Assembly (NCBI GenBank): GCA_021299385.1
Contig: JAJTGZ010000021.1
Span: 1 to 37,824, forward strand
Reading direction: 5' to 3'
Length of the DNA: 37,824 nucleotides
From: Phycisphaeraceae bacterium
Lineage (GTDB): Bacteria; Planctomycetota; Phycisphaerae; Phycisphaerales; UBA1924
The notes beneath the pieces were generated by a model. That model was not told the origin of the DNA. It worked only from the letters and a program-made list of their open reading frames with translations, and made no database searches. The position numbers and the translations under genes are program-made. Shown here one piece after another: positions 1-37,824 of this stretch (its first letter is position 1; every line of letters starts with the position of its first letter).

Positions 1-2675
1 TGGCAGAAGTGGACGCTCTTGGGGTCCCCGCCGTGCTCGCCGCAGATGCCGACTTTGAGCTTGCCGTTGGTCGAGCGCCCCTTGGTGATCCCCATCTCGA
101 CGAGCTGCCCGACGCCCGAAACGTCCAGCGAGACGAACGGGTCGCCCGGCAGGATTTCCTTGTGCAAATATTCCGACAGGAAGTTGCCGATGTCGTCGCG
201 CGAATACCCAAAGGTCATCTGCGTCAGGTCGTTGGTCCCGAAGCTGAAGAACTCGGCAGACTCGGCGATCTCGTCGGCCGTCACAGCCGCGCGGGGCACC
301 TCGATCATCGTGCCGATCGGGATATCGATCCGCTTGGTCCAACCCTTCTCCTTCTTGACCGCCTCGATCGTTCCCACGGCCAGGGCACGCAGGTGGTCAA
401 ACTCCTTCTTGGTCCCCACCAGCGGGATCATGATCTCAGGCAACGCCTTGATCCCGTTGGCAACACAGTCCAGCGTCGCCTCAACGATCGCGCGAATCTG
501 CATGTCCTGAATCTCGGGGTACGTAACAGCCAGCCGGCACCCGCGGTGCCCGAGCATCGGGTTGGCCTCGTGCAGCTGGCTGACACGCTGACGCACCTTC
601 TCGGTGCTCAGGCCCAGCAACTTGGCAAGCTCCGCCTGCTGCTTCTCCTCGTGCGGGAGGAACTCGTGCAGCGGCGGGTCGATCAGCCGGATCGTTACCG
701 GCAAGCCCTTCATCGCCGTGAAGATGCCCACAAAGTCGTCCCGCTGATACGGCAGCAGCTTGTTGAGCGCCTTGCGGCGCGTGTCGGTGCTCTCGGCCAA
801 GATCATCTCCCGCATCGCCCGGATGCGGTCGCCCTCAAAGAACATGTGCTCGGTCCGGCACAGCCCGATCCCCTGCGCGCCAAAGTCCCGCGCCTTGCGC
901 GCATCCTGAGGCGTGTCAGCATTCGTCCGCACGTCCAGCGTGCGGTACTTGTCCGCCCAACGCATCACCGTTGCAAAGTCCCCCGTCAACTTCTCCGGCT
1001 CGATCGTCGGGATGCTCCCGAGCATCACCTCCCCCGTGCTGCCGTCGATCGAGACCGCGTCCTCACGCGTCAGCGTCTTGCCCGCGATCTTGCACGTGCC
1101 CGCCTTGGCGTCAATAACCAGGTCCCCAGCACCCACGATACACGGCTTGCCCCAACCCACGGCCACCACCGCCGCGTGGCTCGCTCGCCCCCCCGTGCTC
1201 GTCAAAATCCCCGTGCTGCTGTGCATCCCCTCGACGTCCTCCGGGCTTGTCTCGTCGCGCACCAGAATCACACGCTCACCCTTGGACTTCCGCTCAACAG
1301 CCTCGGCAGCCGTGAACGCCAACTTCCCGACCGCCCCCCCAGGCGACGCCGCGATCCCACGCGTCAGCACCGGGGCCGTCTTGCGCTTAACCGGATCAAA
1401 CATCGGCAGCAGCAGCTGCGTCAAATCCCCGGCGGGGATCCTCAGCACGCCCTCCTTCTCCGTGATCAGCCGCTCCTTGACCATCTCGCACGCGATCTTC
1501 ACCGCCGCCGCACCGGTCCGCTTGCCCGTGCGCGTCTGCAACATGTAGAGCTTCCCCTGCTCGATGGTAAACTCGATGTCCTGCATGTCCTTGTAGTGCT
1601 TCTCGAGCTTGAGCTTGATCTTCTGCAGCTCGTCGTAGACACGCTTGTTCCACTTGGGCATCTCGTCGATGAGTTTCGGCGTGCGGATCCCGGCGACAAC
1701 GTCCTCACCCTGCGCGTTGATCAAAAAGTCGCCGTAAAACTTGTTCTCACCCGTCGCCGGGTTCCGCGTAAAGCCCACACCCGTGCCCGAGTCCTCGCCC
1801 ATGTTCCCGAACGCCATCACCTGCACGTTCACGGCCGTGCCCAGCAGGCCCTGGATCCCCTGAATCCGCCGGTAGCTGATCGCCCGCTCCCCGTTCCAGC
1901 TCTTAAACACCGCCTCGATAGCCAGTTCCAACTGCTTGTGCGGGTTCTGCGGGAAGACCTCGCCAACGTGCTTGCGGAAGACCTCTTTATACGCCTCGCA
2001 CAGCTCGACGATCCCCTCCGTCGGCACGCCGTTGTCCGTCTCGGCCTTGTACTTGACCTTGATCGCCTTGAACGCCTGCTCAAACTTGTGGTGGTCCACA
2101 CCCATGACCACGTCGCCAAACATGTTGATCAGCCGGCGATAGGCGTCATAAGCAAAACGCTTGTTCTTGGTCTTGCCCGCCAGGCCCTCGACGGCCACGT
2201 CCGTAAGCCCGAGGTTCAGGATCGTGTCCATCATCCCCGGCATGCTCACCGCCGCACCCGACCGCACCGACACCAACAGCGGGTTCTCCGCCGAGCCAAA
2301 CTGCTTGCCCGTTTCCTTCTCGAGCATCGAAACATTCTTCTTGACCTCATTCATGAGGCCCACGGGTAGGCGCATCCCCGCGCGGTAATATGCCGCACAC
2401 GTCTCGGTGGTAATCGTCAGGCCGGGGGGCACGGGCAGGCCAATGGAACACATGTCGGCGAGGTTGGCCCCCTTGCCGCCCAGCAGGAGTTTCTGGCTCG
2501 CATCGCCGTCGACGCGCGTCTTGCCGAAGTAGAAGACCATCTTCTGCGCCTGCAACTTCGAGGGCGTTGCCTTGCCCGTGATCTGGATCTTGCCGTTGCC
2601 CAAGCCGTTGTGGCCCGAATGGCCATTGGCCGAGATGGAGACGGGGGCCTTCTTGCTCTTGGTGATCACTGCCAT
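1..2675 (-). CDS. ppdK: Pyruvate, phosphate dikinase (3' end outside window)
   Basis: This enzyme interconverts pyruvate, ATP and phosphate with PEP, AMP and diphosphate in the cytoplasm. The reading frame runs from ATG at 2675 to the left edge (891 codons) without a stop. The N-terminal nucleotide-binding part shows LLGGKGANLADM at residues 65-76 and a SVRSGA..SMPGMMDTILNLGL block at about 136-157. The phosphohistidine site TGGRASHAA places the catalytic His at residue 500. The PEP-binding TIM-barrel end shows GICGEHGGDP with the catalytic Cys at about 878. By comparison with the family only about 30 C-terminal residues are missing. A GGAG Shine-Dalgarno (2685-2688) sits nine bases before the ATG. 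The first about 40 residues (Gly/Asn/His-rich) are extra relative to the shorter clostridial enzyme. Identity is very secure. Confidence 0.97.
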   Translation of the reverse strand, partial: MAVITKSKKAPVSISANGHSGHNGLGNGKIQITGKATPSKLQAQKMVFYFGKTRVDGDASQKLLLGGKGANLADMCSIGLPVPPGLTITTETCAAYYRAGMRLPVGLMNEVKKNVSMLEKETGKQFGSAENPLLVSVRSGAAVSMPGMMDTILNLGLTDVAVEGLAGKTKNKRFAYDAYRRLINMFGDVVMGVDHHKFEQAFKAIKVKYKAETDNGVPTEGIVELCEAYKEVFRKHVGEVFPQNPHKQLELAIEAVFKSWNGERAISYRRIQGIQGLLGTAVNVQVMAFGNMGEDSGTGVGFTRNPATGENKFYGDFLINAQGEDVVAGIRTPKLIDEMPKWNKRVYDELQKIKLKLEKHYKDMQDIEFTIEQGKLYMLQTRTGKRTGAAAVKIACEMVKERLITEKEGVLRIPAGDLTQLLLPMFDPVKRKTAPVLTRGIAASPGGAVGKLAFTAAEAVERKSKGERVILVRDETSPEDVEGMHSSTGILTSTGGRASHAAVVAVGWGKPCIVGAGDLVIDAKAGTCKIAGKTLTREDAVSIDGSTGEVMLGSIPTIEPEKLTGDFATVMRWADKYRTLDVRTNADTPQDARKARDFGAQGIGLCRTEHMFFEGDRIRAMREMILAESTDTRRKALNKLLPYQRDDFVGIFTAMKGLPVTIRLIDPPLHEFLPHEEKQQAELAKLLGLSTEKVRQRVSQLHEANPMLGHRGCRLAVTYPEIQDMQIRAIVEATLDCVANGIKALPEIMIPLVGTKKEFDHLRALAVGTIEAVKKEKGWTKRIDIPIGTMIEVPRAAVTADEIAESAEFFSFGTNDLTQMTFGYSRDDIGNFLSEYLHKEILPGDPFVSLDVSGVGQLVEMGITKGRSTNGKLKVGICGEHGGDPKSVHFC

Positions 2676-2980
2676 GGGTATCTACTCCAAACAAAGTGCT
2701 AACACAGGCCTCGGTTGGCCGAGTCGCGGCTGGTTGAATCCGGGACCAATCCGTGGTCTTCGGCCATGCGCAGCCCGCGCACAGAAGTTCATTTTAGGAC
2801 CAAACATCCGCTCGGGCGAGCCTCCCGAAGGAATGCCCCCACCACCCCAAATTGGCCACCTTTGACCCCCTCTCACCCACCCCGCGCCGCTCTGTCCATA
2901 GACTGCAACGCATCGCACGACCAAACGTGCCCCCGGTGCCCGCCACACCACCCCCGCGCACACGCCGCGAGAGGAAAACC
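2676..2980. other. Divergent ppdK/tatC spacer
   Basis: 305 bases separate the divergent ppdK and tatC starts. I see the ppdK ribosome site next to its ATG and a GAGAGGA-type ribosome site at its right end for tatC, plus a short CTCGG/CCGAG dyad near 2712-2724. No convincing promoter box or small gene is visible. The tatC frame stays open further left, to an ATG at 2852, but that stretch is Pro/Arg-rich and unlike TatC. Confidence 0.4.
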
Positions 2981-4021
2981 GTGTTCGACCAGTCCAAAGT
3001 GCTCGGCAAGATGATCGACCGCCGCAACGAACGCGCCCCAAGCGTCATGGGCCTCGGCGAGCACCTCCAAGAACTCCGCAAACGGCTGATCTACGCCATC
3101 GTCGGCCTCATCCCCATCTTCATCGTCGCGTGCATCTACGGACGCCGAATCCTCGACGCCGTGCTCATGCCCGTACGCGCCGCCCTGCACGACGCCGGCG
3201 AACCCTCGGCACCGCTAATCACCAGCGTCTTTGAGGTCTTCTACAACGCCTTCAAAGCCTCAGCCATCGTTACGCTCATCATCGGCGGCCCGTGGGTCAT
3301 CTACCAGTTCTGGAAGTTTATTGCCCCGGGCCTCTACAGCCGCGAACGCAGGTTCGTCTACATCCTCGCTCCACTGAGCCTGATCCTCTCCCTGAGCGCG
3401 CTGGCCTTTATGTACTTCATCATCATGCCGACGATGCTCGGCTTCCTCATCACCTTCAACGCCGGCACCTTCAACGCCAAACCACTCGCAGGCCCACTCC
3501 CGCCGGGAATCACACTGCCGACCATCCCCGTCCTCAAACTCGACCCGATCGACCCGCCCCTCGGCGCCGAGTGGATCAACACCGAGGTCATGGAACGACG
3601 AACCTCCATCGGCCCCGGCCCCGACGGCAAGATCATCGTCGTCGGCACACCCGTCAGCCAGTCCGGCGGGCTGCTCCAGCAGTTCCGCGTCGGCGAGACG
3701 CTCGACACCTTCGTCACCTTCGCGCTCGGCTGCGCCGTCGCCTTCCAAACACCCGTCGTCGTACTCCTACTCGGGTGGGCCGGCATCGTCACCACCAAAG
3801 GCCTCCGCAAATACTGGCGGCACGTCTTCGTCGCCTGCGCAGTCCTCGGTGCCGTCCTCACACCCTCGCCCGACCCCGCCAGCATGCTGCTGCTGACGAT
3901 CCCCATGTACCTCCTCTACGAACTCGGCCTGACCCTCCTCTGGCTCCTCCCGGCCAAGCGAGTCGCCGGGTATAAAGCACAGCCAAACAACACCAATGAC
4001 GGCCCGGCGGATGGACCGTGA
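2981..4021 (+). CDS. tatC: Sec-independent protein translocase TatC
   Basis: TatC is the multi-spanning inner-membrane receptor of the twin-arginine translocase, which exports folded proteins. I chose GTG 2981 because a GAGAGGA ribosome site lies just upstream; an in-frame ATG at 2852 would add 43 Pro/Arg-rich residues, and ATG 3011 is a shorter alternative. The product is 346 residues. HLQELRKRL (28-36) is the conserved cytoplasmic N-terminal motif, followed by hydrophobic spans at about 37-54, 92-110, 126-148, 243-266, 280-294 and 302-322. VLTPSPDPASM (292-302) corresponds to the conserved TPPD-type loop. Between the third and fourth spans the external loop (about 160-242) is much longer than in the E. 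coli protein and is Pro/Gly-rich. No tatA or tatB gene is adjacent. Identity is secure; the exact start is less so. Confidence 0.93.
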   Translation: MFDQSKVLGKMIDRRNERAPSVMGLGEHLQELRKRLIYAIVGLIPIFIVACIYGRRILDAVLMPVRAALHDAGEPSAPLITSVFEVFYNAFKASAIVTLIIGGPWVIYQFWKFIAPGLYSRERRFVYILAPLSLILSLSALAFMYFIIMPTMLGFLITFNAGTFNAKPLAGPLPPGITLPTIPVLKLDPIDPPLGAEWINTEVMERRTSIGPGPDGKIIVVGTPVSQSGGLLQQFRVGETLDTFVTFALGCAVAFQTPVVVLLLGWAGIVTTKGLRKYWRHVFVACAVLGAVLTPSPDPASMLLLTIPMYLLYELGLTLLWLLPAKRVAGYKAQPNNTNDGPADGP

Positions 4022-4072
4022 AGTTCACTCAGAGGACGTAGGTGGGGAGGAAAAAGGCAGAGTGGGGAAGTT

Positions 4073-4128
4073 ACAAAGTGGCAAAGTGACAAAGTGACAA
4101 AGTGGCAAAGTGGCAAAGTGGTAAAGTG
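4073..4128. repeat. 8-bp tandem repeat, seven units
   Basis: Seven contiguous 8-bp units of the form RYAAAGTG (ACAAAGTG, GCAAAGTG, once GTAAAGTG) run without interruption. They start 52 bases after the tatC stop and form the left arm of a larger inverted structure whose right arm is at 4240-4263. Confidence 0.9.
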
Positions 4129-4150
4129 CGTAGCAACACCCGCGCATCAG

Positions 4151-4186
4151 AACCCCTCCCCCGAGGGGAGGGGCAGGGGTGGGGTT
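4151..4186 (+). repeat. 36-bp GC-rich interspersed repeat, copy 1
   Basis: A 36-bp sequence starts AACCCCTCCC and ends GGGGTGGGGTT, with an internal CCCCTC/GAGGGG dyad. The same 36 bases occur in reverse orientation at 23812-23847 with no difference, and at 29721-29756 with one substitution. It lies between the two arms of 8-bp units. Confidence 0.9.
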
Positions 4187-4239
4187 CCCTCCCACCAACA
4201 CACCCAATACAACCGCGACTAATCCAATCAACCAACCCC

Positions 4240-4263
4240 CACTCTGTCACTTTGCCACTCTGC
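4240..4263 (-). repeat. Inverted 8-bp units (right arm)
   Basis: Three 8-bp units CACTCTGT, CACTTTGC and CACTCTGC are reverse complements of the 4073-4128 unit type, with a decayed fourth to the right. They close an imperfect inverted repeat around the GC-rich core. Confidence 0.8.
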
Positions 4264-4299
4264 CACTTCTACTCTGCCCCTCCGCCTCCGAGTAACCCC

Positions 4300-5019
4300 G
4301 TGCCCGCAGCGATCACCCCACTCCCACCCGACCTGCTCGCCGTCAGGCCCCCGACCATCCTGGTCTTTGGTGGCACCTTTGACCCGCCGCACCTCGGGCA
4401 CGTGCAACTGCCCTTGGCCGTGCGCAACGGGATCGACACCAACGCCTGGCTCCTCTACATCCCCGCCGCCCGCTCGCCGCACAAGGGCGCCGGGCCACAC
4501 GCCACGCCGGCGCAGCGGATGGAGATGCTCGCGCTGGCTTTGACCGGCGTCCCACATGCCGCGCTCTGGAGCGATGAGATCGACCGCGCCGCCGGGTTCG
4601 ACGCACCGAGTTACACCGTTGACACGCTGGCGCGCCTGCGCCACGCCCTCGACAACGTCGGCCTCGGGCAAACATCCCTCCGCCTGCTCATCGGCGCCGA
4701 CCAGGCCCTGGGCTTTCACCGCTGGCGCGACCCGCGCGGGGTGATCGAGCTGGCCGAGCCTGCCGTCCTCTGCCGGGGCGTCCTTGCCCAACCCGAGCAC
4801 ATCGCCAGCGCGCTGGCACGCTTTGACTTCTGGACCCCCGGCGAACTGCAAGCCTGGCGCACACGCCTGCTCCAAGCCCCCCCGATCGACGCCTCCTCCA
4901 CCACCCTCCGCTCAGCCCTAGCGGCAGAGGATTTCCACACCGCCGGCCGTTTCCTCCACCCCGGCGTGCTCGCCTACATCCGCACGCACAACCTCTATCA
5001 CCCCGGCACAGGCCCCTGA
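4300..5019 (+). CDS. nadD: Nicotinate-nucleotide adenylyltransferase
   Basis: NadD joins nicotinate mononucleotide and ATP to give deamido-NAD in NAD biosynthesis. From GTG 4300 the protein is 239 residues. GGTFDPPHLGH (24-34) is the nucleotidyltransferase (T/H)xGH signature, and SSTTLR near the C-terminus is the second signature (ISSTxIR type). The frame stays open upstream to ATG 4102, but that part is made of translated repeat units and cannot be ancestral protein; GTG 4300 is therefore the best start, although no clear ribosome site precedes it. The 3' end overlaps that of lpxK on the other strand by 22 bases. Usual family length is about 190-220 residues, so a still shorter start is possible. 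Confidence 0.92.
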   Translation: MPAAITPLPPDLLAVRPPTILVFGGTFDPPHLGHVQLPLAVRNGIDTNAWLLYIPAARSPHKGAGPHATPAQRMEMLALALTGVPHAALWSDEIDRAAGFDAPSYTVDTLARLRHALDNVGLGQTSLRLLIGADQALGFHRWRDPRGVIELAEPAVLCRGVLAQPEHIASALARFDFWTPGELQAWRTRLLQAPPIDASSTTLRSALAAEDFHTAGRFLHPGVLAYIRTHNLYHPGTGP

Positions 5020-6032
5020 CACGCCCTGCGCACGCGCTCGACCACCGCCGCACCCCCCTCCACGCGCATCTCCAGCACCGGGCGCGCCACCGCGATCTCC
5101 CACCCGTGCGCACGCGCCTTGGTCCAGTCCTTCTCCGTCATCACCACCACCTGCGCCCCCGCCAAAGCCGCGGCACGCTCGATCCCCGCGCACGTGCTGG
5201 CCGAGAACGCATCGTGGTCGGGCAACGCCACGCTAGTGCGCACATCCGCAACCTTCCCAAGCATCCCCAAAAACCGCTCGGGCCTCCCCACCGCGCACGC
5301 GCCCAGCACCCCCCGCCCCGACAGCCACGGCAGCCCCTCGAGCCGCTCGACCCCGCCCTGCCGCACACGCACGCCCGTCCACACATGCTCGGCACGCACC
5401 ACCAGCGCGCCGGGCTGCGCAAGCCCACGCACACGCCCCTCCAAGGCCCCCACACCCTCAGGGGCCAGGCCCCCCGCGTGCGTCAGCACCACCACACCCG
5501 CACGCCCAAGGCCCGCGGCCGGCTCACGCAAATCCCCCCTCGGCAGCAGGTGGTCGTCGAGCGTCCGGCTCTGGGCATCAATGAGCACAACGTCCAGGTT
5601 GCGCGCAAGTTGGCGGTGTTGCATCCCGTCGTCGAGGACCACGCAGTCAAAGGTGCCCTTCCCATCGCCGAGTGCTTGGGCAATCACCCGTGCGCGGTCG
5701 GGCCCCACCAACACCCGCACCCCTGGGAGCGTCTGGCGGTAGACCTCGGCCTCGTCGCTGAGGCCCCCCCGGGCGCGGTAGCCACGCATGGCAATCGCGG
5801 GCCTGAAGCCCTGTTCCAAAAGCCTGGCGACGAGCCAGGCGACCATGGGCGTTTTGCCCGTGCCGCCAACGGTCAGGTTCCCAACGCTCACGACCGGCAC
5901 GCCAACGCGTACAACACCCACGCCCCGGTCAAAGGCTCGGTTTCGGCGCGCAACAACCTGGCCATAGACCGGTGCAAGCACCGGCCCGAGGGTGGACCGC
6001 AACAAACCGACGATGCGGGACGAAGTCGTCAT
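4998..6032 (-). CDS. lpxK: Tetraacyldisaccharide 4'-kinase
   Basis: LpxK phosphorylates the 4' position of the lipid A disaccharide on the cytoplasmic face of the inner membrane. The 344-residue product has the P-loop VGNLTVGGTGKTP (50-62), with GGTGKT as Walker A, a DDGMQH motif (usually DDGFQH) and a TEKD segment near the C-terminus, all typical of LpxK. The N-terminal about 25 residues are hydrophobic enough for the usual membrane anchor. It is the last gene of a three-gene minus-strand operon: its ATG overlaps the stop of the preceding small membrane protein (ATGA at 6029-6032). Its presence implies lipid A synthesis or a remnant of it. Length fits the family. Confidence 0.95.
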   Translation of the reverse strand: MTTSSRIVGLLRSTLGPVLAPVYGQVVARRNRAFDRGVGVVRVGVPVVSVGNLTVGGTGKTPMVAWLVARLLEQGFRPAIAMRGYRARGGLSDEAEVYRQTLPGVRVLVGPDRARVIAQALGDGKGTFDCVVLDDGMQHRQLARNLDVVLIDAQSRTLDDHLLPRGDLREPAAGLGRAGVVVLTHAGGLAPEGVGALEGRVRGLAQPGALVVRAEHVWTGVRVRQGGVERLEGLPWLSGRGVLGACAVGRPERFLGMLGKVADVRTSVALPDHDAFSASTCAGIERAAALAGAQVVVMTEKDWTKARAHGWEIAVARPVLEMRVEGGAAVVERVRRACQGPVPG

Positions 6033-6454
6033 GGTTGGCCACCTTGCTCGTCGCCGGTTTGGGGTGGTGGGTGAGTGGGTGCCGCGTTCTGTCGGCCTTT
6101 GGCGATGAGCTCGGCGGCCTGTCGCAGTTGCGCCCGGCGTTCAGCCGCGCCGAGGCGCAAATTGTTGGCGATGTCCAGCAGCGCGAGGGTGAGCACCAGC
6201 AGCGTCAGCAGGATCACGAGCATCCACGCCAGGACGAAGAGGCGTTTGTCAGCCGGGGGAGTTTGTCGGGCGGCGTAAACGATGGCGCCGACCAAGAACA
6301 TCTGCACCACGCCCCCGGCAGTTCTGATCCTCCGCCGGCTGGGGGGAATCTCGGGTTTCTGCAGCGCCAGCACGTACGAAGCAATCAGCACCATCCCGAC
6401 CCCAGCTAGGAGCACGGCAAGCCAGCCGGGCAGGATCGCGCCCACGACGCTCAT
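6029..6454 (-). CDS. Small three-span membrane protein, unknown
   Basis: This 141-residue protein is not recognised. It has three hydrophobic spans at about 9-31, 46-63 and 72-94, then an amphipathic, Ala/Leu/Arg-rich helix (about 98-120) and a Pro/Gln-rich end. The ATG at 6454 overlaps the maf stop (ATGA) and its own stop overlaps the lpxK ATG in the same way, so the three genes are very probably translated together. The hydrophilic helix after the last span suggests a cytoplasmic or periplasmic coiled segment. A frame further upstream is open but runs antisense through the maf frame and is not coding. Its role may be linked to the envelope through lpxK, but that is inference from position only. 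Confidence 0.75.
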   Translation of the reverse strand: MSVVGAILPGWLAVLLAGVGMVLIASYVLALQKPEIPPSRRRIRTAGGVVQMFLVGAIVYAARQTPPADKRLFVLAWMLVILLTLLVLTLALLDIANNLRLGAAERRAQLRQAAELIAKGRQNAAPTHPPPQTGDEQGGQP

Positions 6455-7158
6455 GCCCAAGGCCCCCCGCCTGCGCCAGCCCCACGCGCCGATGCCGCGA
6501 TGAAAGCCGGCAGGAGTGTGCGCAGGCGTGCAATGGGCAGGCCCATGACAGTGGCGGGGTCGCCGACGACGGCGATTGGCCACCCAGCGGAGATGCGCTC
6601 GGCGAGGTTGTACCCGCCGGACTTGCCCTTCCATTGCCCGCTGGCGACGTAGTTGGAGATCGCTTCGTCGGTGATGTCGCCGACATCGACCTGTGCGCAG
6701 TCGGCACAGACCTGGCGGGCGCCGTTGATGGGGTCCAGGAGGGTGAGGCCGGTATGGACGTGGTGGAATCGGCCGCGGATTTGGCGGATCATCGTTGCCG
6801 CGTCGTCGGCGTTGGCGGGCTTGCTGAGGATTTGGCCTTGGCTCTGGACAAGGGTGTCGGCGGCGATGATGAGCAGGTCGCCGGGGGTGTGTTGGTTTGA
6901 GCGGCGGCCCAAGGGGTATCCAAGTTTGGCCGCCCCCGCCGCGGCTTTGAGCCAGCTCAAGGAAGCGACCCACTGGGGAAGGCTGACCTGGCCCGGTTGC
7001 AAGTCGGCGTCCTCGATCCCCGGGTCGATGGCCGAGAATTGCAGGCCGAGCAGGGCGAGCAGTTCGCGCCGCCTGGGGGAGGTGCTTGCCAGGACGATGC
7101 TGCCGGCATTGCCCTGCTGGGGGTGGGCTTGGGTGGTCTGGGCGGGGAGGGTGGGCAC
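6451..7158 (-). CDS. maf: Maf-family nucleotide pyrophosphatase
   Basis: Maf proteins hydrolyse non-canonical or house-cleaning nucleoside triphosphates to monophosphates; some have been linked to septum formation. From GTG 7158 the product is 235 residues. IVLASTSPRRREL (21-33) is the N-terminal family signature, AADTLV (99-104) carries the catalytic Asp, and the SGGYNLAERI..GDPATVMGLP region near the C-terminus is also typical. The first about 18 residues before the conserved strand are an extension, so a later start cannot be ruled out. The frame is open to 7410, but that part lies over the divergent transglutaminase gene. It is the first gene of the maf-membrane protein-lpxK operon. Confidence 0.9.
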   Translation of the reverse strand: MPTLPAQTTQAHPQQGNAGSIVLASTSPRRRELLALLGLQFSAIDPGIEDADLQPGQVSLPQWVASLSWLKAAAGAAKLGYPLGRRSNQHTPGDLLIIAADTLVQSQGQILSKPANADDAATMIRQIRGRFHHVHTGLTLLDPINGARQVCADCAQVDVGDITDEAISNYVASGQWKGKSGGYNLAERISAGWPIAVVGDPATVMGLPIARLRTLLPAFIAASARGAGAGGGPWA

Positions 7159-7212
7159 AAGGAAAGTGTAACGAAGGCGCGCCGGGCCGGGCGGGATGCG
7201 GATAATGCCCGC

Positions 7213-8757
7213 ATGAACGCACGCCTGCGCCGGTACGCCATGTTGTTCGCACTGCTCCTGACGACGGTCCTGCCCACCTTTGCGCTCGGGCAGGATGCGC
7301 CGCCGAGCGCGCCGGCGGAGGCGCCCGAGGTGGACAAGCGGGTTGAGCGGTGGTACATCCTGCTGATGCAGGGCCAGCGTGCGGGGTGGATCAAGTCGGT
7401 GCAGACGCACGCCGGGGGGAAGATCACCACCGAGTCGGAGGTGCAGCTGGAGATCAAGCGTGAGGCACTCAAACTGCGCATCGGGATGACCAGCGAGTTT
7501 GTCGAGACGGATGATGGCAAGCCGATCTCGCAGCAGAGCACGCAGAAGCTTGGGGCGATGTCCACAACCCGGCGTGTGCGGTTCATGCCCGACGGGACAA
7601 TGGAGGTGACGAATCTGCAGCCAACGCCCGGCGGCGCGCCGGTCAAGAGCGTGCAGACCAAGCCCGCATCAGAGAAACCCTGGCTGACGCCCGCGGCGGC
7701 GGAGCGTTTTGTGGCCGGGGAACTGGCCAAGGGCGCTACGACGATCGTTGTAACGATGCTCGACCCATCGCTGGGCGAGGAGCCGGTTACGGTAACGCGG
7801 ACGGTGCTGGAGCGGACCACGGCCGAGGCGTTTGGGAAGGTTGTCCCGGCGGTGAAGTGGAAGAACGCGATCGCGTCGATGCCCGGCGCCGAGGCGGTTG
7901 AGTTTGTCGATGACGATGGGCAGACGATCCGCTCGGAGATCAACCTGGGTGGGATTTCGGTGGTGCAGGTGCTGGCCGACAGGGAGCTTGCGCTGTCAAA
8001 GCTCGACGCGCCGGAAATGCTGGCGAGTCTGCTCGTGCCGGTGCCCGAGGCGATTGCCAATGCCCGCCAGAGCAGGGTGGGGACGTACATCGTAACGAGC
8101 CAGGGGAGCCTGACGGACCTGCCGAGTGTGGGTGGGCAGACGTTCAAGCGGACGGGGCCGCAGAGCGGGGAGGTAACGGTGCGTGCCGGGGAGGGTGGTG
8201 GTGAGGTGGTGCCCGAGGGGAGGTTGGCGGAGGTGAAGGCCGAGCATCTCAAGGCGAGCGCGATGCTGGACACGCGGGACGAAGAGATCATCAAGTTGGC
8301 GGGTGCGATTGACCTGACCGGCCTGGACGCGCCAGCCGCGGCCGAGCGCGTTCGGCGGTTTGTCCACAAGTACATCAAGGCCAAGGACATGTCGGTCGGG
8401 TTTGCAACCGCCAGCGAGGTGTGCCGAACGAGGACGGGGGACTGCACGGAGCACGCGGTGCTGCTTGCGGCTTTGCTGCGTGCCAAGGGCGTGCCGGCGC
8501 GGGTGGTCAGCGGGTTGATCTATATCGATGAGTTTGCGGGCAAAAAGAACGTCTTTGGGTACCACATGTGGTCGCAGGCTTTGGTCGATGGGCAGTGGGT
8601 GAACCTGGACGCGACGCTGGGTGAGGGGACGCCGTATGACGCGGCACACATCACGCTGTCGGTCAGTTCGCTCAATGAAGGAGAGGTGCAGAACTTTTTG
8701 GTCGCTACCGCGCCGCTGATCGGGAAGTTGAAGATCGAGGTTGTGAAGGTTGAGTAG
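7213..8757 (+). CDS. Exported transglutaminase-like protein
   Basis: The 514-residue protein starts with a signal peptide (about 1-26, charged MNARLRR then a hydrophobic core, ALGQ cleavage region). The C-terminal third is a transglutaminase-like cysteine protease fold with a full catalytic triad: Cys411 in TGDCTEHAVLLAALLRAKG, His451 in GYHMWSQ, Asp466 in WVNLDAT. The middle (about 40-330) is beta-rich and not recognised. ATG 7213 was chosen because the signal peptide starts there; the frame remains open further left over maf. It heads the large plus-strand cluster, 54 bases from the divergent maf. Transglutaminase-like proteins often accompany MoxR/DUF58/VWA genes, and that is the context here. 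Substrate is unknown; peptidase or amidase action outside the cytoplasm is inferred. Confidence 0.88.
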   Translation: MNARLRRYAMLFALLLTTVLPTFALGQDAPPSAPAEAPEVDKRVERWYILLMQGQRAGWIKSVQTHAGGKITTESEVQLEIKREALKLRIGMTSEFVETDDGKPISQQSTQKLGAMSTTRRVRFMPDGTMEVTNLQPTPGGAPVKSVQTKPASEKPWLTPAAAERFVAGELAKGATTIVVTMLDPSLGEEPVTVTRTVLERTTAEAFGKVVPAVKWKNAIASMPGAEAVEFVDDDGQTIRSEINLGGISVVQVLADRELALSKLDAPEMLASLLVPVPEAIANARQSRVGTYIVTSQGSLTDLPSVGGQTFKRTGPQSGEVTVRAGEGGGEVVPEGRLAEVKAEHLKASAMLDTRDEEIIKLAGAIDLTGLDAPAAAERVRRFVHKYIKAKDMSVGFATASEVCRTRTGDCTEHAVLLAALLRAKGVPARVVSGLIYIDEFAGKKNVFGYHMWSQALVDGQWVNLDATLGEGTPYDAAHITLSVSSLNEGEVQNFLVATAPLIGKLKIEVVKVE

Positions 8758-8761
8758 GGCT

Positions 8762-10333
8762 ATGCGTGAGGGGCTGGTTGCATCGCTGGTGCTGGGCCTG
8801 GCCGTGGGGACGCTAGCCGTTGAGCCGGTGGCCCGGGGTGTGGCGCAGGAGCTCGGCTCGGTGCTCGGGGGCACGGCGGCGGATGCGGGTGTGGGCGGGG
8901 GGCTGCCGATCAGCGCACGGACGATGGTGCTAACGGTTCTGGTGCCGGTGTTGATCGGAGTCGCTGCGACGCTGCTCGCCTGGCCCACGGCATGGTGCTT
9001 GCGGTCGCTTGGGCCCGGGCGGGGGCGGTGGGCGCTGGCGCTGCTGATCGTGCCGATGGTGCTGCCGACGTACCTGGCCTTTGCCGGGTGGGGTTTGGCG
9101 CGCGGGCCTGGGACGCTGGTGGCGTTGTGGATGAGCCGGGTGCCTGCGCTGTCGGCGTTGCTGGGGCAGGTTCTCGCGTGCGTGAGCCTGGCGCTGTGGT
9201 CTTGGCCGATTGCGACGTTTGTGCTGCTGGGGCCTGTTGGCCGGGTGCCCCGGGGGGAGGTCGAGGCCCTGCGCTTGCTGGGAGCGGGGACGGTGCGTGG
9301 GCAGTGGGTGCTGGCACGCCGGGTGCAGCCGGCGATCGTCGCGGCGGTCGCGCTGGTGGCGCTCTTGATGCTCGGCTCGGCGGTGCCGTTGCACTTGGCG
9401 CAGATCGACACACTGGCGATTACGCTTTGGGCGGAGTTGGCGTTGCGTCCCGATGGGCATGGTGCGTGGGCGCGGGCCTGGCCGTTGTTGGTCGTGGCGG
9501 TGGTGGCGGCGGTGGTGCTGGCGCGGTCGATCGGGGGTGGCCCCTTGGCCGATGTGCCGGGGGAGGAACCGGTGCCAGCGCGGTGGAGGTTGGGCGTGCC
9601 GGGGGTGTTGGCGTGGACGCTTGGGGTGGCGGTGCCGATGGCGTGCTTTGCGCTGGCGGTGCACTCCTGGCCCGCGGCAGTGCGCGTCTGGGGTGAGTCG
9701 CTCGGGCCACTTTGGGAATCGGTGCTGACGGGTGTGTGCGTGGGCGTGGGGCTGGTGGTGCTGGCGTTGTGCGCGTGGCGGTGCGCGTCGTCGGGGGGTT
9801 GGGCGGGGGTGGTTGCGCGTGTGGCGCTGGGGTGCTTGGCCGTGATGGCCGTGGTGCCGGGGGTGTTTACGGGCGTGCTGGTCGGCGCGAGCACGTCGGC
9901 GCAGGTGGCCGAGGTGGTGCTGCCCGGATCGGTGCTGCCGATTGTGCTCGGGCACCTGGCGCGGTTTGGGGTGTTGGGCGTTGGGGCGGGGATGCTGCTC
10001 TCGGCCGGGGAGCCGATGGCGTTGCGCGACCTGAGGCACCAACTGGCCGGGGGGAGCGTGCGGGGGTGGTTACGGCTATCGGTGCGGCCCTGGGCCGGTG
10101 TGCTGGTGGGGCTCGCGTGCGCGGGCGGTGCGCTGTCGATGCACGAAATCGAGGCGACGGTGCAGTTAAGGCCCCCTGGGACCAGGCCGATCGCCCAGAT
10201 CATGCTCGACAACCTGCACATGAACTCCCTGCAAGAACTCGCCTCGACAGGTGTAATGGTGCTGCTGGGGACGGTGGTCCTGGCGGTGCTGGCGGGGGTG
10301 TTGCTCGCGCCCAGGGGGGTTCCCCGCAGCTAG
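8762..10333 (+). CDS. ABC transporter permease, two fused domains
   Basis: The 523-residue protein is almost entirely hydrophobic, with about 12 spans in two halves, as in the iron(III)/thiamine-type permeases (FbpB/ThiP style). The first half carries an EAA-like cytoplasmic loop (EVEALRLLGAGTVRGQWVLA). The second has a weaker counterpart (PMALRDLRHQLAGGSVRGW). An in-frame TTG at 8750 overlapping the previous stop is an alternative start; ATG 8762 is preferred. No ATPase and no solute-binding protein gene is nearby, which is unusual. It is placed directly between the transglutaminase (5-base gap) and the NHL lipoprotein (30-base gap) and is very probably co-transcribed with them. Substrate cannot be told from the sequence; assignment to the binding-protein-dependent permease superfamily is moderately secure. 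Confidence 0.8.
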   Translation: MREGLVASLVLGLAVGTLAVEPVARGVAQELGSVLGGTAADAGVGGGLPISARTMVLTVLVPVLIGVAATLLAWPTAWCLRSLGPGRGRWALALLIVPMVLPTYLAFAGWGLARGPGTLVALWMSRVPALSALLGQVLACVSLALWSWPIATFVLLGPVGRVPRGEVEALRLLGAGTVRGQWVLARRVQPAIVAAVALVALLMLGSAVPLHLAQIDTLAITLWAELALRPDGHGAWARAWPLLVVAVVAAVVLARSIGGGPLADVPGEEPVPARWRLGVPGVLAWTLGVAVPMACFALAVHSWPAAVRVWGESLGPLWESVLTGVCVGVGLVVLALCAWRCASSGGWAGVVARVALGCLAVMAVVPGVFTGVLVGASTSAQVAEVVLPGSVLPIVLGHLARFGVLGVGAGMLLSAGEPMALRDLRHQLAGGSVRGWLRLSVRPWAGVLVGLACAGGALSMHEIEATVQLRPPGTRPIAQIMLDNLHMNSLQELASTGVMVLLGTVVLAVLAGVLLAPRGVPRS

Positions 10334-10362
10334 CGTCCCCGGTTCTGGTACACTCTGCTGCG

Positions 10363-11535
10363 ATGCGAGGATCAAACCGGCCCAACCCGGCTTGGCGGAG
10401 TGTTGCCCGGCTGGGCAGGGGCGTGCTCTGCTTGCTCATGTACACCCTGATGGGGGTGGTGGTGTTGAGCGGGTGCGATCGGGGTGGGGCCTCGGGCTTG
10501 GCACTGATTGAACCTGGGGATGCCGTCGGCGGGCCGGGCAGTGGGCCAGGGAGGTTTGGGAAGCCTCGGGCTATTGATAGTTTGGGGTCGAGGCTGGTGG
10601 TCATTGACCGGACGGGGCGGGTGCAGGTGCTTGATTCGCAGAGCGGGCACTGCCTGGCGTGGTTCAGGCTGCCTGATATCAGGTCGGGGTTTCCGACGGG
10701 CGTAACGATCGCGCCGTCGCCTGAGAACGACGGCAACCCAGCGATCTGGATACCCGATACGCACATGGGGCGTGTTACGGTCTATGCGATGCCCGAGGAG
10801 CGTGCCGGGCAGGTGATGCTGCTGGCGGCGCAGCCCAGGGTGCTGGCGCAGTTTGGGAGTTATGGCAACGGGCCGGGGGAGTTCATCTATCCGTCGAGTG
10901 TCTGCGTGCTGACCAAGGCCGACGGCAAGAGCGTCGAGCGGGTGTATGTCTCGGAGTTTGGTGGCAATGACCGGGTGAGCATCTTTGCGCCGAGCGCGGG
11001 TGAAAAGCCTGGGTTTACCTTTGTGTCGAGTTTCGGCAGCGAGGGGCCGCCGGCGGAGGGGCAGGTCACCTTTCAGCGGCCACAGACGGTGAGGTTGCTG
11101 CCGGGGCGGGGGGAGGTGGCGTCGGGGTTGCTTGTTGTCGATTCGATCAACCACCGTTTGGGGGTCTTTACGCTGGAGGGGGAGCTGGTCAGGTGGGTGG
11201 GCGGGCCGGGGCAGTTCAGCCACCCGAGGGGGGTGTCGGTGCTGGGCGATGGGTCGGTGCTGGTGGTGGAGTTTGGGAACAACCGTGTGCAGCACGTGGA
11301 TATCAGCACGGGGCAGACGCTGGGGCTGTGGGGGCGGGCGGGCAGTGGCAGGGGTGAGCTGGCCGAGCCTTGGGCGATTGCGTTGGTGGGGGCGGAGGGG
11401 TTCATTGTCGATGCGCTGAACCACCGGCTGGTGCGGATGCGATTGCCGAGGCCCGCCGCAGGGGCCCCGGGCACCCACCCGCGACCGGGGTATGGCCCCA
11501 TACCCTCTGCCCAAGGGGTGACTCGAGGGACATGA
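10363..11535 (+). CDS. NHL/beta-propeller lipoprotein
   Basis: The 390-residue product has a signal-II peptide ending in VLSGC (Cys38 lipobox), so it should be lipid-anchored outside the cytoplasm. The rest is a repeated beta-propeller of NHL type. GxGPGxF / YPSSVCV, FQRPQTV and FSHPRGVSVLGDGSVLVVEFGNNRVQ units, each followed by a turn like NHRL or NNRVQ, recur about every 45-55 residues between about 50 and 365. ATG 10363 lies 30 bases after the permease stop. Its own stop overlaps the next ATG (ATGA, 11532-11535), indicating coupled translation with the VWA gene. Such propellers usually bind proteins or glycans; here it may be a surface sensor or scaffold of the cluster. Function is inferred. 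Confidence 0.82.
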   Translation: MRGSNRPNPAWRSVARLGRGVLCLLMYTLMGVVVLSGCDRGGASGLALIEPGDAVGGPGSGPGRFGKPRAIDSLGSRLVVIDRTGRVQVLDSQSGHCLAWFRLPDIRSGFPTGVTIAPSPENDGNPAIWIPDTHMGRVTVYAMPEERAGQVMLLAAQPRVLAQFGSYGNGPGEFIYPSSVCVLTKADGKSVERVYVSEFGGNDRVSIFAPSAGEKPGFTFVSSFGSEGPPAEGQVTFQRPQTVRLLPGRGEVASGLLVVDSINHRLGVFTLEGELVRWVGGPGQFSHPRGVSVLGDGSVLVVEFGNNRVQHVDISTGQTLGLWGRAGSGRGELAEPWAIALVGAEGFIVDALNHRLVRMRLPRPAAGAPGTHPRPGYGPIPSAQGVTRGT

Positions 11536-14500
11536 CCAACGCACCGGGCATCTTGTTGAGCGCCGGCCCTTGGGGGTTGGTGGCCGCCCCGGCGTGGACG
11601 GTGGGGGCCATCCAGTTCAACTCGCCGTGGTGGTGGGTGGTCTACGCGGTTGTCGCGGTGCTGCTGGTCTGGATAGGCCGGCGGAGTTTGAGCGGGCTTT
11701 CAGGGAACACCCGGCGGGTGGCGCTGGTGATCCGGCTGGTGGTCGCGGCGTTGTTTGTCGCGGCGTTGGCGCAGCCACAGATCAAGCGTGAGGCGCAGGA
11801 TGTAGCTGTTACGCTGGTGGTGGACGCGAGCAAGAGCCAGCCGAGGGACATCCTCAAGCAGACGCAGGCGTTCGTCGCCGGGGCGAGCACCAAGGCGAGG
11901 CCTGAGGACCTGATCGGGTTTGTAACGACGGCCCGGCAGGCGGGGATTCAGCGCATCCCCGCGCGGTTGCGCGAGGCGAACATCGATGCGCCGACGATTG
12001 TCAATACCGACGCGACGGACCTGGCCGCGGGCGTGCGGGCGGCCATGAGCATCATGCCCCCGGGCGCGGCCAACAGGATCGTGCTCATCAGCGACGGCAA
12101 CGAGACGCTGGGGAACCTGATGGATGCGGCGCGGGCGGCCGAGGCGGCGGGGGTGCCCATCGACGTGCTGCCGGTGCGGTACACCATCGAGCGTGAGGTG
12201 ATCGTTGACCGGCTGATCGCCCCGGCGCTGGCGCGGCCTGGTGAGGTTGCCAACGTGCGTGTGGTCATCACGGCGACGCGTGCGACGAGCGGTCGGCTGA
12301 CGATCTTGATGAACGGGCAGGCGGTGGACCTGGACCCCGACTCGCCGGAGCTGGGCACGCGCGTGGACCTGGCGGCGGGGACGAACGTGCAGACGGTGCC
12401 GCTGCGGCTGCCGGACCGGGGGCCGGTGAACTTTGAGGCCGTCTTTGAGCCTGTCGCGGCGGCGGGTGAGTTGCCCGGGGACACGCTGGCGGAGAACAAC
12501 AAGGCGCAGGGGGTAACGTTCATCAGCGGCAAGGGTCGCGTGCTGGTGATCAAGAACGCCCAGCCCGACGCCGACGCGCAGGTTGCGGCCCTTGGGCGGG
12601 TGCTCGCCTCGGGTGCGCGGGCGGTGGACATCCGCACGGCGGCGGATGCGTGGGGGTCATTGGCGGAGCTGGGGGTGTACGACGCGGTGATCCTTGTCAA
12701 CGCCGCGGCGTACGAGTTCAACCAGCAGCAGCAAGAGGAGCTCAAGAGTTACGTGCACGACCTGGGCGGGGGGTTGATCATGACGGGTGGGGACCAGTCG
12801 TTCGGTGCCGGGGGGTGGATCGGGAGCGTTTTAGCCGACGCGCTGCCGATCAAGCTCGACCCGCCACAGAAGAGGCAGATGCCGCGCGGGGCGCTGGCGC
12901 TGGTGATGCACAGCTGCGAGATGCCCAACGGGAACTACTGGGGGCGTCGCACGGCCGAGGCGGCGATCAGCGCGCTGCAGGCGCAGGACGTGGTGGGGGT
13001 GATCGAGTACAACTGGCAGGGTGGGGAGGGATGGGTTTTTCCGATGGGGGTGATCGGGGACAAGTCGGCAGTGCTGCGGTCGCTGGCGGGGTTGACGTAT
13101 GGCGATGCGCCGGACTTTGAGAGCATGCTCAGCAGCGCGCTCAAGGGGCTTACGAGCGTGCCGGCTGGGCAGAAGCACACGATCATCATCAGCGACGGGG
13201 ACCCGTCTGGCCCGAGCGACGCGCTGCTGAACCAGTTTGTGGCCGCGAAGATTTCGATCAGCACGGTGGCGGTCTTCCCGCACGGTGGTGGCAAGGGGGA
13301 CCCGACGCTGGTGAAGATGCAGCGGATCGCGCGGACGACGGGGGGGAACTACTACGAGATCACGGACATGACGGGGAACCTCAATGCGCTGCCTGAGATT
13401 TTCATCAAGGAGGCGCAGACGGTCAAGCGGTCGCTGATCTGGGAGGGGGACCCGGTTACGCCGACGCTGGTGGCGGTAACGGAGGGAACGCGCGGGATCG
13501 CCGGGGTGCCGGCGATCACGGGGTATGTGGTTGCTGCGGAGCGCGAGGGGCTAGCGCAGACGGTGCTGCGCGGGCCAGAGAGCGACCCGATTTTGGCGCA
13601 GTGGCAGCACGGGCTGGGGCGTGTGGTGGCGTACACCAGCGACCTGTCGGGCAAGTGGGGTTCGCGGTGGCTGGGGTGGGAGCAGTTCCGCCAGTTCTGG
13701 GACCAGCACACCAAGTGGGCGATGCGCCCGGCGAGCAACCCGAATATCCGCGTGGTGGCGGTCGACAAAGGGGACCAGACGCAGGTCATCGTCGAGGCGG
13801 TCGACGACGCGGGGGACCGGCTGAACTTCCTGCGCTGGCAGAACCGGGCGGTGCTCCAGAACGGCCAGGCGCGAGCGTTTGACCTTGTGCAGACGGGGCC
13901 GGGGAGGTATGAGGGGACGGTCGATACGAGCACGGCGGGTGTATACACGTTGAACATGGGGTACGCCGATCCGGGCGCGCCGGAGGGGGCCAGCGGCGGG
14001 CGCGGGTCGGTGCAGGCGGCTGTTACGCGCCCGTTTGCCGATGAGTTCAGGTCGCTGCGGGACAACAGCGTGCTGCTCGAGAGCGTGGCCAAGCGGACGG
14101 GTGGGCGCGTGCTGGACTTTGCACCCGGCAGCGAGCTGTGGAGCCGGTCGGGGCTGACGATGCCCGTAAGTTTGCGCCCGATCTGGCTGGCGGTGGCGAT
14201 CGCGGGGATCGGGTTGTTCTTGGTCGATGTCGCGGTGCGGCGCGTGCGGATCGACGTGCGGGCGATCGCCGGGCGGGTGGGGGCGCTGTTTGGGCGTGTC
14301 AAGGAGCAGGGTGCGACGCAGGTGCAGGCGTTGGCGCAGGCCCGCCAGCGGGCCAAGGAGCGCATGGCCGAGCGCGTGCGGGAGACGGGTGGGTCGGTCG
14401 GTCAGAGCACGGCGATGGACGCGGGGGGTCTGGATGGGGCCGGGGTGGGTGGGCGCGAGCGGGGGTTGAAGTTTGAGGCGTCGGCCGAGCAGTTGGCGCA

Positions 14501-14672
14501 GGGGGCGCGCGATGCCGAGGCGTTGGCACGCCGGCCCGGCGCACCGGTGGTCGTCAAGCAGACCCCCAAGGGGGATCAGGTGAGCACGGGGGAGGCGGGG
14601 ATGAGCCGTCTGAAAAAGGCCAAGCAACGCGCCCAGGATGAGAACGCCCAGGACGAGAGCAAGGACAAGTAG
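11532..14672 (+). CDS. VWA and glutamine-amidotransferase-like membrane protein
   Basis: The 1046-residue protein has two N-terminal spans (about 33-48 and 63-80), as in BatA-type proteins. A VWA domain follows with a DxSxS metal site (DASKS, 98-102) and LISDGN (185-190). A class-I glutamine-amidotransferase-like domain (about 335-640) contains GGGLIMTGGDQSFGAGGW (412-429). A second IISDGD (552-557) resembles a late VWA strand. After a further beta region a span at about 884-901 anchors a charged Ala/Gln/Arg-rich tail of about 145 residues (coiled-coil-like, 905-1046). I see no obvious Cys-His-Glu triad, so amidotransferase activity is doubtful and a binding role is more likely. It overlaps the NHL stop and precedes moxR by 59 bases. 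Confidence 0.85.
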   Translation: MTNAPGILLSAGPWGLVAAPAWTVGAIQFNSPWWWVVYAVVAVLLVWIGRRSLSGLSGNTRRVALVIRLVVAALFVAALAQPQIKREAQDVAVTLVVDASKSQPRDILKQTQAFVAGASTKARPEDLIGFVTTARQAGIQRIPARLREANIDAPTIVNTDATDLAAGVRAAMSIMPPGAANRIVLISDGNETLGNLMDAARAAEAAGVPIDVLPVRYTIEREVIVDRLIAPALARPGEVANVRVVITATRATSGRLTILMNGQAVDLDPDSPELGTRVDLAAGTNVQTVPLRLPDRGPVNFEAVFEPVAAAGELPGDTLAENNKAQGVTFISGKGRVLVIKNAQPDADAQVAALGRVLASGARAVDIRTAADAWGSLAELGVYDAVILVNAAAYEFNQQQQEELKSYVHDLGGGLIMTGGDQSFGAGGWIGSVLADALPIKLDPPQKRQMPRGALALVMHSCEMPNGNYWGRRTAEAAISALQAQDVVGVIEYNWQGGEGWVFPMGVIGDKSAVLRSLAGLTYGDAPDFESMLSSALKGLTSVPAGQKHTIIISDGDPSGPSDALLNQFVAAKISISTVAVFPHGGGKGDPTLVKMQRIARTTGGNYYEITDMTGNLNALPEIFIKEAQTVKRSLIWEGDPVTPTLVAVTEGTRGIAGVPAITGYVVAAEREGLAQTVLRGPESDPILAQWQHGLGRVVAYTSDLSGKWGSRWLGWEQFRQFWDQHTKWAMRPASNPNIRVVAVDKGDQTQVIVEAVDDAGDRLNFLRWQNRAVLQNGQARAFDLVQTGPGRYEGTVDTSTAGVYTLNMGYADPGAPEGASGGRGSVQAAVTRPFADEFRSLRDNSVLLESVAKRTGGRVLDFAPGSELWSRSGLTMPVSLRPIWLAVAIAGIGLFLVDVAVRRVRIDVRAIAGRVGALFGRVKEQGATQVQALAQARQRAKERMAERVRETGGSVGQSTAMDAGGLDGAGVGGRERGLKFEASAEQLAQGARDAEALARRPGAPVVVKQTPKGDQVSTGEAGMSRLKKAKQRAQDENAQDESKDK

Positions 14673-14731
14673 ACCAGAGCAGAACAGGGACAGAGCAGCA
14701 ACGGACAGACACTCCTATTGAAGGATCACCC

Positions 14732-15769
14732 ATGCCCGAGACGACAAGCGCATCAACGCCCGCCACCGCCGCCGAGATCAAGGCCAAGTGCGAGCAGTTC
14801 CGGCAGATGTTCCTGGACCTCAAGGCCGAGATCGGCAAGGTGATCGTCGGGCACACCCAGACGATCGACGGGGTGCTGATCGCGTTGTTTGCCGGCGGCA
14901 ACGTGCTGCTGGAGGGCGTGCCCGGGCTGGGCAAGACGCTGCTGGTGCGGACGCTGGCCGAGGCATTGAGCCTGCCGTTTAGCCGGATTCAGTTCACGCC
15001 GGATTTGATGCCTGCGGACGTGATCGGGACGAACCTTGTCTCAGAAGACCCGGCGACAGGCCGGCGTGCGTTCCAGTTTCAGAAGGGGCCGATCTTTGCG
15101 CAGCTGGTGCTGGCCGACGAGATCAACCGTGCGACTCCCAAGACGCAGTCGGCGCTGCTGGAGGCGATGCAGGAGCGGAGTGTTACGGTCGCGGGGCATA
15201 GTTATAAACTCGACCTGCCGTTCTTGGTGCTGGCGACGCAGAACCCGATCGAGCAGGAGGGGACATACCCGTTGCCAGAGGCGCAGCTGGACCGGTTTTT
15301 GCTCAAGCTGGTGGTGGGGTATTCGCAGCTCGATGAGTTGATGGCGATCCTGAGCCGGACGACGGGGACGGGCACGCCGGGGGTGAGGCAGGTGCTCGAC
15401 GGGTCGGGGATTCTGGCGGCACAGCGGCTGGTGCGCGACGCGGTGGTGGCGCCGCATGTGCAGCAATACGCAGCCCGGCTGGTGCTGGCGACGCACCCGG
15501 GGGGTCAGTTTGCGCCGGAGATCACGGGCAAGTATGTGCGTTGTGGCAGCTCGCCACGCGGGGCGCAGGCGCTGGTGCTGGGGGCGAAGGTTCGGGCGTT
15601 GATCGATGGGCGGTTCCACGCGTCGATCAACGATGTGCAGCAGATGGCGCTGCCGGTGCTGCGGCACAGGCTGATACTGAACTTTGAGGCCGAGGCGGAC
15701 CGTGTGGATGCGGAGGTGATTGTGAAGAAGATTATTGAGAGCACGCCCAGTGAGCCGGTGAAGGTGTGA
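14732..15769 (+). CDS. MoxR-family AAA+ ATPase
   Basis: MoxR ATPases are cytoplasmic AAA+ chaperones that remodel or activate VWA-domain partners. The 345-residue protein shows Walker A EGVPGLGKT (61-69), Walker B LVLADE (125-130) followed by INRATPKTQSALLEAM, sensor-1 ATQNP (168-172), the EGTYPLPEAQLDRF block (176-189) and a C-terminal lid domain. An AGGA ribosome site lies a few bases before the ATG. Length is normal for the family (about 310-350). It is followed by a DUF58 gene and a BatA-like VWA gene, the classical MoxR neighbourhood, with a further VWA protein immediately upstream. Its likely clients are those VWA proteins; that is family knowledge plus position. Confidence 0.95.
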   Translation: MPETTSASTPATAAEIKAKCEQFRQMFLDLKAEIGKVIVGHTQTIDGVLIALFAGGNVLLEGVPGLGKTLLVRTLAEALSLPFSRIQFTPDLMPADVIGTNLVSEDPATGRRAFQFQKGPIFAQLVLADEINRATPKTQSALLEAMQERSVTVAGHSYKLDLPFLVLATQNPIEQEGTYPLPEAQLDRFLLKLVVGYSQLDELMAILSRTTGTGTPGVRQVLDGSGILAAQRLVRDAVVAPHVQQYAARLVLATHPGGQFAPEITGKYVRCGSSPRGAQALVLGAKVRALIDGRFHASINDVQQMALPVLRHRLILNFEAEADRVDAEVIVKKIIESTPSEPVKV

Positions 15770-15859
15770 GGGGGCTGGCGCAATCCCCTCCAAAACCTCC
15801 GCGTCCATCTGCCAACCTCCGCCCCCTCCGCGAACCTCTTCTGATTCTCAATAAACACC

Positions 15860-16807
15860 ATGCTCCGACTGCCCGACCCACCCCGCCCGCGATCACTGGA
15901 TGAGCTGCTCGACCCGCAGTTGGTCGCGCGCCTCTCGGCACTCGATATCACTGCGCGGAAGGTGCTTGCAGGGAAGCTCAAGGGTGAGCGTCGGTCGCGC
16001 CGGCGGGGTGAGTCGGTCGAGTTTGCCGACCACCGGCCGTACTCCGTCGGCGACGACCTTCGGCACGTTGACTGGAACATCTTCGGGCGGCTGGACCGCT
16101 TCTTCCTCAAGCTCTTCCTCGAAGAAGAAGACCTCTCCCTGCACATCATCATCGACGCTTCGGGGAGCCACGACTGCGGGAACCCGAGTAAGTTTTTGCT
16201 GATGCAGAGGCTCGCGGCCGCGCTTGGGTATATTGCGCTGGCGAACCTGCACCGGGTGCAAGTCACGGCACTGGGGGGGCTGGACAGCAACTTGCAGCCG
16301 CAGTTGATGACGACGATCCGCGACCTGCGCGGGCGCAGGCGCCTGGCGGACCTGGCACGCTTCCTGGTGCAGCTTGAGCCGGGGGGCGCAACGCCGTTTA
16401 CGGAGGCGTGCAAGCGCATCAGCCTCATGCGGCGTGGCAAGGGGATCATGGTCATCCTCTCGGACTTCTTCGTCAAGGAAGGCTACCAGAACGGCCTGAG
16501 CCTGCTGCTCGGCGGTGGATACGAACTCTTTGCCCTGCAGGTGCTCAGCCCGCAGGAACTCGAGCCGGAGAAGGACCCGGAGTGGGGCGGGGACCTTCGG
16601 CTGAAAGACTGCGAGGACGGGGACACCGCCGAGGTTACGATCTCGGCACCCTTGCTCAAGAAATACAAGGCGACGCTTGCGGCGTACTGCTCGCAACTGT
16701 CGGGCTACTGCACGCAACGCGGCATCGCCTGCCAGACGATCCCGTCGTCGACGCCGGTGGACCAGGTGATCCTGGACTACCTCCGGCGGAGAGGGCTGGT
16801 GCAGTAA
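15860..16807 (+). CDS. DUF58 (VWA-like) protein
   Basis: The 315-residue protein carries the DUF58 signature EFADHRPYSVGDDLRHVDWN (54-73) and a VWA-like metal site DASGS (99-103), plus GATPFTEACKR, which resembles the third metal-site loop. No membrane span is evident, unlike longer DUF58 proteins that begin with two spans, so it is probably cytoplasmic or peripheral. It is 90 bases downstream of moxR; the gap holds a CCTCCGCG-rich stretch with no clear ribosome site for the ATG. DUF58 genes nearly always accompany moxR; the pair is thought to handle protein complexes at the membrane, but the exact task is unknown. Confidence 0.93.
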   Translation: MLRLPDPPRPRSLDELLDPQLVARLSALDITARKVLAGKLKGERRSRRRGESVEFADHRPYSVGDDLRHVDWNIFGRLDRFFLKLFLEEEDLSLHIIIDASGSHDCGNPSKFLLMQRLAAALGYIALANLHRVQVTALGGLDSNLQPQLMTTIRDLRGRRRLADLARFLVQLEPGGATPFTEACKRISLMRRGKGIMVILSDFFVKEGYQNGLSLLLGGGYELFALQVLSPQELEPEKDPEWGGDLRLKDCEDGDTAEVTISAPLLKKYKATLAAYCSQLSGYCTQRGIACQTIPSSTPVDQVILDYLRRRGLVQ

Positions 16808-16848
16808 CCATGCATAATCGCACGCACAGACGCTTCAATACAGATGCA

Positions 16849-16951
16849 TTTCACCATAGAGGCACAGAGAAATACAAAGATGCTCGGTGGGTCTGCTCTG
16901 GCACAAACCATGCCCCCCTCTTCTCTGTGCCTCCGTGTCTCTGTGGTAAAA
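16849..16951. repeat. Inverted CACAGAG-type interspersed element
   Basis: A left arm at 16849-16872 (TTTCACCATAGAGGCACAGA and following) and a right arm at 16921-16951 (TTCTCTGTGCCTCCGTGTCT and following) are imperfect reverse complements around an unrelated interior of about 48 bases. The same arm type recurs at 29806-29905 and 33123-33230. This copy sits inside the MoxR cluster, between the DUF58 and BatA-like genes. Confidence 0.8.
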
Positions 16952-17030
16952 GACTTCTTTAGTGAGCACGGAACAAACCAAACTAACTCTGACAACCTCT
17001 GCATCTCTATTCTCTGAGTAACCGTTTCCC

Positions 17031-19214
17031 ATGATCTTCCTCACCCCCGTCATCGCCATCATCGCCGCCGCTGTTGCGATCCCTGCGCTGGTGATTTTGT
17101 ATTTCCTGAAACTCAAGCGGCGTGATGTGGAGATTTCGACCACGCTGCTGTGGAAGAAGGCGATCCAGGACCTGCAGGCGAACGCGCCGTTTCAGCGTTT
17201 GCGGAACAACATCCTGCTGATTTTGCAGTTGCTGGCGTTGCTGGCCGCGCTCTTGGCGTTGGCGCAGCCTGAGTTGAGCCGGGGGATCGGGGCGGGGGAC
17301 AAGCATGTGATTGTCATCGACCGCTCGGCGAGCATGCGCACGGCTGACGGGGACCCGGACAACCCTGCCGGCGAACGCACGCGCTTGGAGCAGGCCAAGC
17401 GTGAGGCGTCAAAACTGGTCGATTCGATGCGCGAGCCGGGCCTGCTGGGTGCGGCAGGGGACGAGGCGATGGTCGTTGCCTTTGACACCGTCGCCGACCG
17501 CGTGCAGAACTTTACTTCCAGCAAGGCCGAGCTCAAACGGGCCATCGAGGGGATCACGCAGACCGATGCGCCGACGCGCTTTGGCCCGGCGTTTGACACC
17601 GCCCGCGCGCTGGCGCGCACGATCATGGAGGAGGGCAAGGGGTTGGTCAACGCCGGGACGAACGCGACGATCCACCTGTTCTCCGACGGGCGCTTGCCGG
17701 ACCTGGACCAACTGCGACCCGGCGCCGACGACCGGCTGGTTTACTACCCGATCGGCCGGACGGACTCGGCGAACCTGGGGATCGTCGGGCTGCGGGCCGA
17801 GCGGGCGTTTGATGAGCCGGCGAAACTCTCGATCTTTGTCTCGGTGCAGAACACGGCCAAGCAGCCGAGGAAGACCGATGTGCAACTGGCCGTCGATGGG
17901 CAGGTCGTCGGCGTCCGTGAGGTAACGATCCCCGCGGCACGGGTTGAGAGCGTCGAGCAGGGCGCTGGCGATGCGAACCCGGGCGAGGGGACCAAAGCTC
18001 CTGATGGGACCAAGCCAACCGGCACCACCGCCGCGACGGTCGAGCAAGGTTTGCCGGGGATTTCGGGTGTGGTGTTTAGTGTTGATCGGGCGCAGGGGGG
18101 GCTGTTCACCATCCAGCTGCGCCCGACGCTGCCGGAGGGGACGCCGAGTGATCCGCTGGCGACGGACAACTTTGGGTACCTTGTGGTGCCCCCGGCCAAG
18201 CGGCTGGCGGTGGCGCTCGTTACGTCGGGGAACCTGTTCCTGCGCGGCGCGCTGGAGGCGTTGCCGCTGGCGAAACTAGATGTCTTGACACCCGGCCAGG
18301 GGGCGTCGCTCTTTGACAGCGCCGGCAAACCGACGGGCGTTTACGATGTGTATGTGCTCGACGGGTGGTTGCCGACGGTCCCGACGCGGGATGGGAAAGC
18401 ACCAGCATCGAGCACCGGGCCTGGGTTGCCGCAGGCGAGGGTGCTTGCGTTCAATGTCAACCCACCGCCCCCTTTGGGGATGCTGGATGTTGGTCCGGGC
18501 GAGGCGACGGTGGTGCTCAAGCACGAGCGGGACCACCCTGCGCTGCGCAACATTGCGATTGATGCGTTGACGATCAGCGGCACGCGCAAGCTGAGCCTGC
18601 CGCCCGGGTCGGGCTCGCGTGTGCTGGCCGAGGGGGTCAACGGGCCGTTGATCTTTGAGGTGTCGGACCTTGGCACGCGTGCGTTGGTCGTAACCTTTGA
18701 CCTGCTGGCAAGCAACTGGCCGTTGGACGCGGGGTTTGTGCTCTTTGTCGCGCAGGGGACGGCGTACCTCGGGCAGGACGCGGCGGATACCACCGCCTCG
18801 CAGATCAGGCCGGGGCAGACGATCGAGCAGACGCTGCCGACGGGGGCCGGCTCGCCGAGGGTAACGGTGCCCGACGGCACGCGTCGCGACCTGCTGCTCA
18901 ACCCCGACGGGCGCGTCGTCTTTGGCCCGGCCGAGAGCGTGGGGATGTACACGCTCAGTTGGGCGGGGTCGCCGGGCCCGACGGACACCGTGGCCGAGGG
19001 GCGTGCCAGGCGCCCGTTTGCGAGCAACCTGCTCGACTCGCGTGAGAGCGACCTGGCGACGGCACCCCCCTCGGCACTGACGAGCCTGCTGTTCAATGCG
19101 CAGGCGGGGCAGCGCCCGCAAAGCCCGACGCGCCTTTGGCCGTGGCTGCTCATCGGCGCGCTGGTGGTGATGGTGGTCGAGTGGTTTGTGTACAACCGGA
19201 AGGTTGCGATCTGA
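17031..19214 (+). CDS. BatA-like VWA membrane protein
   Basis: The 727-residue protein begins with the BatA N-terminal region: a span at about 4-26, an LKLKRRDVEISTTLLWKK stretch and a second span at about 60-80. A VWA domain follows with the metal site DRSAS (97-101) and LFSDGR (about 213-218). The central part is beta-rich and unassigned. A C-terminal span (about 705-721) ends in a short basic tail. The topology is therefore two spans, a large external or internal domain and one anchor, similar to the 1046-residue VWA protein upstream. The gene follows DUF58 after a 223-base gap filled by a repeat, so it may be partly uncoupled. It ends 18 bases from the convergent cyclophilin gene. Probably a MoxR partner. 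Confidence 0.88.
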   Translation: MIFLTPVIAIIAAAVAIPALVILYFLKLKRRDVEISTTLLWKKAIQDLQANAPFQRLRNNILLILQLLALLAALLALAQPELSRGIGAGDKHVIVIDRSASMRTADGDPDNPAGERTRLEQAKREASKLVDSMREPGLLGAAGDEAMVVAFDTVADRVQNFTSSKAELKRAIEGITQTDAPTRFGPAFDTARALARTIMEEGKGLVNAGTNATIHLFSDGRLPDLDQLRPGADDRLVYYPIGRTDSANLGIVGLRAERAFDEPAKLSIFVSVQNTAKQPRKTDVQLAVDGQVVGVREVTIPAARVESVEQGAGDANPGEGTKAPDGTKPTGTTAATVEQGLPGISGVVFSVDRAQGGLFTIQLRPTLPEGTPSDPLATDNFGYLVVPPAKRLAVALVTSGNLFLRGALEALPLAKLDVLTPGQGASLFDSAGKPTGVYDVYVLDGWLPTVPTRDGKAPASSTGPGLPQARVLAFNVNPPPPLGMLDVGPGEATVVLKHERDHPALRNIAIDALTISGTRKLSLPPGSGSRVLAEGVNGPLIFEVSDLGTRALVVTFDLLASNWPLDAGFVLFVAQGTAYLGQDAADTTASQIRPGQTIEQTLPTGAGSPRVTVPDGTRRDLLLNPDGRVVFGPAESVGMYTLSWAGSPGPTDTVAEGRARRPFASNLLDSRESDLATAPPSALTSLLFNAQAGQRPQSPTRLWPWLLIGALVVMVVEWFVYNRKVAI

Positions 19215-19232
19215 GAAGGCCCGCCTGGCGTG

Positions 19233-20264
19233 CTAACGCACCACCGGCTCCTGGGCCGGGGCTGGCTCGGGCTTGGGCTTGGGGGGTTCGGTGCTCTTGG
19301 GGGCTGGGGGTTTGATAGGCATCGGGGGCGGGTCGATGAGCCTGGCCTGTGTGATTCTTGGTGGCTTGACGGGCTTGTCGGTGCCCGCTTGCAGTTTGGT
19401 GCTGGCGATGGCGTTGACGGCCTCGATCCCTTCGATGACCCTGGCGAAGGCGCAGTAGTTTCCGTCCAGGCGTGCGGTCCCCGCGCGGGAGAGGGCGATG
19501 AAGAACTGCGAGCCGTTGGTGTTCGGCTCGGGGCTGCGGGCCATCGAGACGACGCCCAGGTCGTGCTTGAGTGTGCTCTGTTCGAGGTCGAAGATGTACC
19601 CGGGCCCACCCTCGCCGGTGTTTGTCGGGTCCCCGGCTTGGATCACAAAGGGGTGCCCGTCGCGACCAGCGGGGACGACGCGGTGGAAGGGGATGTCGGT
19701 ATAAAAACCCCCTGCCACAAGCTGGCGGAAGTTGTACGCCGTGTTCGGCGCGGACTCGGGGAGCAGCTCGATGACGATGCGGCCAAGGTCGGTCGTCAGT
19801 TCGGCACGCTGGTCAACATAGACGCGCAGGCCCGAGTAGACGTCTTCTTCTTTCTTGGGAGGCTGGAAGACGACGGCGGGGCGGGAGGGATCGGCGCGGG
19901 CATCGAGCACGGCCCGCGCGGGTGTGAGCATCGGCTGGAGGACCAGAGGGGGCCCTACGCCCTGCCCCCCGACGAGCAGTTGCGCCCGCAGCACACGCCG
20001 GGGCTGGTCGCCCCAGAGGGTTGGGAAGAGTGGTGCCAGGTCGATCGGCCCAGGGAGGACGGCGACGCGCGCAACCTCGCGTCCATCGGCCTCTGTGAGG
20101 ACGACCTCGTGGCGGCCCTTGCTCGGCTGCCCCTGAACGTGCACAGGGATCGCACGGCCGACGGTGCAGTAGAGGCGATCGGCCCGGAGTTGCGCCGAGC
20201 AAACGCCGGGGCAAGAGAGCAGCGCCACGATGGCCCCCAACGCCAGCAGGTTGCGCGTAAGCAT
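19233..20264 (-). CDS. Exported cyclophilin-type peptidyl-prolyl isomerase
   Basis: Cyclophilins speed cis-trans isomerisation of Xaa-Pro bonds during folding. The 343-residue protein starts with a signal peptide (about 1-24, ending CSAQ). The cyclophilin domain covers about 152-310: FHRV (193-196) holds the catalytic Arg195, FVIQAGDP (206-213) the conserved Gln, and NGSQFFIALS (250-259) the active-site Phe. About 125 residues of unassigned, beta-rich sequence lie between the signal and this domain. The C-terminus is a Pro/Lys/Glu-rich tail (about 312-343). It is convergent with the BatA-like gene and lies downstream of the pseudopilin gene on the same strand, 92 bases away. Periplasmic location is inferred. 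Confidence 0.93.
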   Translation of the reverse strand: MLTRNLLALGAIVALLSCPGVCSAQLRADRLYCTVGRAIPVHVQGQPSKGRHEVVLTEADGREVARVAVLPGPIDLAPLFPTLWGDQPRRVLRAQLLVGGQGVGPPLVLQPMLTPARAVLDARADPSRPAVVFQPPKKEEDVYSGLRVYVDQRAELTTDLGRIVIELLPESAPNTAYNFRQLVAGGFYTDIPFHRVVPAGRDGHPFVIQAGDPTNTGEGGPGYIFDLEQSTLKHDLGVVSMARSPEPNTNGSQFFIALSRAGTARLDGNYCAFARVIEGIEAVNAIASTKLQAGTDKPVKPPRITQARLIDPPPMPIKPPAPKSTEPPKPKPEPAPAQEPVVR

Positions 20265-20356
20265 GCAAGATTGTTGCCCCGCGCGGGGCAGGGCGTGGCG
20301 AAGAAATGGACATGCACGAAAAACCCGATCAGGTGGAGTGGATCAGGTGGGCATTC

Positions 20357-21145
20357 TCAGGGGGTTAGAATGAGGGTGTTGGACGCAGACTTTGGGCCTT
20401 CGTCAAGCAGTTGCCAGGCGTTGAGAACCTTGGTGGGTGCGCCGGGGGTTGTGGAGTCGACGGGGATGGTTTTGAGCAGGTTCCCGCCCTTGTCATCATA
20501 CCAGACAACGCTCTGATCGCTCCAGGCGACGTTGCCACCTGTGGTGTGGTTGAAGTCTTTGACCGTAGACAGCCCGTCGCTGATGAGCGCGAGGCGGGCG
20601 TCGAGGGCATCGAGCCTTGTAACGCCGGTGCTTGAGCCGCCGCGGAACTGGAAGTTTGTCAGGATCGTTGCGTTTGCGGTGCGCTGCCAGGCTGCCAGGT
20701 AGTTGTCTAGGCGGATGGTGCCGGTGTGCGAGGGGCAGTAGTAAACGCCGGGCACGGTGCCGTAGCCCATATGGAAGAGTGTTCCGAGGCCGTCGAAGCC
20801 GCCGGAGGGTGGAGCCAGGCGTGCGGCCATGAGGTACTTTGGGTCAAAGGTGGGGTCGTTGAGCGACTTTCCATACGACCGGCTGTAGGGCAGCGCGGAG
20901 CGGAAGTCGTCGGCATACATCCCCATCGCCAGTGTCTTCTGGCGGACGTTGGACATGCAGACGATCTTGCGCGTCGTTTCACGAACGCCGCTGAGCGTCG
21001 GGAGCATCAGCCCGATGAGCAGGAGCATCACGGCAAGGGCAACGAGCAGGTCCACAAGCGAAAAGCCAGCACGCTGATGGCAACGCCCGCGGCGGTCAAC
21101 GCGCGCTTGTTGCAACAGTTCTGGTGCTCTTGACACAACGGCCAC
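20357..21145 (-). CDS. Pseudopilin-like protein (type II secretion/planctomycete style)
   Basis: The 262-residue protein has a type-IV-pilin-like N-terminus: a basic leader, then GFSLVDLLVALAVMLLLIGL with cleavage expected after the Gly. Position +5 of the mature form is Asp, where most (pseudo)pilins have Glu. The body has NVRQKTLAMGMYADD and YYCPSH..., typical of the large pseudopilin families of planctomycetes, which carry a prepilin cleavage/methylation domain. GTG 21145 is supported by an AGGAG ribosome site six bases upstream, giving an unusually long leader of about 27 residues. It is divergent from the ECF sigma gene and upstream of the cyclophilin gene. Whether it builds a pseudopilus is unknown. 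Confidence 0.85.
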   Translation of the reverse strand: MAVVSRAPELLQQARVDRRGRCHQRAGFSLVDLLVALAVMLLLIGLMLPTLSGVRETTRKIVCMSNVRQKTLAMGMYADDFRSALPYSRSYGKSLNDPTFDPKYLMAARLAPPSGGFDGLGTLFHMGYGTVPGVYYCPSHTGTIRLDNYLAAWQRTANATILTNFQFRGGSSTGVTRLDALDARLALISDGLSTVKDFNHTTGGNVAWSDQSVVWYDDKGGNLLKTIPVDSTTPGAPTKVLNAWQLLDEGPKSASNTLILTP

Positions 21146-21455
21146 CGGCAGGCTCCTGCCACAGTTCAGCGGGGGGTTGACGATCCGTGCAACAAATTAC
21201 ACCGAAAGAGGGACCAAGGCCAGATGATCGCCAACAACTAGGGTACTCTACCGCATTAACTATACCAGTATATCGGCCAGATGCCAGGATTCGTTCGTTC
21301 TCGAACCCGAACGTTTCCCTATTTTGATCAGATTCTTTGTTGTCGGTTGTTGTTGTGTTCCGATCTGCAACCGTGGTGGATGTGCGATCGTATCGGGATA
21401 GCCGGCCGGGTGTGCTGGCCGTCTCAGGACTCCCCATTCTGGGGTGTACGTGATT
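21146..21455. other. Divergent regulatory region, pseudopilin/ECF sigma
   Basis: A 310-base, comparatively AT-rich spacer lies between two divergent genes. It contains a perfect short dyad TATAC-CA-GTATA (21261-21272) and a 22-bp imperfect dyad with outer arms CGTTCG/CGAACG (21292-21313). Either could be an operator; promoters for both genes must lie here, but I could not fix -35/-10 boxes with confidence. No small gene is visible. Confidence 0.45.
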
Positions 21456-22061
21456 ATGCCTGCGGACGCAGAACAACAGAGGGTTGACCTGGCCTTGATG
21501 CAGGCCGTCGCAACGGGCGACAAACTGGCGATTGCGCAGTTGTATGACCGGTTCGGGTCGCTGGTGTATCGCATGGCCGTGCAGGCGTTGCCTGCGCGGG
21601 AAGAGGCCGAGGACGCGGTACAGGAGATTTTCGTGAGGCTTTGGCGGACAAGCAGCAGGTACGACCCGACGCGTGCGGCCCTGGTTACGTGGGTGATGCT
21701 GATCTCACGCCGGTTCTTGGTCGACCGCCTGCGCCGGTCCAAGAACGCGCTGCGGGGCGCGTCGCTGGACGAGAAGTTGATCCTGACGGACACTGGCCCG
21801 GCGAGCCACTCGGCGGCGCGGGACCACGGGGCGATGGGGATCAACGCCGAGACGCGCGAACGCTTTGGCGCACTGATGAAGAAGGTCGATCAACTGCCTG
21901 AACTGCAACGCACCGTCATTGTCCGGGCCTATCTCAACGGGCAAACTCTCCGCCAGATCGGGGAGGAACTGAACACACCACTTGGGACCGTCAAGTCCGC
22001 GCTCTCACGGGCGCTTACGCGCTTGCGTGAGCGCGAGATGACCGAAGGGATGACCACATGA
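21456..22061 (+). CDS. ECF RNA polymerase sigma factor
   Basis: This 201-residue protein (from ATG 21456) has the two-domain layout of group-4 sigma factors. Region 2 is seen as LYDRFGSLVYRMAVQAL, then AEDAVQEIFVRLWRTSSRYD, then ALVTWVMLISRRFLVDRLRR. Region 4 is seen as LPELQRTVIVRAYLNGQTLR followed by QIGEELNTPLGTVKSALSRA, a helix-turn-helix for -35 recognition. In-frame GTG codons at 21444 and 21450 are alternative starts. The stop overlaps the start of the anti-sigma gene (ATGA). Members of this class are usually held inactive by the anti-sigma encoded next to them and often activate their own promoter. The signal is unknown. Confidence 0.94.
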   Translation: MPADAEQQRVDLALMQAVATGDKLAIAQLYDRFGSLVYRMAVQALPAREEAEDAVQEIFVRLWRTSSRYDPTRAALVTWVMLISRRFLVDRLRRSKNALRGASLDEKLILTDTGPASHSAARDHGAMGINAETRERFGALMKKVDQLPELQRTVIVRAYLNGQTLRQIGEELNTPLGTVKSALSRALTRLREREMTEGMTT

Positions 22062-22990
22062 AGACCAACGAACCAAACTCAAACCCGACCGAGCCGATCA
22101 GGCTCACCCCGGCCCAGCTCTTGGAGCTTGCCTCGGCCGACGCGCTGGGCCTGCTCGACGAGGGTGAGCGTCGCGACTTTGAGGCGGGCTTTGCCGAGGC
22201 CAGCCCGAGGGTGCAGCAGTTGATCCGCGAGCAGCAGCTGCGCGAGGCGCACCAGTTCATCGCCACGCTCCCGGAGCGTGCCCACGCGCACCCCGAAAGG
22301 CTTCGGCTGACGGTGCTGGAGAGAATCTACGCCCTGCTTGGTGTCGAGCAAGGGCTGGCCGGGCGGATCGGCGGGCGCGGGGGCGTGCCCGCTGCGGACG
22401 TCGCGCTGGCCCGGACGCTGGCGCCGACGCGGGGTGTCAACCACTGGTGGCGTGCCGGGACGATCGGCTCGCTGGCCGCGGCTGTGCTGCTGGGGGTTGT
22501 GAGCTTGCAGCTGTGGGGGCAGTTCAACCGCCTGGACGAGGCGATCCGCAACAACACCGTTACGGAGGTTTTTGCCAAGGACTTTGGGCCGAGGTTTGAG
22601 AAGGCGTTGTTCTCACCCAAGACCAAGTTCGTGCAGTTCGCCTCCTACCACGGCGACGGGGGGTCTAGCCACACGCCCGAGGTCGCCAGCGCTGGTGCGA
22701 CCGATGACCAAGGGACGGGCAAGTCGCAGTCTGAGCCGATGGCGGTGCTGTTGATCGATGGGCAGACTGGCGCGGGGCACCTGTTCTGCCGGGACCTTCC
22801 GAGTGGGCGTGCGTTCACGCTGACGATCATCTCGCCGGATGGGGAGGCTCGCAAGGTGGTGCTGACGTTCAACCCCAGCAGCGCGCGGGCGGCGGTGGCG
22901 GTGCAGTCGATCGACATTCTCCCTGGCTCGGTGCTTGAGGTAACTTCCAGCGAGAGCAAGCGGCCTGTGCTCAAGAGCGTTCGTTTGTAG
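22058..22990 (+). CDS. Membrane-anchored anti-sigma factor (RskA-like)
   Basis: The 310-residue protein has an N-terminal cytoplasmic domain (about 1-130) rich in Glu, Leu and Ala with LLELASADALGLLDEGERRDFE, the helical start typical of anti-sigma-K type proteins. One span follows (about 132-150, GTIGSLAAAVLLGVVSLQLW), then an external domain of about 160 residues ending in a beta-rich part. No zinc HxxxCxxC motif is present, which also fits RskA-like rather than ZAS anti-sigmas. Translation is coupled to the sigma gene by a 4-base overlap, and an AGGGA ribosome site lies about eight bases before the ATG. It would bind the ECF sigma and release it on an envelope signal. A terminator follows. 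Confidence 0.85.
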   Translation: MKTNEPNSNPTEPIRLTPAQLLELASADALGLLDEGERRDFEAGFAEASPRVQQLIREQQLREAHQFIATLPERAHAHPERLRLTVLERIYALLGVEQGLAGRIGGRGGVPAADVALARTLAPTRGVNHWWRAGTIGSLAAAVLLGVVSLQLWGQFNRLDEAIRNNTVTEVFAKDFGPRFEKALFSPKTKFVQFASYHGDGGSSHTPEVASAGATDDQGTGKSQSEPMAVLLIDGQTGAGHLFCRDLPSGRAFTLTIISPDGEARKVVLTFNPSSARAAVAVQSIDILPGSVLEVTSSESKRPVLKSVRL

Positions 22991-23031
22991 GGCAGTTGGC
23001 ACCACTTTCCAGCACCGCGTCGTGCTGTTCA

Positions 23032-23070
23032 ACACGCCTCGGCGGGCAAAGGCCCGCCGCGTGTGTTTTT
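23032..23070 (+). terminator. Intrinsic terminator after anti-sigma gene
   Basis: Arms GGCGGGC and GCCCGCC with an AAAG-type loop, extended by ACACGC/GCGTGT, are followed by TTTTT. It lies 42 bases after the anti-sigma stop and before the HAD gene. Confidence 0.85.
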
Positions 23071-23106
23071 GCGGTTGGGGTTGGGGTGTTGGGATAAACT
23101 CAGGCC

Positions 23107-23763
23107 ATGGCGTCAGCATTGCCGCGTGTTGTGGTCTTTGACCTTGGGGGCGTGGTGGTGCGTATCTGCCGATCGTGGCAGGAGGGGACGGCGCGGGCGG
23201 GGCTCCCCTTTCACCCCGAGATCATGGACCCCGAGCGGCTCGCTGCACGCAAGGCGCTGGTGCGTCGGTACGAGACGGGCGAGATCGGGTGTGAGGAGTT
23301 CTTTGCCGCCGTGAGCGCATCGATGGGGGGCCGGTACACGCCGGGGGAGGTTCGGCGTGTGCATGATCTTTGGATCACCGGCGAGTACGTCGGCGTCGGC
23401 AGCCTGATCGACGAGCTGCACGCGCTCGGGCTTCAGACGGGCGTGCTGAGCAACACCAACGCGCACCACTGGCGGCAGCAGACCGCCGGCGAGCATGGGC
23501 CGGCGCTCTTCCCGACGCCCCAGCGCGTCAAGCACCTGCACGCCAGCCACCTGCTGCGACTGGCCAAGCCGCAGTTGGCGATCTTCCGGGCCTTTGAGCA
23601 GGCCACGGGGTTTGGCCCGGGGCAGATCGTTTACTTTGACGACCTGGCCGAGAACATCGCGGGGGCACGGGGTGCGGGGTGGGATGCGCACCTGATCGAC
23701 CACACGCAGGAGACTGTGCCGCAGATGCGGCAGCGGCTGCAAGAACGCGGCGTGGGTGTGTAG
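23107..23763 (+). CDS. HAD-superfamily hydrolase
   Basis: The 218-residue protein begins with motif I VVVFDLGGVVV (8-18), with Asp12 as the likely nucleophile; the usual second Asp is Gly14, as in YihX-like members. TGVLSNTNAHHW contains motif II (Ser/Thr), the LAKPQLAIF stretch carries the motif III Lys, and QIVYFDDLAENIAGARGAGW is motif IV with two Asp. The cap is of the small helical type between motifs I and II. Substrate is unknown; sugar-phosphate or nucleotide phosphatases of subfamily IA are the closest type. It stands alone, after a terminator and before a 36-bp repeat, with no visible ribosome site. Confidence 0.88.
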   Translation: MASALPRVVVFDLGGVVVRICRSWQEGTARAGLPFHPEIMDPERLAARKALVRRYETGEIGCEEFFAAVSASMGGRYTPGEVRRVHDLWITGEYVGVGSLIDELHALGLQTGVLSNTNAHHWRQQTAGEHGPALFPTPQRVKHLHASHLLRLAKPQLAIFRAFEQATGFGPGQIVYFDDLAENIAGARGAGWDAHLIDHTQETVPQMRQRLQERGVGV

Positions 23764-23811
23764 GGCCGGGTTATTCCGATTACCGTTGAATGTTGTGCGT
23801 CCGAAGTAGTC

Positions 23812-23847
23812 AACCCCACCCCTGCCCCTCCCCTCGGGGGAGGGGTT
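23812..23847 (-). repeat. 36-bp GC-rich interspersed repeat, copy 2
   Basis: By eye this is the exact reverse complement of the 4151-4186 copy. It lies between the 3' ends of the HAD and acs genes, where its CCCCTCCCC/GGGGAGGGG dyad could serve both transcripts as an end structure. Confidence 0.9.
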
Positions 23848-23874
23848 CCGTACTAGTAACATCGGCAATCCGTG

Positions 23875-26022
<2,148 letters not shown>

Positions 26023-26123
26023 GGTTCAGTTCCGTGCCTGGATGTGTCGCGGGTTCGGCGTGCGATTGCATAGGTGCGTGCGGAACTGTACGGGCCTGGC
26101 GGGCGCGTCTGTCCTGAGCGATT

Positions 26124-26167
26124 GTTTCATATGGTGGCGCTGGCCTCTGGAGCCAGACATCTGAAAC
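26124..26167 (-). other. Hairpin between recG and acs
   Basis: Outer arms GTTTCA/TGAAAC enclose an inner CTGGC/GCCAG dyad, just after the recG stop. There is no U-tract on the minus strand, so it is not a normal intrinsic terminator. It could be an mRNA processing or stabilising structure. Confidence 0.4.
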
Positions 26168-26173
26168 ACTCTT

Positions 26174-28390
26174 TTAGCCGACGTCGGCCAGGCCGAGCCA
26201 CTTGCCATGGGCTTTGAGCAGGCGTGCGCGGGCGAGTTTGTCGGCTGGGGTGTCCAGGCGTGGGGAGCGTTCGAGCCACGCCGCCGCGTCTCGGCGTGCG
26301 AGGGTCAGCAGGTCCAAATCGCGTGCGAGATCGGCGACGACGAAGGGTGGCATGCCCGACTGGCGGACGCCGATGACGTCGCCGAAGCCGCGGATCTCGA
26401 TGTCCTTCTGGGCGATCTTGAACCCATCGTTGCTCTTGGCCATGATGCCCAATCGCTCGGCGGCGACGGGGCTGGCGGTGCTGGTGATGAGCACGCAAGC
26501 GCCCGCCTTGCCCCCACGCCCGACGCGCCCGCGCAGCTGGTGCAGCGTTGCCAGGCCGAAGCGGTCGGCGTCCTCGACGATCATCATCGTCGCCTCGGGG
26601 ACGTCTACGCCGACCTCGATGACCGTGGTGGCGACCAGCGCGTCGATCGCCCCGGCACGGAAGAGGGCCATGATCGCGTCGCGCTCGGGCTGCGGCAAGC
26701 GGCCGTGCAGGGCGGCGAGTTTCTTCCCCTTGAGCGGCCCGGCCGTGAGTTCGGCCAGGAGGTCGGCCACGGTAGTGGGCAACGCGGGGCGAGTGGGCGG
26801 CGGTGCCGACAGAGGTGCCGAACCCTCGCCGACCGCACCACGATCTGGACCACCCTGAGCACTCTTTTCACCTCCCGCCTCGAAGATCGAGTCTTCTTCC
26901 ATAGTTTCGCGGTCGATTGCCGGGGCGACGATGAAGGCCCTTTCCCCGGCGTCCAGCCGCGTGCGGACAAAGGCGTAGACCTCCTGCCGGGCCATCGAAT
27001 CGACGACGCGTGTAACGATTTTCTTCCTCCCTGGCGGCAGCGCGTCGATGAGCGAAACGTCCAGGTCACCCAGCACCGTCATCGCCAGCGTGCGGGGGAT
27101 CGGCGTGGCGGTCATCACCAAAACGTGCGGCATCGTGCCGACGCCCTCACCCTTGCCACGCAGTGCCAGACGCTGGTGGACGCCAAAGCGGTGCTGCTCG
27201 TCGATGACGGCCACGCCCAGGCTCTTGAAATCGACGGCACGCGAGAAGAGTGCGTGGGTGCCGATGGCGATGTCGATCGTCCCATCGCGCAGCCCCGCGA
27301 GCGTTGCCGAGCGCTCGCCGGCGGAGAGGCTGCCGGTCAAGAGCGCCACGCGCACGCCCGAGCCTTCGAGCATCCCCCGGATGGTCGCGGCGTGCTGCTC
27401 GGCGAGGATCTCCGTCGGTGCCATGAGCGCCCCCTGGTGGCGGTTGGCGACCGCCGCGAGCATCGCGTAGAGGGCCACGGCGGTCTTGCCCGAGCCGACA
27501 TCACCCTGGATGAGCCTGCTGGCCGGCTCTGGCCTGGCCAGGTCGGCGGTGATCTCTTTGACCACGCGGTCCTGCGCGGCGGTGAGTTTGAACGGAAGCC
27601 GGGCGCGGATGTGCTTGTCGATCTGCGGGCCAACAGGCAGGGCGGGCGCACGCGTGGACTGGCGGACCATCGACCTCTTGAGCGCAAGGGCGAGTTGCAG
27701 CATCAGCAGTTCATCAAACGCCAGCCGACGCCGGCCGGCCTTGACCTCGTCGTCGTGGGCGGGCTGGTGCATCATCCGATAGGCCTGGGCCAGGGTTGGC
27801 AGCGAGTGCTGGGCACGGAAGTCGTCGCTGAGGTGGTCGGCGATCAATGGCAACGCCGCGGGGAGGACCGATTCGATCAGTTGGCCGATCTGCCTGCTGC
27901 TGATGGCCGAGCTCGCGGCATAGACCGGGCGGAGTTTTTCCTCCCGCATCGGGGGCTCGGCGTCTTCGCGCAGGATGTCGTGCTTGGGGTTGGCCATCTG
28001 TAGCCCTGGTCCAAACTTCTGGGCCTTGCCCTGCACGCGCAGGCGGATGCCCGGGACGATGGAGCCGTGCAGATAGGTGGCATTGAACCAGCAGAGGTCC
28101 AGCCGGCCTGTCTCATCGATGAGCACGGCCTCGAAGCGCGCCTTGCCCCGGCGGGCGACGCGCGTAGCCGTCACTTCGCCACGCGTCGCGGCGTTGACCC
28201 CTACTGCCAGGTCGCCGATGGGTGTCTCGGCTTCGAGTTTCTCATGCCGGGTTGGGAGATAGGCGATGAGCTGCCCCACGGCCCTTACCCCAAGCTCGGC
28301 CAGGGCCTCGGCCCGGCGCGCCCCCACGCCCCGGACCGCCGAGACCGGGGAGGTCAACACCAAAGCCGAGCTCGCCAGATCACCTGCCAC
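26174..28390 (-). CDS. recG: ATP-dependent DNA helicase RecG
   Basis: RecG remodels stalled forks and branched DNA. From GTG 28390 the product is 738 residues (E. coli 693). The N-terminal wedge/OB region is followed by Walker A GDVGSGKTA (296-304), DEQHRFG (397-403), TATPIPRTLA (427-436), LHGRLPQPER (561-570), TTVIEVGVDVPEAT (588-601), QLRGRVGRGG (618-627) and the RecG-specific RGFGDVIGVRQSG (667-679). Residues about 497-540 are a Gly/Pro/Ser-rich insertion in the second helicase lobe. I chose GTG 28390 because the family begins just before the SPVSAVRGVG motif; the frame is open to 28498 over untypical sequence. An intrinsic terminator upstream (28531-28565) separates it from the Lys-rich peptide gene. 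Confidence 0.95.
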   Translation of the reverse strand: MAGDLASSALVLTSPVSAVRGVGARRAEALAELGVRAVGQLIAYLPTRHEKLEAETPIGDLAVGVNAATRGEVTATRVARRGKARFEAVLIDETGRLDLCWFNATYLHGSIVPGIRLRVQGKAQKFGPGLQMANPKHDILREDAEPPMREEKLRPVYAASSAISSRQIGQLIESVLPAALPLIADHLSDDFRAQHSLPTLAQAYRMMHQPAHDDEVKAGRRRLAFDELLMLQLALALKRSMVRQSTRAPALPVGPQIDKHIRARLPFKLTAAQDRVVKEITADLARPEPASRLIQGDVGSGKTAVALYAMLAAVANRHQGALMAPTEILAEQHAATIRGMLEGSGVRVALLTGSLSAGERSATLAGLRDGTIDIAIGTHALFSRAVDFKSLGVAVIDEQHRFGVHQRLALRGKGEGVGTMPHVLVMTATPIPRTLAMTVLGDLDVSLIDALPPGRKKIVTRVVDSMARQEVYAFVRTRLDAGERAFIVAPAIDRETMEEDSIFEAGGEKSAQGGPDRGAVGEGSAPLSAPPPTRPALPTTVADLLAELTAGPLKGKKLAALHGRLPQPERDAIMALFRAGAIDALVATTVIEVGVDVPEATMMIVEDADRFGLATLHQLRGRVGRGGKAGACVLITSTASPVAAERLGIMAKSNDGFKIAQKDIEIRGFGDVIGVRQSGMPPFVVADLARDLDLLTLARRDAAAWLERSPRLDTPADKLARARLLKAHGKWLGLADVG

Positions 28391-28530
28391 GAACCAATGT
28401 AGCGACCCCGAACACCCCCCGCACCCCAGGCACGTTTGTCGCCACCCCGGCTCCCCACCATATATATGTCCCCCCAGGCCCCCTTTGCGATTTGCCATTT
28501 GCTAGTTGACTTTGCCCCTATTTGCCAACG

Positions 28531-28565
28531 AAAAAGCCCGGCCGATCCTTTCGGATCAGCCGGGC
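28531..28565 (-). terminator. Intrinsic terminator of the Lys-rich peptide unit
   Basis: On the minus strand a 7-bp GCCCGGC/GCCGGGC stem, one A-C mismatch and a further 5-bp GATCC/GGATC stem close a GAAA tetraloop, followed by TTTTT. It ends the transcript of the small peptide gene 165 bases after its stop and insulates recG. Confidence 0.92.
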
Positions 28566-28729
28566 AAAGGGGTGTGAACGCTCGGCGGGCCTTGTCGGGG
28601 AGACATTGCTGCAACCCGCTTGGCTCTCGACCGAACGGCCGCGGGCTTGGCTCGGCGTGCGCCGCTGTGCTAGGCACGGCAGCTCGACGCCGCAGGCTTG
28701 CGCGCCGCGGGCTTGTCGACGGGCCAGAG
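28556..28729 (-). pseudogene. In-frame KPAA-rich continuation, possible broken histone-like tail
   Basis: Directly after the TAA of the Lys-rich peptide gene the same frame reads LWPVDKPAARKPAASSCRA, then TAG, then a run with AKPAAVRSRAKRVAA, then TGA inside the terminator stem (28556-28558). The Lys-Pro-Ala-Ala pattern is typical of histone-H1-like tails. The frame from ATG to this TGA is 79 codons with two internal stops. I infer a once longer basic protein that is now truncated; chance similarity in a GC-rich stretch remains possible. Confidence 0.4.
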
Positions 28730-28792
28730 TTACTTGGCCTTCTTCTTGGCCTTCTTCTTCGCGGCCTTCTTCTTTGCGGCTTTCTTTGCCAT
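28730..28792 (-). CDS. 20-residue Lys/Ala-rich peptide
   Basis: A very short gene encodes Met followed by only Lys (12) and Ala (7), in blocks of AKKK type. A strong GGGGAG ribosome site stands eight bases before the ATG, and an intrinsic terminator lies downstream, so it has all the parts of a real gene. The composition matches the basic tails of bacterial histone-H1-like proteins and would bind nucleic acid without sequence preference. Upstream there are two hairpins (28805-28819 and 28830-28870), the first reaching into the ribosome site. The same frame continues with KPAA-rich sequence after the stop, so it may be the surviving N-terminus of a longer protein. It is divergent from dapB. 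Function is inferred only from composition. Confidence 0.6.
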   Translation of the reverse strand: MAKKAAKKKAAKKKAKKKAK

Positions 28793-28804
28793 GGTTGGAA
28801 CTCC

Positions 28805-28819
28805 CCGGGGTAACCCCGG
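28805..28819 (-). promoter_or_regulatory. Hairpin overlapping the ribosome site of the Lys-rich peptide gene
   Basis: CCGGGG-TTA-CCCCGG forms a 6-bp stem whose 3' end shares two bases with the GGGGAG ribosome site. Folding could limit ribosome access, so translational control is plausible. Confidence 0.5.
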
Positions 28820-28829
28820 ACATAGGACT

Positions 28830-28870
28830 CTCGTGTGCGCCCCAGGCCAACACGGCCTGATGCACACGAG
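28830..28870 (-). promoter_or_regulatory. Large leader hairpin
   Basis: A 9-bp CTCGTGTGC/GCACACGAG stem with a small internal loop and an inner 6-bp CAGGCC/GGCCTG stem closes a 5-base loop. It lies in the presumed 5' leader of the Lys-rich peptide gene. No U-tract follows, so it is not a terminator. Confidence 0.6.
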
Positions 28871-28978
28871 CGAATCAACGGATCTATCGGAACAGAACCC
28901 TCGGTTACTTGAGCGACTCGCGTGATCGAGAGGACATTCCACTATCGTGCCACACCATTCCATACACTCGCATACCCA

Positions 28979-29722
28979 ATGTCAACTATCCACATTGTCA
29001 TTCTTGGTGCCGCCGGTCGCATGGGTAGACGCCTGACCGAGCTCGCATCCATCGACCCTGAGCTCACACTCGCAGGTGCCGTAGTGCGCGGCGGCGCAGA
29101 CCAGATCGGCCTGCCCGCATCACTCTCTCCGCACGCGGCGGCGATCGGTTTCATCTCGGCTGATGATGTCGCGGGGCCTGTGCACGCGATCATCGATTTC
29201 AGCAGTGATTCAGGCGTGTTTTCGGCCATCGCGCTGGCCGAGAAGTTCAACGCCGCGCTCGTGGTGGGTACCACCGCGCTGAGCAGCTCATCCACCAGCG
29301 CGCTGCGCGAGTTGTCAGCGCGCCGGCCCGTGCTCGTTACCCCCAACACATCGCTGGGCGTCGCCGCCGTGGCTGATGCCGTCAGCAGGCTTGCGCGGCA
29401 CCTCGGGCCGGGGTACACCTGCTCCATTTTGGAGATCCATCACACGCGCAAGAAAGACGCACCCTCGGGCACCGCTCTGCGTCTTGCGCACGCCGCGCGG
29501 GCAGGCTCGGCCGTCATCAACGACGCGGATATCCACTCCGAGCGCACCGGCGAGGTCATCGGCACCCACACTGTTACCTTCACCGGGCCTTGCGAGGTCA
29601 TCGAACTGACGCACCGCGCAACCTCACGCGACCTCTTCGCCCTCGGCGCGTTGCACGCGGCCAAGTGGCTCTCGCGTCAACAGCCGGGGTGGTACACCAT
29701 CGAGGACGTCCTGCACGCATAA
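28979..29722 (+). CDS. dapB: 4-hydroxy-tetrahydrodipicolinate reductase
   Basis: DapB reduces the dihydrodipicolinate precursor with NAD(P)H in lysine and diaminopimelate synthesis. From ATG 28979 the product is 247 residues. VILGAAGRMGRR is the Rossmann nucleotide loop, VVGTT a conserved turn, NTSLGVA the usual N(F/T)S stretch, and EIHHTRKKDAPSGTA the catalytic and substrate signature. An in-frame GTG at 28922 would add 19 residues before the conserved strand and is unlikely. No ribosome site is visible before the chosen ATG, so a leaderless or weakly translated start is possible. The TAA stop is partly formed by the first two bases of a 36-bp repeat that follows directly. Diaminopimelate synthesis supports a peptidoglycan-containing wall. 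Confidence 0.96.
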   Translation: MSTIHIVILGAAGRMGRRLTELASIDPELTLAGAVVRGGADQIGLPASLSPHAAAIGFISADDVAGPVHAIIDFSSDSGVFSAIALAEKFNAALVVGTTALSSSSTSALRELSARRPVLVTPNTSLGVAAVADAVSRLARHLGPGYTCSILEIHHTRKKDAPSGTALRLAHAARAGSAVINDADIHSERTGEVIGTHTVTFTGPCEVIELTHRATSRDLFALGALHAAKWLSRQQPGWYTIEDVLHA

Positions 29723-29756
29723 CCCCTCCCACGAGGGGAGGGGCAGGGGTGGGGTT
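29721..29756 (+). repeat. 36-bp GC-rich interspersed repeat, copy 3
   Basis: It differs from the 4151-4186 copy at one base (C to A at position 11). Its first AA completes the TAA stop of dapB, so it begins exactly at the gene end. Confidence 0.9.
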
Positions 29757-29767
29757 GATTCTCGGTG

Positions 29768-29788
29768 GTGCAGGCTTGCAGCCTGCAC
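29768..29788. repeat. GTGCAGGCT palindrome, copy 1
   Basis: The perfect 9-bp arms GTGCAGGCT and AGCCTGCAC are separated by three bases. A related palindrome with changed centre lies at 33091-33111, again between a GC-rich core and a CACAGAG element. Confidence 0.85.
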
Positions 29789-29805
29789 AGCCTTCCAAAT
29801 GGAAC

Positions 29806-29905
29806 CTCACCACCGAGGCACAGAGGCACCGAGAAGAGAGGGTCAGATTCTTTGCTTCCTTCTCATCCCTGCATCGCTCTTCTCCGTGCCTCTTTGCCTC
29901 GGCGG
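29806..29905. repeat. Inverted CACAGAG-type interspersed element
   Basis: A left arm at 29806-29835 (CCACCGAGGCACAGAGGCAC and following) and a right arm at about 29876-29905 (TCTCCGTGCCTCTTTGCCTC and following) are close reverse complements around about 40 unrelated bases. The remaining bases up to the FHA gene stop (30017) show nothing recognisable. Confidence 0.85.
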
Positions 29906-30016
29906 AGAAGTGTCTTGCTGAACAGGTTGAAAACCTTTGCCACAACAGGCCCCTTGGGCCAGGAGCGGCGGGGTCGATCCCACCGGCCGCACAAGCCGAG
30001 GACGCGTGCCCGCTGC

Positions 30017-30535
30017 TTATCCCCCCGCCTTCTTCCCGTCGCTCTCATCGCCAAAGTCGAGGTCTTTGTCCAGGTCCTTGAGCAGGTCGTCAAACCCGCT
30101 GTCTTTCCCGCCGCCGAGGCCTGAGAGTGGCCGGCCGCCGGGGGTCGGGCGGTCTTCATCTTGGGCCAGCAGGTCGTCGCCGGTGTCTTCCATGCTGACA
30201 AGCCCGGCCATGTAGCAGTCCTTGGCGTCGATCTTCGCCGGCTTGCCGTCGATGCGCACGACAAAGACCACCCCGCCTATTGAGAGCAGGTCCCCGGCTG
30301 AGAGTTCGGTCTCGCGCACGCGGTTGCCGTTGACGAACGAACCGTTCGCCGACGAGAGGTCTTTGATCATCACTTCCCCATCATCGATGAACAGCTCGGC
30401 GTGCCTTCGGCTGACCTCTTTGAGGGGGATGCGGAACTTGGCCCGCTCATCGCGTCCGATGACCACGGGCAGCGTGGGGACGACAAACTCCTTGGCCGAC
30501 CCGTCCGATTTGACCATCACCAAGGCAACCTTCAC
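30017..30535 (-). CDS. FHA-domain protein
   Basis: FHA domains bind phosphothreonine peptides, usually made by Ser/Thr kinases. The 172-residue protein carries one FHA domain at about 5-95 with the binding residues in VVIGRDE (24-30), SRRHAEL (42-48) and NGSFVNG (64-70). The remaining about 75 residues are Gly/Asp/Lys-rich and probably disordered, with an acidic FDDLLKDLDKDLDF stretch. The GTG start is supported by a GGGAG ribosome site six bases upstream. No kinase gene is near. It is divergent from hemW with an 80-base gap. A docking role in Ser/Thr phosphorylation signalling is inferred. Confidence 0.92.
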   Translation of the reverse strand: MKVALVMVKSDGSAKEFVVPTLPVVIGRDERAKFRIPLKEVSRRHAELFIDDGEVMIKDLSSANGSFVNGNRVRETELSAGDLLSIGGVVFVVRIDGKPAKIDAKDCYMAGLVSMEDTGDDLLAQDEDRPTPGGRPLSGLGGGKDSGFDDLLKDLDKDLDFGDESDGKKAGG

Positions 30536-30615
30536 AGCAAACTCCCGCGTTTGTGGCCGATCAACACGCCGCCGGCGCTCAGCCGGGCCAACACTTGCCC
30601 ACCCACAGGCCCATT

Positions 30616-31875
30616 ATGCCCGACAGTGTACCCCTCCATTTGCTCGACCACCGCGCGCGGATCGACCCGAAGTCCCACCCGCCGGTGCGGTCGCTGTATA
30701 TCCACATCCCCTTCTGCGCCCACAAGTGCCACTACTGCGACTTCTACAGCTTCGTAGACACCAATGACCAGCAGGAGGTATTCCTCCGCCGGCTGATCGG
30801 CGAACTGCAAGCCCTCGCCCCCCACGCCCAGGGCCAGCCCCTAAACACCATTTTTATCGGCGGCGGCACCCCCAGCCTGCTGCGCGCCGACCTGTGGGAA
30901 CAACTCCTGGCCACCATCAACACCCACTTTGATCTCTCGGCGATCCGGGCCGCCGGCCCGCCGAGGGCGGCCCCATGGCCCGATGTCGAGTTTACCGTCG
31001 AGTGCAACCCGGAATCCACGACACCTGCGCTGCTCGAAATCCTCCGTGCCGGGGGGGTCGATCGGATTTCGATGGGTGCCCAGTCGTTCCATCGCCAGCA
31101 CCTGTTGACCCTGCAACGCCTGCACGACCCCGACCGCATCGGGCTGGTGCTGGAGATGTGCAAGGCCGTGGGCGTGCCACGCACGAGCATCGACCTGATC
31201 TACGCGATCCCGGGCCAAACGCTCGAACAATGGCAAGAGGACCTGCACCAGGCCCTGGCCCTGGGCACCACGCACCTCTCCTGCTACAACCTGACCTACG
31301 AGCCAAACACGCAGATGACCAACCGCTTGGCCCGAGGGGAGTTTGTGCCGCTCGACGATGACTTGCAGGCGGACATGTTCACCTGTACGGGTGAAACGCT
31401 CAAGGCCCACGGCCTGGAACGGTACGAGGTCAGCAACTATTCCAAGCCCGGCCACCAGAGCCGGCACAACCTGGCCTACTGGCTGCAAGAGCAGTGGCTC
31501 GCCGCCGGGCCGAGTGCCAGCGCGCACCTTTGGGCCACGCATGACCAGAGGACCGGGGGGTACCGGACCAAGAACATCGGCAGCATGGGTGCGTATCTCT
31601 CCTCGACCGGCCCGGCACCGCTGGCCGACTGCGAGCAACCCGATGCCCGCCGGGCGCTACGCGAGCGGATCATGACAGGCGTTCGGCTGAGTGTGGGTAT
31701 CGACTTTGACGAGCTGCTGGCCGACGCGCACGCCGTGGCGCCCGAGGGAGTTGCACGCCTGAATCGCCAGGCCGAGGAGTTCGTCTGCGACGGCCTGTTG
31801 ACCTTCGACGGCCCGGCCGGGGCACGCCGGCTGCAAGTCTGTCGCCGAGCTGCTGCTGGCGCGTGGCAAAGGTGA
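30616..31875 (+). CDS. hemW: HemW-like radical SAM protein (C-terminus abnormal)
   Basis: HemW is a radical SAM heme chaperone, long annotated as oxygen-independent coproporphyrinogen oxidase. From ATG 30616 the protein is 419 residues. YIHIPFCAHKCHYCDFYSF carries the CxxxCxxC iron-sulfur cysteines (Cys34, 38, 41), then IFIGGGTPSLL, ECNPES, GVDRISMGAQSF and SIDLIYAIPGQT, and YEVSNYSKPGHQSRHNLAYW, all family motifs. The end reads GLLTFDGPAGARRLQV and then changes to an Arg/Ala-rich tail, where a TPRG-type helix is expected. The tail overlaps, in another frame, the damaged start of the next gene, so the C-terminal about 13 residues are probably an artefact of a deletion. GTG 30553 is an upstream alternative. 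Confidence 0.9.
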   Translation: MPDSVPLHLLDHRARIDPKSHPPVRSLYIHIPFCAHKCHYCDFYSFVDTNDQQEVFLRRLIGELQALAPHAQGQPLNTIFIGGGTPSLLRADLWEQLLATINTHFDLSAIRAAGPPRAAPWPDVEFTVECNPESTTPALLEILRAGGVDRISMGAQSFHRQHLLTLQRLHDPDRIGLVLEMCKAVGVPRTSIDLIYAIPGQTLEQWQEDLHQALALGTTHLSCYNLTYEPNTQMTNRLARGEFVPLDDDLQADMFTCTGETLKAHGLERYEVSNYSKPGHQSRHNLAYWLQEQWLAAGPSASAHLWATHDQRTGGYRTKNIGSMGAYLSSTGPAPLADCEQPDARRALRERIMTGVRLSVGIDFDELLADAHAVAPEGVARLNRQAEEFVCDGLLTFDGPAGARRLQVCRRAAAGAWQR

Positions 31876-32050
31876 ATACGCGGTAACCCTCGCCGACGCC
31901 AGCGAGGACTCACTGGCCCTGGCCAAGGCCTCGCTGACGCGCCTGGGCAAGCACGTCAAGCACGCCACGCCGTTTACCGTCCGCAAGATCGACGCGGGCA
32001 ACCACGCTGAGGTCAAGGCCCTGCTCGCCGGTCATCACGCGGCGATCTGC
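31802..32050 (+). pseudogene. Detached N-terminal part of saccharopine-dehydrogenase-family gene
   Basis: In the frame of the gene starting at 32051 the stretch from about 31832 encodes CKSVAELLLARGKGEYAVTL and onward to AAICMLPFDRV, clearly the NAD-binding first part of the same protein. The frame is closed upstream by TGA at 31799-31801, and no ATG, GTG or TTG occurs between this stop and 32051. The usual GxGxxG glycines are absent or scrambled (GHAGCKS). A deletion fusing hemW and this gene would explain it. Confidence 0.7.
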
Positions 32051-33028
32051 ATGCTCCCGTTCGACAGGGTCCCCGGCATCGCCCAGGCTTGCCGGGATGC
32101 CCGCGCACACTACTTTGACGTAACCGAAGACATCCACGCCACGGCCCAGGTCGAAAAACTCGCCGCAGAGAAGAACCCCCCCATCGCCTACGCCCCGCAG
32201 TGCGGGCTGGCCCCCGGCTACGTCGCCATCGCCGCCGCGAGCACCGCCAAGCAGCTTGACAGCGTCGAGGAGCTTTACCTGCGCGTCGGCGCGCTGCCAC
32301 AGTTCCCGACCAACGCGCTGAAATACAACCTAACGTGGTCGGCCGATGGGGTGATCAACGAGTACTGCAAGCCGTGCAAGGTGATGCTCGCCGGGCAGGA
32401 GGAACTCGTCCCCGCCCTGGACGGCCTCGAGCACTTCACGCTCAACGGGTGCCAGTACGAGGCCTTCTACACCTCCGGCGGGGTCGGCTCGCTGATCAAC
32501 ACCCTCCGCGCCGAGGGCCGCCTGGCCACTACTGCCAACGTCGCGTACAAAACCATCCGCTACCCTGGCCACCGCGACTTGATGAAGTTCCTTCTCGACG
32601 ACCTGCGCTTTGGCCAGGAGCACTCCGAGCACCTGCTGCACGCGCACCAGCGTGCGCCGGGGGGTAAGACGACCGAGCACAACAAGGTGCGGCTGGACCG
32701 TGCGCTGCTGGTCTCGATCTTCAACAAGGCCGTGAGCTGGACGCCGCAGGACATGGTTGTGGTCTTCGTCAACGCCGTGGGTCAGAAGAACGGCCGGCGT
32801 TGCCAGTTCAACTTCCAGCGCGTGATCCCCGCGAGCGATCTCTGGGGCCGCACCTGGCCGGCGATCGAGCTGACGACCGCCGCGGGCGTCTGCGCGATCC
32901 TCGACATGCACCGCATCGGTGAACTGCCCAAGACCGGGCTGATCAAGCAAGAGTCCGTCTCGCTCGCGCAGTTCAACGGCACCCCCTTCGGCCCGGCGTA
33001 CGAGAACCCAGCCGCGCTGGAAGGTTGA
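32051..33028 (+). CDS. Saccharopine dehydrogenase-family protein (N-terminally incomplete)
   Basis: The first usable ATG gives 325 residues. CGLAPGYVAIAAA, LYLRVGALPQFPTNALKYNL, GVINEYCKPCKVM and KTIRYPGHRDLM match the saccharopine dehydrogenase/lysine 6-dehydrogenase family, which oxidises or makes secondary amines of lysine with NAD(P). This start lies about 80 residues inside the expected protein, after the first part of the Rossmann fold, so a product from here could hardly bind the nucleotide. The missing part is present upstream in frame but without a start (see 31802-32050). The gene follows hemW and is convergent with speA across a repeat island. Either a pseudogene in the making, an assembly error, or a gene with an unusual start; substrate is uncertain. 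Confidence 0.75.
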   Translation: MLPFDRVPGIAQACRDARAHYFDVTEDIHATAQVEKLAAEKNPPIAYAPQCGLAPGYVAIAAASTAKQLDSVEELYLRVGALPQFPTNALKYNLTWSADGVINEYCKPCKVMLAGQEELVPALDGLEHFTLNGCQYEAFYTSGGVGSLINTLRAEGRLATTANVAYKTIRYPGHRDLMKFLLDDLRFGQEHSEHLLHAHQRAPGGKTTEHNKVRLDRALLVSIFNKAVSWTPQDMVVVFVNAVGQKNGRRCQFNFQRVIPASDLWGRTWPAIELTTAAGVCAILDMHRIGELPKTGLIKQESVSLAQFNGTPFGPAYENPAALEG

Positions 33029-33038
33029 TATTCAGACG

Positions 33039-33082
33039 ACCTCCCCCAGAACATCTTGGCGGGCAGGGTCAGGGGTGGGGCC
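33039..33082 (+). repeat. Degenerate GC-rich interspersed repeat, copy 4
   Basis: CCTCCCCC followed, after about 18 bases, by GGGCAGGGTCAGGGGTGGGG resembles the 36-bp repeat with a replaced or expanded centre. It heads a second GC core-palindrome-CACAGAG series. Confidence 0.55.
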
Positions 33083-33090
33083 TAACGGTG

Positions 33091-33111
33091 GTGCAGGATT
33101 CCAGCCTGCAC
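33091..33111. repeat. GTGCAGG palindrome, copy 2
   Basis: The arms GTGCAGG and CCTGCAC are 7 bp with a 7-base centre. It is related to 29768-29788 with the same flanking GGTG. Confidence 0.75.
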
Positions 33112-33122
33112 AGCAAGCAGAC

Positions 33123-33230
33123 TTCACCACTAAGACACCGAGGCACAGAGAAAAAAATGCATGGTTTGTCCACGTATGACAAACCAAGTGCTTCTGCCTT
33201 GCTCAGGGCCTCTGTGCCTTTGTGGTCAAA
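33123..33230. repeat. Inverted CACAGAG-type interspersed element
   Basis: A left arm at 33123-33154 (TTCACCACTAAGACACCGAG and following) and a right arm at 33201-33230 (GCCTCTGTGCCTTTGTGGTC and neighbours) are imperfect reverse complements around about 46 bases. It lies between the convergent saccharopine-dehydrogenase-type and speA genes. Confidence 0.8.
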
Positions 33231-33250
33231 CGTCTTTACAACCCCCCCAC

Positions 33251-35254
33251 TCACGCCTCTAAGTACGTATACCCCTCCAGCCCATCGTCATAAAACTTCA
33301 GCAGGCTCTTGCCCTCGGCGACCGTCAGCCTCCCCTGCCGGCAGGCCGCCTCGATGTCCAGTCGCATCGCACGCTTCATGTCGTCGATGTCGTACTGCAC
33401 ATACCGCAGCACCTCCTCAACCGTGTCTCCCTCGATCACCTCGTCGATCTGCCACTGACCTTGCTCGTCGATCGACAGGTGCACCGCGTGCGTGTCGCCC
33501 AGCAGGTTGTGCAAGTCGCCGAGGATCTCCTGGTAGGCCCCGAGCAAGAACACGCCCAGGTAATACGGCTCAACGCCCGCGCCCTCGCCAGGCAGGTCGC
33601 GCACCTCGTGCAGCTCGAGGGTTTTCTTGTCGATCCGCTTGTCGACGAAGTGGTCGATCTTCCCGTCGCTGTCGCAGGTGATGTCGCACAGGATGCCACG
33701 CCGGGCCGGTTCCTCGGCCAGGCGGTGGATCGGGCAGATCGGGAAGAGCTGGTCGATTGCCCAGCTGTCGGGCATGCTCTGAAAGAGCGAGAAGTTGCAG
33801 AAATAGATATCGCTGAGCGTCTCGGGGAGGTTCTCAAACTCGTCGGGCAACTCGCCACGCCGGCTGGCCTTCTCCAGCAGTTTGTGCCCGATGGCCCAGA
33901 AGAGCCGCTCGGCGGCGGCACGCATCGCTAGGCTCATGTACCCGAGACTGAACAGGCTCATCGCCTCGTCGCGCGCCTGCGTGCTGTCGTGGTAGGCCTC
34001 GACCAGGTTCCGGTCCGTCAGGCTCTGATAGGTGTCAAGCAGGTCCAGCACGGGCTGGGGCACCTCGCCGCCTCGCTCGGCCTCACTTTTCATATCCCCC
34101 TGGATGCGGGCCATGTCCGGGTCGCTGGCGAAACTGCTCGTGCCCAGCACGTCGACGACCAGCACCGACGAATACGCCACCATCGCTCGCCCGCTCTCGG
34201 TGATGATCTGCGGGTGGGGCACACGGGCGTCGTCGCAGACGCTCTTGACGCGGTAAACCACGTCCGCTGCGTACTCCTGCACCGAGTAGTTGATGCTGCT
34301 GCTCCAAGCGCTCTGGCTGCCGTCGTAGTCCACCCCCATCCCGCCGCCGATGTCCAGCATCGTCAGCCCCGCGCCCAGGCGGTGCAGCTCGCAGTAAATA
34401 TGCGTCAACTCATTGATGGCGTTTTTGAGCACGCGGATGTCATAGAGCTGGCTGCCTACGTGGCAGTGCAAGAGGTTCAGGCAGTCGAGCATCTCGTGCC
34501 TCTTGAGATAGTCCACCGCGCTGAGCACCTCGGAGACGAAAAGCCCGAACTTGCTCCGCACACCCGCCGAGCCTTCCCACCGGCCCGCGCCCTTACTCGA
34601 CAGCTTCACCCGGATGCCGATCCTCGGCCGCACGCCGTACTGCTTGGCATACTTGACGACCAGCTCAAGCTCCGTCCACTTCTCGACCACCGGGATGATG
34701 TTCCGACCGAGCTTCGTCGCCAGCATCACCGTCTCAATAAACTCGGCGTCCTTGAACCCGTTGCAGATGATCGGCATCCCGTTGACGCCAGGCCCGCCGG
34801 CCGTCGCGCTCAGACCCAGCACCGCCAGCAACTCCGGCTTGCTCCCGGCCTCAAGCCCGAAGTTCAACGCCACGCACTCGGCGGCCATCTGCTCGCAGAT
34901 GTGCCGCTGCTGGTTGACCTTGATCGGATACACGCATGAATACCCACCCACATACCCCTGCTCGCCCATCGTGTCGTCAAACGCCTTGCGAATCTCGCGC
35001 AGGCGGTGTGAAAGAATGTCGTTGAACCGCAGCAGCACCGGCGTGTGGATGCCACGCTCGCGGAGCCCCTCGATGACCTCGAAGAGGTCGATGCTCCGCT
35101 GCGACTCTTTGCCCGGGGTGATGGTTACGTTCCCCAGCGCGTTAACCCCGACGTACCCCTTGCCCCAGTCGGCAACGCCGTAGAGCTTCATCGATTCCTC
35201 GATGCTCCACCGCCCGTGCAAAAACGCGTTCTTACCGGTTGTGATCGTGGCCAT
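33251..35254 (-). CDS. speA: Biosynthetic arginine decarboxylase
   Basis: SpeA converts arginine to agmatine, the entry to putrescine and spermidine. The 667-residue protein is of fold-III PLP type: YPIKVNQQ (110-117) holds the PLP Lys112, LNLLHCHVGSQL and MLDIGGGMGVDYDGS give the phosphate-binding Gly-rich loop, and ITESGRAMVAYSSVLV follows. CDITCDSDGKIDHFVD near the C-terminus contains the substrate-binding Cys-Asp segment. Length matches the family (630-670). ATG 35254 has no clear ribosome site. It stands alone on the minus strand, with 226 bases to the NfeD-like gene upstream and a repeat island downstream. No agmatinase or agmatine deiminase gene is nearby. Confidence 0.97.
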   Translation of the reverse strand: MATITTGKNAFLHGRWSIEESMKLYGVADWGKGYVGVNALGNVTITPGKESQRSIDLFEVIEGLRERGIHTPVLLRFNDILSHRLREIRKAFDDTMGEQGYVGGYSCVYPIKVNQQRHICEQMAAECVALNFGLEAGSKPELLAVLGLSATAGGPGVNGMPIICNGFKDAEFIETVMLATKLGRNIIPVVEKWTELELVVKYAKQYGVRPRIGIRVKLSSKGAGRWEGSAGVRSKFGLFVSEVLSAVDYLKRHEMLDCLNLLHCHVGSQLYDIRVLKNAINELTHIYCELHRLGAGLTMLDIGGGMGVDYDGSQSAWSSSINYSVQEYAADVVYRVKSVCDDARVPHPQIITESGRAMVAYSSVLVVDVLGTSSFASDPDMARIQGDMKSEAERGGEVPQPVLDLLDTYQSLTDRNLVEAYHDSTQARDEAMSLFSLGYMSLAMRAAAERLFWAIGHKLLEKASRRGELPDEFENLPETLSDIYFCNFSLFQSMPDSWAIDQLFPICPIHRLAEEPARRGILCDITCDSDGKIDHFVDKRIDKKTLELHEVRDLPGEGAGVEPYYLGVFLLGAYQEILGDLHNLLGDTHAVHLSIDEQGQWQIDEVIEGDTVEEVLRYVQYDIDDMKRAMRLDIEAACRQGRLTVAEGKSLLKFYDDGLEGYTYLEA

Positions 35255-35480
35255 GTCTTTGTGCTAACTCAACAACAGGGCGGACAGACGCAGACGCATT
35301 CGCCCGGCAAGAACCTCGTGCCGAACGCACCACCAAACTCCCCTCGTCGCACCCGCAGCACTGCGCCGAGCCGGCCAAAGAATCCCCGGCACCAAAACAA
35401 TAGTGCCCCCACGCCCCAGTGCAAGCCCCCAACCACAAAACCGACCCAAAATCTTCAGCCCCGAGCCGCCACACATCCCG

Positions 35481-35966
35481 TTACACCGGCCGGACCTTCA
35501 GCGTCCCACCCTCGACGCTCACAACCCGCACCCGCTCGCCGGCACGCACCAGCCTCGTCTCGCTCAACGCGTCCACTTTTTCCTGCCCGATGCGGATCAC
35601 GCCGACCGGACGCAGGTCCGTAACCACCACCCCCTCCTGCCCGACAAGCGCCGCAAGCCTGTCCACCGCGGGCGGCGCGTCCTCGGCGTCCTCCTCCTGT
35701 GCGCCCAGAATCAGCCGTCGGCCCATCGGCGTCTGCGGGAAGATCCGCAGCCCCAGCAGCGCGATCACCGGCCCGCCAAAGAGCACCAGCCCCGTCCCCG
35801 CCACGCCCCAAGGCGTGTCGTATTTGTACAGCAGCACAACCCCGGCAATCGCCACCACCAGCGCAGTCAACCCCAGCACCCCTGCGCTGGGGACAAAGAC
35901 CTCCACACCAACGATCACCAGGGCGATCCCGAGCAGGATCAAGCCCCACAGCAGCTGCGTGTCCAT
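35481..35966 (-). CDS. NfeD-like membrane protein
   Basis: The 161-residue protein has three spans (about 4-25, 29-48 and 53-76) and a C-terminal OB-fold domain (about 105-161) with GQEGVVVTDLRPVGVIRIGQ and a VRAGERVRVVSVEGGTLKVR end, the pattern of NfeD proteins. These partner with SPFH/flotillin-type or ClpP-like membrane proteases. It is the short form without the N-terminal protease domain, and no SPFH gene is adjacent. It lies 45 bases downstream of sucD on the same strand and may be co-transcribed with it. Role in membrane quality control is from family knowledge. Confidence 0.88.
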   Translation of the reverse strand: MDTQLLWGLILLGIALVIVGVEVFVPSAGVLGLTALVVAIAGVVLLYKYDTPWGVAGTGLVLFGGPVIALLGLRIFPQTPMGRRLILGAQEEDAEDAPPAVDRLAALVGQEGVVVTDLRPVGVIRIGQEKVDALSETRLVRAGERVRVVSVEGGTLKVRPV

Positions 35967-36011
35967 AGGCGAGTTTAGGGCCGACCTACGCCACAGGCCC
36001 GCCGGGCATGC

Positions 36012-36971
36012 TCACAGGCCCATCGCCCGGATCATCGCCGCGCCCATCTCTGCCGGGCTTATCGCCACCTCCACGCCCGCGGCCTTCAGGGCCGTGATCT
36101 TCGCGTCCGCCGTGTCGTCGGCCCCCCCGATGATCGCCCCGGCGTGCCCCATCCGCCTGCCCGGCGGCGCGGTCCGCCCCCCGATGAACGCCGCCACCGG
36201 CTTGTTGATCTTCTCCTTGATGTAGCGCGCCGCCTCGATCTCGTCGCTGCCGCCGATCTCACCGATCATCATGATCCCGTCGGTCTCATCGTCGGCCTCA
36301 AAGAGCGCCATCACGTCGATGTGGTTCACACCCCGCACCGGGTCGCCGCCGATGCCCACGCACGTGCTCTGGCCCAGCCCCAACGCGCTGGTCTGCCAGA
36401 CCGCCTCGTACGTCAACGTCCCAGACCGGCTGACGATCCCTACCGACTTCTTCAGCCTGCTCTCAGAGACATGCGTGTGGATATACCCCGGCATGATCCC
36501 GATCTTGCACCCGTCGCTGGTATAGACATCCGCCGGGCCCGTTCCCCCGCCAGTCTTTCGGCCAGGGGTGATCACGCCCGGGCAGTTGGGCCCGACCAGC
36601 ACGACCTTGTCCCCGCTGGCGTTGCGCTGGTCGAGCACCGCACGCACGCGCACCATGTCCTGCACCGGGATCCCCTCGGTGATCGCGCAGATCAGCGTCA
36701 ACCCAGCCTCGGCCGCCTCGACGATCGCGTCCCCCGCGAACGCCGGGGGTACAAAGATCATCGTCGCCGAGGCACCCGTTGCGCGCACCGCCTGGCGCAC
36801 CGTGTCAAAGATCGGCAGCCCGTTGGCGTCCTTGGATCCACCCTTGCCGGGCGTTACGCCACCGACCAGCCGCGTGCCGTAGTGCAGGCACCCCCGCGTG
36901 TGCTGCGCGCCAAAAGCGCCGGTGATCCCCTGACAAATAACCCGCGTGCTCCCGTTAATCAGAATGGCCAT
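36012..36971 (-). CDS. sucD: Succinyl-CoA ligase, alpha subunit
   Basis: With the beta subunit SucC this enzyme couples succinyl-CoA cleavage to nucleotide triphosphate formation in the citric acid cycle. The 319-residue protein has the CoA-binding [11 protein letters not shown] and [10 protein letters not shown] at the N-terminus, [25 protein letters not shown] and [10 protein letters not shown] with the phosphohistidine His276. Compared with the E. coli protein (289 residues) there is an insertion of about 16 residues after GVITPG and a changed loop after PGYIH. sucC is not adjacent, in contrast to the usual sucCD pair. The ATG at 36971 lacks an obvious ribosome site. Confidence 0.96.
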
Positions 36972-37210
36972 AGGAAGGCAGGATAGCGACCCAAACCACC
37001 CCTACCTCCACGCCCCACGCAGACGGCACTTGGTCGTGATGAATCCGATGCCACACAGACGATCGAGGCTTCACTCATCAACCCAGATACACAGTTCGCC
37101 AAGGGGGGAAGACTTTAATAGAGCAGTGGCTGGCACTGACACGTGATTTCAACGCGACAATCCCACAAAACCAAAACCGTACAGAAACCTACAGAGAATG
37201 AGGAAGATAC

Positions 37211-37239
37211 CCCTTGGCTTTTCCGACCCCGCCTATACT
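37211..37239 (+). promoter_or_regulatory. Candidate promoter of the RRM gene
   Basis: TATACT at 37234-37239 is a good -10 box. The best -35 candidates are TTGGCT (spacing 14, short) or CCCTTG (spacing 17, poor match). Initiation near 37246 would begin just at the following hairpin and leave a leader of about 110 bases. Confidence 0.45.
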
Positions 37240-37247
37240 TGGCCGCA

Positions 37248-37279
37248 GCCCGGCTTCCGGCATTGTGCCCAAGCCGGGC
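37248..37279 (+). promoter_or_regulatory. Leader hairpin of the RRM gene
   Basis: The perfect 9-bp arms GCCCGGCTT and AAGCCGGGC are separated by 14 bases. The structure lies at the expected 5' end of the mRNA, without a U-tract, so a stabilising or temperature-responsive leader is possible. Confidence 0.55.
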
Positions 37280-37357
37280 GACACGCCTCGCTTTCTCTTG
37301 CCCGAGTTCAAGCACAGGTGATTCTCTTTACTAGGGCATTTTGAAAGCAGGGAGCAC

Positions 37358-37723
37358 ATGAAGCTCTACGTCGGCAATCTCTCGTTCAACACTTCCGAGT
37401 CGCAACTCCGCGAGGCCTTCTCGGCCTTCGGCGAGGTCACCAGCGCGTCGCTGGTCATGGACCGCGACACCGGCCGCCCACGCGGCTTCGGTTTCGTCGA
37501 GTTCAGCAACGATGAGCACGCTCGCGCGGCTATCAACGCCATGAACGGCAAAAACCTCGACGGCCGCGACCTCACCGTCAACGAAGCACGCCCACGCGAG
37601 GGTGGCGCTGGTGGCGGCGGCGGCGGCAGCCGGGGTGGCTGGGGTGGTGGCGGCGGCGGTGGTGGCCGTGGCGGCGACCGCGGCGGTCGCGGCGGCGGCG
37701 GCGGTGGCCGTGGCAGCTGGTAA
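37358..37723 (+). CDS. Glycine-rich RRM RNA-binding protein
   Basis: The 121-residue protein has one RRM domain (1-80) with RNP2 LYVGNL (3-8) and RNP1 RGFGFVEF (42-49), followed by a tail (82-121) made almost only of Gly and Arg with a few Trp, Ser and Asp. This is the layout of bacterial and cyanobacterial cold-induced RNA-binding proteins and plant GRPs, which act as RNA chaperones. AGGGAG (37349-37354) is the ribosome site, close to the ATG. A possible promoter, a leader hairpin and a strong terminator frame it as a single-gene unit. Cold regulation is inferred from the family and the long leader. Confidence 0.95.
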   Translation: MKLYVGNLSFNTSESQLREAFSAFGEVTSASLVMDRDTGRPRGFGFVEFSNDEHARAAINAMNGKNLDGRDLTVNEARPREGGAGGGGGGSRGGWGGGGGGGGRGGDRGGRGGGGGGRGSW

Positions 37724-37763
37724 TCCAAACCCCCCGCAATCCGCGGGATACAAAAAAACACAC

Positions 37764-37799
37764 GCGGGCCGAGGCACAACCTCGGCCCGCTGCGTTTTT
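37764..37799 (+). terminator. Intrinsic terminator after the RRM gene
   Basis: A perfect 11-bp stem GCGGGCCGAGG/CCTCGGCCCGC with loop CACAA is followed by TGCGTTTTT, 41 bases after the stop. Confidence 0.95.
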
Positions 37800-37824
37800 G
37801 AGTCCTGAATAGTTTTTACTCCAC

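Follow-up and report, generated by a model that had tools for sequence, protein, structure and literature searches.

A conserved lysine/alanine peptide gene behind a near-private promoter-like element in Phycisphaerales, a probable minimal H1-like polycation

INTRODUCTION

Bacterial H1-like proteins with long repeat-rich tails are known, as is their variation in length. The closest described examples are chlamydial Hc2, which is encoded by hctB and measures 165 to 237 aa in C. trachomatis, and Bordetella BpH1, with reported lengths of 182 to 206 aa (PMC2848022). Peptides built of KPAA repeats are reported to bind DNA in vitro, and condensation of polyphosphate is reported for polycationic peptides (PMC9239181). 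Translation of the histone-like protein HctA is held down at the RNA level by the Chlamydia sRNA IhtA (PMC3469542), and the sigma-28 factor of C. trachomatis binds only two promoters, those of hctB and tsp (PMC12282069). The sigma-28 consensus is TAAAGTTT-N11-GCCGATAA, with a spacing of about 15 (PMC7286023).

Here we describe a locus of Phycisphaerales that resembles Hc2 and BpH1 in its Lys/Ala-rich repeats, the lack of a globular domain and length variation through repeat number, but differs from both in that a single block of 12 to 29 aa is the rule in 28 genera. The KPAA tails of Pseudomonas AlgP and PhaF have a similar H1-tail-like Lys/Ala composition; AlgP, however, combines a helical domain of 124 aa with a repeat region of 154 aa, whereas the peptide described here has neither a globular domain nor proline. 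As with IhtA and HctA, translation of a histone-like protein would be restrained at the RNA level, but IhtA acts in trans and the candidate elements here are hairpins in the gene's own leader.

RESULTS

The window is the whole stretch of DNA analysed, a contig of 37,824 nucleotides from a Phycisphaerales metagenome-assembled genome that we label G000. A preliminary description of this DNA had read a small unit on the minus strand with two leader hairpins, a ribosome site, a Lys/Ala gene and a terminator containing a TGA, and all these elements were found as read (Table 1). The transcription unit is real, consisting of a promoter-like element, the hairpins, a 20-codon gene and a strong intrinsic terminator; the reading was accurate but had overlooked the promoter-like element.

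Table 1. Features of the peptide transcription unit and its divergent neighbour in the window
Feature	Position	Strand	Basis
Promoter-like element GCTCAAG-N17-CCGATAGA	28883-28914	-	Family-wide motif; single exact copy in G000
Leader hairpin 1, 9 + 6 bp, loop GTGTT	28830-28870	-	-28.7 kcal/mol, z -4.2; equivalents in the genus
Leader hairpin 2, CCGGGG-TTA-CCCCGG, 6 bp, abutting the ribosome site	28805-28819	-	Equivalents in the clade with compensatory changes
Ribosome binding site GGAG, 8 nt 5' of ATG	28801-28804	-	Sequence
Lys/Ala peptide gene MAKKAAKKKAAKKKAKKKAK; 20 codons (M + 12 K + 7 A), ATG 28792-28790, TAA stop 28732-28730	28730-28792	-	Orthologues in 94 genomes of 47 genera
3' untranslated stretch, about 165 nt, with KPAA-like reading	28566-28729	-	Not conserved as protein
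Intrinsic terminator GCCCGGCTGATCC-GAAA-GGATCGGCCGGGC-TTTTT	28531-28565	-	13 bp + T5, z -7.9
dapB, divergent conserved neighbour	28979-29722	+	Start codon inferred

Orthologues of the peptide gene are widespread in the family, with 99 intact copies in 94 genomes of 47 genera; a hundredth collected gene (L171, 11 aa, cut by a contig end) was excluded from the length range. A DNA search with the unit matched the same-genus genome G001 over 391 bases at 69% identity and gave shorter matches, covering the ribosome site and the Lys/Ala codons, in many genomes. A pattern of ribosome site, spacer and MAKK...KKK was matched by 79 of 150 family genomes, and the reversed control gave no match. When the amidohydrolase gene was used as anchor, the peptide gene was also found in genomes missed by the pattern search, and some anchored loci had no such gene or were cut by a contig end, indicating that its presence is common and not universal. 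The ATG and the ribosome site, whose conservation in relatives had been proposed as a check, are both kept widely: every collected gene starts with MAK, and GGAG lies near the ATG in 100 of 100, most of which were collected with a pattern that requires GGAG. A search of a plasmid collection gave no match.

Comparison of neighbours showed a divergent gene upstream, either dapB (26 of 94 loci) or an M16 peptidase gene, and as the usual downstream neighbours an Amidohydro_3 gene and a gene that we call DUF2470-like, a label of our own for a gene with no Pfam hit. The recG/dapB spacer had been suggested as a syntenic anchor. This holds for dapB, which is a conserved neighbour, but not for recG, as the DNA up to about 1.5 kb from recG showed no Lys/Ala reading frame in any of 29 relatives; recG was therefore ruled out, and dapB, M16 and the amidohydrolase are the right anchors. 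In G000, recG (26174-28498) occupies the place downstream of the peptide gene that in most relatives is taken by the DUF2470-like and amidohydrolase genes, and the amidohydrolase gene of this genome sits on another contig (G000:C26).

The promoter-like element T[CG]AAG-N17-CCGAT[AG] occurs in 86 of the 94 family loci, about 70 to 105 nt upstream of the ATG. Its spacing is exactly 17 nt in all 86, although 14 to 20 nt were permitted, and several of the eight exceptional loci have a single-base difference at the same spacing. The background of CCGATA is about 0.06 per 170 nt. The extended element is present in G000 as one exact copy, with none at one mismatch and a chance-level number beyond that (up to three mismatches); the same picture was obtained in G003 and, among the matches listed, in G001. 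The exact core occurred zero to three times per genome in a search of 41 genomes, and following it in G024 and G026 revealed Lys/Ala genes missed by the ribosome-site pattern. Other Phycisphaerales families also have this element 5' of H1-like genes.

The element is similar to the sigma-28 promoter of hctB, with CCGATA as -10-like and TCAAG as -35-like part resembling TAAAG...GCCGATAA; compared with sigma-28, the -10 core is identical and the -35 core similar, but the spacing of 17 nt is 2 nt longer than the usual value of about 15. A FliA/WhiG-type sigma factor is present in all 41 genomes tested. Sigma-28 is a tentative candidate for the cognate factor, but no copy of the element was seen before the flagellin genes that we inspected in six of these genomes, and matches to the standard sigma-28 pattern were rare, near control level.

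The intact genes fall into a short class (63 genes of 12 to 29 aa in 28 genera) and a long class (36 genes of 37 to 150 aa in 20 genera), and the two occur together in one genus only. Short peptides consist of 60% Lys and 21% Ala, with a mean net charge of +12.4, and long ones of 42% Lys, 24% Ala, 14% Thr and 13% Arg, arranged in H1/Hc2-like AKK/TRKKA repeats. As in Hc2 and other H1-like proteins, the Lys/Ala-rich repeats come without a globular domain. Length class agrees with phylogeny: in a tree built from the neighbouring proteins, which is midpoint rooted only, the two classes are explained by 7 Fitch changes, compared to at least 20 in 300 shuffles. Elsewhere in the order, outside this family, the copies that follow this promoter-like element are mostly 35 to 118 aa long, with one of 24 aa (G026). 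These mostly long outgroup copies, beside the midpoint-rooted tree, favour long-to-short as the main direction of change. The idea that an H1-like protein has been cut down to a tiny basic peptide thus gains from both sides, from a syntenic H1/Hc2-like gene in 20 genera and from the outgroup.

We compared the long orthologues with known profiles. Two of seven tested matched Pfam HC2 (PF07382) weakly, at 22.6 to 26 bits against a cut-off of 40 (E 1e-5 to 1e-4), and the scores were at most 23.9 bits against 80 for NF038053 and 19 against 135 for NF038052. The 20-mer itself gave no hit to these profiles and matched no family. With scores below the cut-offs, the gene would be placed beside Hc2 by resemblance and synteny, not as a proven family member.

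The gene is under coding constraint. Among 19 pairs of related short genes (351 codons), codon positions 1, 2 and 3 differ 39, 35 and 86 times, respectively, in a peptide-guided alignment of low-complexity sequence that somewhat favours positions 1 and 2. Moreover, five genomes of genus g3 (L198, L199, L200, L201 and L202) carry two tandem peptide genes of 12 to 17 aa, about 95 to 105 nt apart, each with its own ribosome site and ATG. Both the codon-position pattern and the tandem genes with their own ribosome sites point to the peptide as the product.

Hairpin 1 has equivalents in G001, G003 and G002, with two stems of different sequence and a constant loop GTGT(T). Hairpin 2 touches the GGAG and is weak in isolation (z -1.1); it abuts the ribosome site in G000, G001, G003, G125, G021, G124, G088, G076 and G089 alike, with apical pairs that change on both sides, is reduced to 4 bp in G051 and is absent from G002. 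The MAFFT alignment of the four genus leaders shifts the stems by one base, and because of this misplacement the stems were compared by anchoring on the loop and the ribosome site. Hairpin 1 covaries within the genus only and hairpin 2 within its clade. Leader folding z scores were -2.6 in G000, -4.0 in G001, -2.1 in G003 and -1.9 in G002, and the leaders of the family are mildly structured (mean z about -1.1). A leader motif, GTGGCGC, was enriched (13 of 64 leaders, compared to 0.9). The proposal of tight RNA-level control therefore stands only in part: both hairpins covary, but within genus or clade, a narrower scale than that of the ATG, the ribosome site and the Lys/Ala coding. No Rfam family was found at gathering score, the best sub-threshold match being suhB (21 bits compared to 41).

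Terminator-like sites follow 62 of the 99 family genes, compared to 2.6 expected from shuffles. Between the TAA and the terminator of G000, the frame continues as ...DKPAARKPAA...*...AKPAAVRSRAKRVAA... across a TAG and ends with a TGA inside the terminator stem, and the proportion of K, A, P and R residues after the stop is mildly raised (32 of 55, compared to 24.4 in base-shuffled sequence; p about 0.008). The KPAARKPAA continuation described earlier can thus be read, but its interpretation as a broken tail belonging to the unit was not supported. None of G001, G003 and G002 has a KPAA-like stretch, and across 57 short loci there is no in-frame K/A excess after the stop (K 0.021; other frames 0.025 and 0.043). 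With no signal outside G000, the tail was rejected as a remnant. The stretch from stop to terminator has a median of 194 nt in short genes and 92.5 nt in long ones; a longer stretch in short genes would be expected if it were partly former coding sequence, yet there is no in-frame Lys/Ala signal.

A conserved block with CTCCCCG, complementary to CGGGGAG in the ribosome-site region, is present in the 3' untranslated stretch of G000, G001 and G003 (window 28570-28605, L112 and L113), and a weak sub-threshold Rfam match to suhB/mmgR lies near it. Pairing of this CUCCCCG with the ribosome site was considered and rejected, as complementarity was not above that of swapped 3' untranslated stretches.

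DISCUSSION

We consider it probable that this locus is a functional small gene for a minimal H1-like polycation, alone in its transcription unit. At one conserved locus, an orthologous gene encodes Lys/Ala/Thr/Arg repeat proteins of 37 to 150 aa in some Phycisphaerales; in much of the family, this genome among them, it would have been reduced to one short Lys/Ala block of 12 to 29 aa with a mean net charge of +12. Transcription would start at a dedicated promoter, stop at the gene's own terminator and cover no other gene, and in this genus the leader hairpin and the ribosome-site hairpin would probably damp translation; the position and covariation of hairpin 2 suggest that it gates the ribosome site. 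The composition of the peptide, the long orthologues and the papers on AlgP and Hc2 suggest DNA, RNA or polyphosphate as its most likely ligand, although a Lys/Ala block of 20 residues might bind to nearly any polyanion. The peptide would also help to compact or organise such polyanions, as the Hc2 and AlgP repeats do.

In several animal lineages, protamines are thought to be derived from histone H1. The Lys/Ala peptide resembles them as a short polycation that probably comes from an H1-like tail protein, but it is bacterial and uses Lys rather than Arg, so the likeness is an analogy and no shared ancestry is claimed. We tentatively put forward the more specific possibility, in which we place limited confidence, that the peptide is a bacterial protamine analogue, that is, an H1-like protein reduced in a large clade to one 12- to 29-residue lysine block that is expressed from a near-private promoter, gated by its leader RNA and compacts DNA, RNA or polyphosphate in a regulated state. 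On this view, a tail protein that binds DNA may have shrunk in these organisms to something close to a bacterial protamine.

Several other explanations have to be weighed. The preliminary description had left room for the RNA itself as the product, and a small regulatory RNA or riboregulator, with a short frame that is incidental or only gates the RNA, would fit the strong leader structure in the genus, the longer 3' untranslated stretch of the short genes and the enriched GTGGCGC motif. We nevertheless find this unlikely. The ATG, the ribosome site and the Lys/Ala coding are conserved throughout the family, far more widely than the structure, of which hairpin 2 belongs mainly to one clade; the long orthologues behind the same promoter are clearly protein-coding, one genus has two peptide genes in tandem, Rfam gave no family at gathering score and swapped 3' sequences are at least as complementary to the ribosome site. 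That the gene is what is left of a longer, decaying H1-like one, its broken tail being the KPAA stretch, is very unlikely. Longer orthologues do exist, and there is a weak in-frame K/A/P/R excess after the stop in G000, but the 57 short loci show no such excess for K, and G001, G003 and G002, the other members of the genus, lack the KPAA stretch. In 28 genera the short form, which is old, has been kept intact along with its promoter, ribosome site, stop and terminator, and this is why we do not regard it as decay in progress; conservation has largely refuted that reading.

Twelve Lys codons, a terminator downstream and the adjacent lysine biosynthesis gene dapB might recall a leader peptide acting on a neighbouring gene through attenuation. 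Such an arrangement has a biosynthetic gene downstream on the same strand, but dapB is divergent, so it does not lie downstream of the peptide and terminator, and it is not adjacent in many loci. The gene that does lie downstream is not conserved, being recG or the DUF2470-like gene depending on the genus, and long orthologues exceed 100 aa, all of which makes attenuation highly improbable. Hardly any weight can be given to a secreted or antimicrobial cationic peptide, or to the toxin of a toxin-antitoxin pair. The product is short and strongly cationic and its leader is structured, but it has no signal sequence and no hydrophobic segment, the locus has no conserved transporter or immunity gene and H1-like repeats extend the length to as much as 150 aa. 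Type I toxins are short hydrophobic membrane peptides, and Met plus 12 Lys plus 7 Ala is not of this kind.

The minimal H1-like polycation, our preferred reading, bears on how short a functional H1-like protein can be. The orthologues form a series of 12 to 150 residues at one locus and behind one promoter, making this question directly testable. The near-private promoter element points to a dedicated regulatory input that is worth identifying. The literature that we searched on H1-like proteins of Planctomycetes and Phycisphaerae describes no such short genes, nor a 12- to 29-residue form as the standard one of a large clade behind a near-private promoter. Annotation easily misses genes of this size, so a whole bacterial order may have a conserved chromatin-like component that went unnoticed.

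Lys/Ala tails seem to be common on DNA-related proteins in this family. HU-looking proteins with Lys/Ala-rich N-terminal tails are present at L151, L193, L197, L204, L209, L211 and L226, and topoisomerase I-like proteins with a Lys/Ala tail at L135 and L227. On another contig of G000 (L230:1959-2486, G000:C15), an H1-like Lys/Ala/Pro N-terminal tail (MAKKSSKAAKKSVKKAPAKKKAIKKPAK...) precedes a different folded domain, and similar tailed proteins occur in other genomes, at L174, L179, L183 and L229.
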